Of a DNA stretch of 56,072 nucleotides, positions 1-56,072 are shown in pieces. The DNA comes from Lachnospiraceae bacterium (GTDB lineage: Bacteria > Bacillota > Clostridia > Lachnospirales > Lachnospiraceae). The notes beneath the pieces are model-generated. The model was not told where the DNA came from and did not search any database. It saw only the letters and a list, made by a program, of their open reading frames with translations. Location of the stretch: assembly GCA_910575605.1 (NCBI GenBank), contig CAJTEW010000021.1, forward strand, positions 1 through 56,072, read 5' to 3'. Position 1 is the first letter of the stretch. The number at the start of each line of letters is the position of its first letter. A program made the translations under genes and the position numbers.

Positions 1-153
1 ACTGGTCCCTTGTGGGGTTTGGGGCAACGCCCCAAGGTCTTAAATCACCAATATCTGCAGTTTTCAAGGTTCGGGTGAGCCTATTTTTCTGGCTCAGTTT
101 TTCATAGATTACTTGACACTACCTTTTAGATACCATAATTATACAACAGGAAT
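1..153. other. Left margin without a gene
   Basis: No reading frame or RNA gene is supported here. A small palindrome (TTGGGGCAACGCCCCAA, about 19-35) is present. It does not match the GGGACG hairpin family found elsewhere in the window. It may belong to a neighbouring gene or element that lies outside the window. Confidence 0.4.
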
Positions 154-1155
154 CTACAAATGAAAAGCAAATATATTATTCAGAAACCGTTCCTTTTCCT
201 CGGTCTGCCGTATTGCCACACTGATTTTTTCAATACTTTTTGCTGATATCCACGCTTTATTTGAACGGTAATAGGAATCTGCAATTTTCCAAAATTTTTC
301 TGGATAAATCAGCCGTATTTTAAGATACTCCATTTCTTCCCTGCTGATTGGCTTTATAGCAGAATATGCGTTGAGCATATTATCTCCCAAACGTTCCTTC
401 CAGCCCTGTTTTTCTAAAACCTTCCGAAGAAAATAATACAAATCCTCCACCTGAATCTCTCTCTTAAACCTATCAAAATTTGTCGTCATCATAATATTGG
501 AGGAAGGCTGCTGGCACATCATAATATTATGATAATTATATTCCCCATGTGTCAGATAGAATTTTTCTGCGCTTTCCCTATAAAGTCTCTCATAGTCCGA
601 CTTCTCCAATATTGTAAGCGCTGCGTTCGCCCACCTGTACATTCCGTCAAAATATTTAAGAAAAGAAAATTCAAACTCTCCCTTTGGCGAAACACCCCTC
701 ATAAACCTGCGCACCTTCTTAAGCTCCCGGTTATGCCGCATATACTCTTCCTTCAAATGCTGCGTAAGGGGCACATTATGTTTTCTCTCCCCCCTCATAA
801 GAATATGAAGCTTTGCCAGATTTCCAGAAGCTTTCAGAAGCTCCGCCGTTTTCCGTATATCACATTCCCTTCCGTCCGCCCACCGCTTAAGCATAAATCT
901 GCCGCCTTCCTCGGTAACACTTATGTATTCTCCCGCACTATTTTTCACCGGAAAATCAGCCTGCGTATATCCCTGGCTTTCAAGATATTCATACAGGTCA
1001 AGGAGTGCAGGTGTCTTCGTCTGTGATACATCCACTTCCCTTAACAAAAGAAGCCCCTTATCTGTGTCGCATAAAACAGCACCCCTTATCTTGCGGGTGC
1101 TGATCACTGCAACGTCATATTGTTCTAATATACTATCAATTTCATATTCCTGCAT
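154..1155 (-). CDS. CotS-family spore coat protein (kinase-like fold)
   Basis: A 333-residue protein resembling the CotS/YsxE spore coat family, which has an aminoglycoside-phosphotransferase or choline-kinase fold. The catalytic-loop region reads HGEYNYHNIM where HGD..N is usual. The metal-binding region reads NFDRFK followed by EDLYYFLRK, where family members usually have DFD. Both changes suggest a weak or inactive kinase with a structural role in the coat, which is inference. The start is the ATG at 1155, with AGGAG six bases upstream; a GTG at 1170 is in frame but overlaps the ribosome site. It runs toward the left edge, and an 81-bp hairpin repeat lies behind its start. Expression is expected in the mother cell, but no sigma-E/K promoter was identified. 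Confidence 0.75.
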   Translation of the reverse strand: MQEYEIDSILEQYDVAVISTRKIRGAVLCDTDKGLLLLREVDVSQTKTPALLDLYEYLESQGYTQADFPVKNSAGEYISVTEEGGRFMLKRWADGRECDIRKTAELLKASGNLAKLHILMRGERKHNVPLTQHLKEEYMRHNRELKKVRRFMRGVSPKGEFEFSFLKYFDGMYRWANAALTILEKSDYERLYRESAEKFYLTHGEYNYHNIMMCQQPSSNIMMTTNFDRFKREIQVEDLYYFLRKVLEKQGWKERLGDNMLNAYSAIKPISREEMEYLKIRLIYPEKFWKIADSYYRSNKAWISAKSIEKISVAIRQTEEKERFLNNIFAFHL

Positions 1156-1221
1156 ATCGTTCTCCTGCACCTTACTTACATATTCTCTCTATCGTATGCG
1201 GAATTTTCCTTAAATAGACCT

Positions 1222-1302
1222 TTGGGGACGGGGTAAAATTAAAAAGTGCCTGTCCCTGCCTAGGCTGGGGACAGGCACTTTTTAATTTTACCCCGTCCCC
1301 AA
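1222..1302. repeat. REP-like long hairpin (copy 1)
   Basis: A perfect inverted repeat with 35-base arms and a loop of about 11 bases. The outer arm is TTGGGGACGGGGTAAAAT and the inner arm ends GTGCCTGTCCC. It lies between the start of the cotS-like gene and the end of cca, about 5 bases from the cca stop codon, where it could terminate cca transcription. The outer sequence matches the short hairpin family associated with the RAYT transposase at 2.7 kb. The GTGCCTGTCCC inner arm is shared with the copies at 31549 and 22006. Confidence 0.9.
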
Positions 1303-1306
1303 CCCA

Positions 1307-2635
1307 CTACTTTACGTATTTTAGAAGTTCTTCCTTTGTGTTTAATTCCGGATCCTCTATTACTAGCTCCAAAAGCTTTCTAAGCTTCTCCCCCATTTCT
1401 TTTCCCGGCTTCATCCCGGCCTCTATTAAATCCTTCCCTGTCACAGCCAGGTCTTTTAGCGACACACATTGTCCTGCTTCGACAATCTCCTGATAAATTT
1501 TCTCTATATTATCCAAATTTTTTATTTTTTCTTCTCTTTTATACATGCTCTGCGCCATAACATCTGCCCTGCGGACTTCCATATATTTTGGAAACAAATC
1601 TTCACTAATTTTATTCATAGCACGCCGCACATTTTTCGCAGATGCGGCCATACGGTAATCATGATAAAAAACAAGCCTTGTAACCTGATTAAAGGTATCA
1701 TTATCAAACTTAAGTCTCTTTAAAATATGTTTTGCAATCTTTTCACTCTCTATTGCATGCTTTTTAAAATGTGCCCGTCCATCTTCGTCTATTGTCTTTA
1801 GCGCTGGTTTCCCCATATCATGTAAAAGCATAGTAAGCCGTAATATTTTATCTGCCCGTACATTGCAAAGAGCATGGAGTGTATGTTCACCCACATTGTA
1901 CATATGGTGCGGCGTCTCTTGTTCTGTTTCCATCAGAACATCAAATTCCGGCAGAAATATTTTGGTTATTCCCATTTCATATGCATCCCGTAGAAGCTCC
2001 GGTCGTTTTGACATTAACATTTTCACAAGCTCAGTCTGTATTCGTTCAGCACTAATATTCTGCAAAGAATACGCCAGTATTTTCATCCCCTCACGGGTAC
2101 TATCCTCTATTGAAAAACCAAGCTGCGCAGCAAAGCGGACGCCTCTTAAGATGCGAAGAGCATCCTCCGTAAAACGCTCTTCCGCATTTCCCACACAACG
2201 TATAATTCTGTTTTCCAAGTCATCCATGCCGCCAAATATATCCACTATTCCTTCTTCGTCATTATATGCCATCGCATTAATCGTAAAATCCCTGCGCAGT
2301 AAATCTTCCCGCAGACTTCTTGTAAAAGTCACTCCTCTTGGATGGCGGCAGTCCTCATATTTCCCATCAATACGATAAGTTGTTACCTCAAAGCCTTCAT
2401 CTCCAAGCAGAACCGTAATCGTCCCATGCTCTATCCCCGTGTCAAAAGTTCTGGCGAACAAGGCCTTCGTCTCCTCCGGCCGGGCAGAAGTGGTAATATC
2501 CCAGTCCTCCGGCCTGCGTCCCAAGACAGAATCCCTCACACATCCCCCAACCGCATAAGCTTCAAACCCATGCTTCTGCAATGTCATAATGATCCGTTTC
2601 ACTTTCTCAGGCAGAATAATTTTTATATTTCCCAT
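1307..2635 (-). CDS. cca: CCA tRNA nucleotidyltransferase
   Basis: A 442-residue class II nucleotidyltransferase that adds or repairs the CCA 3' end of tRNAs. The head domain shows GGCVRD followed by DWDITT, the G-G and D-x-D signatures of the PolA/CCA superfamily. RRDFTINAMAY and RILRGVRFAAQLGF follow. The C-terminal part carries an HD-type motif (LLHDMGKP), typical of the multidomain bacterial CCA enzymes that also have phosphohydrolase activity. The start is the ATG at 2635, directly behind a GGAGGAGG ribosome site; the longer frame starting at 2656 would bury that site. It is flanked on both sides by members of the hairpin repeat family. Confidence 0.93.
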   Translation of the reverse strand: MGNIKIILPEKVKRIIMTLQKHGFEAYAVGGCVRDSVLGRRPEDWDITTSARPEETKALFARTFDTGIEHGTITVLLGDEGFEVTTYRIDGKYEDCRHPRGVTFTRSLREDLLRRDFTINAMAYNDEEGIVDIFGGMDDLENRIIRCVGNAEERFTEDALRILRGVRFAAQLGFSIEDSTREGMKILAYSLQNISAERIQTELVKMLMSKRPELLRDAYEMGITKIFLPEFDVLMETEQETPHHMYNVGEHTLHALCNVRADKILRLTMLLHDMGKPALKTIDEDGRAHFKKHAIESEKIAKHILKRLKFDNDTFNQVTRLVFYHDYRMAASAKNVRRAMNKISEDLFPKYMEVRRADVMAQSMYKREEKIKNLDNIEKIYQEIVEAGQCVSLKDLAVTGKDLIEAGMKPGKEMGEKLRKLLELVIEDPELNTKEELLKYVK

Positions 2636-2666
2636 AAAACCCTCCTCCTCCCACATTATAACACAG

Positions 2667-2745
2667 TTGGGGACGGGGTAAAATTAAAAATACTCCGTCC
2701 CAGATTGAAATTACCCTGTCCCAAATTTCTACTTACCCTGTCCCA
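2667..2745. repeat. REP-like hairpin, left end of RAYT unit (copy 2)
   Basis: The core is at 2670-2701, GGGACGGGGTA paired with TACTCCGTCCC; one position is G opposite T, the only imperfect core seen. It is followed by CAGATTGAA and two CCCTGTCCC tails. The last residues and stop codon of the transposase gene (2729) lie inside this repeat. The cca gene starts just outside it. Confidence 0.85.
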
Positions 2746-3505
2746 GCTCGCTTTCTATTACTTTTCTTATATCTTTAATATATCTCTGTGAAATATTAAA
2801 CCTTTCTCTAAGCCTCTCTTCAAATTTCTTTCTTGTCTTTGCATAGTCCAAAATTTCTTCTTCAGGAAGCTTCAACTCATACTTCATATCCTTCAAAACT
2901 TCTTTTGCAATTTCTTTTCTCTGCCAAAGCTCCTCTTCCGGCATGCCAATAAAAAAGTCCCTATCGCTTAGCTTATGGAAATCCATAAAATCCCTGCTCG
3001 TTTGAAACCGTTTTTCATACATTCCATATGCAGCATCCGATAAAATCTTTTCTTTTCCTTTCTCTGGATGGTTATATTCTCCCACACTGCTCTGCACATA
3101 ATCCTCAATGCTTTTACACATTCCTGCTTTTACCGGATTTAAATGAATATATCTCAAGCAGCTCCAAAAATAACTTCCGTTTTCAATACACTGGCTCTTG
3201 AATCTGCCTTGAAACACATATCCGGTTCTATTATGTTTATAATTATAATAATGGGCAAAACTGGCTATGATTTTCGCCATAAAAGATGCAAGTTCTTTTA
3301 ACTCTGCTTCTAATAACAAATGAAAATGATTAGACATAATACAATATGCATAGACTTTTATATTGTATTTTTCATAGTTTTCTCTGATAAGATTTAATAT
3401 TCTTGTTTTTTCTCGTTTATCCTGAAAAACTGCTATCTTATTTAAACCTCTTACTACTACATGATAGCAGTTTGTTGCACTTTTCTGTCTCGGTCTCCTT
3501 GGCAT
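2729..3505 (-). CDS. REP-associated tyrosine transposase (RAYT, Y1/HUH family)
   Basis: A 258-residue protein of the IS200/IS605-like Y1 transposase superfamily, in the RAYT (TnpA_REP) branch. The HUH metal-binding motif is NHFHLLLE (His60 and His62). The conserved block YIHLNPVKAG (about 119-128) probably holds or neighbours the catalytic tyrosine, an assignment made from the family and not proven. The N-terminal YHVVVRGLNK and FQGRFKSQ blocks are also typical. A C-terminal extension (about 190-258) ends in a helix-turn-helix-like stretch, FNISQRYIKDIRK. It starts at an ATG behind GGAGGGAG. Such enzymes cleave single-stranded DNA at REP hairpins; here the hairpins that bracket the gene and recur across the window are the natural substrate. 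Its last residues (GQGK) come from a repeat tail. Confidence 0.88.
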   Translation of the reverse strand: MPRRPRQKSATNCYHVVVRGLNKIAVFQDKREKTRILNLIRENYEKYNIKVYAYCIMSNHFHLLLEAELKELASFMAKIIASFAHYYNYKHNRTGYVFQGRFKSQCIENGSYFWSCLRYIHLNPVKAGMCKSIEDYVQSSVGEYNHPEKGKEKILSDAAYGMYEKRFQTSRDFMDFHKLSDRDFFIGMPEEELWQRKEIAKEVLKDMKYELKLPEEEILDYAKTRKKFEERLRERFNISQRYIKDIRKVIESELGQGK

Positions 3506-3523
3506 TCTCTCCCTCCTTTTAAG

Positions 3524-3602
3524 AGGGACAGGGTTAATCCAATTTGGGACAGGCTTTTTTCAATCTGGGACGGAGTATTTTTAATTTTACTCCGTCCCCA
3601 AA
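3524..3602. repeat. REP-like hairpin, right end of RAYT unit (copy 3)
   Basis: Two GGGACAGG tails precede a perfect hairpin core at 3567-3598 (GGGACGGAGTA paired with TACTCCGTCCC) and a terminal CCCCAA. It mirrors copy 2 across the transposase gene. It also lies 8 bases past the proS stop codon, where its A/T-flanked stem could terminate proS. Confidence 0.85.
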
Positions 3603-3609
3603 GTAAGGG

Positions 3610-5049
3610 TTAGTAGGATTTTCCCCAGTATGCCATATGTTTTGCAGGCTTTCCACACCAGATACACTTGTCTGAAATCATCTCTTCGTCTTCAATCAGA
3701 CACCTGGTCGCAGCACCGCCTGTCACATATTTCACTTCGCCTTCGCATTCCGGGTCACCACACCAGCATGCTTTAACAAATCCACGGTTTGCCTTAAATT
3801 TTTCAGTCATCTCATCCATCGTAACTGCTGTGTCAATATGACTATCTAAAAATTGCTTTGCTCTGTCATACATATCCTGCTGAATAGTCTCTAAAATGTC
3901 ACGAAGTTTTGTCGCAATCTGGTCTATAGATACGACAATTTTCTCACGATTGTCACGCCGTACAACAACAACCTGATTCTTTTCAATATCCTTTGGTCCA
4001 ATCTCAATACGGGTAGGTATACCAAGGATTTCCTGTTCTGAGAACTTCCATCCCGGGCTCTTATCTGAATCATCAATCCTTACTCTGTAGCCTGCCTTCT
4101 TAAGCTCATCAAAAATTGCAAATGCTTTGTCAAGTACGCCTTCTTTATGCTGCGCAATCGGTATCACCCGACACTCAACCGGTGCTACGTGCGGCGGAAG
4201 CACTAATCCATCGTCATCACTGTGTACCATAATAAGTCCGCCGATACTTCTCGTTGACCATCCCCAGGATGTCTCATATACACTGTGCAACTGATTATTC
4301 TTATCTACATACTTAATTCCAAATGCATCTGGGAAACCGCTTCCGAAGAAATGGCTGGTTGCAGACTGAAGGGCCTTTCCATCGTGCATCAGTGCTTCAA
4401 TCGTATACGTATCCTGTGCTCCGGCAAATTTTTCATGCTCAGCTTTTCTTCCTGATACGAAAGGTATAGCTAATGTTTCTCTATAGCAGTCCTCGTATAC
4501 ATGAAGCATCTGAATTGTACGCTCTTCCGCCTCCTCATATGTTGCATGAATTGTGTGTCCCTCCTGCCACAAAAATTCTCTTGAGCGAAGAAATGGTCTT
4601 GTTGTTTTTTCCCAGCGAAGAACGGAATTCCACTGGTTCCATACCTTCGGAAGATCTCTATGTGACTTTACAGTTCTTGCCCATAAATCGCAAAACAGTG
4701 TCTCTGAAGTCGGACGTATACAAAGTCTTTCCTGAAGACGCTCCATACCGCCATGTGTTACCCATGCAACTTCCGGCGCAAAGCCATCAATATGATCTGC
4801 CTCTTTTTCTAAAAGGCTTTCTGGAATTAAAAGCGGAAGAGATACATTTTCTACCCCTGTTTCCTTAAAACGTCTGTCAAGATCTGCCTGTATCAATTCC
4901 CAGATTGCATATCCATTCGGCAGATAGTTAAGACATCCTTTTACACTTGAATAATCACATAGTTCTGCCTCCCGCACAACATCTGTATACCACTGTGCGA
5001 AATTTTCATCACGCGGAGTAATATTTTTTACCAATTTTTCCTTTGCCAT
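3610..5049 (-). CDS. proS: Prolyl-tRNA synthetase (short, archaeal/eukaryotic-like type)
   Basis: A 479-residue class II aminoacyl-tRNA synthetase that charges tRNA-Pro. It is the short form without the editing insertion found in the E. coli type. Recognisable blocks are LPLLIPESLL, RPTSETLF (motif 2 region), LRSREFLWQEGHT, and the C-terminal cysteine-containing domain (CWCGDPECEG and CIWCGKP) ending in the family's typical tyrosine. The start is the ATG at 5049, preceded by GGAGAGG. The frame stays open further upstream but only through the T-box leader. Expression is expected to be controlled by uncharged tRNA-Pro through that leader. Confidence 0.95.
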   Translation of the reverse strand: MAKEKLVKNITPRDENFAQWYTDVVREAELCDYSSVKGCLNYLPNGYAIWELIQADLDRRFKETGVENVSLPLLIPESLLEKEADHIDGFAPEVAWVTHGGMERLQERLCIRPTSETLFCDLWARTVKSHRDLPKVWNQWNSVLRWEKTTRPFLRSREFLWQEGHTIHATYEEAEERTIQMLHVYEDCYRETLAIPFVSGRKAEHEKFAGAQDTYTIEALMHDGKALQSATSHFFGSGFPDAFGIKYVDKNNQLHSVYETSWGWSTRSIGGLIMVHSDDDGLVLPPHVAPVECRVIPIAQHKEGVLDKAFAIFDELKKAGYRVRIDDSDKSPGWKFSEQEILGIPTRIEIGPKDIEKNQVVVVRRDNREKIVVSIDQIATKLRDILETIQQDMYDRAKQFLDSHIDTAVTMDEMTEKFKANRGFVKACWCGDPECEGEVKYVTGGAATRCLIEDEEMISDKCIWCGKPAKHMAYWGKSY

Positions 5050-5374
5050 ATTTCCTCTCCTTTTCTCCTTACGGGCATTAGCCCTTGCTATTGTCTGTCG
5101 GGAGTATTGCCGCCCAGGTAAATTTAGAAAAAACACCGGGCTCTCACTCCCCATAAGGGACCGAAAAGCTCGGCGGTACCACCCTAGTTAACTGCCCATC
5201 CTGTGCAGTTCCCTCAACAACCGTTAACGCCGGCAAAACGCTGCGCTTTCACACAGAGGCTCCAAGGCGGGTTCTATACAAGTTTCAGGCAGAAATCTCA
5301 CACCCTCTGATTTCCTCTCTGACGCCCACTTACATATACTATTCCTCTTCATAGCCAATTCATATTAGAATTTA
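5050..5374 (-). ncRNA. T-box leader of proS
   Basis: On the minus strand the leader carries the diagnostic T-box sequence AGGGTGGTACCGCC (5172-5185), followed by a stem and a run of U before the gene. An AGAGAGG element and a long stem I region lie nearer the promoter. A CCC/CCG triplet in TAGAACCCGCC is a possible proline specifier, but its position in the specifier loop was not proven. Binding of uncharged tRNA-Pro is expected to stabilise the antiterminator and allow proS transcription. Confidence 0.88.
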
Positions 5375-5380
5375 ACCGTA

Positions 5381-5409
5381 ATTTTAATCTATGGAAAAAT
5401 GTTTGTCAA
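5381..5409 (-). promoter_or_regulatory. sigma-A-type promoter of proS
   Basis: On the minus strand TTGACA (5404-5409) and TAAAAT (5381-5386) are separated by exactly 17 bases. The position fits a start just upstream of the T-box leader. Confidence 0.75.
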
Positions 5410-5412
5410 GAC

Positions 5413-5444
5413 AAAGCGGGAAATTATGCTCAATTTCCCGCTTT
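5413..5444. terminator. Strong hairpin between divergent proS and the pseudouridine synthase gene
   Basis: A perfect 13-base stem (AAAGCGGGAAATT) with a short loop lies just behind the proS promoter. It belongs to neither T-box nor the hairpin repeat family. It may insulate the two divergent units. Its role is not established. Confidence 0.4.
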
Positions 5445-5592
5445 ATATAGAAAAAACCGGAAAAGACATTCCAGTGAATTGGCTAACGAATTTGTATTGA
5501 CAAATATATTATAGCACAAATTTTTCATATTGCATATTTACCAAATACATGCTTAAATAGTAAAAGCAAGCAAAATGGAGGAAAGAAATCTT

Positions 5593-6330
5593 ATGAAACC
5601 CGCATGGTTACAGGCTTTTCACGAGGATGAGCACATTTTTGTATGTCTCAAACCGCCTCAAATTGCAACACAATGTAGCAAAGTCGGCAGTCCTGATATG
5701 GTTAGTTTAATTAAAAATTACCTTTTTACGTCCCATAATCTTTCCAAAGAACCTTATTTAGCCGTCATCCACCGGCTTGATCAGCCAGTTAGTGGAATCA
5801 TTGTATTTGCCAAAACACCTTTTGCCGCAAAGGAATTAAACAAGCAATTACAAACCCGTGGTTTCGGAAAATATTACCGTGCATTAGTAGACGGAACTCC
5901 CGCAAAACCCGAGGGTGTATTAGAAAATTATCTTGTAAAAGACAGCAGAACAAATATCTCCATGATTTGTTCCCCGGATACACCCGGTGCAAAATTTGCA
6001 CGCCTCTCATATAAAACCGTCAAAAAGGGACAGGGTATTTTCAATCTGGGACGTAGTATTTTTAATTTTACTACGTCCCCAACTGAGGTTGAGGTATGTT
6101 TGGATACGGGGCGGCACCATCAGATACGTGTCCAACTCGCCGGATATGGATGTCCCATCATCGGCGATACTAAGTACAATCCCACTGCTTCACGAGCAAA
6201 GCAATGGCAGAATATCTGCCTGTGCGCATACAGGCTGGAATTCTGCCATCCAAAAACTAGGGAACCTATGCATTTTGAAATTCCAGACATAGGGACAGGG
6301 TTAAATGAATCTGGGACGGGGTATTTTTAA
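5593..6330 (+). CDS. RluA-family 23S/tRNA pseudouridine synthase carrying repeat insertions
   Basis: A 245-residue protein of the RluA/RluD family, which isomerises uridine to pseudouridine in RNA. The catalytic motif HRLDQPVSG lies near residue 60, and the conserved TGRHHQIRVQLAG block follows later. Two copies of the hairpin repeat lie in the frame. One (6027-6082) encodes about residues 145-163, inserted in what is normally a short turn before the strand leading to TGRHHQIR. The second (6292-6347) supplies the last dozen residues and the stop codon. Both catalytic blocks are intact and the frame is kept, so the enzyme may still work; this is inference. The start is ATG 5593 with GGAGG 11 bases upstream; the ATG at 5575 overlaps that site. 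The exact RNA target cannot be assigned. Confidence 0.85.
   Translation: MKPAWLQAFHEDEHIFVCLKPPQIATQCSKVGSPDMVSLIKNYLFTSHNLSKEPYLAVIHRLDQPVSGIIVFAKTPFAAKELNKQLQTRGFGKYYRALVDGTPAKPEGVLENYLVKDSRTNISMICSPDTPGAKFARLSYKTVKKGQGIFNLGRSIFNFTTSPTEVEVCLDTGRHHQIRVQLAGYGCPIIGDTKYNPTASRAKQWQNICLCAYRLEFCHPKTREPMHFEIPDIGTGLNESGTGYF
6027..6082 (+). repeat. REP-like hairpin inside a coding sequence (copy 4)
   Basis: A 56-base copy: a GGGACAGGGT tail, CAATCT, a core at 6048-6079 (GGGACGTAGTA paired with TACTACGTCCC), then CCAA. Read in frame it adds about 19 residues (starting GQGIFNLGR) to the pseudouridine synthase. Confidence 0.9.
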
Positions 6331-6347
6331 AAATACCCCGTCCCCAA
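6292..6347 (+). repeat. REP-like hairpin at a shared 3' end (copy 5)
   Basis: A 56-base copy in the same orientation as copy 4, core 6313-6344, perfect stem with an A/T-rich centre. It provides the C-terminus and stop codon (6328-6330) of the pseudouridine synthase and ends 10 bases before the stop of convergent spoVG. It may act as a two-way terminator. Confidence 0.9.
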
Positions 6348-6356
6348 CTTGTCAGC

Positions 6357-6629
6357 TTATTCTTCGGGCTGTTCTTGCAGTGCTTCTTCGTATTTTTTGA
6401 GAATAATGTTCTGAATCCTTTCTCTTGTCCCAGAATTAATCGGATGTGCAATATCCCGATATTCTCCGTCCAATGCCTTTTTACTTGGCATTGCAATGAA
6501 GTGGCCCTTTTCCCCCTCTATAACCTTTATGTCATGCACTACGAATTCATCATCCATCGTAATTGACACAACTGCTTTTAATTTCCCCTCTTTTGCGACT
6601 TTGCGCACTCGTACATCTGTGATCTGCAT
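6357..6629 (-). CDS. spoVG: SpoVG RNA-binding regulator
   Basis: A 90-residue SpoVG protein, full length for the family. It starts [10 protein letters not shown] and carries the characteristic [17 protein letters not shown] and YRDIAHPI blocks. In Bacillus, SpoVG affects asymmetric septation and capsule or virulence genes. In several Firmicutes it is a small nucleic-acid-binding protein. An AAAGGAG ribosome site precedes the start with wide spacing. It follows glgCD on the same strand and may be read with them, but a separate promoter was not excluded. Confidence 0.95.
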
Positions 6630-6660
6630 AACTTCTACAGCTCCTTTCTTTCAAGCCGCA

Positions 6661-7779
6661 CTACAGTGCATACCTCTCGTTCTTTTCGACAACTACTTTT
6701 ACGCCATTCTCACCTACATAGCGTGTATTTGCTCTTATCGTATCACGACTTTCTACAATACAGTTTTCAATATAAGTATTGTCCCCAAGATAAACGTCGT
6801 TTAAAATAATTGAATTTTTAATAACACAGTTATTCCCTACGAATACCTTTTTAAAGATAACGGAATTCTCTACCATTCCATTAATAATACATCCGCTTGC
6901 CACAAGGCTGTTCTTCACCACTGACCCCGGATTATACTTTGCCGGCGGCAAATCACTTACTTTAGAATAAATCTCCGGATACTGCTTAAAGAAATAATTT
7001 CTCACTTCTGGTTTCAGGAAATCCATATTCGTCTTGTAGTATGCCTCAGCTGTTGAAATATTGCTCCAATAAGACTTAATCTTATAGCCATACATCTTCT
7101 TCAGATTCTTATACCTGATTAAAATGTCCGTTACAAAATCATGCCTTTCTTCCTCTGCGCAATGCTCAACAAGGTCAATCAGAAGTCTTCTTCTAATAAT
7201 ATAAATTCCTGTAGAAATCGTGGTCGCATTCGTAACCATCGGCTTCTCCTCGAATTCTTCAATCCGCATCGTCTCATTCATCTTAATGGTTCCAAAACGG
7301 CTTGCATCTTCGCCAGGCTCCAACTCTTTACATACCACTGTTATATCTGCCTTTTTCGCAATATGGTACTCAAGTACCTTATTGTAATCCAGCTTATATA
7401 CCGCATCGCCTGATGTAAGAACCACATATGGCTCATGGCATCTTCTTAAGAAATCAAGATTCTGGTAAATAGCATCTGCAGTTCCTCTGTACCAGTAGCC
7501 ATTGTCCATCGTGATCGTCGGTGTAAATACATACAATCCCCCCTGCTTTCTTCCGAAGTCCCACCACTTGGAGGAATTCAGATGCTCATTCAGGGAACGC
7601 GCATTGTACTGTGTAAGTACTGCCACCTTCTGTACATGGGAATTTGACATGTTGCTAAGTGCAAAATCAATTGCCCTATAGCTTCCAGCGACAGGCATCG
7701 CTGCTACGGCACGTCTGTGTGTCAGCTCCCGCATCTTGTTACTGTTACCGCCTGCTAAAATAAGTCCTACTGCTCTCAT
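6661..7779 (-). CDS. glgD: Glucose-1-phosphate adenylyltransferase, GlgD-type subunit
   Basis: A 372-residue nucleotidyltransferase of the ADP-glucose pyrophosphorylase family, GlgD branch. The N-terminal pyrophosphorylase motif is altered ([11 protein letters not shown], then [17 protein letters not shown]), as is usual for GlgD. In Firmicutes GlgD partners GlgC and tunes its activity. The C-terminal third holds left-handed beta-helix repeats ([25 protein letters not shown]). Its ATG overlaps the glgC stop by four bases (ATGA), so the two are translationally coupled. No glgA, glgB or glgP lies next to them. Confidence 0.93.
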
Positions 7780-9050
7780 GCCACTTCACCTGCCTTTATC
7801 AATGTTTCTCCACTTTCCAGTATTCCGTTTGGATAATCCTCCTTCGTCGTAATACCGCATATTGCAGTATTCTTTCCAACCTGTACGTCACTTGGTACTA
7901 CAGAATTCTCTCCAATCGTCACAAGACCGAAGGAATAAACAGCCGGCTTTAACTTATTCGGCACATCACTGCCGATTCCAAGCGTAACGCGGTCACCAAT
8001 CTCGCAGCTTTCTGCAACAATTGACTTATCAATCACACAGCCCTTTCCAATCGTAACATCCTTCATGATAATGGAGTCTCTTATTACAGCCCCCTCACCA
8101 ATCGTAACGCCTGAACCCACAATACAATTATATACCTGTCCATGAACCTCAGAGCCGTTGCCAATAATACTTCTTTCAATTACAGCCTTCTCAGAAACAT
8201 ATTGCGGCGGAAGGATTCCGCTGTTCGTATAAATCTTCCAAAATTCCTCATACAGATTAAACTCAGGGATAATATCAATGAGCTCCATATTTGCTTCCCA
8301 GTAAGATCCCAGCGTACCTACATCCTTCCAGTAACCGTTATACTCATATGCAAACAGCCTCTGTCCCTTTTCATGGCAGTATGGAATAATATGTTTACCA
8401 AAATCACACCCCGGCTCGTCCTTTAACGCAACAAGAGCCTCTCTAAGTACCGGCCAGCTAAAAATATAAATGCCCATGGAAGCCAGATTACTCTTTGGCT
8501 GCGGCGGCTTCTCCTGAAATTCAGTTATCTTTCCACCGTCGTCTGTAACTACAATTCCAAAACGACTTGCCTCCTCCATGGGTACAGGCATTGCAGCAAT
8601 CGTAACATCAGCTTTATTCTCCTTATGGTAATCCAGCATAACCTCGTAATCCATCTTATAAATGTGGTCTCCGGAAAGAATCAGAACATAATCTGGATTA
8701 AATGTCTCCATATAATCAAGATTCTGATAAATAGCATTAGCTGTACCTGTATACCATTCACTGTTCGCACTTTTCTCATATGGCGGAAGAATCGTAACAC
8801 CACCAATATTGCGGTCCAAATCCCACGGAATACCGATTCCAATATGTGTGTTTAACCGTAAAGGCTGATACTGAGTTAACACACCTACAGTATCAATCCC
8901 CGAGTTAATACAGTTGCTGAGCGGAAAGTCAATAATCCTATATTTACCTCCAAAAGCAACTGCCGGCTTGGCCACCTTTGCTGTAAGGACACCGAGCCTG
9001 CTTCCCTGCCCTCCTGCCAGCAGCATTGCTATCATTTCCTTTTTTCTCAT
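7776..9050 (-). CDS. glgC: Glucose-1-phosphate adenylyltransferase catalytic subunit
   Basis: A 424-residue ADP-glucose pyrophosphorylase that makes ADP-glucose from glucose-1-phosphate and ATP for glycogen synthesis. The nucleotide-binding loop [12 protein letters not shown] and the following [19 protein letters not shown] match catalytic Glg[13 protein letters not shown] and [12 protein letters not shown] are further family blocks. A beta-helix domain follows from about residue 290. The start is preceded by GGAG at good spacing. It is the first gene of a glgC-glgD unit transcribed away from murC. Confidence 0.95.
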
Positions 9051-9082
9051 GTCATCACTCCTTCTAAAATGTCTGTTTTATT

Positions 9083-9091
9083 ATTATACCA
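9083..9091 (-). promoter_or_regulatory. Extended -10 promoter element for glgCD
   Basis: On the minus strand TGGTATAAT forms an extended -10 (TATAAT at 9083-9088). The -35 region is poor (TTCACT at 17 bases). It sits about 33 bases upstream of the glgC start, in the divergent glgC-murC intergenic region. Confidence 0.5.
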
Positions 9092-9176
9092 CATATTTTG
9101 TATTAAGTGAACAAATTTTACAAATAAAATGAATTTTGTATTAACTTTTTATGAAAAAATACCAAAAACTTTTTAG

Positions 9177-9205
9177 TTGGATTTTTTTGTATATATGTTT
9201 ATAAT
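9177..9205 (+). promoter_or_regulatory. sigma-A-type promoter of murC
   Basis: TTGGAT (9177-9182) and TATAAT (9200-9205) are separated by 17 bases. They lie about 50 bases upstream of the murC start. Confidence 0.6.
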
Positions 9206-9255
9206 ATATGAAAGAGATAATTACCTTATTACTACAATCCGTTGGAGGGATCTTA

Positions 9256-10635
9256 ATGTATAAAATAAATTTTAAACAGCCTGTACACGTACATTTTATA
9301 GGAATCGGAGGCATCAGCATGAGCGGTCTTGCCCGCATACTTTTAAAGGAAGGCTTTACAGTCTCCGGTTCTGATAATAAAGAGTCAGCCCTTACTGACG
9401 ATCTTGAAAATGCCGGCGCCACTGTTTTTTACGGCCAGAAGGCCTCTAATATTATAGAAGGAATTGATGTTGTTGTTTATACTGCCGCTATTCATGAAGA
9501 CAACGAGGAATACCGTGCTGCAGCCGGAAAACATCTTCCCATGCTGAGCCGGGCCGAGCTCTTAGGCCAGCTCATGACCAACTATAATATTCCTATTGCC
9601 GTATCTGGCACACACGGAAAAACAACAACAACTTCTATGCTGTCACATATCCTTCTTGCTGGAAATATGGACCCGACCATATCTGTCGGCGGAATTTTAA
9701 AGGCAATCGGCGGAAATATAAGAGTCGGCAGTTCCGAGCTTTTCCTCACCGAAGCCTGTGAATATACAAACAGCTTTTTACATTTTTTTCCTAAAATTAG
9801 TATTATATTAAATATAGATGAAGATCACTTAGATTTCTTTAAAGACCTGCAGGATATCCGCCGCTCCTTCCGCAGATTTGCAGAGCTTCTTCCAAAGGAC
9901 GGATGCCTTATAATTAATGGAGAAATCGAAAATCTAAAAGAGATCACAGACGGTCTTCCCTGCCGGGTTGTTACCTGCGGCCTTAGAAGCTCCATGAACT
10001 ATGGAGCTGTAAACATTACACATAATAAAGCCGGAGAAGCCTCCTTTGATTTCACAAAGAACGGTGTCTTCATAAGCCGCATTTCTCTGTCTGTAAACGG
10101 GGATCATAATGTATCCAATGCCCTCGCCGCCCTTGCTGCCGCAGACCAGCTTGATATACCTGTAGAAATGTCCAAAAAGGGCTTATATGAATTCACCGGA
10201 ACAAACCGGCGTTTCGAGTATAAGGGAGAGGTAAACGGCGTTACTGTCATTGACGACTACGCACACCATCCCACAGAAATCAGAGCCAGCCTTGCTGCTG
10301 CCAGACTTTATCCCCACAGGGAAATCTGGTGTATTTTCCAGCCTCATACCTATACCCGCACAAAAGCGCTGTTTTCTGAATTTGTAGAGGCGCTGTCATG
10401 TACTGACCACATTATCCTTGCTGACATTTATGCTGCAAGGGAAACTGATACTCTAGGTATCTCCTCAAAGGATATTGCTGATGCACTGAAGAAAAAGGGC
10501 TGTGATTCTTACTATTTAAAAAGCTTTGAAGATATCCAGAATTTTTGTCTTGAAAGCTGTAAAAAAGGAGACCTGTTGATAACTATGGGCGCCGGAGACG
10601 TTGTAAATATTGGCGAAAATCTGTTAAAGAACTAG
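9256..10635 (+). CDS. murC: UDP-N-acetylmuramate--L-alanine ligase
   Basis: A 459-residue Mur ligase that adds L-Ala to UDP-MurNAc in the cytoplasmic stage of peptidoglycan synthesis. It shows the N-terminal IGIGGISMSGLA motif, the ATP loop GTHGKTTTTSM, the NIDEDHLDFF block and the C-terminal YAHHPTEI block. The start is the ATG at 9256 with GGAGG 7 bases upstream; an in-frame ATG at 9208 lacks a ribosome site. It is a single-gene unit followed at once by the DnaA-box cluster. Confidence 0.96.
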   Translation: MYKINFKQPVHVHFIGIGGISMSGLARILLKEGFTVSGSDNKESALTDDLENAGATVFYGQKASNIIEGIDVVVYTAAIHEDNEEYRAAAGKHLPMLSRAELLGQLMTNYNIPIAVSGTHGKTTTTSMLSHILLAGNMDPTISVGGILKAIGGNIRVGSSELFLTEACEYTNSFLHFFPKISIILNIDEDHLDFFKDLQDIRRSFRRFAELLPKDGCLIINGEIENLKEITDGLPCRVVTCGLRSSMNYGAVNITHNKAGEASFDFTKNGVFISRISLSVNGDHNVSNALAALAAADQLDIPVEMSKKGLYEFTGTNRRFEYKGEVNGVTVIDDYAHHPTEIRASLAAARLYPHREIWCIFQPHTYTRTKALFSEFVEALSCTDHIILADIYAARETDTLGISSKDIADALKKKGCDSYYLKSFEDIQNFCLESCKKGDLLITMGAGDVVNIGENLLKN

Positions 10636-10667
10636 TTATCCACATTTTCCACACAATTTTATCCACA
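10636..10667. promoter_or_regulatory. Cluster of three DnaA boxes
   Basis: Two perfect consensus DnaA boxes, TTATCCACA (10636-10644 and 10659-10667), flank a one-mismatch box TTTTCCACA (10645-10653). All face the same way and directly follow the murC stop codon. They lie about 55-85 bases upstream of the -10 of the dnaD-dnaI-prs unit. DnaA control of primosomal genes is the simplest reading. A second role in initiation timing is possible. Confidence 0.75.
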
Positions 10668-10716
10668 AAAAACATGAATTTTGAAGTAAAAATTTCTTTT
10701 TTGCTTGTCCTTCTAA

Positions 10717-10725
10717 TGCTATAAT
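10717..10725 (+). promoter_or_regulatory. Extended -10 promoter of the dnaD operon
   Basis: TGCTATAAT is a perfect extended -10 (TATAAT at 10720-10725). No good -35 lies at 17 bases, as is common for extended -10 promoters. It is about 55 bases upstream of the dnaD-like start. Confidence 0.6.
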
Positions 10726-10780
10726 AGTTCACACGAGAGATTTATGGGAGTTTTTATCGTGAGGAGGACTGGCTGGGGAT

Positions 10781-11791
10781 ATGAAAAAATTAACACTAAC
10801 TAATCATATACAAAGTGATACAACCGTACTGAAAAATGAATTTATTGATAAGTATATGACAAAGGCAAATGGAGAATATGTAAAGGTATATCTTCTTTTG
10901 CTTCGCCATCTGAATGCACCTTCCGGGACTCTTACTATTTCCAAAATAGCAGATATCCTGGACCACACAGAGAAAGATGTTATCCGCGCCCTGAATTACT
11001 GGAAAAGGCAGGGACTTTTAGAATACGAAAACCAGCCAGATGCTAAGGCACAGACCAAAGCCCATCCACAGGCAAAGCCGCAGGCACAGACCAAGTCTTC
11101 TGCTTCCCCTGAGACAAAGCCTCCCGCATCAGATGTCTCTGATATCAGGCAGTATAAAAGCCGAAAGGAATTTAAAGAGCTTTTATTTGTGGCAGAACAG
11201 TATCTTGGGAAAACCCTCTCCGGGACTGACGTAGATACCATTACATACTTTTCAGATACACTGCACATGTCTACAGATTTAATTGAATATCTGATAGAGT
11301 ACTGTGTAGAAAACGGGCACAAAAGCATGCACTATATTCAAAAGGTAGCCCTCTCCTGGCATGAGCGCAGAATAACCACTGTAGATGAGGCAAAGGCAGG
11401 AACACTGACCTATAACCGCAACTGCTATTCTGTACTGAACGCATTCGGTATTAAAGGACGGGCCCCGGCCGCTTCAGAGCTTACCTATATAAAAAGATGG
11501 AATGAGGAATATGGATTTTCTCTGGATATTATTGTGGAGGCATGCAGCCGTACTATGAATTCCATCCATCAGCCAAGCTTTGACTATGCTGAATCCATTC
11601 TTCGGAACTGGTCTGAGAAGAAAGTACGCCGGATAGAGGATATTAAGGCTCTGGATGCAGGGTTCCACAAGGAAAAGGAACGAAAGAAAAAGCAGACGCC
11701 CAAGTCCATACCTTCCAAAACTAAGTTTAATAATTTTGAAGGCCGCTCTTACGACATGAATGAACTGGAGCGCAAGCTGATACAACAATAA
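10781..11791 (+). CDS. DnaD-domain replication initiation protein
   Basis: A 336-residue protein with an N-terminal winged-helix DnaD/DnaB-like domain (about 1-85, including YVKVYLLLLRHL and VIRALNYWKRQGLLEYE). A Lys/Pro/Gln-rich linker follows (about 87-120). It then has two stretches resembling DnaD C-terminal (DnaB_2) repeats, the second containing YIKRWNEEYGFSLDIIVEAC. In Firmicutes such proteins remodel DNA and help load the replicative helicase. The ATP-binding helicase loader follows 24 bases downstream in the same unit, which fits a primosome role. It is preceded by the DnaA-box cluster. Confidence 0.85.
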   Translation: MKKLTLTNHIQSDTTVLKNEFIDKYMTKANGEYVKVYLLLLRHLNAPSGTLTISKIADILDHTEKDVIRALNYWKRQGLLEYENQPDAKAQTKAHPQAKPQAQTKSSASPETKPPASDVSDIRQYKSRKEFKELLFVAEQYLGKTLSGTDVDTITYFSDTLHMSTDLIEYLIEYCVENGHKSMHYIQKVALSWHERRITTVDEAKAGTLTYNRNCYSVLNAFGIKGRAPAASELTYIKRWNEEYGFSLDIIVEACSRTMNSIHQPSFDYAESILRNWSEKKVRRIEDIKALDAGFHKEKERKKKQTPKSIPSKTKFNNFEGRSYDMNELERKLIQQ

Positions 11792-11815
11792 ATTACAATA
11801 TATAAGGAGTTTCTT

Positions 11816-12829
11816 ATGGCCTTATCTAACTCACAGTACGACGAGCTTATGCGTACCTATGAACAGCGACAATCAGACAATGAGTACAACCTCCGCCTGC
11901 GCTATAAGGAGGTATATTCCTGTGTACCAGCATTAAAGGAGATCGATGACACAATCTCTTCACTAAGTATAGAAAAAGCAAAAAGGCTCATAGAAGGGGA
12001 TGATTCTGCTCTTTCTTCATTTAAGACAGATATTGCAGAGCTGGTGAAGAAAAAGAACATTCTCCTTAAGAAAAATCATTTTCCTGAGGATTACCTTGAA
12101 CTTCATTATACATGTCCCGACTGCCGGGATACCGGATATCAAGGCCGGCAAAAATGTCACTGCTTCAAAAAAGCAGTGATTGATTTGCTATATACACAGT
12201 CAAATCTTCAGGGAATTCTGGAACAGGAAAATTTTTCTGCCTGTTCACTTGCTTATTATTCTGAAAATCATATTGATCCTCTGACCGGACGCTCCTCTAA
12301 GGAAGCTATGCTGACAGCATTGGAGGCCTGTCACGAATTTGTCGATACATTTTCTGAAACCTTTCGCAACATATTATTATATGGAGATACAGGTGTAGGA
12401 AAGACATTTCTTTCCCACTGTATAGCAAAGGAGCTTCTTTCAGGCTCTTATTCTGTTATCTATTTTTCTGCATCGCGGCTTTTTGACATTCTAGCGAAGG
12501 AAACCTTTGGGAAAAAAAGTTCTGTTGAAGATGATACCCATACCCATATATATGACTGTGATTTGCTGATTATTGACGATCTAGGCTCTGAACTTCCTAA
12601 TACCTTCACCGTATCACAGCTTTTTACAGTTTTAAATGAGCGGATTCTCCGGAAAAAGTCAACAATTATATCAACAAACCTTGCACTGGAAGATATAAAA
12701 TCCATTTATTCTGAGCGGATCTTTTCCCGTATCAGCAGTAGTTACACTATGCTGCGGCTTACGGGTGATGATATTAGAATTCAAAAAAAATTATTAAACT
12801 TGGGAGGTACTAATGATGCTACGCCGTAA
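11816..12829 (+). CDS. Helicase loader, DnaC/DnaI-type AAA+ ATPase
   Basis: A 337-residue ATPase of the DnaC/DnaI family that loads the replicative helicase. The N-terminal part (1-95) is mostly helical and is followed by a cysteine-rich motif (CPDCRDTGYQG and CHCF), as in DnaI zinc-binding regions. The AAA+ domain shows Walker A GDTGVGKT and Walker B LLIIDDLGSE, then STNLALEDI (sensor 1 region). An AAGGAG site precedes the ATG. Its 3' end overlaps the start of prs by 17 bases, so the two are likely translationally coupled. Confidence 0.9.
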   Translation: MALSNSQYDELMRTYEQRQSDNEYNLRLRYKEVYSCVPALKEIDDTISSLSIEKAKRLIEGDDSALSSFKTDIAELVKKKNILLKKNHFPEDYLELHYTCPDCRDTGYQGRQKCHCFKKAVIDLLYTQSNLQGILEQENFSACSLAYYSENHIDPLTGRSSKEAMLTALEACHEFVDTFSETFRNILLYGDTGVGKTFLSHCIAKELLSGSYSVIYFSASRLFDILAKETFGKKSSVEDDTHTHIYDCDLLIIDDLGSELPNTFTVSQLFTVLNERILRKKSTIISTNLALEDIKSIYSERIFSRISSSYTMLRLTGDDIRIQKKLLNLGGTNDATP

Positions 12830-13991
12830 CGAACGTATATTGGACAATATTCCAATCGGAGCTTTGGGGATTATTGCTCTGGATGGTTGTCAGGACATGG
12901 GGAAAATGATCGATGACTATCTCGTAAAATGGCGCAAAGAAAGCGGACACATTTACAAGGATGATGTTGTATTCAGCGGATACGAAAAGGACACTTACCT
13001 GATTAACGCCAGGGTTCCAAGATTCGGTTCCGGAGAAGCAAAAGGAATTATTGGGGAATCGGTGCGCGGTAAGGATATTTACCTTATGGTAGATGTATGC
13101 AATTACAGTCTTACCTACTCTCTGACCGGACATATTAACCATATGTCTCCAGACGACCATTTTCAGAATCTAAAGCGAGTTATTGCTGCTGTTGGTGGAA
13201 AGGCAAGGCGGCTGAATGTTATTATGCCGTTTTTATATGAAAGCCGTCAGCATAAAAGGAACGGACGTGAATCTCTTGACTGTGCCCTCGCACTTCAAGA
13301 GCTTGTGAGGATGGGAGTTGACAATATCATCACCTTTGACGCCCATGACCCGCGGGTACAAAATGCAATTCCTCTAAGCGGCTTTGAAACTGTCAAGCCC
13401 ACCTATCAGTTTGTAAAGGGACTTTTAAGACACTATGATGACCTGCAGATTGACAGCGGGCACATGATGGCAATCAGCCCTGATGAAGGTGCTACAGGCC
13501 GGGCAGTCTATCTTGCTAATGTATTAAACCTGGATATGGGAATGTTTTATAAAAGACGCGATTATACAAGAATCGTAAATGGACGCAATCCCATTGTTGC
13601 ACATGAGTTCCTTGGTTCCTCTGTAGAAGGCAAGGATGTGATTATTCTGGATGACATGATTTCCTCTGGGGACAGTATTTTAGATGTGGCGGGCCAGTTA
13701 AAACAGCGTAAAGCGAAACGTATCTTTGCAGCTGCAACCTTCGGGCTTTTTACCAATGGGCTAGATAAGTTTGACAAGGCTTATGATGAAGGGATTCTGG
13801 ATGCTATCCTTACAACAAACCTTATCTATCAGACACCGGAGCTCCTTTCCAGACCTTATTATATTAGCTGCGATATGAGCAAGTATATTGCACTCATGAT
13901 TGACACATTAAATCATGACGGATCTATCAGCAGTATACTGTCGCCGAATGAGCGGATACAGTACGCTGTGGACGAATATAAGAAGAGATAG
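12813..13991 (+). CDS. prs: Ribose-phosphate pyrophosphokinase
   Basis: A 392-residue PRPP synthetase (ribose-5-phosphate plus ATP gives PRPP and AMP), feeding purine, pyrimidine, His and Trp synthesis. It shows MPFLYESRQHKR, ITFDAHDP and the PRPP-binding loop VIILDDMISSGDS (about residues 275-287). It is some 70 residues longer than the classical enzyme, a form common in Clostridia. It overlaps the end of the helicase loader and lies behind GGGAGG. The start ATG at 12813 is followed immediately by a second ATG, and either could be used. Confidence 0.92.
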   Translation: MMLRRNERILDNIPIGALGIIALDGCQDMGKMIDDYLVKWRKESGHIYKDDVVFSGYEKDTYLINARVPRFGSGEAKGIIGESVRGKDIYLMVDVCNYSLTYSLTGHINHMSPDDHFQNLKRVIAAVGGKARRLNVIMPFLYESRQHKRNGRESLDCALALQELVRMGVDNIITFDAHDPRVQNAIPLSGFETVKPTYQFVKGLLRHYDDLQIDSGHMMAISPDEGATGRAVYLANVLNLDMGMFYKRRDYTRIVNGRNPIVAHEFLGSSVEGKDVIILDDMISSGDSILDVAGQLKQRKAKRIFAAATFGLFTNGLDKFDKAYDEGILDAILTTNLIYQTPELLSRPYYISCDMSKYIALMIDTLNHDGSISSILSPNERIQYAVDEYKKR

Positions 13992-14005
13992 AATATGCCG
14001 GTGAT

Positions 14006-14045
14006 AGGCACTGCGAAGGGAATAATACACCCTCTGGCAGTGCCT
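14006..14045 (+). terminator. Hairpin after prs
   Basis: A 9-base stem (AGGCACTGC paired with GCAGTGCCT), with further partial pairing (GAAGGG and CCCTCT), lies 15 bases after the prs stop. It is not followed by a strong T-run, so termination is likely but not certain. Confidence 0.4.
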
Positions 14046-14114
14046 GACATAAAAATATATCTCTTGCAGACAGAACTGATTACGATTACATTAGAAACTC
14101 TCCCGGCTGGCTTA

Positions 14115-15677
14115 CTACTTAATCTCTATTTTGTTGTATGGAATTTCCAGTTGTTTTAGCAGCTCTTCTTCACGATTCTGGCATGTGAAGAGAAGAACCT
14201 GTTTTTTATTTTGGTATAGCCATTTTAAGGTATACTGTAGTCTTTTATCGTCATAGGAGACAAAAGTGTCATCCAAAATAATTGGATATTCCTCTTCATA
14301 GAGAACTTCGGCGGAGGCCATGCGAAGGGCAAAGTATATCTGCTCTATTGTTCCCTGGCTCAGATGTTCTGCCGGAATTTTCCGGCCTTTTGACATTACG
14401 CTTAAAGACAAACCCTCATCAAGAACCATCTTTTCGTATTTTCCGTCAGTAATCTCACTGATTATAGCGGAAATACGCACATCCAGATCCTGCTGAAGTT
14501 TTTCCCCCAGGCCCTCTGACAGCTCGATAATTCTTTTGGCTGCAATCTGTACTGCCTCTTTCAACTCCTCGTATCTTTTGTGTTCATCGGTAACTTCGCA
14601 GAGTTCTTCTAATGTTTCTTTGAGATTTTCATATTGTATCTGTTTTTCACAAAGTTCCTCTGCGTTGCGATTAAATTCCCATAGGAGTTTCTGAACCGGA
14701 AGTTTTTCCTCCTCTGGAGTTATTTCTTCCAGTATGAGCTCTGGCTCTGTCTTCATCTGCTGTTTACTGATTTTCATACGGTTCCAGATGTAAATAATTC
14801 CGCACAGAAGCAGAACAATGGTAAGAAAGGAATTCCAGGGCTTTGGCACCAGAAGGAAGGACGCAATTATTCCTGCTGCAAAGATAAGAATTTCTATGGG
14901 GTGAACTCTCCATTTGGGCGGGCGGATTTCATCGAACACTCTCTGCTTTACTTCAGGTTCCTCTGTGCCGCCTTTTTCCATCCTCTCTCTCCGGCTTACA
15001 ATCTCTTCCTCCAGACGGTCGTTTTCCTCTGTAAGTCTATGAACATCACGCCATACGTAGGACATTTCCTGCTCAATAGCATCACGTTTTTTCTGCTTTT
15101 CTTCTATGGTCTCGCGGATCTTTTTTTCAGCATCCTTTTTTCTCTCCTGCAATGCCTGAAGCGACTTTTCCAGATTAAACTCGTTTCCACCAGTCACATA
15201 ATAGTTTGTCGCGTAATTCTTAAGCTCTGCCGCCAGGGACATGCCAGGCCTTGCCTTTAGCTGCGCCACAGATACAGTATCATCGAAGCCTGAAGCATCA
15301 AGGCCGTTAAGCAGCATAACAAGATCTCCGTCCTTCACAGACAGCTCTTCTGCATCCTCCTGGCAGACAAGGCTTGCCTTCCTTCCATATTTATCGAAGC
15401 TTCTATCAAGAATAAAATGCCGTCCTCCTGTTTCAAATACGATTCTTCCTGCATAATAACTAGAATTTTCCCAAGGCTCATATTTTGAATATGTATCATG
15501 GTTTGCTGCTCGTCCACGCCCTCTTTCTATACCAAACAGCATCCCCTTTATAAATGAATGAAGAGTAGATTTTCCAGATTCATTTTCCCCATGCAAAACC
15601 TGGATTCCCTCTGAAAAGGAGATGCTTTTATTTTCGAATTTACCAAAATTTTTAAGTAATAATTCACAGATTTTCAT
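14115..15677 (-). CDS. YhaN-like, Rad50/SbcC-type ATPase with central membrane segments
   Basis: A 520-residue ABC/SMC-type ATPase. It has Walker A HGENESGKST (about 29-38) at the N-terminus. Near the C-terminus it has the ABC signature LSQGTIEQIYFALRMA (about 438-452) and Walker B YPIILDDTFVSYDD. A coiled coil (about 180-240) is interrupted by two hydrophobic segments (about 258-276 and 281-297), so the molecule may be anchored in the membrane at the point where Rad50 carries its zinc hook. It is much shorter than Bacillus YhaN. The gene lies one base after the nuclease gene, a Rad50/Mre11-like pair. A role in DNA end processing is inferred from that pairing. Confidence 0.85.
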   Translation of the reverse strand: MKICELLLKNFGKFENKSISFSEGIQVLHGENESGKSTLHSFIKGMLFGIERGRGRAANHDTYSKYEPWENSSYYAGRIVFETGGRHFILDRSFDKYGRKASLVCQEDAEELSVKDGDLVMLLNGLDASGFDDTVSVAQLKARPGMSLAAELKNYATNYYVTGGNEFNLEKSLQALQERKKDAEKKIRETIEEKQKKRDAIEQEMSYVWRDVHRLTEENDRLEEEIVSRRERMEKGGTEEPEVKQRVFDEIRPPKWRVHPIEILIFAAGIIASFLLVPKPWNSFLTIVLLLCGIIYIWNRMKISKQQMKTEPELILEEITPEEEKLPVQKLLWEFNRNAEELCEKQIQYENLKETLEELCEVTDEHKRYEELKEAVQIAAKRIIELSEGLGEKLQQDLDVRISAIISEITDGKYEKMVLDEGLSLSVMSKGRKIPAEHLSQGTIEQIYFALRMASAEVLYEEEYPIILDDTFVSYDDKRLQYTLKWLYQNKKQVLLFTCQNREEELLKQLEIPYNKIEIK

Positions 15678-15678
15678 G

Positions 15679-16734
15679 TTAACCTCTTCTTGTTTCCATC
15701 AGGGCATGTACACCCTCGCACAATGCCTGATACTCTATGCTGCCTTCCTTGCTTCCACGAAAACTCTCAATAAACCGGCCAAGAATATTTTCCCTGTTCT
15801 TCGCCTCAAGCTTTTCAAATTGATACGCAAAAGTCGTATTATCCACAATTTCAATAATATTGCCAAAGGAATCGAGACTTCTTATATCAAATATAGTATC
15901 TGGATCCCGCTGTCCTATCAGGATAATCTTATAAATATGCTGTTCTCCCTTTTCCTCTATCTTCTCCTTTATCTTTTCCTTCAAATCATAGCCCGTCATT
16001 CTGCTGTCCACAAAAATCTCCATATGGACATACTCTCTGGATGCTGCCGGTACAAACACCGTTTTGCATCCCTTTCCCTTAATCTCTCCCTCTATGTATC
16101 CGTGTATGCCAGTATCATTTTTATCAACAGGCTCCAGTGCACCTGCATAAGCAATTCTGCCAGGGTAAATTTGCTGAGGCTTATGGATATGCCCTAAAGC
16201 AATGTAGTCATAGCCCAGGCCTAACAAATCCTCTTTTTTCACCGGAATATGCATCTCATCCCCTCCATGAGCCAGCAGAATTTTATAGTCCATCTGCCCC
16301 TCCGGGACTGCCTGCTTATAAAGCTCCTCTGTAATCTCCCTTGAGGAATAGCTAAGCCCGTAGACTGCAAGGGAATGTTGGGGAAATTCCACGGCAGATA
16401 ACTGGGAAGATAAAATCATATGTACATTTTCTACCCAGGAAAATGTGCGGTAATAGGAATCTCTTTTCAAATAATCGTGGTTTCCTGCTATGATAACTAC
16501 CTCCGTCACCGAAAGGCGGCCAAACATAGAATTCAGCTCCTTAAGCTCCCGTTTCAGAGGCTGCCTGTGAAATAAATCCCCTGCAATAAGAAGTAAATCT
16601 GTTCTTTTCTCCTCGCATATATCAAGAATCCTTTCCAGACTGTCCCATATTTCCTTTTGCCGTTTTCCCTGACGCGAATTTCCAATGTCCGGGTCTGCTC
16701 CTAAGTGTACGTCTGCGATGTGTATGAATTTCAT
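15679..16734 (-). CDS. YhaO/SbcD-like metallophosphoesterase (Mre11-type nuclease)
   Basis: A 351-residue calcineurin-like phosphoesterase of the SbcD/Mre11 type. The metal-binding motifs appear in order: DVHLG (residues 8-12), GDLFHR, GNHDYL, LAHGG and GHIH. It is expected to form a nuclease complex with the ATPase encoded immediately downstream. The start (16734) is preceded by GAGGA. Its first 113 bases are also read, in another frame, as the C-terminal end of the upstream histidine kinase gene, an unusually long overlap. Confidence 0.9.
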   Translation of the reverse strand: MKFIHIADVHLGADPDIGNSRQGKRQKEIWDSLERILDICEEKRTDLLLIAGDLFHRQPLKRELKELNSMFGRLSVTEVVIIAGNHDYLKRDSYYRTFSWVENVHMILSSQLSAVEFPQHSLAVYGLSYSSREITEELYKQAVPEGQMDYKILLAHGGDEMHIPVKKEDLLGLGYDYIALGHIHKPQQIYPGRIAYAGALEPVDKNDTGIHGYIEGEIKGKGCKTVFVPAASREYVHMEIFVDSRMTGYDLKEKIKEKIEEKGEQHIYKIILIGQRDPDTIFDIRSLDSFGNIIEIVDNTTFAYQFEKLEAKNRENILGRFIESFRGSKEGSIEYQALCEGVHALMETRRG

Positions 16735-17878
16735 GTGCCTGTTCCTCTTCTTTCTTCTCCTTAGACGGCAGTGTTACAATAAATTGTGTCCGGTTATCAT
16801 CACTTTTTGCCCTGATTCTTCCTCCATGCATCTCCACAATTTCCTTGGCGATGGCAAGTCCTAAGCCTGCACCGCCTGTTCCGCTGGAGCGGGAGTTATC
16901 CACACGGTAAAATTTTTCAAAAATTGTCTGCAGCATATCCCCAGGAATCTTGTCTCCCTGATTGGTAAATACTATCTCCACATCATTTTTTTTCATCTGT
17001 GCTCCAATAGCAATTCTTGTTTCCTCATAGCAGTAGGCGATGGCATTTCTGAGAATATTGTCAAACACCCTGGCCAGCTTGTCCGGATCGCCGTATACTG
17101 CCAGATTTTCCTCTACCTCTACCTCACAGAAAAGGCGTTTCTCCTGAAGAACACCATACAGCTCATCTGCTATCTGTTCCAGCATCATAGACAGATTAAT
17201 CTCCACCTGCTCCAGCTCAATATCCTGAAGATTATATCGTGTTATGTCAAAAAATTCATTAATCAGTTCTCCAAGCCGAATCGATTTCTCAAGAGCAATA
17301 TGAGTATATTTCCTTCTCTCCTCCCCCTCCATATCCGGATGGCTGTCAAGCATGCTGAGATATGCAACAACCGAGGTCAGCGGGGTTTTTAAATCATGGG
17401 CAAGAAACAGCACCAAATCATTTTTCTTCTTTTCGCTTTCCACAGATTCCAGTTCCTGGCGTTTAAGTGTTGCCTTGATTTCATTTAAACGGATTTCAAG
17501 GGGCTTAAGCTCTGTAATCAAACGAATTGGCTCTGTAGAATCGGACACAATATTCTCGATACTATTTTCCACCTGGTCAAGGTATTTTGTCATCTTAGTA
17601 AGTGCCACATAAAAAAACAGTGCAAAGAGAAGAAGAAAGCCAATAATCATAAAAAATGTCTTATTATCGCCAATCAGCCTCCAGTACAAATCAATTGCCT
17701 TCTTTTCCTCTATATGCATAGACGTAAGAGCATTAACAAATGTCTGGGCAAAGCTGTCATTATATATCCCATCAATAACATAATTTAGCAAAAAACCACC
17801 GACAAATACCGTCAGCGCCGTAACAAGCACCGTCTGCAGTAAAATGCTGAATTTTAGTTTCCGATAATTATTCTTCAA
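16622..17878 (-). CDS. VanS-like sensor histidine kinase
   Basis: A 418-residue membrane kinase. Two membrane segments (about 10-30 and 74-93) flank a short outer loop. HAMP-like and coiled regions follow, then the phosphoacceptor block LAHDLKTPLTSVVAYL (His near residue 161) and the ATP-binding boxes DNILRNAIAY and GTGGAGLGLAIAKEIV. The catalytic domain normally ends near FIVTLPSK. About 40 further residues, rich in His and Arg, come from reading through the start of the nuclease gene in another frame. The start appears to be a TTG overlapping the regulator gene by 11 bases, and no closer ATG exists. No van resistance genes are present, so the signal is unknown. Confidence 0.87.
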   Translation of the reverse strand: MKNNYRKLKFSILLQTVLVTALTVFVGGFLLNYVIDGIYNDSFAQTFVNALTSMHIEEKKAIDLYWRLIGDNKTFFMIIGFLLLFALFFYVALTKMTKYLDQVENSIENIVSDSTEPIRLITELKPLEIRLNEIKATLKRQELESVESEKKKNDLVLFLAHDLKTPLTSVVAYLSMLDSHPDMEGEERRKYTHIALEKSIRLGELINEFFDITRYNLQDIELEQVEINLSMMLEQIADELYGVLQEKRLFCEVEVEENLAVYGDPDKLARVFDNILRNAIAYCYEETRIAIGAQMKKNDVEIVFTNQGDKIPGDMLQTIFEKFYRVDNSRSSGTGGAGLGLAIAKEIVEMHGGRIRAKSDDNRTQFIVTLPSKEKKEEEQAHEIHTHRRRTLRSRPGHWKFASGKTAKGNMGQSGKDS

Positions 17879-18557
17879 CCTTATACCCTACTCCCCATAC
17901 TGTTTTGATAAAATCTGATTTTCCTGTAGGCCCGCTCATCTTTTCTCTCAGATGCCGGATGTGCACCATCACTGTATTATTACTGTTTTTATAATATTTC
18001 TCACTCCACACTCTCTCAAAAAGTTCTTCTGAGCTTATCACCTTTCCCCTGTTCTCACAGAGAAGCCATAAAATATCAAACTCAATAGGTGTAAGAGTAA
18101 GCGGGACCTCATTATAAACACATTCATGTGAATTACGGTCCAGAAACAGTCCTCCGAAATCAATAATATTTCCTTCCTCCCTCACCCCGTCATTGTACTG
18201 GGTATAGCGGCGAATCTGAGCTTTCACCCTCGCAACCAGCTCCAATGGATTAAATGGTTTCGGTATATAATCATCAGCCCCCAGCGTAAGTCCCGTAATT
18301 TTATCAATATATTCCGTCTTAGCTGTCAGCATGATTACCGGAAATGTATACTTTTCCCGAATCTGTTTCAAAATCTGAAAGCCATCCACATCAGGAAGCA
18401 TAATATCCAGGATTGCCAAATCAATCCTCGTATTCTTGATACATTTAAGCGCGTCCTCTCCAGTATAAAATTTCATCACACTGTACTGATCATTCTGAAG
18501 ATACAGCTCAATAACATCTGCAATTTCCTTCTCATCATCAACAACCAGAATATTCAT
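17868..18557 (-). CDS. VanR-like OmpR-family response regulator
   Basis: A 229-residue regulator with a receiver domain (acidic pocket VVDDE, phosphoacceptor in LAILDIMLPD, Lys in IPKPFNP) and a C-terminal winged-helix DNA-binding domain (LTPIEFDILWLL, VHIRHLREK, WGVGYKVEE). It forms an operon with the histidine kinase that it overlaps. A two-hairpin repeat pair lies directly upstream (18573-18692), between this gene and asnS, so its promoter must lie within or very near the repeat, or transcription enters from asnS. Confidence 0.92.
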   Translation of the reverse strand: MNILVVDDEKEIADVIELYLQNDQYSVMKFYTGEDALKCIKNTRIDLAILDIMLPDVDGFQILKQIREKYTFPVIMLTAKTEYIDKITGLTLGADDYIPKPFNPLELVARVKAQIRRYTQYNDGVREEGNIIDFGGLFLDRNSHECVYNEVPLTLTPIEFDILWLLCENRGKVISSEELFERVWSEKYYKNSNNTVMVHIRHLREKMSGPTGKSDFIKTVWGVGYKVEE

Positions 18558-18572
18558 ACTGCTCCTCCTATG

Positions 18573-18692
18573 TTGGGGACGGGGTAAAATTCAAAATACC
18601 CCGTCCCAGATTGAATTTTCCCTGTCCCCAATCATGGGGACACCCTTTTCCCCATCTGGGACGGGGTATTTTGAATTTTACCCCGTCCCCAA
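18573..18692. repeat. Paired REP-like hairpins, BIME-like (copies 6a and 6b)
   Basis: Two copies in opposite orientation, with tails facing each other: core 18576-18607 and core 18658-18689. Tails read TTCCCTGTCCCC and GGGGACACCC. Both cores are GGGACGGGGTA paired with TACCCCGTCCC. The layout equals the RAYT unit with the transposase gene removed, like a bacterial interspersed mosaic element. It fills the gap between asnS and the response-regulator start. Confidence 0.9.
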
Positions 18693-18697
18693 TTCGC

Positions 18698-20089
18698 TTA
18701 CAGGTCGCAGTTATTCACTGTCCTTGGGAATGGTATCACATCCCTGATATTACTCATTCCTGTCAGATACATAATGCATCTCTCAAAGCCGAGCCCAAAG
18801 CCTGAATGTCTGGTGGAACCGTATTTTCTTAAATCCATATAAAACCCATAATCCTCTTCTTTAAGCCCCAGCTCCTTCATTCGTGTCTCAAGCTTTCCAA
18901 AATCATCCTCTCTCTGGCTTCCGCCAATAATCTCTCCAATACCGGGAACGAGACAGTCTACTGCCGCAACGGTCCTGCCGTCCTCATTCTGCTTCATATA
19001 AAATGCCTTTATCTCCTTCGGGTAGTCAGTCACAAATACAGGCCTCTTATATACCTGCTCTGTCAGATATCGTTCATGCTCTGTCTGCAAATCTGTCCCC
19101 CAGGACACTTTATATTCAAATTTATCATTATTTTTTTCTAATATCTCTATTGCTTCTGTATATGTTATTCTCGCAAAATCCGATGTCGCAACATTATTAA
19201 GTCTCTCAAGAAGTCCCTTGTCCACAAAGGAATTGAAAAAATTCATCTCCTCAGGAGCATGCTCCATAACATAATTAATAACATACTTAAGCATAGCCTC
19301 AGCAATATCCATATTGTCCTCAAGGTCTGCAAATGCCATCTCCGGCTCCAGCATCCAGAACTCCGCCGCATGACGTGTCGTGTTCGAGTTCTCCGCGCGG
19401 AAAGTCGGCCCAAAGGTATAAATATTCTTAAATGCCTGCGCATAGGTCTCTCCATTTAGCTGGCCGCTTACTGTAAGGCTTGTCTCCTTCCCGAAGAAAT
19501 CTCCGGAGTAATCCACCTGGCCATCCTCTGTATGAGGAACATCCCCCATATCCATAGTTGTCACACGGAACATCTCTCCTGCACCCTCACAGTCGCTTCC
19601 CGTGATAATCGGTGTATGCACATATACAAAGTCCCTGTCCTGGAAAAACTTATGAAGCGCATATGCCGTAATAGAACGAACACGGAACACTGCCTGGAAA
19701 GTATTCGTTCTCGGACGCAGATGTGAAATAGTCCGAAGATATTCAAAGCTATGGCGCTTCTTCTGAAGTGGATAATCTGGCGCAGATGCCCCCTCGACCG
19801 TCACCTCCTTAGCCTGTATCTCAAATGGCTGCTTCGCCTGAGGAGTCGCAACCAATGTACCTGTCACAATAATTGCAGCGCCTACATTCAGTCTGGAAAT
19901 CTCCCCGAAATTCTCCATACTGTCATGATACACTACCTGAAGAGTCTCAAAAAACGTCCCGTCATTTACGACGATAAATCCAAATGACTTTGAGTCACGG
20001 ATACTGCGCACCCAGCCTCCTATCGTAATCTCCTTGTCAAGGTATTCTTCTCTGTTTTTGTATAAATCTCTAATACTTATCAAATCCAT
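18698..20089 (-). CDS. asnS: Asparaginyl-tRNA synthetase
   Basis: A 463-residue class II synthetase that charges tRNA-Asn. The N-terminal OB-fold anticodon-binding domain begins [14 protein letters not shown]. Catalytic blocks are [39 protein letters not shown] (motif 2) and [15 protein letters not shown] (motif 3). AAAGGAG precedes the ATG. Unlike proS and metG in this window, no T-box sequence is visible upstream. Confidence 0.96.
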
Positions 20090-20278
20090 ACCAAATATGC
20101 TCCTTTTTTATCTTTTTTCACCATCTGGCTAATGTCCGCCCCGCGTCCAGTAACCTCCTGATAAACAATAACAACATTTTACCATACTTTTTTATATTTT
20201 AAAAGGCAAGTTCCCACATGGAATAAATTATGTTACAATAAGAAGAAATAAAATCTAATATGACATGGAGAAAACACG

Positions 20279-21301
20279 ATGAAAAAAATGACACTCGGCA
20301 AAACTGGAATAACAGTAAATAAAAACGGCTTCGGAGCCCTCCCGATTCAGCGTATTTCAAAAAAAGAGGCCGTTTATCTGCTTCAGAAGGCCTATGACCA
20401 CGGAATCACTTTCTACGATACTGCAAGATTCTATACAGACAGTGAAGAAAAATTAGGACTGGCCTTTGAAGGAAAGCGCGATAAAATCTATCTTGCTTCC
20501 AAGACCGGCGCGCAGAATCCAGATGACTTCTGGATGGATCTTGAAACGACTCTTAGAAACCTGAAAACCGATTACTTAGATATCTATCAATTCCACAACA
20601 TTCCCTTCTGCCCGAAGCCGAACGACGAAAGCGGATTATATGAAGCCATGCAAAAAGCAAAGGAGCTGGGGAAAATCCGTCACATTGCCATTACAAACCA
20701 CCGCCTTTCTGTGGCCCATGAGGCCATTAACAGCGGACTCTATGACACTCTTCAGTTCCCCTTCAGCTATCTGTCCGGAGCGCAGGAGCTTGAGCTTGTA
20801 GAGAAATGCAAAGAAGCCGGCATGGGCTTTATTGCCATGAAGGCACTGGCAGGCGGACTTATCAACAATTCCAAAGCTGCTTATGCTTATATGCTTAAAT
20901 TTGACCATGTACTTCCAATCTGGGGTGTACAAAGAGAAAGAGAGCTTGATGAGTTCCTTTCTTATCAGGAAAATGAGCCTGTCCTGGATAACAGCCTTGA
21001 AAGCATTATTAAAAAAGATCTCTCTGAACTTCAAGGCGATTTCTGCCGCGGGTGCGGATATTGTATGCCATGCCCGGCCGGAATTGAAATTAACAACTGC
21101 GCTAGAATGTCCCTTATGATAAGGAGAGCGCCATCAGATGCGCAGCTTACAGATGAGATGCAGGCAAAGATGAAGAAAATAGATGAGTGCCTGCACTGCG
21201 GAAAATGTAAGGAGAAATGTCCGTACGGCCTTGATACACCTGCACTGCTTAAAAAGAATTATGAGGACTATATGGAAATTCTGGCGGGGAAGGAATATTA
21301 G
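20279..21301 (+). CDS. Aldo/keto reductase with C-terminal 4Fe-4S ferredoxin domain
   Basis: A 340-residue protein. Residues 1 to about 240 form an aldo/keto reductase barrel (GITFYDTARFYTDSE, YLDIYQFHN). The C-terminal region has two cysteine clusters, CRGCGYCMPC and CLHCGKCKEKC with CP, typical of 4Fe-4S centres. Such fusions are common in anaerobes and probably use electrons from ferredoxin or flavin rather than only NADPH. The substrate is unknown. GGAG precedes the ATG. It is transcribed alone, divergently from asnS. Confidence 0.88.
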   Translation: MKKMTLGKTGITVNKNGFGALPIQRISKKEAVYLLQKAYDHGITFYDTARFYTDSEEKLGLAFEGKRDKIYLASKTGAQNPDDFWMDLETTLRNLKTDYLDIYQFHNIPFCPKPNDESGLYEAMQKAKELGKIRHIAITNHRLSVAHEAINSGLYDTLQFPFSYLSGAQELELVEKCKEAGMGFIAMKALAGGLINNSKAAYAYMLKFDHVLPIWGVQRERELDEFLSYQENEPVLDNSLESIIKKDLSELQGDFCRGCGYCMPCPAGIEINNCARMSLMIRRAPSDAQLTDEMQAKMKKIDECLHCGKCKEKCPYGLDTPALLKKNYEDYMEILAGKEY

Positions 21302-21327
21302 GAATATAAAAAGATCGGAATCCGTGC

Positions 21328-21356
21328 TTGATTTTTTTGTTTTCTCATGCTATACT
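21328..21356 (+). promoter_or_regulatory. sigma-A-type promoter of the queT-type gene
   Basis: TTGATT (21328-21333) and TATACT (21351-21356) are 17 bases apart, with an extended TGC before the -10. This predicts a leader of about 160 bases before the start codon. Confidence 0.65.
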
Positions 21357-21470
21357 TTCCTTCGTTGCAAAGCCCACAAAACCAAGGTCTTATTGGGCTT
21401 GCCGCCGATTTCCGGCGTTACGGGAAAATAGTAAAGACATCCGCCAGATATCTTTGCTGCCCGCTAAGGC

Positions 21471-21514
21471 GCGTGTGTTCGAGACCTTCCACACGTAAAA
21501 CAAAACTAAAGGAG
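21471..21514 (+). promoter_or_regulatory. Candidate preQ1-I riboswitch
   Basis: The pattern fits a preQ1 class I aptamer: a short stem GTGTG/CACAC closing a loop that starts TTC, followed by an A-rich tail TAAAACAAAACTAA that runs straight into AGGAG. Here the tail overlaps the ribosome site of a QueT-type transporter, so preQ1 binding would hide it and block translation. The call rests on this pattern and on the gene it precedes. A covariance-model search would settle it. Confidence 0.65.
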
Positions 21515-21523
21515 AACTAAATT

Positions 21524-22009
21524 ATGAGAAACAAAAATGTCGTATTTCTTACGCAGGCTGCTATGATTGCTGCTATCTATGTGGTACTCACCTACATGTT
21601 CGCACCCTTTTCCTTCGGGGAAGTTCAGGTAAGAATTGCCGAAGCACTTACTATACTTCCTGTGTTCACTCCGGCCGCAGTTCCCGGATTATTCGCAGGG
21701 TGCTTTATCGGTAATATTCTGGGCGGAGCAATTCTTCCTGATATTATCTTTGGGAGTATTGCAACTTTAATTGGTGCCTTCTTTACCTGGAAACTGGGGG
21801 AAAGAAATCCCCTCTTTGCACCGTTCCCACCGATTCTTGCAAATACAGTTATCGTACCTTTTGTACTTAGATTTGGCTATGGAGTGCCGCTTCCAATACC
21901 GTTTATGATGATTACTGTAGGTGTTGGAGAGGTTCTGTCATGTGGAGTTCTTGGTCTGGTTCTTTATTTTGCGTTGAGGAAATATAAGTGCATGTTGAGG
22001 ACAGCATAA
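21524..22009 (+). CDS. queT: QueT-type queuosine precursor transporter
   Basis: A 161-residue hydrophobic protein with about five membrane segments, of the QueT family (COG4708), the substrate-binding subunit of an ECF transporter thought to import preQ0/preQ1. Typical features are the N-terminal AAMIAAIYVVLTYMFAP and VQVRIAEALTILPVF followed by PGLFAGCFIGN. No ECF ATPase or T subunit is nearby, so it would rely on a shared ECF module. The preQ1-like riboswitch upstream supports the assignment. Its stop codon lies at the edge of a degenerate hairpin repeat. Confidence 0.85.
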   Translation: MRNKNVVFLTQAAMIAAIYVVLTYMFAPFSFGEVQVRIAEALTILPVFTPAAVPGLFAGCFIGNILGGAILPDIIFGSIATLIGAFFTWKLGERNPLFAPFPPILANTVIVPFVLRFGYGVPLPIPFMMITVGVGEVLSCGVLGLVLYFALRKYKCMLRTA

Positions 22010-22060
22010 AATTAGAAAGTACCTGGCCCTGGAATAGGGCAGGTACTTTCTAATTTTATA
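22006..22060. repeat. Degenerate REP-like long hairpin (copy 7)
   Basis: A near-perfect inverted repeat (ATAAAATTAGAAAGTACCTG and its complement) around a short centre. It corresponds to the inner arms of copies 1 and 8, but the outer GGGACGGGG arm has decayed. It begins at the stop codon of queT and may terminate it. Confidence 0.7.
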
Positions 22061-22103
22061 CCGTTGCCGACCTGGCACCTTGTGGTTTTTCACCATTCCC
22101 GTC

Positions 22104-24578
22104 TTACATTGTACCTGCCAATGCAGCTACGAAAGTGTTTCCGCTTCCGTTTGTCATCTCTATCATCTGCTCGTAGCTTGCATTGCCTCGTTCCCCGCCT
22201 CCTGCGGCCTCGTACACAACGTATCCTTCTGCATATCCCACAAGCACTACTGCACTGACTGCATCTGTCATGGCTATTACAGGAGAACCTTTATTAATGA
22301 TATACAAAAGCTCTTCGATAGTACACCCTGTCAAGTCAAGACTGTTTCCGTCTGAAATTTCATTCATAATTTCCATAGGGCTTACGCCGCTTCTAAGCTT
22401 TGTATGAACCGCCGCAAGTACACTGCTGTCACTTGGAATTGTATATTCCAAATCTCTGTTTCCCCGTTCCCAGATATATTCCTGTCCGGCTGACACAGCC
22501 ACACCGTTATTTGCATCGGCTGCTCTCACAGCTTCTCCGGCGCTGTCGTAAATGCCCTGAAGCTCTCCATATGCATAGACATAGCATTTTTCCTTTAAAG
22601 CCTCGCTGTCAAAGCTTACCATATTTCCCCCTTGGCGCATAATCTGTTTCGGTTCCAGAAGCTTAGGCTGTGCACCCGCCGTTTTCTCGTAATCATCATA
22701 GGCAAGGCGGACCTGCCTCTCCTTAAGCTCTGTGACATAGACCTCCGGGTAAACGCAGTTTTCATCTGATTCTTCATTACTTGTAATATAATCCTCTGCA
22801 ACACCAGTATAAGTTGCACCGTCTCTTTGGGCACGGTTCAAGGTCACCATACTACCTTCAAACTGCGCACCAAGAATATATATATTTGCCTGTTCATATG
22901 TTTTTACAGCTTCACCCTTGCTGTTTTCAATCTCAACCTTATACATGGGGACAACCTCCTGCCCCGATACGGTTTTCCCCACATCCGAAGTTTTTGAAAC
23001 TCCATAGACAAAATCATTTTTTATAAAGCCAAGGGGCTTTATACGCTCTCCCTCTTTACATTCTACACTTCTTTCCTTCCCTGATTTAAAGTTCTTTATC
23101 TTAATGCTTCTGCCGTCTATTTCCCCTGCCTCCTCCTGGTAAGCGACAATGTGTCCGTCACTGGATACTACATACTGATCATCTAAAAGTCCCGTTATAA
23201 GCTCAGTCTCCTGCCCTTTGTCTATGTCAATTTCATAAAGCGTTCCGTCTGCCATCACATACAGCATATCCTGAGTTGTACTGTAGTACACCAGCTCTCC
23301 CAATTCCTTTACAATCCTGCCATAAGACCTGTTACTTGATAGAAATGCCTTCTCCTCCACAGAATTCTGTTCTGTATTGTAATAATAAACTAAAACCCCA
23401 GTCTCACCCTCATGACTTCCCCGGTTCACATAACCATACACAGCAAACACAACATTTCCTTCATCTTCCATAGCAAGAAGCCTGATTTTATGCTGTGAAA
23501 ATAAATTTCTCGTGTCCGTATTCTCCGCATCAGCAAAGCTGAATACAAGGGAAATCTCATTGGATTCCCTGTTGTAGCTCCACAGCTCATCTGCCTGTAC
23601 AAATGCTGTAACTCTGCTGTCTTTACTAGTCATATACTGTACACTGCTGTCCGTAATGCCAAGAATAATTCCCTCTTCATTTATCATCTGATGTGAGGCG
23701 TCAAATATCTGTTCCATTGTCCTGTCATAGTCTAAAAGATAATCTATTCCACCTTCGCTCACATGCCGCACACGGAAAAACTCCTTTACAGTATAAAGGT
23801 CTGTCTCATTTTCCTCTCCTTTACACCGTACCCGGTATTCAAGCTGTATGGAGGTGCAGGTACTGTTTATCTCCTTAACATTCCAGCGTTCTCCCCCTTC
23901 CACCTGAGGCATTAACTCTCCCCAGGTTACATGGTCATAATCGGAATGAATATTAACATGTGCAAATGTAGTGTTGTCACTCGCCTCATTCGGCTCCAGG
24001 GCAGCCCCGACTCCCACATCTGCAACCTTATTCAATGCATTTTCGTGAAAACTACGGGTATAGTCAAGACATTCCAACACATTTTTTCCCTCTGCATCAG
24101 TAATACGGGTATAAAGATATGACTTTTTTTCGTCCTCATGATTCAGAACAATCTGCAGCACCCGCTCTTTTTCCAAAAGCTGTTCACCTTCAAAGGTCAG
24201 AAGAACAGACTCCTTTGGACTCTTCAATGTATTTTCAAAAAGCTTTTCCTCACCATTAAGTGTGTATACAGAATACGTAAGGCTGTCAATCACATTTTCA
24301 TATGCCTTAAGGTTCATCTCAATACGTCCTGCTGTAACAGGCGTAATAGTATCCCGCACGGATGTAATATCCATTTTTTTTGCATACACAGGCAGAGGAT
24401 TCAGTGCATATCCATTGTAGGAAAAGGTGACCCAAGGACGCATAGCTGACCCCATGTCTGCTGTCATGTTACGATTTTCTTTGTTTGTACCGCGGTTAAA
24501 TACAAGGACTGCAAGGATAAAAATTACTACCAGCATCCAGGCATCCGTTAGATGCTTCTTCTGTTTTTTCCCTTTCAT
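22104..24578 (-). CDS. Large membrane-anchored extracytoplasmic protein with degenerate C39-like C-terminus
   Basis: I do not recognise a named family. The 824-residue protein has one N-terminal membrane segment (about 12-29) and is otherwise outside the cell. The middle (about 300-600) has repeated beta-rich segments such as DGTLYEIDIDKGQE, suggesting a propeller-like fold. The last 100 residues (EELLYIINKGSPVIAM, then AVVLVGYAEGYVVYE) resemble a papain-like C39 peptidase domain. In this part the usual histidine before AVVLVGY is replaced by Ser, and no Cys-Gly-Pro active-site motif is seen, so it is probably not a protease. The start is the ATG at 24578 behind GGGGAG. It follows the methyltransferase gene by 11 bases. 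Confidence 0.7.
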   Translation of the reverse strand: MKGKKQKKHLTDAWMLVVIFILAVLVFNRGTNKENRNMTADMGSAMRPWVTFSYNGYALNPLPVYAKKMDITSVRDTITPVTAGRIEMNLKAYENVIDSLTYSVYTLNGEEKLFENTLKSPKESVLLTFEGEQLLEKERVLQIVLNHEDEKKSYLYTRITDAEGKNVLECLDYTRSFHENALNKVADVGVGAALEPNEASDNTTFAHVNIHSDYDHVTWGELMPQVEGGERWNVKEINSTCTSIQLEYRVRCKGEENETDLYTVKEFFRVRHVSEGGIDYLLDYDRTMEQIFDASHQMINEEGIILGITDSSVQYMTSKDSRVTAFVQADELWSYNRESNEISLVFSFADAENTDTRNLFSQHKIRLLAMEDEGNVVFAVYGYVNRGSHEGETGVLVYYYNTEQNSVEEKAFLSSNRSYGRIVKELGELVYYSTTQDMLYVMADGTLYEIDIDKGQETELITGLLDDQYVVSSDGHIVAYQEEAGEIDGRSIKIKNFKSGKERSVECKEGERIKPLGFIKNDFVYGVSKTSDVGKTVSGQEVVPMYKVEIENSKGEAVKTYEQANIYILGAQFEGSMVTLNRAQRDGATYTGVAEDYITSNEESDENCVYPEVYVTELKERQVRLAYDDYEKTAGAQPKLLEPKQIMRQGGNMVSFDSEALKEKCYVYAYGELQGIYDSAGEAVRAADANNGVAVSAGQEYIWERGNRDLEYTIPSDSSVLAAVHTKLRSGVSPMEIMNEISDGNSLDLTGCTIEELLYIINKGSPVIAMTDAVSAVVLVGYAEGYVVYEAAGGGERGNASYEQMIEMTNGSGNTFVAALAGTM

Positions 24579-24589
24579 CAAAACTCCCC

Positions 24590-25753
24590 TTATGTATCTA
24601 AAAGTTTTCCAAGTGTAGGCGACACCCCTAAAAATTCTTCACAAGCTTTCAGCTTATCGTGGTTATTTCTTTTTCTTCCTGTCCTGACTGCACGTATCAG
24701 AATATTTTTCGGTGTATGCTCCATATCAATAAACTCCAAAATCTGGGCCGCATAGCCCTCACGCTCCAAGTACCCGGCACGAAGTGCATCTGTCACAAGA
24801 GCTGCCATACGCTCCTTTATAAGGCCGTAGCCTAAAACCGGCTGCAAAAGCTCATTTCCAATTTGATTATTCAGCTCATGCTGACAGCACGGCACAGACA
24901 TAATTATTTGGGCTTTCCATTCCACTGCCTTGGCAAGAGCAAAATCTGTCGCTGTATCACAGGCATGAAGTGTAACTACCATATCAACCTTGTCGCTGCC
25001 TGTATAGTCCTCAATATTTCCCTCCAAAAACTTAAGCTTTTCATATCCATATTTTCTGCTTAACTCATTGCATTTTTTGATAACTTCAGTCTTAAGGTCC
25101 AGACCAATAATACGAATGTCCAATTTTTTAAGCTCATGAAGATAGTAATACATGGCAAATGTCAAATATGATTTACCGCATCCAAAATCAAGAATCCTAA
25201 TCTCCCGGCCCTTTGGAAGCTCCGGGAGGATATCCTCTATAAATTCCAAAAACCGGTTAATCTGACGGAATTTATCAAACTTCGCATGAATAACACGGCC
25301 ATCCTCCGTCATCACTCCAAGGTCTACAAGAAAAGGCACCTTAATACCCTCCTCTAAAATATAGCCCTTTCTTCGATTATGTAAAAGTGTGCCCTGCTCC
25401 TTTAAACTCTTATAGTTTTTTCCCTTAATCGTGACCTTTCCCTTTTTACTTACTAGAACCGTATACCCTGTGTGTCTTGTCTCAAGCTGCATCTGCTTCA
25501 TATTCTCCATACACAAAAAGAGCCTCTCGGCCGCTTCTTCCGCTTTCAGATTCTCGTGAAACGCCTGATTATTTCTAAATGTCTCTATCTGAAAGATAAA
25601 GCCGTCTCCCTTTAAGATTGGACGTACCTTTATCTTAGACGCCTTTTCACTGTCCCTGGGGTTACTCAATGTCGCAGCAATAAAATCACTATTTAAATTT
25701 TGGTGTAATAATCTTTTTAATTCATCCATAATAATATTGTAATGTTTTTTCAT
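24590..25753 (-). CDS. METTL25-like SAM-dependent methyltransferase
   Basis: A 387-residue protein. The C-terminal half is a Rossmann methyltransferase with the SAM motif ILDFGCGKSYLTFAMYYYL, then IIGLDLKTEVIKKC and VVTLHACDTATDFAL, as in the METTL25/RRNAD1-like family. The N-terminal half (about 1-150) is an uncharacterised domain. The substrate is unknown; a nucleic acid or protein target is plausible. No strong ribosome site precedes the chosen ATG, so the true start may differ. It probably forms a two-gene unit with the large membrane-anchored protein. Confidence 0.78.
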   Translation of the reverse strand: MKKHYNIIMDELKRLLHQNLNSDFIAATLSNPRDSEKASKIKVRPILKGDGFIFQIETFRNNQAFHENLKAEEAAERLFLCMENMKQMQLETRHTGYTVLVSKKGKVTIKGKNYKSLKEQGTLLHNRRKGYILEEGIKVPFLVDLGVMTEDGRVIHAKFDKFRQINRFLEFIEDILPELPKGREIRILDFGCGKSYLTFAMYYYLHELKKLDIRIIGLDLKTEVIKKCNELSRKYGYEKLKFLEGNIEDYTGSDKVDMVVTLHACDTATDFALAKAVEWKAQIIMSVPCCQHELNNQIGNELLQPVLGYGLIKERMAALVTDALRAGYLEREGYAAQILEFIDMEHTPKNILIRAVRTGRKRNNHDKLKACEEFLGVSPTLGKLLDT

Positions 25754-25828
25754 GAAAAGCGCAAGTGGGGATAAAGCAGAGGGCTGTTCTTTTGTTTTGG
25801 TTAATTAAAAGCATAATTAATGATACCA

Positions 25829-25864
25829 AAAAATCGCTGAAGTTTCACGGCCTCAGCGATTTTT
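25829..25864 (-). terminator. Rho-independent terminator of the sensor kinase operon
   Basis: A 12-base stem (AAAAATCGCTGA paired with TCAGCGATTTTT) with a short loop. It is followed on the minus strand by a T-run and lies 25 bases past the kinase stop codon. It could also work on the other strand. Confidence 0.8.
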
Positions 25865-25889
25865 CTTTAAAGGACTTTTTTACAGCCCC

Positions 25890-28457
25890 TTACCTTACTC
25901 TCGGAAAGGTTATTGTCACCTTAAACAAGTCTCCATCCAGATAAGGCTCAAACTTCCCGCCCTGCATCTGTGTCAGTGTCTTTGCTATGGAAAGCCCCAG
26001 CCCGCTGCCCTCGGTACTCCTTGAAATATCTCCTCTGATAAATCGTTCTGTCAGTTCGTCTGCGGATATATTAAGAGGCTGCTCTGATATATTTTTCAAA
26101 CTGAAGCTTACCTGCAGCTCATCTACTGTCAAATCTCCATATATTCTAGTTCCTTCCATTGCGTATTTTGCCGCATTGTTGTAGACATTCTCCAGTACTC
26201 TCCATGTACGCCTTCCATCTGCACGTATCAACACCCCCTCGTCTGGAAGTGTCAGTATTTCTTTCAGTCCCCGTACCGCAAATTTCTCTTCAAATTCACC
26301 GCTCGTCTGCTGTATCATCTCTACAAAATTCAGATTCATATATTCAAGTGTAATGTTCCCGGAGCTTACCTTTGATGCTTCCACAACATCCTCTGTCAAA
26401 GTTTTAAGTCTCTGCGACTTCTGCTCTAAAACCTCAATGTACCTCTTAAGCTTCGGATCTTGGAAATCTTCCTGCTTTAAGAGCTCTACATAATTAATAA
26501 TAGATGTAAGTGGAGTCTTAATATCATGGGAAACGTTTGTTATTAAGTCCGTCTTTAACCGTTCGCTCTTTATACTTTCCTCCAGCGCGGCCTCCAGGCC
26601 CTCGCCTATAGAATTGATCTTCTCCGCAATTTCCTTATATTCTCCCCGTAAATATTTTGTGGGAATAGCATAGTCCACTTCTCCGCTGGCAATCCTCTCT
26701 ACTCCTGTCTTAATCTTCCCCTTCCCCACTGCACTGTAAATCAGATAACTAAATACCAGTACATCTGCCACAAACATCATGCAAACCAGCATTCTATTCA
26801 GATCCCTATATGTCATAAGGATAAAAAGAAGCTGTGACAGAACAAAACATCCAAAAAGTATTATTATCTTCCACACACTGCTTATGTTCTTATATATCAT
26901 GACAATAAACTTACACATACCCCTCAACAGACTGTTTTTCCAGGCTATACGCGCCTTCAGCCTTCTCACCAGACTTAAGAGGCCTGTAAGAAACATACTG
27001 CATGTAAATATTGCAAATAAAGAGTAGCAGATAATATACGGAACTGAGCTGGATATATATGTCCGTCTGCTGATACTTAAGATTTCAGTTTCTTTGACGA
27101 CATAATCCACTCCTCCAAAGCCCACAGCAAAAAGCATGATAAATGCTGAAAGCAGCCACCCCAGGATAATAACTGCCGCTGAAAGCTCCGTTTTCCAATA
27201 ATCAAACCAGTTAAGATGGAGCTCGTCATCTGTACTGCTGCGACCCGCAGTCACAACAAGCCATAAAACATTAATTAAAAATATTACTGCTGCTGTAAGT
27301 CCCCAGAAAATATAGTATTTTGCGTTAGAACCGTATTTTTCATACAGCTTATTCTCTGTATAAAATTCATCCTGTATCGGATATTTCGTATCTACTGCTA
27401 CGGCAAAAATAAAATCTTCACTTGAAAGTGCATCGTACCGAATTCTATTCCACCATATATCTGCCGAAATGTCCATATTTGATTCAAAATCTGCAAGCCG
27501 TGGTTCTATAATTACATATCTTCCTGATTTTCTTAATGTCTCAAGACTTTCCTCCAGCCCGGCATACTCCATGTATTTCTTCTCATTTGTGTAAATCCGT
27601 TTATTTTTTGTGTCTGCATAGATATATGAAAAATTCGTATCCCCCTGTTCAACATTTGAATCTAGAATTCCATAGTCATAAAACCTTTGATTCAGTCCAT
27701 ATAAAACTGATTCGAGAATACTATATGCCTCGTTTAGGCTGCCATTCCACCTTGGCTCTTCATTTGCAATCTCAATCAGGCTGCCCGCACCTTTTGGCTT
27801 ATATAATTCCTGCCGTTTCAGTCCGTCATAAAGCCAGCAGTCTGAATATACTATTTGGCCTTCCCTATCCTGTATTCCGCGGTACATTCCCTGGTCCATC
27901 CCATACCCGGACTCTAAGCCTTTAAGTATCCCCTTATCCGTATAACCAGACTCACCATTTGCTGCTGCAAAATGAAACTCACCGCTGTCTATCATTTTGT
28001 AAAACTCTGATAACGGATAATACCTGAAATACTCCTCTTCTGTTTTGCATACAATAATATCCTCTGGCTCCGAGCTTAAATCTGTCAGATTATTCCCCCA
28101 CTCTGCCAGATCGCCTAGTTTGTATATCAGCCTTCCTTTGTTTTCTCCTGTAAATGTACCCGTATTATAATATTCCTCAATATCAACCAATCTTTCCGGA
28201 TCATATGTTCCATTTTCCTCAAACAGCATTTTTGCTGCTGTCCCCCTCATTACCTGGCTGCTAAGGGACAACACTCTATCGCCAAAGTCTGCAGTGTCCT
28301 TATACTCCTCTGCCGGATTCCCTTCAAAAATCTCTGTCCTAAGGGCTGGATAAGCCATAAGCCACAAAAAGCTTATAGTAATTATTACAGCCATTATGTG
28401 GGCCAAAATAATCTGAACTGCCTTCACAATGCCTGACCTGTACCATCTCTGGTTCAT
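25890..28457 (-). CDS. Large sensor histidine kinase with extracytoplasmic domain
   Basis: An 855-residue membrane kinase. A first membrane segment (about 14-36) leads into a long outer domain (to about residue 378) with no family I recognise. Five or more membrane segments follow (about 380-590). A HAMP-like linker (IASGEVDYAIP) precedes the phosphoacceptor block NVSHDIKTPLTSIINYVELL (His near 642). ATP-binding boxes are VYNNAAKYA and GSGLGLSIAKTL. It sits 12 bases after its response regulator. Similar long kinases occur in Lachnospiraceae beside OmpR-type regulators. The signal is unknown. Confidence 0.9.
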   Translation of the reverse strand: MNQRWYRSGIVKAVQIILAHIMAVIITISFLWLMAYPALRTEIFEGNPAEEYKDTADFGDRVLSLSSQVMRGTAAKMLFEENGTYDPERLVDIEEYYNTGTFTGENKGRLIYKLGDLAEWGNNLTDLSSEPEDIIVCKTEEEYFRYYPLSEFYKMIDSGEFHFAAANGESGYTDKGILKGLESGYGMDQGMYRGIQDREGQIVYSDCWLYDGLKRQELYKPKGAGSLIEIANEEPRWNGSLNEAYSILESVLYGLNQRFYDYGILDSNVEQGDTNFSYIYADTKNKRIYTNEKKYMEYAGLEESLETLRKSGRYVIIEPRLADFESNMDISADIWWNRIRYDALSSEDFIFAVAVDTKYPIQDEFYTENKLYEKYGSNAKYYIFWGLTAAVIFLINVLWLVVTAGRSSTDDELHLNWFDYWKTELSAAVIILGWLLSAFIMLFAVGFGGVDYVVKETEILSISRRTYISSSVPYIICYSLFAIFTCSMFLTGLLSLVRRLKARIAWKNSLLRGMCKFIVMIYKNISSVWKIIILFGCFVLSQLLFILMTYRDLNRMLVCMMFVADVLVFSYLIYSAVGKGKIKTGVERIASGEVDYAIPTKYLRGEYKEIAEKINSIGEGLEAALEESIKSERLKTDLITNVSHDIKTPLTSIINYVELLKQEDFQDPKLKRYIEVLEQKSQRLKTLTEDVVEASKVSSGNITLEYMNLNFVEMIQQTSGEFEEKFAVRGLKEILTLPDEGVLIRADGRRTWRVLENVYNNAAKYAMEGTRIYGDLTVDELQVSFSLKNISEQPLNISADELTERFIRGDISRSTEGSGLGLSIAKTLTQMQGGKFEPYLDGDLFKVTITFPRVR

Positions 28458-28469
28458 CTCTTCTCCCTT

Positions 28470-29165
28470 CTAAAGTTTCTCTATCTTGTACCCTACTCCC
28501 CAGACCACCTTCAAATATCTAGGGTCCTTTGGGTTGATTTCTATCTTTTCCCTGATATGCCTGATGTGGACTGCCACAGTATTATCTACTCCTATGGCCT
28601 CCTCATTCCATATATTTTCATAGATCTGGTCGATAGAGAACACTTTCCCCTGATTTCTTACCAACAACAATAAAATATTGTATTCAATAGGTGTAAGCTT
28701 CACTGTTTCTCCGTCAACAGTAACTTCCTTAAGGTCATCGTCAATTGACAGCCCTCCAGTAGAGTACACTGCTTTGTTCTCTGTGGTTACAGTGCTTCCA
28801 AGCTGCGTATATCTGCGAAGCTGAGATTTCACCCTAGCCACAAGCTCCAATGGATTAAAGGGCTTTGTCACATAATCATCTGCTCCTACATTTAAGCCTA
28901 ATATCTTATCCGCATCCTCTGATTTTGCAGATAAAATAATAATCGGCATGTTATTTTCTTCCCTTATTCTAAGAGTCGCACGGATACCGTCAAGCTTTGG
29001 CATCATAACATCCATTACCAGCAAATCAACCTGCTCTGCTTTAAGTATCTTTAAAGCCGCTTCCCCGTCATATGCCTTTAAAACCTCATATCCCTCCTGC
29101 GAAAGATAAATTTCTATCGCTTCTACAATTTCCTTATCATCATCACATACTAATATTCTCGCCAT
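28470..29165 (-). CDS. OmpR-family response regulator
   Basis: A 231-residue regulator with a receiver domain (VCDDD, phosphoacceptor in LLVMDVMMPKLDG, VTKPFNP) and a winged-helix output domain (LTPIEYNILLLL, VHIRHIREK, WGVGYKIEKL). The start is the ATG at 29165, because GGGAGGTG lies 8 bases upstream; an ATG two codons earlier is too close to it. It is co-transcribed with the large kinase. Confidence 0.93.
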   Translation of the reverse strand: MARILVCDDDKEIVEAIEIYLSQEGYEVLKAYDGEAALKILKAEQVDLLVMDVMMPKLDGIRATLRIREENNMPIIILSAKSEDADKILGLNVGADDYVTKPFNPLELVARVKSQLRRYTQLGSTVTTENKAVYSTGGLSIDDDLKEVTVDGETVKLTPIEYNILLLLVRNQGKVFSIDQIYENIWNEEAIGVDNTVAVHIRHIREKIEINPKDPRYLKVVWGVGYKIEKL

Positions 29166-29262
29166 TTTCATCACCTCCCTTATACTATACAAGAATACCA
29201 GAGATTTTTTAAGACCCTTTGCTGATTTTCTTAAGAATTCATGAAAATAAAACAGGCATTAC

Positions 29263-29299
29263 AAAACCGCCCTCCGGCTTACTGCCAGACGGCGGTTTT
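29263..29299 (-). terminator. Terminator of the GH25 lysozyme gene
   Basis: The stem AAAACCGCC paired with GGCGGTTTT, with extra pairing toward the loop, lies just past the lysozyme stop codon. On the minus strand it ends in TTTT. Confidence 0.75.
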
Positions 29300-29308
29300 A
29301 AATCCCAG

Positions 29309-30301
29309 CTAGTTAATCCGTATCACCTGTCCTGCGTAAATTCGGTTCGGATTCTGAATCCCGTTAAGCCTCTGAAGCTCCTGTACAGTTGTTCCGAAGC
29401 GATATGCAATACCACTTAAAGTGTCTCCTGGGCGTATAGTATATGTTCTCGCCTCTCCTGTACTGCCTCCTGCCGGAATCCTAAGACGCTGTCCTATATA
29501 GATACGGTTAGGATTTGTAATACCGTTATATGAAGCAATTGCCTGGTAGGTTGTTCCAAATCTGGCGGCAATGCCGCTTAAGGTATCCCCCCGCCGTACT
29601 GTATATATAATAACATCTCCTCCTGGATTAGGAGACGGCGACGGAGCAGGCGGAGGTGTTACTACCTCCCCTTTGAGTTTATTAAGCCCTGCTTTTGATA
29701 TGACATTTGCAATATCATAATAGGCAATATCCATATCCACATTTCCGTTGATACCCGGAACCCTTCCAGTACTGCTGTACTGCCACATTGCCTGGCCGTC
29801 AAGTCCAGGCTCCTGGGCATACCTTGCAAACCACAGTGCATATTTTTGCCGGAGAGAGGAATTAAACATGTTATTTAAGAAATCCAGGTTACTGTAATAC
29901 ATTGCAAAATACCCCAGCTCCTCAACCCTTAGGCAGAATACATTCACCAGTGTGCTGGCAAGCTCAGGTGTAACGGTTATCCCATGTGATGCTGCATACT
30001 CTACGGACGCTGACTCGTAGTCAAATGCAACCGGATACTGCACTTCAAAATCCTTTATTGTCTGGATACAATAGTCTGCCTCCTGCTTTGCCCCCTCCTC
30101 TGTATAAGCATAGGAGAACCAGTAAACTCCAAAAGGAATTCCCAATCGGTTGCACTCTCTTGCATTTCTGTTAAACTGTTCATCTACATTCCCAAGTCCA
30201 TAACCTGCCCTCAGAATGGCAAACTGTATCCCGGCTGCCTTTACAGCTGCCCAGTCTATTATACCTTGGTAAAAGCTTACATCAATACCTCGAATACTCA
30301 T
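29309..30301 (-). CDS. GH25 lysozyme with two LysM domains
   Basis: A 330-residue cell-wall hydrolase. The N-terminal glycoside hydrolase 25 domain (about 1-200) starts GIDVSFYQG and has the catalytic-site block VAFDYES, the Asp and Glu expected for muramidases. A Pro/Ser/Gly linker ([13 protein letters not shown]) leads to two LysM peptidoglycan-binding repeats ([17 protein letters not shown] and [17 protein letters not shown]). No signal peptide is present. It must therefore be released by lysis, by a non-classical route or inside a mother cell, or it is a domesticated endolysin. The start is the ATG at 30301; a GTG three codons earlier overlaps the ribosome site. Confidence 0.92.
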
Positions 30302-30402
30302 ATATTTCACCTTTTTTATTTACTATATGAAGCAGCTTCTTTTTGTTTACCCTTTTCATTGTGAATCAAAATATTATTTTGTAAATATTCTTCTGAATTT
30401 TA

Positions 30403-30419
30403 TGTCGTATTATGTCGAT
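30403..30419 (+). promoter_or_regulatory. Two 0A-box-like heptamers
   Basis: TGTCGTA (30403-30409) and TGTCGAT (30413-30419) each differ by one base from the Spo0A box TGTCGAA and lie 10 bases apart. They precede a TATAAT (30467-30472) and the orphan Spo0A-like gene. They may be its own regulatory sites; short motifs like these can occur by chance. Confidence 0.35.
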
Positions 30420-30534
30420 TTACATCTTATTTTGCCTTGATTTTCAAAAATTTAACGATTTACAGTTATAATGTACTCATAGCCTATTTCCTCTTACTGG
30501 ACTCTTTTCAATGAGGACAGGAGAAAAAATTTAT

Positions 30535-30885
30535 ATGGATGACCTAAGAATTGAATGCCTGATTCGTTCCCTCGGAATAGGGGCCAACTATCGAGGCTAT
30601 CGTTATTTAAGTTATGGAATTAAGCTCTGTATTTATGACGAAGACTATCTTCTGGCTATAGGTAAACTTCTTTATCCTCAAATTGCCAAGGAATATCAGG
30701 CAACCTGCAGCAGCGTAGAGCGGGACATTCGTACTGTCGTTAAAGTCTGCTGGGAGCGCGGAGACCGTTCATATCTTCAGAAGATTGCTTTACATCCGCT
30801 TCAGTTCAGGCCAACCTCTGGTGAATTTTTTGATATTCTGGTCGGACACTTAAAGAGGTCTGCTCATACTGAAATTTGGGTTTAA
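30535..30885 (+). CDS. Stand-alone Spo0A C-terminal-domain protein
   Basis: A 116-residue protein that aligns by eye over its whole length with the DNA-binding domain of Spo0A: GYRYLSYGIKLC, KLLYPQIAKEY, SSVERDIRTVVKVCWERG and RPTSGEF. No receiver domain is present and none could fit upstream, so it would not respond to the phosphorelay directly. It may bind 0A boxes and modulate or antagonise Spo0A, which is inference. I chose ATG 30535 with AGGAG 11 bases upstream; an in-frame ATG at 30511 lacks a ribosome site. It is a single gene. Confidence 0.82.
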   Translation: MDDLRIECLIRSLGIGANYRGYRYLSYGIKLCIYDEDYLLAIGKLLYPQIAKEYQATCSSVERDIRTVVKVCWERGDRSYLQKIALHPLQFRPTSGEFFDILVGHLKRSAHTEIWV

Positions 30886-30961
30886 GAACTTCTTAAGATT
30901 ATTTCTATTTCTTTTATAGAATCAACATATTTTAGACACATTTGTTTTATATACTTAATTT

Positions 30962-31099
30962 CAGATAGTTGAACTGGAAATCAACTATCTCCCCCTCATA
31001 AAGGTAACGCATCGGTTATACCGATGCCGCACTTTACTCTCATTCCTTTAGAATAACTATAAAAGAAGGCCCGCTGTCTTTCATGGACAGCGGGTTTTT
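30962..31099 (+). ncRNA. Candidate structured small RNA
   Basis: Two well-formed hairpins followed by a classical terminator lie in an otherwise empty gap. A TATACT at 30950-30955 could be a -10, but no -35 stands at the right distance. This could instead be the 3' untranslated region of the Spo0A-like gene. No known family was recognised. Confidence 0.3.
31070..31099 (+). terminator. Rho-independent terminator
   Basis: The stem CCCGCTGTC paired with GACAGCGGG has a 7-base loop, followed by TTTTT. It ends the Spo0A-like transcript or a small RNA before the glyoxalase gene. Confidence 0.85.
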
Positions 31100-31191
31100 C
31101 CGTTATATTTTCTCTTTCTCTTATTGATATTCCCCACATTTTCCTATTATAATAGTACTTAACAAACACATGATTATAAGGAGGTATTCAG

Positions 31192-31566
31192 ATGGCATTT
31201 AAAATGGTACATGAGAACTATAATGTGGCAGATCTCGACAAATCAATGAATTTTTATGAGAAGGCACTAGGACTTCACGAGCTGAGGAGAAAAACAGCTT
31301 CGGATGGCAGTTTCATTATCGTTTATATGGGAAATGAAGAAACTGGCTTCGAACTAGAGTTGACCTGGCTTCGTGATATGGATCGGCCATACAACCTAGG
31401 AGACTGTGAATTTCATCTGGCATTTTCCACAGATGATATGGACAGTGCTTACAAAAAACATAAAGAGATGGGCTGTATCTGCTATGAAAACCCTGATATG
31501 GGAATCTATTTTATTGCTGACCCGGACGGATACTGGTTAGAGATTGTAGGGGACGGGGTAAAATGA
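31192..31566 (+). CDS. Glyoxalase I-like VOC protein
   Basis: A 124-residue vicinal-oxygen-chelate protein close to lactoylglutathione lyase. It starts with MVHENYNVADLDKSMNFYEK and has FELELTW and DPDGYWLEIV, which carry the metal-binding Glu residues of the family. A role in methylglyoxal detoxification is likely but the thiol cofactor is unknown. AAGGAGG precedes the ATG. The last five residues (GDGVK) and the stop codon are encoded by a hairpin repeat (31549-31624), so the native C-terminus has been replaced or trimmed. Confidence 0.87.
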   Translation: MAFKMVHENYNVADLDKSMNFYEKALGLHELRRKTASDGSFIIVYMGNEETGFELELTWLRDMDRPYNLGDCEFHLAFSTDDMDSAYKKHKEMGCICYENPDMGIYFIADPDGYWLEIVGDGVK

Positions 31567-31624
31567 GAAAGTGCCTGTCCCCTGCCAGGGTAGGGACAGG
31601 CACTTTCTCATTTTACCCCGTCCC
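31549..31624. repeat. REP-like long hairpin supplying a stop codon (copy 8)
   Basis: A near-perfect inverted repeat with arms of about 32 bases (GGGACGGGGTAAAATGAG through GTGCCTGTCCC). It matches copy 1 except for a few bases that change symmetrically in both arms (TTAAAA against TGAGAA). It ends the glyoxalase gene and lies 4 bases from the stop of the convergent lipase gene. Confidence 0.9.
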
Positions 31625-31628
31625 AGCT

Positions 31629-32558
31629 TTACTTTACACGGCGTTTCTCCATCCACCTGTACAAATCCTTATAAACCTGCTGTCTGTCGTTCTCATTAAG
31701 TATCTCATGTCTGTATCCGCCATACAGCTTTATCTTCACATCCTGTATCCCGGCTGCACGGTATTTACCATATACCAGCCTAACGCTCTTTCCGAAATTT
31801 CCTACCGGGTCATCTATTCCAGCTACAAAAAGTATGGGAAGCTCCTTTGGTATCTTCCTGGCACTTCCTCTCTTCTCGAGCATCTTCATACCTTCAAACA
31901 TCTGGTAATAGCCGTTTACAGTAAACATAAAGGTGCAAAGCGGATCTGCCTCATAACGTCTGCAGTTTTCCACATTAGCTGAAAGCCAGGTCGCTCCGTC
32001 CGGATCATTTTTAAATCTCTTATTATAACCGCCAAAGCTGAGATTATTAATAAAAGCACTTCTGTACTTCCAGCCTTTAAATAACGCAGTAATACGGCAC
32101 AAAACCTGTCCTGCATTTAATGTAAACATCCCATGATGCCCGGTTCCCATAATAATGGCACCCTTCAGTCCTTTCCCATACATCGTCAGATATTGACGCA
32201 GGAGGAAGGAGCCCATGCTATGCCCCAGCATAAAATATGGTACCTCGGGATATTTCCTCTGTGTGATCCCCCGGAGCTTATGAATATCTCCGATTACATA
32301 CTGGTTACCCTTTTTCTCATGAAAATATCCATAGTATTCCTCACTCTGTATAGATTGTCCGTGGCCAAGATGGTCATGACCGGTTACATAAATCCCCTTT
32401 TTATTGAGATACAAAGCAAATTCTTCATAGCGTCCTATGTATTCTGTCATACCATGGCAGATTTGCAGGACTGCCTTTATTTCCCCCTCTGGAATCCACT
32501 CAATCGCATGGATTCCAGTTACACCGTCTCTGGACGGATAGAAAAACTCTCTCTTCAT
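31629..32558 (-). CDS. Alpha/beta hydrolase, lysophospholipase/monoacylglycerol lipase type
   Basis: A 309-residue serine hydrolase. The nucleophile elbow is GHSMGS, the oxyanion region is CHGMTEYIGRY, and the family's HDHLGHGQS block is present. The likely triad acid lies in VAGIDDPVG and the His in YGGYRHEILNE. It probably cleaves monoacylglycerols or lysophospholipids in the cytoplasm. The start is the ATG at 32558, with GAGGAG 8 bases upstream; a GTG sits just before it. It is transcribed downstream of citrate synthase. Confidence 0.88.
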   Translation of the reverse strand: MKREFFYPSRDGVTGIHAIEWIPEGEIKAVLQICHGMTEYIGRYEEFALYLNKKGIYVTGHDHLGHGQSIQSEEYYGYFHEKKGNQYVIGDIHKLRGITQRKYPEVPYFMLGHSMGSFLLRQYLTMYGKGLKGAIIMGTGHHGMFTLNAGQVLCRITALFKGWKYRSAFINNLSFGGYNKRFKNDPDGATWLSANVENCRRYEADPLCTFMFTVNGYYQMFEGMKMLEKRGSARKIPKELPILFVAGIDDPVGNFGKSVRLVYGKYRAAGIQDVKIKLYGGYRHEILNENDRQQVYKDLYRWMEKRRVK

Positions 32559-32577
32559 CACCTAACTCCTCTCTGTC

Positions 32578-33948
32578 TTAACGCTCAGCCAGCGGAATAT
32601 ACGCACGATGCGGCGCTAATGGCTTGTATGCCGGGCGGATAATTTTATCTACATTTTTTAGCTCCTCCAGACGGTGGGCGCTCCACCCTACAATACGTGC
32701 TGCAGCAAAAATCGGCGTATACAGAGCCGGCGGTAAATCTAGCATGCTATATACTAGTCCGCTGTAAAAGTCCACATTTGCATTTACACCTTTATAAATC
32801 TTACGCTTCTCTGCAATTACCTTCGGCGCCATGTGCTCTACCATGTCATATAGAGCATATTCTTTTTCAAAGCCTTTTTCCTTTGCAAGCTGCTTCACAA
32901 ACTTCTTAAATATATCTGCTCTGGGATCAGATACTGAATATATCGCATGCCCCATTCCATAGATAAGGCCCTTTTTGTCAAATGCATTCTTTTCCAGCAA
33001 ATCAATCAGATATTTGCGCACAGCATCCTCATCTGTCCAGTCAGAAAGCTGATTCTTCATATCATCGAACATCTGAGTCACCTTAATGTTCGCCCCGCCG
33101 TGCTTTGGTCCCTTAAGGGAGGCCATAGCTGCCGCAATCGTGGAATATGTATCCGTTCCAGAGGATGTTACCACATGTGTTGTAAAGGTGGAGTTATTAC
33201 CTCCGCCATGATCCATGTGAAGAACCAGCGCCATATCCAGAATCTTTGCCTCAAGCTTGGAGTATTTCCTGTCCTCACGCAGCATCATCAAAATATTTTC
33301 CGCTGTCGAAAGCTCTGGTGACGGCGCATAAATAAATAGGTCATCTCCCATGCGGTAATTATACGCATGAAAGCCGTAAACCATCAACATCGGGAACTGA
33401 CTGATCAGATTCAGGCACTGTCTCAAAACATTGGGAATCGTAGTATCATCTGCTTTCTCATCATAGGAATAAAGATTCAAAATTGAACGCGACAGACTAT
33501 TCATCATGTCTCTGCTGGGCGCCTTCATAATAACATCCCTTACAAAATTCGGTGGAAGTGTCTTTCTCTCTACAAGAGTTTCGTGAAATACTGCCATCTC
33601 CTCCTTTGAAGGAAGCTCCCCAAACAGCAGAAGATATGAAATCTCCTCAAATCCAAAATGCTTTTCTTTTAAAAATCCATTTACAAGGTCCTTGATATTA
33701 TAGCCGCGATAGTATAAATTACCTGCACATGGCACTTCCTTTCCTGACACAATCTTTGTAGCGCATACATCAGATATATTTGTCAGACCAGCAAGCACAC
33801 CCTTACCGTTTAAATCACGCAGGCCTCTTTTGACCTCAAATTTTGTGTACAGTTCCTTGTCAATTGCATTTTTCTCTTCACACAGTTCTGCAAAATGCTG
33901 AATCTCCGGTGTGATTTCAAATAATGCTCTTTCTACGCTTTTTTGCAT
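32578..33948 (-). CDS. Citrate synthase
   Basis: A 456-residue citrate/2-methylcitrate synthase that condenses oxaloacetate with acetyl-CoA. Family blocks are YRGYNIKDL, VLHMDHGGGNNSTF (first catalytic His region), GPKHGGAN, GMGHAIYSVSDPRA (second catalytic His region) and the C-terminal FAAARIVGWSAHRLEE. The start is taken as the ATG at 33948, because AAAGGA lies 8 bases upstream; two ATGs further up are too close to that site. It lies between rsmA and the lipase, all on the minus strand. Confidence 0.92.
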   Translation of the reverse strand: MQKSVERALFEITPEIQHFAELCEEKNAIDKELYTKFEVKRGLRDLNGKGVLAGLTNISDVCATKIVSGKEVPCAGNLYYRGYNIKDLVNGFLKEKHFGFEEISYLLLFGELPSKEEMAVFHETLVERKTLPPNFVRDVIMKAPSRDMMNSLSRSILNLYSYDEKADDTTIPNVLRQCLNLISQFPMLMVYGFHAYNYRMGDDLFIYAPSPELSTAENILMMLREDRKYSKLEAKILDMALVLHMDHGGGNNSTFTTHVVTSSGTDTYSTIAAAMASLKGPKHGGANIKVTQMFDDMKNQLSDWTDEDAVRKYLIDLLEKNAFDKKGLIYGMGHAIYSVSDPRADIFKKFVKQLAKEKGFEKEYALYDMVEHMAPKVIAEKRKIYKGVNANVDFYSGLVYSMLDLPPALYTPIFAAARIVGWSAHRLEELKNVDKIIRPAYKPLAPHRAYIPLAER

Positions 33949-34005
33949 ATTCATCATCCTTTCTCTTGCTGCCATACCTACGGGTTCCCTGTCTGCGGGA
34001 AATCC

Positions 34006-34881
34006 TTATATCATGTACCCCGCTATATCATTGCTCAGTCTTGCAAATTCCTCAAGTGTAAGAGCTTCACCTCTTACACCTGCTCCCTTTCCAAGCTGTT
34101 CAACTGCTTTACTAATAACCTTCTTAGGAACCTTAAGCCTGTCCGAATTATTAAGGCCGTTAACTAGCGTTTTCCTTCTCTGATTAAAAGAAGCCCTTAT
34201 AATGTCAAACATCAGCCTTTCATCCACCACCTCAACAGGAGGCCTCTCATGTCTGGTAAGACGGATAACCGCAGAGCCCACCTTCGGACGCGGCATAAAA
34301 CAATTCGGGGGAACATTTGCCACAATATACGGCTTCGCATAGTACTGAACTGCTAGCGACAGCGCTCCATAGTCCTTGCTTCCCGGTCCTGTCTGCATAC
34401 GGTCAGCAACTTCCTTCTGCACCATAACTGTAATACTCTCCACCGGGACATGATTTTCAAAAATCCCCATGATAATTGGAGTGGTAATATAATAAGGAAG
34501 GTTCGCCACTACCTTAATCGGCCAGCCTCCGTTCTCCTCCTTAACAAGCTGTACAATATTCAGCTTCAGAATATCTTCATTAATTATTGTCACATTATCA
34601 TATCCGTTTAATGTATCAGAAAGAATAGGAATCAGATTCTTATCAATCTCTACTGCAATTACCTGCCGGGCTGCCCCTGAAAGATACTGTGTCATTGTTC
34701 CGATTCCAGGACCTATCTCCAGTACCAGGTCTTCCTTCGTAATATCTGCTGCCCGTATGATCTTGTCCAAAACATGGGGGTCAATCAAGAAATTCTGCCC
34801 GAATTTTTTCTGAAATGTAAACTGATATTTCTGTAAGATTTCTATCGTGTTCTGCGGGTTTCCCAGCATCGGCTTACTCAT
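34006..34881 (-). CDS. rsmA: 16S rRNA (A1518/A1519) dimethyltransferase
   Basis: A 291-residue KsgA/RsmA enzyme that dimethylates two adenines near the 3' end of 16S rRNA during 30S maturation. It shows KKFGQNFLID, the SAM motif LEIGPGIGTMTQYL, NLPYYITTPII and the C-terminal RRKTLVNGL. The start is the ATG at 34881 behind GGGGAG. It follows tatD on the same strand, the gene order found in many Firmicutes. Confidence 0.95.
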   Translation of the reverse strand: MSKPMLGNPQNTIEILQKYQFTFQKKFGQNFLIDPHVLDKIIRAADITKEDLVLEIGPGIGTMTQYLSGAARQVIAVEIDKNLIPILSDTLNGYDNVTIINEDILKLNIVQLVKEENGGWPIKVVANLPYYITTPIIMGIFENHVPVESITVMVQKEVADRMQTGPGSKDYGALSLAVQYYAKPYIVANVPPNCFMPRPKVGSAVIRLTRHERPPVEVVDERLMFDIIRASFNQRRKTLVNGLNNSDRLKVPKKVISKAVEQLGKGAGVRGEALTLEEFARLSNDIAGYMI

Positions 34882-35022
34882 ATGTTTACTCCCCGAATTT
34901 TCCTTAGTTATCCTATTATACAATAAGATGAAAGGAAATGGTATTAAGAATGTATGAATTTTCATTTAATACTACTTAATATATAGATACATGTAAAATA
35001 ATAGAAGTATACAGGGCCCGCG

Positions 35023-35787
35023 TTAATTCAGCCTGTACACCTCCTTTGCATTTATCTCTGTCTGAGCTACAACCTCTTCATACGTAAGACCCTTCAGCCT
35101 TGCAATCTCTTCTGCCACATATTTTATATACCCTGAGTGATTCCGTTTCCCCCGATATGGTTCCGGTGCCAGATATGGACAGTCTGTCTCAAGAACAATC
35201 TTTTCAAGCGGAACTGCTTTAACCACCTGTTTAAGCTTTTTTCCGTTCTTAAACGTAACTACACCGCCAACCCCAATATAAAATCCAAGCTTCACGTACT
35301 CCTCTGCCAGCTCCTTTGAGCCAGAAAAGCAATGGATAATCCCCCCAAGGCCATTTGCATGCTCCTTCATAATATGAAAAGTATCCTCCGAGGCATCACG
35401 GCTGTGGATATTCACCGGGAGATTTAGCTCCCGTGCAAGTCCAAGCTGGCGGATAAACCATTCCTTCTGCATTTCCCTGGGCTGTATATCCCAGTAATAA
35501 TCCAGTCCAATCTCTCCTACTGCAACCACCTTATCCTCACGGCACCAGCTTTTTAGCTCTGCAAAAGTTTCCTCGTTCAAAGCGCCAGTCTCATCCGGGT
35601 GGATTCCCACAGCGGCATATATAAAAGGATACTTCCTTGCAAGCTTTACTGCTCTTTGGCAGCTATTTAAAGAAGAAGCTACATTTACAATGGCGCCTAC
35701 TCCTAACGATCCCATTGAACTTAAAAGAACATCTCGGTCACAATCAAATTGTGTGTCATCATAATGGGCATGTGTGTCAAAAATCAT
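35023..35787 (-). CDS. tatD: TatD-family metal-dependent DNase
   Basis: A 254-residue TatD hydrolase with the metal-binding DTHAHYDD, GEIGLDYYW, VNIHSRDA, IIHCFSGS and ETDCPYLAP blocks. Family members are 3'-5' DNases or D-aminoacyl-tRNA deacylase-like enzymes. The start is the ATG at 35787, with AAGGAGG 4-10 bases upstream. The frame stays open further upstream only through a hairpin repeat and is not coding there. Confidence 0.93.
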   Translation of the reverse strand: MIFDTHAHYDDTQFDCDRDVLLSSMGSLGVGAIVNVASSLNSCQRAVKLARKYPFIYAAVGIHPDETGALNEETFAELKSWCREDKVVAVGEIGLDYYWDIQPREMQKEWFIRQLGLARELNLPVNIHSRDASEDTFHIMKEHANGLGGIIHCFSGSKELAEEYVKLGFYIGVGGVVTFKNGKKLKQVVKAVPLEKIVLETDCPYLAPEPYRGKRNHSGYIKYVAEEIARLKGLTYEEVVAQTEINAKEVYRLN

Positions 35788-35804
35788 TTTTTCCTCCTTA
35801 GACA

Positions 35805-35836
35805 GGGACGGGGTATTTCTAGAAATACCCCGTCCC
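35805..35836. repeat. REP-like hairpin core (copy 9)
   Basis: A solo 32-nt core with a perfect stem (GGGACGGGGTATTTCT and its complement), flanked by CCAA on one side. It lies just upstream of the tatD ribosome site, which is unusual because most copies lie at gene 3' ends. Confidence 0.88.
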
Positions 35837-35988
35837 CAATTTAATAATAGACTTCCTCTCAACAATCGGGCAGGAAATGGTATACAATAATTAAAACAAT
35901 CATCAAACAAATTTTACTTTTCATAATTCGTTTTTCTCTTCATAATTTTATACATTTCTCAAATTTTTATCGCTAAAAACAGCAAAGC

Positions 35989-36606
35989 TTAGATTTTATC
36001 CCATAATTCTTCTGCCTTAATGGTATTATACCCCTCATAATAATAACTAACATCAATTCCTTTTATATATACTTCCCTATCGTCTATCTGATCTGTTAAT
36101 GCATTTTTCAGTAAAACCTTAATTTCTACATCCTTAATGGGACTTCTTTCCATAGCAGTCAAATAGTCTTCTTTGTCAACCTTATTCCAGTCAATGACTA
36201 ATTTTAATTCCTTTTTTAAAATCAAATCTAGCCATATACGTGTACTTCTTCCATTTCCTTCCCTAAAAGGATGAGCAACATTCATTTCCACATATTTTTC
36301 AATTATTTCATCGAATGTTGACTGTGGCATATCATCAATATGTTTTAATGCTACACCCAAATACATCACAGGTGCAAATCTAAAATTACCTTTTGCAATA
36401 TTTACCGTTCTTACTTTTCCAGCAAAATCATATAATTCATCAAATAGAAATTTATGAATTTTAGCAAGCCCAGAAAATTTTCCAACTTCAAATTCTTCAA
36501 CAATATTACTTTCAAATAATTTAACGGCTTTCGATTTGCTTATTTTTTCTTCTACTCTCGCAAGTTCTGCCGAATCGCTAATATTCAATTTGTTTTCCAG
36601 AGCCAT
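35989..36606 (-). CDS. Class III Fic protein (AMP transferase, self-inhibited)
   Basis: A 205-residue Fic-domain protein, expected to transfer AMP from ATP to a target protein. The active-site motif [12 protein letters not shown] is complete (His112). The beta-hairpin flap region AKGNFRFAP is present. Near the C-terminus, SYYYEG (187-192) matches the inhibitory motif (S/T)xxxE(G/N), the arrangement of class III Fic proteins that block their own ATP site. No separate antitoxin gene is therefore required. GGAGG precedes the ATG. The gene and its surroundings are more A/T-rich than neighbouring genes, suggesting transfer. Confidence 0.9.
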
Positions 36607-37042
36607 ACTTAATCCTCCATAAATCTATTATTTCATCTGCTCTAATATATCTTGACATGCTTCTTTCTTTTGAAACAATTCTTCATAATAATAATCTGAT
36701 GCATTCTATTTTTTTATTTATATTATCTTGAATTCTTAAAAGTTCTTATTTGCCCTTTGTTTTAAACAAATCTTGATAATCTCATTTCATTAATTTTTTT
36801 AATTATAACATTTCTTCAATATAAAAACCACCAGATTATCATTATCATATCTAATGGTTTTTATTTCTTTCCTACATTTTCTCCTTTCCTTATAACGCCG
36901 TCAGGCTCATCAAGTTGGACTATTATTTTCATTTGTTGCTCCAATTATATTAAAGTAATATTTTATACTTTGAAAATATATGATATAATCACCTTGGCTT
37001 TATTAGAATCTTATACATTTAGTGAAAGGAAGGATCATAACT
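36607..37042. other. A/T-rich 436-bp gap with a decayed reading frame
   Basis: No intact gene is seen. On the minus strand, short protein-like stretches in different frames suggest an eroded gene just upstream of fic (see the pseudogene entry at 36628). The ddh promoter must lie in the right part, but no clear match was found. Confidence 0.4.
36628..36705 (-). pseudogene. Remnant of a small gene upstream of fic
   Basis: Reading 36705-36628 gives 25 codons (ending KKEACQDILEQMK, then stop) with no start codon. Just upstream in another frame is ELLRIQDNINKKIE. Together they look like one small helical protein broken by a frameshift and stop codons. Its identity is unknown; a former partner of fic is possible. 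Confidence 0.35.
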
Positions 37043-38029
37043 ATGGATAAAATCAGAATAGGGATTGTTGGATACGGTAATATCGGGCGCGGAGTTGAAC
37101 GCGCAGTTTTTAGGAATAAGGATATGGAACTTAAAGCTGTATTTACAAGGAGAGAACCAGCCTCTATAAAAATCGAAACAGACGGGGCTGTGGTAAAGCA
37201 TATGGATGACCTATCTTCCATGAAGAATGAGATTGACGTCATGATATTATGCGGCGGATCTGCAACTGATCTCCCGGTTATGGGACCACAGCTCGCGGCA
37301 GATTTTAACACTATTGACAGTTTTGATACTCACGCCAGAATTCCAGAATACTTTGCAAATATGAATAAAGCGGCAAAAAAGGGCGGAAATGTCAGCATTA
37401 TCTCTGTGGGCTGGGATCCAGGAATGTTTTCACTGAACCGTTTATATGCGGAATCTATTCTGCCACAGGGAAGTACCTATACCTTTTGGGGAAAAGGTGT
37501 AAGCCAGGGGCATTCTGATGCAATCCGTCGTGTAAAGGGTGTAAAAAATGGAATCCAGTATACCGTTCCAATTGAGAATGCCGTAGAGCAGGTAAGAATC
37601 GGAAGTGAACCAGTACTGACGACAAAAGACAAGCACTTAAGAGAATGCTATGTGGTGCCGGAAAAAGGAGCAGACTTAAAAGCAATTGAAGAGGCGATTA
37701 AAACAATGCCTAATTATTTTGATGAGTATACTACAACAGTCTCATTTATTACTGAAGAAGAACTAAGGGAAAAACACAGTAAGATGCCCCATGGAGGTTT
37801 TGTAATCCGAAGCGGTGAAACAGGAAATACCGGAAACAAGCATATCATCGAATACTCTCTTAGGCTGGACTCCAATCCAGAATTCACAGCAAGCGTACTT
37901 CTTTGCTATGCAAGGGCGGCCTGCCGTCTGGCAAAAGCCGGAGATATCGGCGCAAAAAGCGTGTTTGATATTGCGCCAGGACTTTTGTCAATGAAAACAG
38001 CAGACGAATTAAGAAAAGAAATGCTTTAG
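37043..38029 (+). CDS. ddh: meso-Diaminopimelate dehydrogenase
   Basis: A 328-residue NADP-dependent enzyme that makes meso-diaminopimelate in one step from tetrahydrodipicolinate and ammonia, serving lysine and peptidoglycan synthesis. It has the nucleotide-binding IGIVGYGNIGRGV, VGWDPGMFSLNRLY and WGKGVSQGHSDAIRRV blocks specific to this family. The start is the ATG at 37043 behind AAGGAAGGA. It is a single gene ended by a hairpin repeat. Confidence 0.95.
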   Translation: MDKIRIGIVGYGNIGRGVERAVFRNKDMELKAVFTRREPASIKIETDGAVVKHMDDLSSMKNEIDVMILCGGSATDLPVMGPQLAADFNTIDSFDTHARIPEYFANMNKAAKKGGNVSIISVGWDPGMFSLNRLYAESILPQGSTYTFWGKGVSQGHSDAIRRVKGVKNGIQYTVPIENAVEQVRIGSEPVLTTKDKHLRECYVVPEKGADLKAIEEAIKTMPNYFDEYTTTVSFITEEELREKHSKMPHGGFVIRSGETGNTGNKHIIEYSLRLDSNPEFTASVLLCYARAACRLAKAGDIGAKSVFDIAPGLLSMKTADELRKEML

Positions 38030-38040
38030 TAATTCTCCAG

Positions 38041-38094
38041 GTATTCAATCTGGGACGTAGTATTTTTAAAAATACTACGTCCCAGATTGAATAC
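38041..38094. repeat. REP-like hairpin, fully symmetric (copy 10)
   Basis: A perfect 54-base palindrome (arms GTATTCAATCTGGGACGTAG onward) with core 38052-38083. The CAATCT flank, normally on one side, appears on both, so it looks like two half-elements fused. It lies between convergent ddh and the chemoreceptor gene and could terminate both. Confidence 0.9.
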
Positions 38095-38107
38095 GTTGAA
38101 GCTTGTC

Positions 38108-39694
38108 TTACAAATCCTCAAACACTTCCATTTGTTTTTTCAGCTCTCCCACAATATCCCTGTTGATATCCATACGTCCTGTAATATCTTCCATATCCTC
38201 AACCAGACTTTTGGTACTTCCTGCAACACCTGTAATGCCTTCTGCACCTTCATCGATAGCCTTTGCAATGCTGCCTATAGAATCTGCAATCTCAGCCATA
38301 GAGCCTCTGAGCCTGTCAGTTCTGCTATTAAATTCGTCTATCTTTTGCTCCACATAATCCGCATCTTCTTTATACCGCCTTCCCGAATTTACAAATTCCT
38401 GGAATTCCATGAGAATCGTTCCACTCAAATAATCTGCCATATCCTGTGAGTGTCTGGAAAGATTATGCACTGCACTTGTAACAATCTCATTAACCTCCTG
38501 AATCCGTCTGGCTGTTTCACCGCAGGAATCTGCCAGATTTCTGATTTCTTTTGCCACAACCGCAAACCCCTTTCCTGCCTCGCCGGCACGCATTGCCTCT
38601 ACCGAAGCATTGATTGCAATCAAATTAGTAGAAGACGAAATAGACATAATATCCTTTGTCAGACTGTTTACCTGGCTCACACTCTTACTATCCTCAATGG
38701 CTTCCTCAAGCACCGCTAAAATGTCTGACGCCTTCCTCCTTATAACTTCTGCATTAATCTGCGCAGTTTCCTCCATATCACTTGCCCTCTTCTTCATTTC
38801 AGAAGAATAATCCATAATCGCACTGCATTCCGCGGCCATATTATTCACATCGTCTTTGACATCCGAAGCGCTGCTGTTAATAATCACCGAATTACTTGCC
38901 ACTTTCTGAATAGCTGTCGACAAAGACTCTGCAAGAGAAGACAGCCCTCTGGCACTTTCTCCGGACGTACGCGTACGTTTTAGTACTTCTCCAGCCACGT
39001 CCTCAAGCTTTTTCGAGCTCTCCTGAAGTGTATCCACCGTACCTTTGATAGGTGTTATAACATACTTTTTAATAATTCCTATAGCAGCAAGCACAAGAAG
39101 GATACCCGTCACAATAAATACCGCTGTTATAACAAGCGATAGTATGTATACTGCCATAAGCTTTTTTCTTGCGCTAGTTGTCCGTGTACTGACCCCTTCA
39201 TGAAGCTCATTCGTACCGCTTTCTATAGCCGCCCCAAAGTCAGCCACAGCTCCGTTAGCATATTCATATGCGTCCTGTGTCCTACTGTCCGCACTTGCGC
39301 ATACCAGATAAACCAACGCATGTTTAAAAGATTCGTAATCTTTCAGCAGCTGCTCATAGATTTTTTCCTCTTCTTCGGTGACATAATCTCCATATTCCTT
39401 AAGGGCGGTTTCCAGAGCTTCCTCCTCGTCTTTAATCTGTGCCACAACCGTAATCATAGTATTATAGTCCGTGGCTACAATATGTGAGAGAGCCAATTTA
39501 TGTATATTTACAGTTGCATGACGTATATTCTGTAATTTTTCTGAACCCACCATATTGTTGTCTACAATCCCCGAAGCATTAGAATTCACATTATTAATAC
39601 TGAAAACAGACAGGATATTCGATATCAGCGCTACAACCCCCAGAAGAATAATAGGCAGTATCAGACGCTGCTGTATACTGAGCTTTCTTTTCAT
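38108..39694 (-). CDS. Methyl-accepting chemotaxis protein
   Basis: A 528-residue chemoreceptor with two membrane segments (about 13-35 and 192-217), an outer four-helix-type sensor domain between them, a HAMP-like region and a cytoplasmic signalling coiled coil. The conserved hairpin tip is recognisable around residues 350-380 ([30 protein letters not shown]). The start is the ATG at 39694 behind GGAGG. It lies 74 bases after a sugar-binding lipoprotein gene on the same strand, so the two may be co-expressed and the lipoprotein may present ligand to the receptor. Confidence 0.9.
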
Positions 39695-39768
39695 TTTGTA
39701 CCTCCACATTCCCAAATCCGAAAATATTGACACCTCATCGGTAATGCCGCTTCAAAGCAGCTGTGGCA

Positions 39769-40998
39769 CTATCTTGCCGTTACACCCTCCACCATACGGT
39801 CCATCTGGTCTTGCAGGCTCTCCCCGGAAGGGTTTCCTGCCGCCATACTTGCTGCAAATGCCGCAACTGGATCCCAGAATTTTCCTCCTATCCGCTGGAG
39901 CTGAGCAAACTCTGACTGCTCAATAAGCGCGGCAATTGCGGGAGACTGCTGAATTTCCTCAGACGAGGCGACCACTGTATTTGACGGACCCTGCCCGCGC
40001 ATTTCAAATCGAAGCTTTTGATTCTCCTCGCTGGTAACCCACTCCGCAAATCTGGCTGCCCACTCCGGATATTCGGAATAAGCATTTACACCGATTAACT
40101 TACAGCCGGAAAAAGAAGCCATCTGCACTTGACGTCCGGCACAGGTATAGGTAGGTAGCTTCGCCGCACCCATATTTTCTCCCCATACCTCCTCTATCGC
40201 AACTGCATTCCAGACACCGCTTACACCCGCTGCTACAGAACCATCTCTTACACCATTCACAAACTCTGTGTCTGTCCGGCTCATAAAACTGCCGCTTCCT
40301 GCAATCTGAAGCATAGCCTGTGCCACATCCACACCCCGGATGTCTCCCTCTGCCTGATTCCATGTACAGAAGTTTGTAATCCCGTCATCATTAAGCCCTG
40401 CCTCAAGGCCCGTATTTCCGAAAAAGGCATACACATACCATGCCGAAGACCAGTCCATTAGAAAAAGCTTATTATTTCTTTCGGCAATTTCTAATATTTT
40501 GTCCAGTGTCCTTATGTCCTCTTCTGAAAAATACTGCTTATTATAATATAGAAAATACCCGTTATCTGACGTCAACGGATATGCATACAACTCGTCTCCT
40601 ACCGAAGCTGCATCCACCGCACCTGGAAGATTGTTATTTTTTATCTCCTCCGCATTTTCAATCGGATCCAGCGCTCCAGCCGCCGCCAGCGCTTTCAACT
40701 GATCATCTGCAAAGGTAAACACGTCCGCGCCCTCTTCCAGACCGCCAATCAGAGCATCCTTGCAGGATGATTCACTCTGCACCTCAAAGGCAATCTGAAA
40801 ATCCGCGTCATTCCCATACTCTGCCTGGAAGCTCTTAATAAGCATGTTCATAAGCTCCGTATCCTCCTCAGCCCCCCAGACTGTCAGCTCCACTTTCTCT
40901 TTTTTGTCCTCGGTCCCCTCTTCCTGTGGCCCCCCGCATCCTGTCAATGCTGCCGTACAAAGAATCCCTAAAAATATTCCCCAAATTCTTTTTTTCAT
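39769..40998 (-). CDS. Sugar-type extracellular solute-binding lipoprotein
   Basis: A 409-residue family 1 solute-binding protein (MalE-like). The signal peptide ends in the lipobox LTGC (Cys21), so it is a membrane-anchored lipoprotein. YAYPLTSDNGYFLYYNKQYF is the typical ligand-cleft block. No permease genes are adjacent. It could supply an importer elsewhere energised by the MsmX/UgpC-like ATPase at 50.5 kb, or serve chemotaxis through the receptor encoded next to it. Confidence 0.88.
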   Translation of the reverse strand: MKKRIWGIFLGILCTAALTGCGGPQEEGTEDKKEKVELTVWGAEEDTELMNMLIKSFQAEYGNDADFQIAFEVQSESSCKDALIGGLEEGADVFTFADDQLKALAAAGALDPIENAEEIKNNNLPGAVDAASVGDELYAYPLTSDNGYFLYYNKQYFSEEDIRTLDKILEIAERNNKLFLMDWSSAWYVYAFFGNTGLEAGLNDDGITNFCTWNQAEGDIRGVDVAQAMLQIAGSGSFMSRTDTEFVNGVRDGSVAAGVSGVWNAVAIEEVWGENMGAAKLPTYTCAGRQVQMASFSGCKLIGVNAYSEYPEWAARFAEWVTSEENQKLRFEMRGQGPSNTVVASSEEIQQSPAIAALIEQSEFAQLQRIGGKFWDPVAAFAASMAAGNPSGESLQDQMDRMVEGVTAR

Positions 40999-41112
40999 CT
41001 GTACTTTATCCTCTTTCTGTTATATCTAAATAATGTTATTTAAACGTTCATATTATAACATGTCATGCAGCCCACAGCAATGGTAAACACAGTACAAATC
41101 AAATTTCTGCAA

Positions 41113-41180
41113 ACTGCAATCCGGGACGTAGTAAAACTAGTTTTACTACGTCCCGGATTGCAGTTCTCCCTGTCCCCAAT
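41113..41180. repeat. REP-like hairpin (copy 11)
   Basis: A perfect 52-base palindrome (41113-41164, arms ACTGCAATCCGGGACGTAGT) with core 41123-41154, followed by a CCCTGTCCCCAAT tail. It lies between the lipoprotein gene and the end of metG and could terminate metG. Confidence 0.9.
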
Positions 41181-41188
41181 CAACAATT

Positions 41189-43117
41189 TCAACAAATTTC
41201 TGCTCCAGCAGGCATATCCTTCTCCGGCGTCATAAGAGCTAGATTCCCTTCTGCGTCCTCCGCACACAGAAGCATTCCTTCAGACAACACCCCTGCCAGC
41301 TTCGCAGGCTTTAAGTTCACAAGTACCATGACCTTCTTGCCTACCATCTCCTCTGTTGTATAATGTGCCTTAATCCCAGATACAATCTGCTTTACCTGAC
41401 TTCCAACCTTCACCTGGGAGCACAGCAGCTTCTTCGACTTTTTCACTTCCTCACATGCAATAATCTCACCTACCTGAAACTGCATTTTCCCAAATTCATC
41501 AAAGGAAATTTCCGGCTTCTCTTCAATGTCCACAACTTCCTCAGCCTGCCCTGTGCTGCAATCTTCTCCTGATGCATTTTCCGTCTCTTCGACTGGCGGA
41601 TGCAGTTCCTCCACCTTTTTAAGCACTTCCTCAATATCCAGTCTTGCAAAAAGAATTTCCGGCTTTTCTGTTACCCGGCCATCCCCAATCTGTGCCAAAA
41701 TCTTCTCCGATGTTTCCGGCATAAACGGCTCTAAAAGCCTTGCACCTGCTTTAATGCTTTCCTGCAGATTATAAAGCACTGTTTCCAGGCGGTCCTTTTT
41801 CTCCTCCTCCTTTGCCAGTACCCAAGGCGTTGTCTCGTCAATATATTTATTACACCGCTTAAATAAATTAAATATCTCCGTAATGGCATCTGCTACACGC
41901 AGCCCATCCATTTTCTCATCCACAGCCTTCGAAGTCCCCTCTACTACTGCCTTAAGATCCTCATCCACTTCCCCGGCTGCTCCCTTATCTGTTACTGCGC
42001 CGCCAAAATATTTATTTGTCATAGAAATAGTTCTGTTAACCAGATTTCCCAGCGTATTTGCAAGGTCCGCATTCATACGCTCTACCATAAGCTCCCAGGT
42101 AATGGTGCCATCATTATCAAAGGGCATTTCATGAAGCACAAAATACCTTACTGCATCTACTCCAAAAAAATCAACCAACTCGTCAGCATAGAGTACATTT
42201 CCTTTAGATTTACTCATCTTGCCGTCTCCTTGAAGAAGCCACGGATGCCCGAATACCTGTTTCGGAAGCGGCAGATCTAACGCCATCAAAAAAATCGGCC
42301 AGTAAATCGTATGGAAACGGATGATATCCTTTCCTATTAAATGTAAATCGGCAGGCCAGTTTCTCTTAAACTGCTCTGTACTTTCACCGTCACATTCGTA
42401 GCCGATTCCCGTAATATAGTTTGTCAGGGCATCCAGCCACACATACACGACATGTCTATCGTCAAAGTCCACTGGGATTCCCCACTTAAAAGACGTTCTG
42501 GACACGCACAAGTCCTGCAGCCCCGGAAGAAGGAAATTATTCATCATTTCGTTTTTTCTTGACACCGGCTGGATAAATTCCGGATGGGCATTAATATGCT
42601 CAATCAGACGGTCTGCATATTTACTCATTTTGAAGAAATATGCCTCCTCCTTCGCAGGCTTCACCTCTCGCCCGCAGTCCGGGCACTTGCCGTCTACAAG
42701 CTGTGACTCCGTCCAAAAAGATTCGCACGGCGTGCAATAAAGTCCCTCATAAGACCCTTTGTAAATGTCCCCCTTCTCGTACAACTTCTTAAAAATCTTC
42801 TGAACCTGCTTCTCATGATAATCATCTGTTGTACGGATAAATTTGTCATAAGACGTATTCATAAGATCCCAGATACGTCTTATTTCCCCCGCCACATCAT
42901 CTACAAATGCTTTTGGCGTTGTGTGGGCTTCCTCTGCCTTTAATTCAATTTTCTGCCCATGTTCATCTGTACCTGTCTGGAAAAACACGTCATATCCCTG
43001 ACTCCTCTTGTATCTTGCGATTGCATCCGCAAGAATAATCTCGTACGTATTTCCAATATGCGGTTTCCCTGATGTGTAGGTAATCGCTGTTGTAATGTAA
43101 TACTTCTGCTTCTCCAT
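41189..43117 (-). CDS. metG: Methionyl-tRNA synthetase
   Basis: A 642-residue class I synthetase. It shows the HIGH-like KPHIGNTYE, a zinc-type cysteine set (CTPCESFW, CPDCGREV), KMSKS in GKMSKSKGN and a C-terminal EMAP/Trbp111-like tRNA-binding domain (about 540-642, FQVGEIIACEEV and SEGMLLCAE). The start is the ATG at 43117 behind GAGAGG. The longer frame upstream runs through the T-box leader. Control by uncharged tRNA-Met is expected. Confidence 0.96.
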   Translation of the reverse strand: MEKQKYYITTAITYTSGKPHIGNTYEIILADAIARYKRSQGYDVFFQTGTDEHGQKIELKAEEAHTTPKAFVDDVAGEIRRIWDLMNTSYDKFIRTTDDYHEKQVQKIFKKLYEKGDIYKGSYEGLYCTPCESFWTESQLVDGKCPDCGREVKPAKEEAYFFKMSKYADRLIEHINAHPEFIQPVSRKNEMMNNFLLPGLQDLCVSRTSFKWGIPVDFDDRHVVYVWLDALTNYITGIGYECDGESTEQFKRNWPADLHLIGKDIIRFHTIYWPIFLMALDLPLPKQVFGHPWLLQGDGKMSKSKGNVLYADELVDFFGVDAVRYFVLHEMPFDNDGTITWELMVERMNADLANTLGNLVNRTISMTNKYFGGAVTDKGAAGEVDEDLKAVVEGTSKAVDEKMDGLRVADAITEIFNLFKRCNKYIDETTPWVLAKEEEKKDRLETVLYNLQESIKAGARLLEPFMPETSEKILAQIGDGRVTEKPEILFARLDIEEVLKKVEELHPPVEETENASGEDCSTGQAEEVVDIEEKPEISFDEFGKMQFQVGEIIACEEVKKSKKLLCSQVKVGSQVKQIVSGIKAHYTTEEMVGKKVMVLVNLKPAKLAGVLSEGMLLCAEDAEGNLALMTPEKDMPAGAEIC

Positions 43118-43433
43118 TATATATCCTCTCCTTTTACAAAATAAAAAAATCTCCAATCCTTCCATTGCGGAAAAATCAGAGAAGACGAGTAAATCCCGTG
43201 TTACCACTTCTATTCGCCTCATGCCTCACGGCAGAAGCCTTAGCCGGTGTCAGATAAACACCCTCCGCTTTAAAGGGCGGACCCTTTGCATACTTACACC
43301 CTTGCTCATACGCACCGCTCAGAAGCCATCTTCTGTCTGCTTCTTGTCCATCCTTCTCAGCATCCTTAGGATTTCTCTGTAGAACTTCCACAAACATACT
43401 CTCTTCGTCATTGCGTTTACATATTTATATTTA
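43118..43433 (-). ncRNA. T-box leader of metG
   Basis: The minus strand holds the T-box core GTGGTAACACGGG (43195-43207). Downstream of it is a stem and a run of seven T (43143-43149) that form the terminator before the ribosome site. A long stem I region follows the predicted start, with AUG triplets that could be the methionine specifier, not assigned here. Confidence 0.88.
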
Positions 43434-43439
43434 TAACAA

Positions 43440-43469
43440 ATCGTAGCATACTTTTAATGAGTATGTCAA
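43440..43469 (-). promoter_or_regulatory. sigma-A-type promoter of metG
   Basis: On the minus strand TTGACA (43464-43469) and TACGAT (43440-43445) are 18 bases apart, with an extended TGC before the -10. It lies directly upstream of the T-box leader. Confidence 0.7.
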
Positions 43470-43507
43470 GATAGAATACTATAATTATTTTGTTCAAAAA
43501 AATTATA

Positions 43508-43548
43508 GTTACTGTTTAGTAAATGCACAGACCAGTGTGAACAGCAAG
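43508..43548. repeat. Second short palindromic motif, TGTTCACAC-type
   Basis: An imperfect inverted repeat containing GCACAGACCAGTGTGAACAG. A near-identical 18-base stretch occurs at 54736-54755, and the partial motif GTTACTGTTCAC occurs at 54132-54143. It is separate from the GGGACG family. Confidence 0.4.
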
Positions 43549-43575
43549 AAAATATAAATCAATTTAATAAATCTC

Positions 43576-43604
43576 TTGAAAATGTCAGTCAATACTGGTA
43601 TAAT
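43576..43604 (+). promoter_or_regulatory. sigma-A-type promoter of the peptide-transport operon
   Basis: TTGAAA (43576-43581) and TATAAT (43599-43604) are 17 bases apart, with an extended TGG before the -10. It is one of the closest consensus promoters in the window. A palindromic operator begins 12 bases downstream. Confidence 0.8.
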
Positions 43605-43616
43605 AATTTTATTAAT

Positions 43617-43641
43617 CGTAACATGTTACGTACATGTTACG
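43617..43641 (+). promoter_or_regulatory. 25-bp palindromic operator
   Basis: A perfect palindrome apart from its 5-base centre: CGTAACATGT, TACGT, ACATGTTACG. It overlaps the expected transcription start region of the operon. Its size and position fit a TetR-family operator, and a TetR-family gene closes the same operon, so self-repression is likely. Confidence 0.75.
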
Positions 43642-43679
43642 CATCGCTATTATATTTCATTTATAAGGAGGTGAAAATA

Positions 43680-44300
43680 TTGAACCCTATCATGCATATT
43701 AAAATGGCTGAGGGCGGCATGATAGACATTGAATTGTTCCCGGATATTACGTGTAATACAGTCCGCTCTGTTATCTGGCTGGCAAATCAGGGATTATATG
43801 ACGGCCGTGATTTTTACCGTGTAGTAAGAGACTTTGTTCTTCAGACCGACTGCGATTTACGTCCTGGAATTTACGAAACCGGCTGTGATTATATCATTGA
43901 CGGCGAGTATATGCACAGCGGCTATACTATAAAGCAGCCTGCTTTTGGTAAGTATATGGTCGGAATGGCAGGACATGGAAAGGACTCTAATATTTCCAGC
44001 GGCTCTTCCTTCTTTATTCAGACAAGTACTGATAACAGTCTTGACGGCGATTTTGCAGTAATTGGACAAGTAGTCGATGGATTTGAGGTTGTTGACCGTA
44101 TCAATAACACGCCTTGCAACCAGAAGCTTTTCCGAGAGAAAATAAGCTTTCATACACCTAAAAAGCCACAGCGCATTGAACGGCTTTGGATTGACACACA
44201 TGGGAAATTCTATGACCCGCCAAAAACAAAGAAACCATCCGCCAAGTATCTTAAAAGAGAAAAAGAACTGGATAATTTAATTGATTTTTATCGTGATTAA
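43680..44300 (+). CDS. Cyclophilin-type peptidyl-prolyl isomerase
   Basis: A 206-residue protein with a cyclophilin fold: YDGRDFYRVVRDFVLQ (retaining the catalytic Arg), GKYMVGMAGHG, SGSSFFIQTS and DFAVIGQVVDGFEVVDRI. The C-terminal 45 residues are a charged tail. It is likely cytoplasmic, as no signal peptide is seen. The start is a TTG at 43680 with AAGGAGG 8 bases upstream; the longer frame overlaps the operator. It is the first gene of a peptide-type ABC operon, an unusual partner, perhaps acting on imported proline-containing peptides (inference). Confidence 0.85.
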   Translation: MNPIMHIKMAEGGMIDIELFPDITCNTVRSVIWLANQGLYDGRDFYRVVRDFVLQTDCDLRPGIYETGCDYIIDGEYMHSGYTIKQPAFGKYMVGMAGHGKDSNISSGSSFFIQTSTDNSLDGDFAVIGQVVDGFEVVDRINNTPCNQKLFREKISFHTPKKPQRIERLWIDTHGKFYDPPKTKKPSAKYLKREKELDNLIDFYRD

Positions 44301-44335
44301 TTTTATGCGATAAGACCTTTTGAAAGGAGAAATTT

Positions 44336-45862
44336 ATGAGAAAAACACGTTTATTAGCATTTTTACTTTCTTTATGTCTGCTTTTAGCAGGATGCAGCTC
44401 TTCAGATAATGGCAAAGACAAGAATACAGACTCTGAAACATCTGAAAGCAAGGACAGCCTTACAATTGTAGTCCCTACGGATGTTGGAAAGTTCAGTCCG
44501 CAGTATACTATGACACACGCAGATATTTTCCTCGGCTATCAGCTATACGAACATCTTGTACATTACATAGACGGCGAATGGAAAGGACAATTGGCAGACA
44601 GCTGGGAATTTAGTGATGACAAATTAACAGTGACCTTCCATTTAAGGGAAGATGCTACTTTCCACAGCGGAGACCCTGTAACAGCAGAAGATGTCAAATA
44701 TTCTATGGATACAAATTTAGAAAGACCAGGCATGGCTGCTAATCGTCAAAAGATTCTTGACATCTCCGTTGTAGACGACCATACTGTATCCTTAAAATTA
44801 GCTTATCCAATGGAAAGTATTCTGTTTGAGCTTGCCACTCCTACGTGGGGTATCATGAATAAGGATTACTGTGAAGCAAATGGCGAAGAAGCCTTTATTA
44901 ATCCAGACGGCTCTGGCGCATATAAGTTAAAAAGCTGGAATAAAGGCTCTTCTATTGAATTGGAGGCCTATGAAGACTATACTGGAGAAAGAGGCAATAT
45001 CAAAAATGTAAAATTTGAAATTATTCCAGACCAGTCTACTGCAATTATCGCTTTAGAAAATGGTACAGTTGACCTAATTGTTAATGCCACTGCTGCAAAT
45101 GTAACTCTCCTTCAGGATAATGACGATATAGAAATTCTTTCCGGCCTTTCGCACACAGCAAGTAAAGTATTTTTAAATGTCCGCAGCGGCACAACCGCTA
45201 ATAAGGAACTGCGCCAGGCAATTGCTTATGCTATTGACCGGACCGCTATCAATACCGTAGCCTATGAAGACCGGGGAGAAGTTTCCACTGGAATTTTCAG
45301 CGATTTTATGTATTATTCCGGAATTGATTTTTCCTATGAATATGACCTTGAAAAAGCCAAAGAGCTTATGAAAGCTTCTGGTCTTTCTGATGTGACTTTG
45401 ACAATAAAAACAAGCGAAAATTATGGAAGCGAGGTTCCCACACTCATTCAGGAAAACCTTTCAGCAATCGGTATTGAACTAAAAATTGAAAGTCTTGAAT
45501 CAAGCGCACATTCCGATGATTATTTAAATGGAAATTACGAATTGTGGTATACAGCAAGTTCTCAGGTTCTCCCTGATGTAAGCGAAATGATGTATGTTAA
45601 TTATCATGCTCCGGAAAATCTCGACAAGTATTTTGCTCCGGAGGAAGATTTTATTAATGAAAAGCTTGAAACTGCAAGATTAGAAAGTGACGCAGATAAA
45701 AAGACAGAGCTCTATGACGATATTCTAATGGATATAAAAGACAACGCCGGTCAATTAGATCTAGTTAATGCACCTTCCAACCTTGTATACCGAAAAGGGC
45801 TGCAGAATGTTTACCTTGACCCTAACGGTATGATATACTGTTATCAGTATTTTAACTGGTAA
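44336..45862 (+). CDS. Family 5 extracellular solute-binding lipoprotein
   Basis: A 508-residue OppA/DppA/NikA-type binding protein. The signal peptide ends in the lipobox LLAGC (Cys20). FHLREDATFHSGDPVTAEDVKYS and LRQAIAYAIDR are diagnostic of the family. It delivers peptides, nickel chelates or similar ligands to the permease encoded downstream. The ligand cannot be chosen from sequence alone. A GGAG site precedes the ATG. Confidence 0.93.
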   Translation: MRKTRLLAFLLSLCLLLAGCSSSDNGKDKNTDSETSESKDSLTIVVPTDVGKFSPQYTMTHADIFLGYQLYEHLVHYIDGEWKGQLADSWEFSDDKLTVTFHLREDATFHSGDPVTAEDVKYSMDTNLERPGMAANRQKILDISVVDDHTVSLKLAYPMESILFELATPTWGIMNKDYCEANGEEAFINPDGSGAYKLKSWNKGSSIELEAYEDYTGERGNIKNVKFEIIPDQSTAIIALENGTVDLIVNATAANVTLLQDNDDIEILSGLSHTASKVFLNVRSGTTANKELRQAIAYAIDRTAINTVAYEDRGEVSTGIFSDFMYYSGIDFSYEYDLEKAKELMKASGLSDVTLTIKTSENYGSEVPTLIQENLSAIGIELKIESLESSAHSDDYLNGNYELWYTASSQVLPDVSEMMYVNYHAPENLDKYFAPEEDFINEKLETARLESDADKKTELYDDILMDIKDNAGQLDLVNAPSNLVYRKGLQNVYLDPNGMIYCYQYFNW

Positions 45863-45875
45863 GCACCAAGCATAT

Positions 45876-45904
45876 ACAGCACTCAGACATGCTCTGGGTG
45901 CTGT
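45876..45904 (+). terminator. Intercistronic hairpin after the binding-protein gene
   Basis: A stem of 11 pairs (ACAGCACTCAG with CTGGGTGCTGT, one G-T) lies in the 92-base gap before the permease gene, with no strong T-run. It may partly terminate or stabilise the upstream message so that the binding protein is made in excess. Confidence 0.55.
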
Positions 45905-45954
45905 GTTCCTAAATATATCACTTTTAGACTTTAATATATAAGGGAGGTAACATT

Positions 45955-46887
45955 TTGACACGATATGTATTAAAACGTTTACTTATGATGATTCCCATTA
46001 TTCTCATCGTATCCTTCATTGTATTTACTATTCTAAGCCTTACTCCCGGTAATCCCGGACAAATCATTCTGGGGGCAACAGCTGAAAAGGAGGATGTTGA
46101 TGCACTGAATCATGAATTAGGCTATGATCGTCCATTTTTAGAGCGTTACGTAAATTATATCATAGATGCACTGCATGGTGATTTTGGACTGTCTTACAGC
46201 AATCAGAGGCCTGTATTTGAAGAAATTTTTAATGCTTTTCCTATATCACTAAAGCTGTCAGTACTTGCCATTTTAACTGCGGTACTTATCGGTATTCCCC
46301 TGGGCGTACTTTCAGCCGTAAAGCAATACTCTCTTATTGACAATATCTGCACAGTGCTTGCTATGATATTTGCCTCAGTGCCAGGCTTCTGGCTGAGCCT
46401 TATGCTTATTTTACTTTTTTCTCTGAAGCTTGAATTACTGCCGTCACATGGCATGGATACACCGCTGCATTACATCCTTCCAGTATTTACAATGAGCGTA
46501 TCTTCAGCAGCCTCCTTCATGCGTCTGACACGTACTTCCATGTTGGAAACAATCCGCCAGGACTATGTACGTACAGCGCGTTCTAAAGGTGTCCCTGAAA
46601 AAGTTGTTATTACCAGGTATGCTTTAAAAAACGCTCTTCTTCCGGTAATTACTGTTATAGGCTCCTATTTTGGTATCCTTCTTGGCGGTACTGTACTCAC
46701 TGAATCCGTATTTGCTCTGCCCGGACTGGGAACTCTGATTCTTCAGGCGATTCGGATGAAAAACGTCCCGATGGTAATGGGTGCCACCATCTTTCTTGCC
46801 GGCATGTTCAGTATAATTATACTAATTACTGACATTGTATGTGCCTTTGTAGACCCCCGTGTCCGGGCCATGTATTCAAATAAATAA
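45955..46887 (+). CDS. Peptide/nickel-type ABC permease, DppB-like
   Basis: A 310-residue membrane subunit with about six membrane segments. It starts RYVLKRLLMMIPIILIVSF, and the coupling region includes RTARSKGVPEKVVITRYALKNALLPVIT, the EAA-like loop that contacts the ATPase. The start is a TTG at 45955 behind GGGAGG. It works with the DppC-like subunit encoded 11 bases downstream. Confidence 0.94.
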   Translation: MTRYVLKRLLMMIPIILIVSFIVFTILSLTPGNPGQIILGATAEKEDVDALNHELGYDRPFLERYVNYIIDALHGDFGLSYSNQRPVFEEIFNAFPISLKLSVLAILTAVLIGIPLGVLSAVKQYSLIDNICTVLAMIFASVPGFWLSLMLILLFSLKLELLPSHGMDTPLHYILPVFTMSVSSAASFMRLTRTSMLETIRQDYVRTARSKGVPEKVVITRYALKNALLPVITVIGSYFGILLGGTVLTESVFALPGLGTLILQAIRMKNVPMVMGATIFLAGMFSIIILITDIVCAFVDPRVRAMYSNK

Positions 46888-46898
46888 GGAGGTACAGC

Positions 46899-47819
46899 AT
46901 GACAGATAATTTAAATTTAAGTAAAGAAATACTGACAGAATATTTTGGAGATAATGAGCAAGATTTTAAGAAAAGAAATCAGGTAGGTGAAGTCTGGCGC
47001 AGAATGAGGAAAAACAAAACTGCAATGCTGGGACTGGCTGTTATTATAATTTTTGCATTACTGGCAATATTTGCTGATTTTATCTGCAGCTATGATACAA
47101 TGGCAATAAAGCAGAATGTAAGTATACGCTTACAGACCTCATCTAGCGAACATTGGTTTGGAACTGATACATATGGACGGGATGTATTCGCACGTGTTAT
47201 ACATGGCGGTCGTATATCATTAAGTGTCGGATTTGTTTCCGTTGCCATCTCATCTTTGTTTGGCGGTCTTTTAGGCGCTGCTGCAGGATTATATGGAGGC
47301 AAAGTGGATAATATGATTATGCGCTTTATGGATGCCGTTGTTTCCATTCCAAGCATGCTGCTTACTCTCGCCCTCGTAGCTGCTCTTGGGCATGGCATCC
47401 GTAACCTTTTAATTGCTATCACAATTGGTCAGGTTCCTGCATTTACACGTGTAGTACGCGCCTCTGTCCTTTCTGTTGCAGGACAGGATTTTATCGAGTC
47501 TGCACGTTCTTATGGAACTGGTACCTTTCGGATTATTTACAGGCATATTATTCCAAATGCTATAGGGCCTATCATCGTGCAGGCTACTATGAGTATAGCA
47601 GGTACAATACTTCAGATTTCCGGTTTAAGTTTCCTTGGTATGGGTATTGAAGCTCCTGCCCCTGAATGGGGAAGCATGCTGGCAGAAGCCCGGCCGATTA
47701 TGCGTTCATCACCACATCTGGTTGTTTTCCCAGGTATGGCAATTGTATTGGCAACTCTTGCAATGAACCTTATCGGTGACGGCCTTCGCGACGCTTTAGA
47801 CCCCAAATTAAAGGACTAG
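46899..47819 (+). CDS. Peptide/nickel-type ABC permease, DppC-like
   Basis: A 306-residue membrane subunit. An N-terminal cytoplasmic segment ends in RRMRKNKTAMLGL, followed by a membrane segment and HWFGTDTYGRDVFARVIHGGRISL, a hallmark of the family. The EAA-like loop ESARSYGTGTFRIIYRHIIPNAIGPI contacts the ATPases. An AAGGAGG site precedes the ATG. Confidence 0.94.
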   Translation: MTDNLNLSKEILTEYFGDNEQDFKKRNQVGEVWRRMRKNKTAMLGLAVIIIFALLAIFADFICSYDTMAIKQNVSIRLQTSSSEHWFGTDTYGRDVFARVIHGGRISLSVGFVSVAISSLFGGLLGAAAGLYGGKVDNMIMRFMDAVVSIPSMLLTLALVAALGHGIRNLLIAITIGQVPAFTRVVRASVLSVAGQDFIESARSYGTGTFRIIYRHIIPNAIGPIIVQATMSIAGTILQISGLSFLGMGIEAPAPEWGSMLAEARPIMRSSPHLVVFPGMAIVLATLAMNLIGDGLRDALDPKLKD

Positions 47820-47831
47820 GGAGGTGTTCAA

Positions 47832-48815
47832 ATGGAACCATTATTAAAAATAGAAAATCTGACGGTTGAATATCACGCAAATCAAGAAATTGTTCATGCC
47901 GTAACCGATGTTAATTTAGAAATCAAAAAAGGGGAAAGCTTAGGCTTAGTAGGAGAAACCGGAGCCGGCAAAACAACAACTGCACTTAGTATTTTGCGCC
48001 TTCTTCCAAACCGTACTGCGAAAATTTTATCGGGAAAAACTATATTTCAGGACAAAAATCTTCAGGAATTAACAGAAGAAGAGATGCGGGCTGTGCGCGG
48101 AAGTGGAATCAGCATGATTTTTCAGGATCCAATGACATCCTTAAATCCAGTTACCACTGTCGGACAGCAAATTTATGAGGTATTATATTATCATAATTAT
48201 GAAAATAAAGGCCGGGATGAACTAAACAAAAGGGTTGATGAGCTTATGGAGCTGGTCGGTATCCCCGCAGAGCGCCAGAGTGAATACCCCCACCAATTTT
48301 CAGGCGGCATGAAGCAGCGTATTGGTATTGCCATTGCCCTGGCATGTGAACCTGCGCTGTTAATTGCTGATGAGCCAACGACAGCCCTTGATGTTACCAT
48401 TCAGGCACAGGTTCTTGCCCAGATTTCTGAATTACGCAAAAAACTTCATACTTCTGTGCTCCTGATTACCCATGATTTGGGTGTTGTTGCAAAGATGTGC
48501 GACAATGTGGCTATCATGTACGCAGGCGAAATTATTGAATATGGGAATGTTTATGATATTTATAAGGGCAGTCATCATCACCCTTATACCGAAGGGTTAT
48601 TCGGTTCCATTCCAAACCTGACTGATAAAATGGAACGACTTAATGCCATTCCTGGTCTGATGCCTGATCCGACACGGGTGGTCCGCGGATGCTGTTTCTT
48701 TCCGCGATGTCCGAAGTGTACACAAGTCTGTGCTCTGAAAAAACCGGAAGCTGTCTGGAATGGCACCCATATGCTGCGCTGCCATTTATATGCAGATATG
48801 AGAGAGGAGGGATAA
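47832..48815 (+). CDS. Peptide/nickel-type ABC ATPase, DppD-like
   Basis: A 327-residue ATP-binding subunit: Walker A GETGAGKT, Q-loop in MIFQDPMTSLNP, signature FSGGMKQRIGIAIAL, Walker B LLIADEPTTALD and H-loop THD. The C-terminal oligopeptide-transporter extension carries cysteines (CCFFPRCPKCTQVC) of the kind that bind an iron-sulfur cluster in this family. It pairs with the DppF-like ATPase, which starts one base after its stop. Confidence 0.95.
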   Translation: MEPLLKIENLTVEYHANQEIVHAVTDVNLEIKKGESLGLVGETGAGKTTTALSILRLLPNRTAKILSGKTIFQDKNLQELTEEEMRAVRGSGISMIFQDPMTSLNPVTTVGQQIYEVLYYHNYENKGRDELNKRVDELMELVGIPAERQSEYPHQFSGGMKQRIGIAIALACEPALLIADEPTTALDVTIQAQVLAQISELRKKLHTSVLLITHDLGVVAKMCDNVAIMYAGEIIEYGNVYDIYKGSHHHPYTEGLFGSIPNLTDKMERLNAIPGLMPDPTRVVRGCCFFPRCPKCTQVCALKKPEAVWNGTHMLRCHLYADMREEG

Positions 48816-48816
48816 T

Positions 48817-49776
48817 GTGTCCAAAATACTTCTTGAGACAAAGAATCTAAAAAAATATTTTCCAGTTGGTCCAAAGCGGATGCTGCATGCAGTTGACAAT
48901 GTAAATTTTCAGATTGAAACTGGAAAAACCCTTGGTGTAGTGGGGGAATCTGGCTGCGGAAAAAGTACTCTTGGCCGCCTTATTCTCCGCCTTATTGAGC
49001 CAACAGAAGGAGAAATACTTTTTAAAGGCGAAAATATTTTAAAATATACTAATACACAGATGAAAAAAATACGTCAGGACATGCAGATAATTATGCAGGA
49101 CCCTTATTCCTCATTGAATCCACGTATGACAGTATTTGACCTTATTGCAGATACTTTAAAAGTAAATAACACTTTTGGGGATAAAAAAGAACGTGAAAAA
49201 AGAATATTTGAATTAATGGATATTGTAGGTATTGCCAAAAGACTTGCATATGCTTATCCCCATGAACTTGACGGAGGACGCCGTCAGCGTGTTGGAATCG
49301 CAAGAGCAATTGCCCTAAATCCTTCTTTCATTGTATGCGATGAACCGGTATCAGCACTAGATGTATCTATACAGGCACAGACATTAAATCTATTGATGGA
49401 TTTACAGCGTGATATGGGGCTTGCGTATATGTTTATTACACACGATTTAAGTGTGGTAAAACATATTTCACATCGAATTATGGTTATGTATCTCGGGCAG
49501 TCTGTAGAAACTGCATCATCTGATGAATTGTTTTCAAATCCGATGCACCCGTACACTCAGGCACTCTTAAAGGCAATTCCGATGCCTGACCCTGAATTTT
49601 ACAAAAATAACGATTTGGAGATTATTAAAGGTGAGGTAACTTCTCCTATTAACCCAAAGGCCGGATGCCGGTTTGCTGCAAGATGTCCTTATGCAATGGA
49701 TGCATGTACACAGCAGGAAATACCATTAGTAGAAAAAGCACCAGAACATTTTGTCGCATGTATTCATTGCAAATAA
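48817..49776 (+). CDS. Peptide/nickel-type ABC ATPase, DppF-like
   Basis: A 319-residue ATP-binding subunit: Walker [21 protein letters not shown], Walker [12 protein letters not shown] and the C-terminal cysteine motif [14 protein letters not shown]. The ABC signature reads [14 protein letters not shown] where LSGGQ is expected, so Ser and Gln are replaced; one composite site of the heterodimer may be weakened. The start is a GTG at 48817 behind GGAGG, one base after the DppD-like stop. Confidence 0.93.
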
Positions 49777-49800
49777 TTTTTGAAAGGGAATGGTTATATT

Positions 49801-50439
49801 ATGCCAAGCACAACTTTTTACAATTTAAAATATTCAAAGCAAAAAGAAATGCTCGATTCTGCAATCATTCTTTTTTCCAAAAATGATTTTGATGAGCTTA
49901 GTGTCCGCTCTATGTCTAAAGAACTGGGTATTACAACCGGCGCTTTCTATCGATATTTTGGGGCAAAAGAAGAGTTTTACGTTTTTATGGTAGACTATAC
50001 TTTAGAACAATACTGGGAAAAGCAAAAGCAGCTTATGAAAGAATTAGGACGTCCGGTCAATATGCAGGATGTCTTTGAAAAAGATCCTGTACAGGCAGAT
50101 TTCTGGAAAAATTTTTACCGTTCATCCTTAGAAATACGTTTAAAATATTATTTTAGGACTAAGGATAATCCTCTTTACAAACGTAAGCTGGATGATATTT
50201 CTGCACTCAAAATGGCAGATACATATAGTCAGGAGGAAAAAGAAGTTACTGCTTTTGCTGTTTCTGTTCTTCAATATGTAATTACCAGTTTTAAGTACCT
50301 AGAACATAGAGATTACGACGATGATGAAATGTTCCAGATACTTAATAAAATGTTATTGAATGGATTTGAACTAGGAAAACCAAAGGAAGAAGCTCATCAT
50401 GATCACCAATCGCCAGTTTCCAGTGATTTTGATGAATAG
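49801..50439 (+). CDS. TetR/AcrR-family transcriptional regulator
   Basis: A 212-residue regulator with an N-terminal helix-turn-helix (LSVRSMSKELGITTGAFYRYFGAKEEFY) typical of TetR. The C-terminal ligand-binding domain is unassigned and ends with a His/Asp-rich tail (EEAHHDHQSP) that could touch a metal (speculative). The start is the ATG at 49801 behind AAAGGGA. As the last gene of the operon it probably represses the promoter at 43.6 kb through the palindrome there. Confidence 0.88.
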   Translation: MPSTTFYNLKYSKQKEMLDSAIILFSKNDFDELSVRSMSKELGITTGAFYRYFGAKEEFYVFMVDYTLEQYWEKQKQLMKELGRPVNMQDVFEKDPVQADFWKNFYRSSLEIRLKYYFRTKDNPLYKRKLDDISALKMADTYSQEEKEVTAFAVSVLQYVITSFKYLEHRDYDDDEMFQILNKMLLNGFELGKPKEEAHHDHQSPVSSDFDE

Positions 50440-50442
50440 ATG

Positions 50443-50484
50443 AATTAAGGAAAGGGTATTTTTAAAGTACCCTTTCCTTAATTA
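50443..50484. terminator. Bidirectional terminator
   Basis: A stem with arms AATTAAGGAAAGGGTA and TACCCTTTCCTTAATT around an A/T-rich loop lies between the convergent TetR and ATPase genes. The GGGTA resembles the hairpin family core but the GGGACG part is absent. Confidence 0.7.
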
Positions 50485-50487
50485 AGA

Positions 50488-51600
50488 CTAGTTTGTAATT
50501 GTCTTTTCTGTCTCTTTATCAAATACATGAATCTTGTTAGCATCAAGAGCGAACTTAACTGTGTCGCCTGTTCTAGCCTTTGTTGTAGGCTCAACTCTTG
50601 CTGTCATATTTGCACCCTCATAATCGAAGTATAAGAATACTTCTGCACCAAGCATCTCGTATACACGAATCTTTGCTTCAATAACTGTCTCAGGTGACTT
50701 AGCAAGGAAATCAGGCTCATCATGTACGTCTTCCGGACGGATACCAAGAACAACTGTCTTCCCGTCATACTTACCGTCGATAAGCTTCTTAGCCTTGTCA
50801 GCGGAAAGCTTAATCTCTGAAGGACCAGCTGCAAGGTATACATCATTTCCTTTAACCTTACATGTTGCATCAACAAAGTTCATCTGCGGTGATCCAATGA
50901 ATCCTGCTACGAACAGATTGCACGGATGATCATATAACGTCTGAGGTGTATCTACCTGCTGTACAATACCAGCGTTCATAACTACGATTCTTGTACCAAG
51001 TGTCATAGCCTCTGTCTGGTCATGTGTTACATAGATAATTGTTGTACCCAGTCTCTGGTGCAGTCTAGAAATCTCAACACGCATCTGTCCACGCAGCTTA
51101 GCGTCCAAGTTTGAAAGAGGCTCATCCATAAGGAATACCTTCGGGCTTCTTACGATAGCACGGCCCATAGCAACACGCTGTCTCTGACCACCGGAAAGAG
51201 CCTTCGGCTTACGGTCTAACAAAGCTTCAAGGTCAAGAATTCTTGCTGCCTCACGAACCATCTTATCAATCTCATCCTTTGCTACCTTTCTTAACTTAAG
51301 GCCGAATGCCATGTTATCATATACTGTCATATGCGGATACAGAGCATAGTTCTGGAATACCATCGCGATATCTCTGTCCTTAGGCTCTACATCGTTAACC
51401 AGCTTGTCACCAATATATAATTCACCTGAAGAAATATCTTCAAGGCCTGCAACCATACGAAGTGTTGTAGATTTACCACATCCTGAAGGTCCTACGAAGA
51501 TGATGAATTCCTTGTCAGCGATTTCAAGGTTGAAGTCTTTAACTGCTTCAAATCCATTTGGATATTTCTTATTAATGTGTTTTAAAGATAAACTAGCCAT
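50488..51600 (-). CDS. MsmX/UgpC-like sugar ABC transporter ATPase
   Basis: A 370-residue ATP-binding subunit of carbohydrate (CUT1) importers. It shows Walker A GPSGCGKST, signature LSGGQRQRVAMGRAI, Walker B VFLMDEPLSNLDAKLR and a C-terminal regulatory OB-type (TOBE) domain from about residue 235. It stands alone, without permease or binding-protein genes, as multitask ATPases such as MsmX do. One shared ATPase may therefore energise several sugar importers, perhaps including one using the lipoprotein at 39.8-41 kb. Confidence 0.92.
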   Translation of the reverse strand: MASLSLKHINKKYPNGFEAVKDFNLEIADKEFIIFVGPSGCGKSTTLRMVAGLEDISSGELYIGDKLVNDVEPKDRDIAMVFQNYALYPHMTVYDNMAFGLKLRKVAKDEIDKMVREAARILDLEALLDRKPKALSGGQRQRVAMGRAIVRSPKVFLMDEPLSNLDAKLRGQMRVEISRLHQRLGTTIIYVTHDQTEAMTLGTRIVVMNAGIVQQVDTPQTLYDHPCNLFVAGFIGSPQMNFVDATCKVKGNDVYLAAGPSEIKLSADKAKKLIDGKYDGKTVVLGIRPEDVHDEPDFLAKSPETVIEAKIRVYEMLGAEVFLYFDYEGANMTARVEPTTKARTGDTVKFALDANKIHVFDKETEKTITN

Positions 51601-51687
51601 TTTAAAAATCCCTCCTAAAATAATGTACTTAATTCCGCAACGTTTCTTACGTCCTGTTAAAAAGTATATAGAAAAAGACCATTTTAG

Positions 51688-51741
51688 GGTATACCCAAGT
51701 TGAACAATCTTTCAAAAAAATTTTATACAAGTTGAACAATT
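51688..51741 (-). promoter_or_regulatory. Promoter with repeated 13-bp motif upstream of the MsmX-like gene
   Basis: The direct repeat AAGTTGAACAAT (about 51696-51707 and 51729-51740, given on the plus strand) is spaced 33 bases apart. One copy lies between a -35-like TTGAAA (51710-51715) and a -10-like TATACC (51688-51693) on the minus strand. A regulator bound there would block the promoter. No regulator was identified. Confidence 0.45.
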
Positions 51742-51756
51742 CTCTGCAGTAAGACC

Positions 51757-52626
51757 TTATTCCCGCCCAAGAAGCGCGCTATAGACCTCCCGCCTGCTTA
51801 TGCCCCTGTCCTTTGCAGCCCGTTTCATTGCATCTTTTCTATTAATGCCCTGCTTTTCATAGTACTGCATATGCTCCTCTATGCTCATCATTTCCCAGGA
51901 GGCAATCTCTTCTTTTTCTATTTCCCGTCTGCTTTTTCCTTCAATAACAAGCACACATTCTCCTTTTGGCTCATACATTTCATAATAAGAGACAGCTTCG
52001 GCAATTGCGGCTGCAAATACAGTCTCATGCTTCTTCGTAAGCTCCCGGCAGATACGTATTCTCCGGTTTCCCAGCGTATCCTTCAAAAGCTTTAATGTCT
52101 TTACAAGCCTGTGAGGAGCTTCATACAGCACAATAGTCCGGGTTTCACCCTTTAATTCCTCAAGCACCGCCTGACGCTCCTTCTTGTCCGACGGAAGAAA
52201 TGCCTCAAACGCAAACCTTCTGGAAGGCAGGCCAGACATGGTAAGCGCTGTAATGCATGCCGACGGGCCCGGAACAGCCGTCACTAAAACCCCGGCCTCC
52301 TGGCACATCCTCACTAACTCCTCCCCTGGATCAGAAATTCCCGGCGTTCCTGCGTCTGTAATCAATGCAATATTTTCTCCGTTAAGAATCCGTTCCACCA
52401 GTCTGTGTCCCTTTTCAATCTTATTATATTCGTGATAACTGGTCATAGGCGTCTTAATCTCAAAATGGTTCAAAAGCTTAATGCTGTTGCGGGTATCCTC
52501 CGCCGCAATTAAATCGACTTCCTTCAGTATCCTGACTGCGCGGAATGTCATATCTTCCAAATTCCCGATTGGAGTAGCGCACAGATATAATGTACCTGCT
52601 CTATTTTTTTCCTCTGACTGGGCCAT
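51757..52626 (-). CDS. rsmI: 16S rRNA (cytidine-1402 2'-O)-methyltransferase
   Basis: A 289-residue RsmI enzyme of the tetrapyrrole-methylase fold that methylates the ribose of C1402 in 16S rRNA. Signature blocks are TLYLCATPIGNLEDMTFRA, AAEDTRNSIKLL, LITDAGTPGISDPG and AVPGPSACITALTMSGL. GAGGTG precedes the ATG. A hairpin repeat separates it from murA upstream. Confidence 0.95.
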   Translation of the reverse strand: MAQSEEKNRAGTLYLCATPIGNLEDMTFRAVRILKEVDLIAAEDTRNSIKLLNHFEIKTPMTSYHEYNKIEKGHRLVERILNGENIALITDAGTPGISDPGEELVRMCQEAGVLVTAVPGPSACITALTMSGLPSRRFAFEAFLPSDKKERQAVLEELKGETRTIVLYEAPHRLVKTLKLLKDTLGNRRIRICRELTKKHETVFAAAIAEAVSYYEMYEPKGECVLVIEGKSRREIEKEEIASWEMMSIEEHMQYYEKQGINRKDAMKRAAKDRGISRREVYSALLGRE

Positions 52627-52652
52627 CCTTGCACCTCTTTCATATCGTTAAG

Positions 52653-52690
52653 TTGGGGACGGGGTATTTTGAAAAATACCCCGTCCCCAA
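52653..52690. repeat. REP-like hairpin (copy 12)
   Basis: A 38-base near-perfect palindrome (arms TTGGGGACGGGGTATTTT) with core 52656-52687. It lies 4 bases from the murA stop codon and could terminate murA ahead of rsmI. Both ends carry the terminal TTGGGG/CCCCAA. Confidence 0.9.
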
Positions 52691-52694
52691 AACT

Positions 52695-53987
52695 TTAACT
52701 TACTTTCAGTTTAAATTTTTGTATTTCTCTCTCTGTAGAAACCTTCTCGATAATCCCGCCAATGCTGCGCAGCTTCTCCTCGAATCTCTCATAGCCTCTC
52801 TGGATGTATACAATATCATCTACGATTGTTATTCCGTCTGTTGCAAGCCCTGCTATACAAAGAGCTGCGCCTGCACGAAGGTCCGGTGCGCTCACCCGCG
52901 CAGCTGAGAACTTCTTAACACCTTCTATTGTTGCAGAATTTCCTTCTATCTTGATATTCGCACCCATTCTTGCAAGCTCGTCAAGGTATTTAAACCGATT
53001 TTCAAATATACTCTCTGTAATCGTACTTGTCCCCGAACATAAAGCAAGTGTAACACCTATCTGCGGCTGCATATCCGTCGGAAATCCCGGATACGGCAGT
53101 GTCTTTACATGTGTGCTTCTAAGTCCTCCTTTAGAAACAACACGAACTGCATCGTCAAATTCTTCTATTTCGCATCCAATCTCTGTCAGCTTAGCAACTG
53201 TTGCCTCAAGATGCTTTGGAATCACATTAAGGACTGTAACATCACCTCTGGTTGCGGCTGCCGCAAACATAAATGTTCCTGCCTCTATCTGGTCTGGAAT
53301 TACGGCATATTCCGTACTGTGAAGCCGCTGCACACCGCGAATCTTAATCACATCAGTTCCAGCACCTCTGATATTGGCACCCATACTGTTTAAAAAGTTG
53401 GCAACATCAACAACATGAGGCTCCTTTGCGACATTCTCCATAATCGTAAGTCCATCTGCCATCGTGGCAGCCATCATTACGTTAATAGTTGCGCCTACAC
53501 TTACAACATCAAAATAAATATGTTTGCCCCTTAAGTGATCCGCCTCTGCAATAATCTTTCCATGCTCAATATCCACATCAGCCCCCAGCGCGCGGAAACC
53601 TTTTAAGTGCTGGTCTATGGGCCGGCTTCCAATATTGCATCCGCCGGGAAGTGCCACCTCGGCATGCTTGTATTTTCCAAGCAGCGCACCTAGAAGGTAA
53701 TAGGAAGCTCTGATTTTCTTAATATAATCATACTCGATACTAACATCATTGATTCTCTTTCCATTAACCTGCACCGTATGACGGTCAACCCGGTGTACAC
53801 TGCCGCCAATGCCTGAAATTGCGTCCAATAAAACATTAATATCATTTACATCTGGAAGATTATCTATGCGAACAGTTTCATCTGTCATAATCGCTGCCGC
53901 TAAAATAGCAAGTGCCGCATTTTTTGCACCGCCAATCTCAACCTCTCCTACAAGAGGATGACCGCCTTTAATTATATATTGTTCCAT
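52695..53987 (-). CDS. murA: UDP-N-acetylglucosamine 1-carboxyvinyltransferase
   Basis: A 430-residue MurA that transfers enolpyruvate to UDP-GlcNAc, the first committed step of peptidoglycan synthesis. It starts MEQYIIKGGHPLVGEVEIGGAK, and the loop PGGCNIGSRPIDQHLKG holds the catalytic cysteine that fosfomycin attacks. PYPGFPTDMQPQ is a further family block. GAGGTG precedes the ATG. The gene is shortly followed by rsmI on the same strand. Confidence 0.95.
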   Translation of the reverse strand: MEQYIIKGGHPLVGEVEIGGAKNAALAILAAAIMTDETVRIDNLPDVNDINVLLDAISGIGGSVHRVDRHTVQVNGKRINDVSIEYDYIKKIRASYYLLGALLGKYKHAEVALPGGCNIGSRPIDQHLKGFRALGADVDIEHGKIIAEADHLRGKHIYFDVVSVGATINVMMAATMADGLTIMENVAKEPHVVDVANFLNSMGANIRGAGTDVIKIRGVQRLHSTEYAVIPDQIEAGTFMFAAAATRGDVTVLNVIPKHLEATVAKLTEIGCEIEEFDDAVRVVSKGGLRSTHVKTLPYPGFPTDMQPQIGVTLALCSGTSTITESIFENRFKYLDELARMGANIKIEGNSATIEGVKKFSAARVSAPDLRAGAALCIAGLATDGITIVDDIVYIQRGYERFEEKLRSIGGIIEKVSTEREIQKFKLKVS

Positions 53988-54131
53988 AGTTACACCTCAA
54001 TATTAATATATTTAATCCCTCAAACCCCTATACTTATATCTTCTTTCATAATGCATATCCATTAGTATACCATAAAACTGTAATTTGTAAAACATTTTTT
54101 ACAAACACGTAACTAATTCGTAATATTTTAT

Positions 54132-54158
54132 GTTACTGTTCACTCCGTTTACAGTAAC
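54132..54158 (-). terminator. Hairpin at the shikimate kinase 3' end
   Basis: The stem GTTACTGT paired with ACAGTAAC overlaps the last codons of the kinase gene. On the minus strand it is followed by A/T-rich sequence. The motif GTTACTGTTCAC resembles the second repeat family. Confidence 0.45.
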
Positions 54159-54652
54159 CCGCGCAGCCTATCCACAACTCTGTCAGCCGTCTCCTCTAAG
54201 CCCAGCCCATCCTCACAGATTGTCACATCTGCATATTTTTCAAAAAGAACCGTTCTTTCCTCATATAACTCCTTAAATGTCTGTCCTTCCTTAAGTACAA
54301 CCCCCCGGTTTTTCGCGTTCTTAAGTCTACTGTTTATTATGTCAAATGATATCTGCAAATATACGACTGTTCCGATTTCTTTATAATGCTTCATCGCATT
54401 TTCACAATACACAACACTTCCGCCTGGAGCAATTACAGAATTCTCTGTATCTATCTCTGCATTTACCCTGTCCTCAATCTCAAGAAATCCTTCAATTCCT
54501 TTTTCAGCAATAATTTCTCTTAAAAGCTTTCCTTCTTTCTCCTGTATCAATATATCCGCATCTATAAAACGATAACCCAGACGCTTCGCGGCAATAACAC
54601 CTATCGTACTTTTTCCTGCTGCCGGCATCCCGATAAAAATGATATTTTTCAT
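54149..54652 (-). CDS. aroK: Shikimate kinase
   Basis: A 167-residue P-loop kinase that phosphorylates shikimate in the aromatic amino acid pathway. It shows Walker A GMPAAGKSTIG, the DADILIQ block, FLEIEDRV (with Glu and Arg for shikimate) and APGGSVV. The lid region is NRGVVL. The start is the ATG at 54652 behind GGAG; an ATG further upstream is less well placed. Other aro genes are not nearby. Confidence 0.88.
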   Translation of the reverse strand: MKNIIFIGMPAAGKSTIGVIAAKRLGYRFIDADILIQEKEGKLLREIIAEKGIEGFLEIEDRVNAEIDTENSVIAPGGSVVYCENAMKHYKEIGTVVYLQISFDIINSRLKNAKNRGVVLKEGQTFKELYEERTVLFEKYADVTICEDGLGLEETADRVVDRLRGLL

Positions 54653-54840
54653 ATCAGAACACTCCTTCATTCGTATTATCGACAATTATTTTAACACATT
54701 TTTTTACATTCGTCCACTGGCTAAAAAAAGCAGCGGCACAGACCTGTGTGAACAATAACCCATAAATGGCAGCAAGAGGGTCTGTCGAAAGTCATCCCGC
54801 ACATACCCTCTCTTAGTATTTTAAATCAATCTAAATTTAC

Positions 54841-55200
54841 TTAATAATAAAGTTTTTTTCTTATATTCCTATGTTCACATCGTCTTCTTAGCAGCTCCTG
54901 GTACGCCATAACCTCAATCAAATCACTAAGCCATTCCCCCGGGTTTTCTTCCTTTTCCTTTGCCTCCTCATAAATCCTCCTGCACATCAGCCTAAGCCCC
55001 AGCTTGTCAGGATACTCATCATACATCATGCTTCCGTCGTATTCCAGTCTGTCACACTCTTCCTCTACAAATGGCAGAAGCCTTTTCGCTGTCTCAGGAT
55101 AGACACTTTTCATATAATCATAATCCCGTCTGTCTGTCCGGTCATCATCGTAAATAAGCGGCATCGGATACTTCATATAATAAGGCAGCCTGTTATCCAT
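54841..55200 (-). CDS. Small conserved-looking protein of unknown function
   Basis: A 119-residue acidic, Tyr/Asp/Glu/Arg-rich protein with no signal peptide or membrane segment. It contains paired tyrosines and DDDRTDRRDYDYM near the N-terminus and EEECDRLEYDGSMMYDEYPDKLGLRLMCRR in the middle, and it is probably helical in its C-terminal half. I do not recognise a family. Its clean frame and GGGAG ribosome site support a real gene. It lies between aroK and a YczE-type membrane protein on the same strand. Confidence 0.75.
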   Translation of the reverse strand: MDNRLPYYMKYPMPLIYDDDRTDRRDYDYMKSVYPETAKRLLPFVEEECDRLEYDGSMMYDEYPDKLGLRLMCRRIYEEAKEKEENPGEWLSDLIEVMAYQELLRRRCEHRNIRKKLYY

Positions 55201-55252
55201 ACAAATACACTCCCAAAAACAAATATCTGCTATATTATATGCCAGACTGCCT

Positions 55253-55909
55253 CTAACGTGAGGAATTCATAATGGGCTGTGCCACATGCGCTTTAAAAAA
55301 CTGAATCAGCGGTCCGTTGAACAGCGCATTGCAAATTGTTCCGATTCCGATAATCAGCCAAAGGTTCCCGCCCGACATAAGGCAGAATACAACGCCTGTA
55401 ATAACCACCGTAACATCACTCAATACCCTTGCATACTGAAACTGAATCCTTCCCTTCGTTACCTCCTCAATAATAATCGCCACACTGTCATAAGGCGCAA
55501 TTCCCATTTCAGCCACCATATAAAAGGAAACTCCAAGGCCTGCAAACACACATCCGATAATAAGGGCGGCAGTCCTTAAAGGCAGCGTCATTTCCACCTT
55601 AAGAGCCTCCTGAAACAGCCAGCAGATAAAATCCGCCATATATCCCACGCCCACCATGTTTACAATTGTTCCGGCGCCGATACAGTGGCGGACCGTAAAA
55701 AATACCACCACAAGAATCCCTGCATTCATTATAAGCTGCCAGGTCCCAAAACTCATGTGAAGGAACCCGCTGATTCCAAGATTCATGCATGTAAATGCAT
55801 CAACTCCAAAAGCGCTCAGCCGGAAAGCTCCTACACAGACCCCGATAAACAGGATTCCTGTAAGCATCATAATACAGCGTTTTAGAAAAAAATTTTTTTC
55901 ACTTTTCAT
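55253..55909 (-). CDS. YczE/YitT-type integral membrane protein
   Basis: A 218-residue membrane protein with about five hydrophobic segments. It resembles the YczE/YyaS family: GVCVGAFRLSAFGVDAFTCMN, LIMNAGILVVVFF and the repeat GIAPYDSVAIIIEE, suggesting an internally duplicated fold. The function is unknown; some relatives influence lipopeptide or antibiotic production. The start is the ATG at 55909 behind GGGAGA; a longer frame lacks support. Confidence 0.82.
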   Translation of the reverse strand: MKSEKNFFLKRCIMMLTGILFIGVCVGAFRLSAFGVDAFTCMNLGISGFLHMSFGTWQLIMNAGILVVVFFTVRHCIGAGTIVNMVGVGYMADFICWLFQEALKVEMTLPLRTAALIIGCVFAGLGVSFYMVAEMGIAPYDSVAIIIEEVTKGRIQFQYARVLSDVTVVITGVVFCLMSGGNLWLIIGIGTICNALFNGPLIQFFKAHVAQPIMNSSR

Positions 55910-56072
55910 ACTATAATTCTCCCACTGCCCGCAAGGTAGTGTCAAATCTACCCCTATGTTTTTTATTACAAACCTTATATTTTCAAGGATTACATCACTT
56001 TTTTATAAGAAAAAGCAATGACCTCCCTTTTTTGTGTAAATACTATTACCAACCCACAAACACTGAAAGGAA
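55910..56072. other. Right margin without a gene
   Basis: I see no supported gene. The sequence is A/T-rich and includes the start region of the YczE-type gene. A gene entering from the right may lie beyond the window. Confidence 0.4.

Follow-up and report, generated by a model that had tools for sequence, protein, structure and literature searches.

A gene for a REP-associated tyrosine transposase (RAYT) lies near the start of a 56,072-nt contig from a Lachnospiraceae bacterium (the whole of this stretch is referred to here as the window), and repeats resembling those at its two borders are scattered over the same DNA. The locus bears on how REP-type repeats multiply and on why RAYT genes persist in a single copy. 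The reading that we put forward, to which we give about an even chance, is that of a single-copy, vertically inherited RAYT of the TIRYT type with derived palindromes; the RAYT would rewrite resident copies in place. What is new here is the observation that the repeat sites are mostly fixed, with core sequences that turn over together within each genome.

The RAYT Protein

The RAYT comprises a catalytic domain (residues ~1-130) and a helical C-terminal domain (~185-258). Its HUH motif is NHFH (residues 59-62), and its Y---NP signature lies in YIHLNP (119-124). H60, H62, Y119, N123 and P124 were invariant in one alignment (A1, n = 13 sequences); in another (A3, n = 29), H60, H62, Y119 and P124 were invariant and N123 was present in at least 90%. 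A preliminary description, made from the DNA alone, had taken the protein for a Y1/HUH transposase because of these two motifs, and the assignment was borne out by the motifs themselves and by matches to Pfam Y1_Tnp (E 3e-11) and NCBIfam REP_Tyr_transpos, the latter barely passing (80.1 bits; cut-off 80). A PDB sequence search gave no match at E 0.001, and by fold the protein was nearer to TnpA-REP than to IS200 TnpA, the nearest solved fold being 4er8. With the C-terminal domain, Foldseek gave no match below E 0.001, and similarity to DnaA domain IV was not detected using a profile built from 11 of 24 fetched DnaA loci (the other 13 were missed by the motif used for selection). This domain would be the candidate for DNA binding.

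The host genome (G000; 3.81 Mb, 92 contigs, 97.9% complete) encodes a single Y1 protein, as judged by searches with the RAYT itself and with Pfam Y1_Tnp. The single gene copy, the synteny described below and the fold led us to reject a plain IS200 element with other ends. Carriage as plasmid or phage cargo was also rejected: at E 1e-10, RAYT matches occurred in 11 of 72,556 plasmid records and 1 of 50,697 phage records, none spanning 80% of the protein in a single stretch and all below 60% identity.

Repeat Copies in the Window and the Genome

The repeat core is a 32-nt pattern, GGGAC-N3-GTA-N10-TAC-N3-GTCCC. Allowing up to three mismatches, it matched the window 14 times at 11 sites (10 exact matches and 4 with three mismatches; Table 1), as against 0.04 expected, a count reached by 0 of 100 shuffles; GGGACAGG matched 12 times as against 1.2 expected. 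The earlier estimate of about 13 copies in 56 kb was therefore right, and the genome-wide count that had been proposed as a check, now run, gave 82 exact cores in the host genome and none for the reversed control. Together, the shuffles, the expected counts and the empty reversed control rule out chance repeats. The opposite orientation of the repeats bracketing the RAYT also held (2667-2727 and 3541-3601, 93% complementary). At the gathering threshold, the only Rfam match in the window was a T-box leader (5153-5361, minus strand, upstream of proS); there was none at the repeats, for which a known RNA family was thus ruled out.

Table 1. RAYT gene and repeat elements in the window
Feature	Position	Strand	Remarks
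75-nt near-perfect palindromic pair	1222..1302		32+11+32; other forms at this site in five other species
Downstream end of RAYT unit	2667..2744		Core 2670-2701, then two tandem boxes ending 2722 and 2744 (steps 21 and 22 nt)
Y1/HUH transposase-like protein (RAYT, TIRYT-like)	2729..3505	(-)	258 aa + stop (without stop 2732-3505); intact
Upstream end of RAYT unit	3525..3601		Core 3567-3598, preceded by boxes at 3525 and 3546
End-type repeat, in frame within RluA-family-like ORF	6027..6085		ORF 5575-6330 gains ~19 residues
End-type repeat over 3' end and stop codon of RluA-family-like ORF	6292..6349		
Two facing ends without gene (REPIN/MITE-like)	18573..18692		
Second 75-nt palindromic pair	31547..31627		Position not mappable in other species
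Single palindrome	35802..35842		
Single palindrome, at rearrangement breakpoint	38045..38091		
Single palindrome and one box	41117..41176		Right border of 3-kb segment, which G005 lacks here
Single palindrome	52650..52690		

A second form of the repeat, the 75-nt palindromic pair (32+11+32), occurred at 38 further places in G000 beyond the window, of which 32 fit a strict two-core pattern and six carry point differences. This pair is amplified in G000, with fewer matches in G005 and, at that identity, none among the matches listed for G001-G004.

Anatomy of the Ends

An end of the RAYT unit consists, from outside to inside, of the 32-nt core, with its GGGAC...GTCCC arms, followed by GTCCC boxes in the same orientation. 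We examined this arrangement in 32 RAYT loci, i.e., the window, three others of the genus, 27 of the best family matches and one named Dorea MAG. A core was present at one or both ends in 20 of them, giving 39 ends altogether. In these the inverted boxes were spaced, start to start, by 27 nt (31 ends) or 28 nt (8), and 47 of 53 tandem steps were 21 nt (36) or 22 nt (11). Arms ended in CGTCCC in 76 of 78 cases and tandem boxes in TGTCCC in 48 of 48. Neighboring core starts in the fetched segments of the genus lay 64 (nine cases), 43 (seven), 82 (one) or 83 nt (one) apart. Since 21 nt corresponds to two turns of B-DNA, the tandem step suggests that the boxes may be bound by protein as double-stranded DNA, besides any recognition of the hairpin.

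At the hairpin foot (194 feet of 97 cores), the last three bases were TTG in 113 and TCT in 35, and the fourth base back was A in 109 and G in 74; the foot reads mostly [AG]TTG or ATCT, rather than the GT[AG]G of canonical REPs. The outer RAYT ends read GGGGACGG, differing from the TIRYT motif GGGGWSAS at the seventh base, and the inner boxes of the window, GGGACAGG, lack the motif's fourth G.

The arms of the 75-nt pairs covary. In 40 distinct pairs of G000, positions 8/68 were paired in 95% (49% when shuffled), 16/60 in 97% (56%) and 18/58 in 100% (71%); other stem positions were mostly uninformative because they hardly vary. Covariation was weaker in 59 distinct single cores: pairing exceeded the shuffle at 7/26, 8/25, 10/23, 11/22 and 15/18, did not do so at 6/27, 9/24 and 16/17, and fell short of it at 12-14/19-21.

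The Repeats Co-occur with the RAYT

A comparison of genomes with and without the RAYT, also proposed in the preliminary description, was carried out on 397 genomes of the family, with a RAYT match threshold of E 1e-3, and showed strong co-occurrence. A RAYT match was found in 87 genomes, the end pattern in 18, and both in 17. Thus, 17 of 18 pattern-bearing genomes had a RAYT, as against 70 of 379 others (Fisher p 2.4e-11, treating related genomes as independent), and the pattern was missing from 309 of the 310 genomes without one. The reversed control gave single matches in four genomes. The sole genome with the end pattern and no detected RAYT (G236) is 82% complete; the pattern-positive count includes G297, whose matches are not clean palindromes, and the low-copy genomes G109, G327 and G356. 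The end pattern was not found in 70 of the 87 RAYT-bearing genomes, which likely use other box words. Within some genera one word is shared among the boxes listed, e.g., GGACATGTCCC in most listed boxes of G020 and G344.

In the genus of the host, the RAYT gene was present in all six genomes, and interrupted in two (G003 and G005). The exact core pattern occurred in five of the six; G002, the remaining one, combines the end pattern (26 + 23 matches) with a variant core. G003 and G005 carry 81 and 64 exact cores, respectively, despite the interrupted gene.

Repeat Sites Are Mostly Fixed across Six Species

In all six genomes of the genus, the RAYT lies at one place beside proS, in a syntenic block whose main matches to the window show 76-86% identity. 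Its neighbors are genes for a CCA-adding enzyme, for ProS and for an RluA-family-like protein, the last scoring below the model's cut-off. In a genome of another genus, G040, the RAYT lies ~2 kb from an rluA-like gene.

The other repeats are nearly as stationary. Four repeat sites other than the RAYT ends, all within the first 20 kb, were occupied in all 20 site-by-genome comparisons with the five other species, and a fifth site, on another contig, was occupied in 5/5. Mapping by flanks, applied to every fetched segment, placed 65 of the 79 elements in at least one other species and left 14 unmapped. Of 258 directed comparisons, 241 showed a core at the corresponding position, three showed only a box, and 14 showed neither. 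The empty comparisons fall at five sites, in G000, G003 or G005. These five sites, each boxless in one lineage, and the three box-only comparisons indicate that repeats are sometimes gained or lost; none of the five sites showed a clean insertion border.

Element form varies between species at one and the same site. Between G001 and G004, which are ~95% identical, a core was present in all 30 flank-mapped directed comparisons. This served as a control for 16 aligned sites that had been chosen where both genomes have a core in order; among these, monomer faced dimer at three (one with poor flanks) and a partial unit was seen at one. At two G001/G004 sites (25157 and 61332), the cores differed as a block on both arms, with near-perfect flanks. 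Of five 75-nt pairs looked at, two were mappable, i.e., the one at window position 1222 and C22:23242 (from a 19.5-kb stretch with three pairs, only one of which mapped in other species); both occupy sites that bear other forms in the five other species.

The RluA-family-like ORF (5575-6330, plus strand) contains one in-frame repeat, and its 3' end lies within another. The ~19 residues encoded by the in-frame repeat are common to the six species and G040. Among 28 aligned RluA-like homologs from other genera, the repeat-encoded stretch was present in one (that of G040), and two had different insertions there.

Cores Evolve in Concert within Each Genome

At 12 orthologous sites, cores differed by 3.13 mismatches in 22 nt from copies at other sites of the same genome, by 4.38 from their orthologs and by 4.72 from copies at other sites of other genomes. 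With the RAYT ends excluded, the values were 3.15, 4.89 and 4.95. None of 2000 label permutations reached the observed difference between within-genome and ortholog comparisons, and the result held without G004, a near twin of G001. Orthologs were more divergent than within-genome copies in 13 of 15 genome pairs. The two exceptions were the closest pairs, G001/G004 (1.71 for orthologs, 3.20 within genomes) and G000/G005 (3.57 and 4.12), so core replacement is slower than these splits, which fits a replacement that takes time. In every genome the repeat within the rluA-like ORF has the core of that genome, with the reading frame kept, e.g., TTTCTC in G003, the most homogeneous of the six genomes (40% identical core pairs). 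With cores nearer to same-genome copies than to orthologs, at mostly shared sites, the repeats appear to be overwritten in place.

Relation to Known Systems

The nearest known kind is the TIRYT/TIRtron, subclass 2.1. In the literature searched, TIRYTs are treated in two papers, Di Nocera 2013 (PMC3733652), which describes TIRtrons, TIRYT proteins and the dispersed TIR families that go with them, and Quentin 2018 (PMC6006769), in which 20 of 26 TIRYTs are placed in subclass 2.1, TIRYTs are equated with RAYT group 1 (citing the Bertels 2017 numbering) and no REP-like sequences are reported near subclass 2.1 genes. TIRtrons share with the present system a RAYT-like protein with a C-terminal extension, flanking inverted repeats with a GGGGAC-type motif, and dispersal of the same repeats through the genome (82 exact cores here), some in dimers. 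They differ in that the ends here are composite, with phased boxes and a 32-nt near-perfect palindrome, and in the host: "Clostridi" and "Firmicutes" have no occurrence in the main text of Di Nocera 2013 (figures aside), whereas our case is from the Lachnospiraceae. In contrast to the finding of Quentin 2018 for subclass 2.1, repeats adjoin the RAYT here; no DnaA-C domain was detected.

The system has several features of the canonical REPtron/REPIN systems of E. coli, Pseudomonas and Stenotrophomonas. Its RAYT gene is present once and is passed on vertically, its hairpins are dispersed and also occur as inverted doublets, a short motif is conserved at their 5' foot, and the nearest solved fold is 4er8. 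It departs from the canonical systems in the sequence of the foot, in its extra tandem boxes and in having an AT-rich center instead of a short fixed loop. The initial reading as REP/RAYT thus stands insofar as a RAYT accompanies a dispersed repeat family, but the repeats are not canonical REPs. With IS200/IS605 elements it shares the Y1/HUH chemistry expected from the motifs, and hairpins near the ends; it differs in having one gene copy at a constant place in six species and a fold nearer to TnpA-REP. Nunvar 2013 (PMC3686654) proposed an "orthoswitch" of REP classes at orthologous RAYTs, in which new REP variants likewise emerge at a RAYT in conserved synteny, spread, and may displace some of the older ones; in that model the original REPs stay and decay, whereas here the resident sites carry new sequence.

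The system had been billed as a candidate for an undescribed one. Its kind is known, as set out above, but we found no report of this repeat family in the Lachnospiraceae, or of fixed-site overwriting, in a literature coverage that was partial and makes such absence weak. The finding extends RAYT-linked palindromes to the Lachnospiraceae, a major gut family. Near-frozen sites with sequence turnover in one clade allow copying to be told apart from movement.

How the Repeats May Be Rewritten

E. coli TnpA-REP cleaves and recombines single-stranded REPs (PMC8266576), and it is from this enzyme that we borrow the cleavage and strand-transfer chemistry. By analogy, the RAYT would recognize its own boxes and hairpins, nick single-stranded hairpins at the foot, presumably during replication, and join strands between copies. 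At their old sites, resident repeats would then be rewritten, lengthened into pairs or shortened to monomers, and insertion at new sites would be rare. That the RAYT is a homing-like strand-exchange enzyme, rewriting palindromes in place (the copy in the ORF included) and so causing concerted evolution with little movement, is a proposal that we make tentatively, rating it somewhat below an even chance.

The main fact against rewriting driven by the RAYT is that G003 and G005, in which the gene is broken, retain many copies, and that G003 is the most homogeneous genome. Perhaps the gene was broken recently, or perhaps homogenization does not depend on it. The same fact favors the idea that the RAYT spread the elements long ago and that host recombination or template switching homogenizes them now, by short-homology gene conversion and palindrome correction. 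Arm covariation (0.95 paired at 8/68 as against 0.49 when shuffled, 40 pairs) would be an outcome of palindrome correction, and the dimer-to-monomer differences resemble deletion between direct copies. On the other hand, the homology available is just 30-80 nt, and the tight link to the RAYT over 397 genomes would need a separate cause; we consider this explanation possible, if rather unlikely.

Ordinary MITE/REPIN transposition, with favored target sites, independent re-invasion of each species and loss of old copies, seems improbable. It would account for genome-specific cores, for sites empty in one lineage and for the 75-nt pair with its 38 further copies in G000, fewer matches in G005 and none among those listed for G001-G004; but the repeat in the rluA-like ORF lies at an identical site and codon frame in six species, a repeat was shared in 20/20 site-by-genome comparisons, and both mappable 75-nt pairs (of five) lie where the five other species also have a repeat. 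We think it very improbable that the repeats are functional hairpins (terminators, mRNA stabilizers or chromosome-binding sites) kept by selection, with the RAYT incidental. Positions are conserved, the palindromes are stable, and at least two window copies (6292 and 38045) sit between convergent ORFs, yet one copy is in frame within a long ORF, form and core vary freely at one site, repeat presence tracks the RAYT, and the repeats have no Rfam match at the gathering threshold. As to rewriting in place by the RAYT, the natural RAYT-positive and RAYT-broken sister species allow a direct test of repeat spread.

Other Segments near Repeats

At window 37022-41160, a diaminopimelate dehydrogenase gene lies near repeats, and its orientation relative to its neighbor differs in G001-G004. 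Between the palindromes at 38045 and 41117 lies a 3-kb segment with chemotaxis-receptor-like and sugar-binding-protein-like genes; G005 lacks this segment here. At the join that replaces it there (L212, 1126-1221), G005 has a palindrome of box units with 47-bp arms and a 2-nt center. G001 has a 162-nt insertion (L124, 12482-12643) that is not in G004 and contains no GGGAC or GTCCC box. Positions 1-124, at the contig start, form a repeat identical to stretches in four other contigs of G000, at least two of which are at contig ends (start of C48, end of C22), and the assembly probably broke here at a repeated element.
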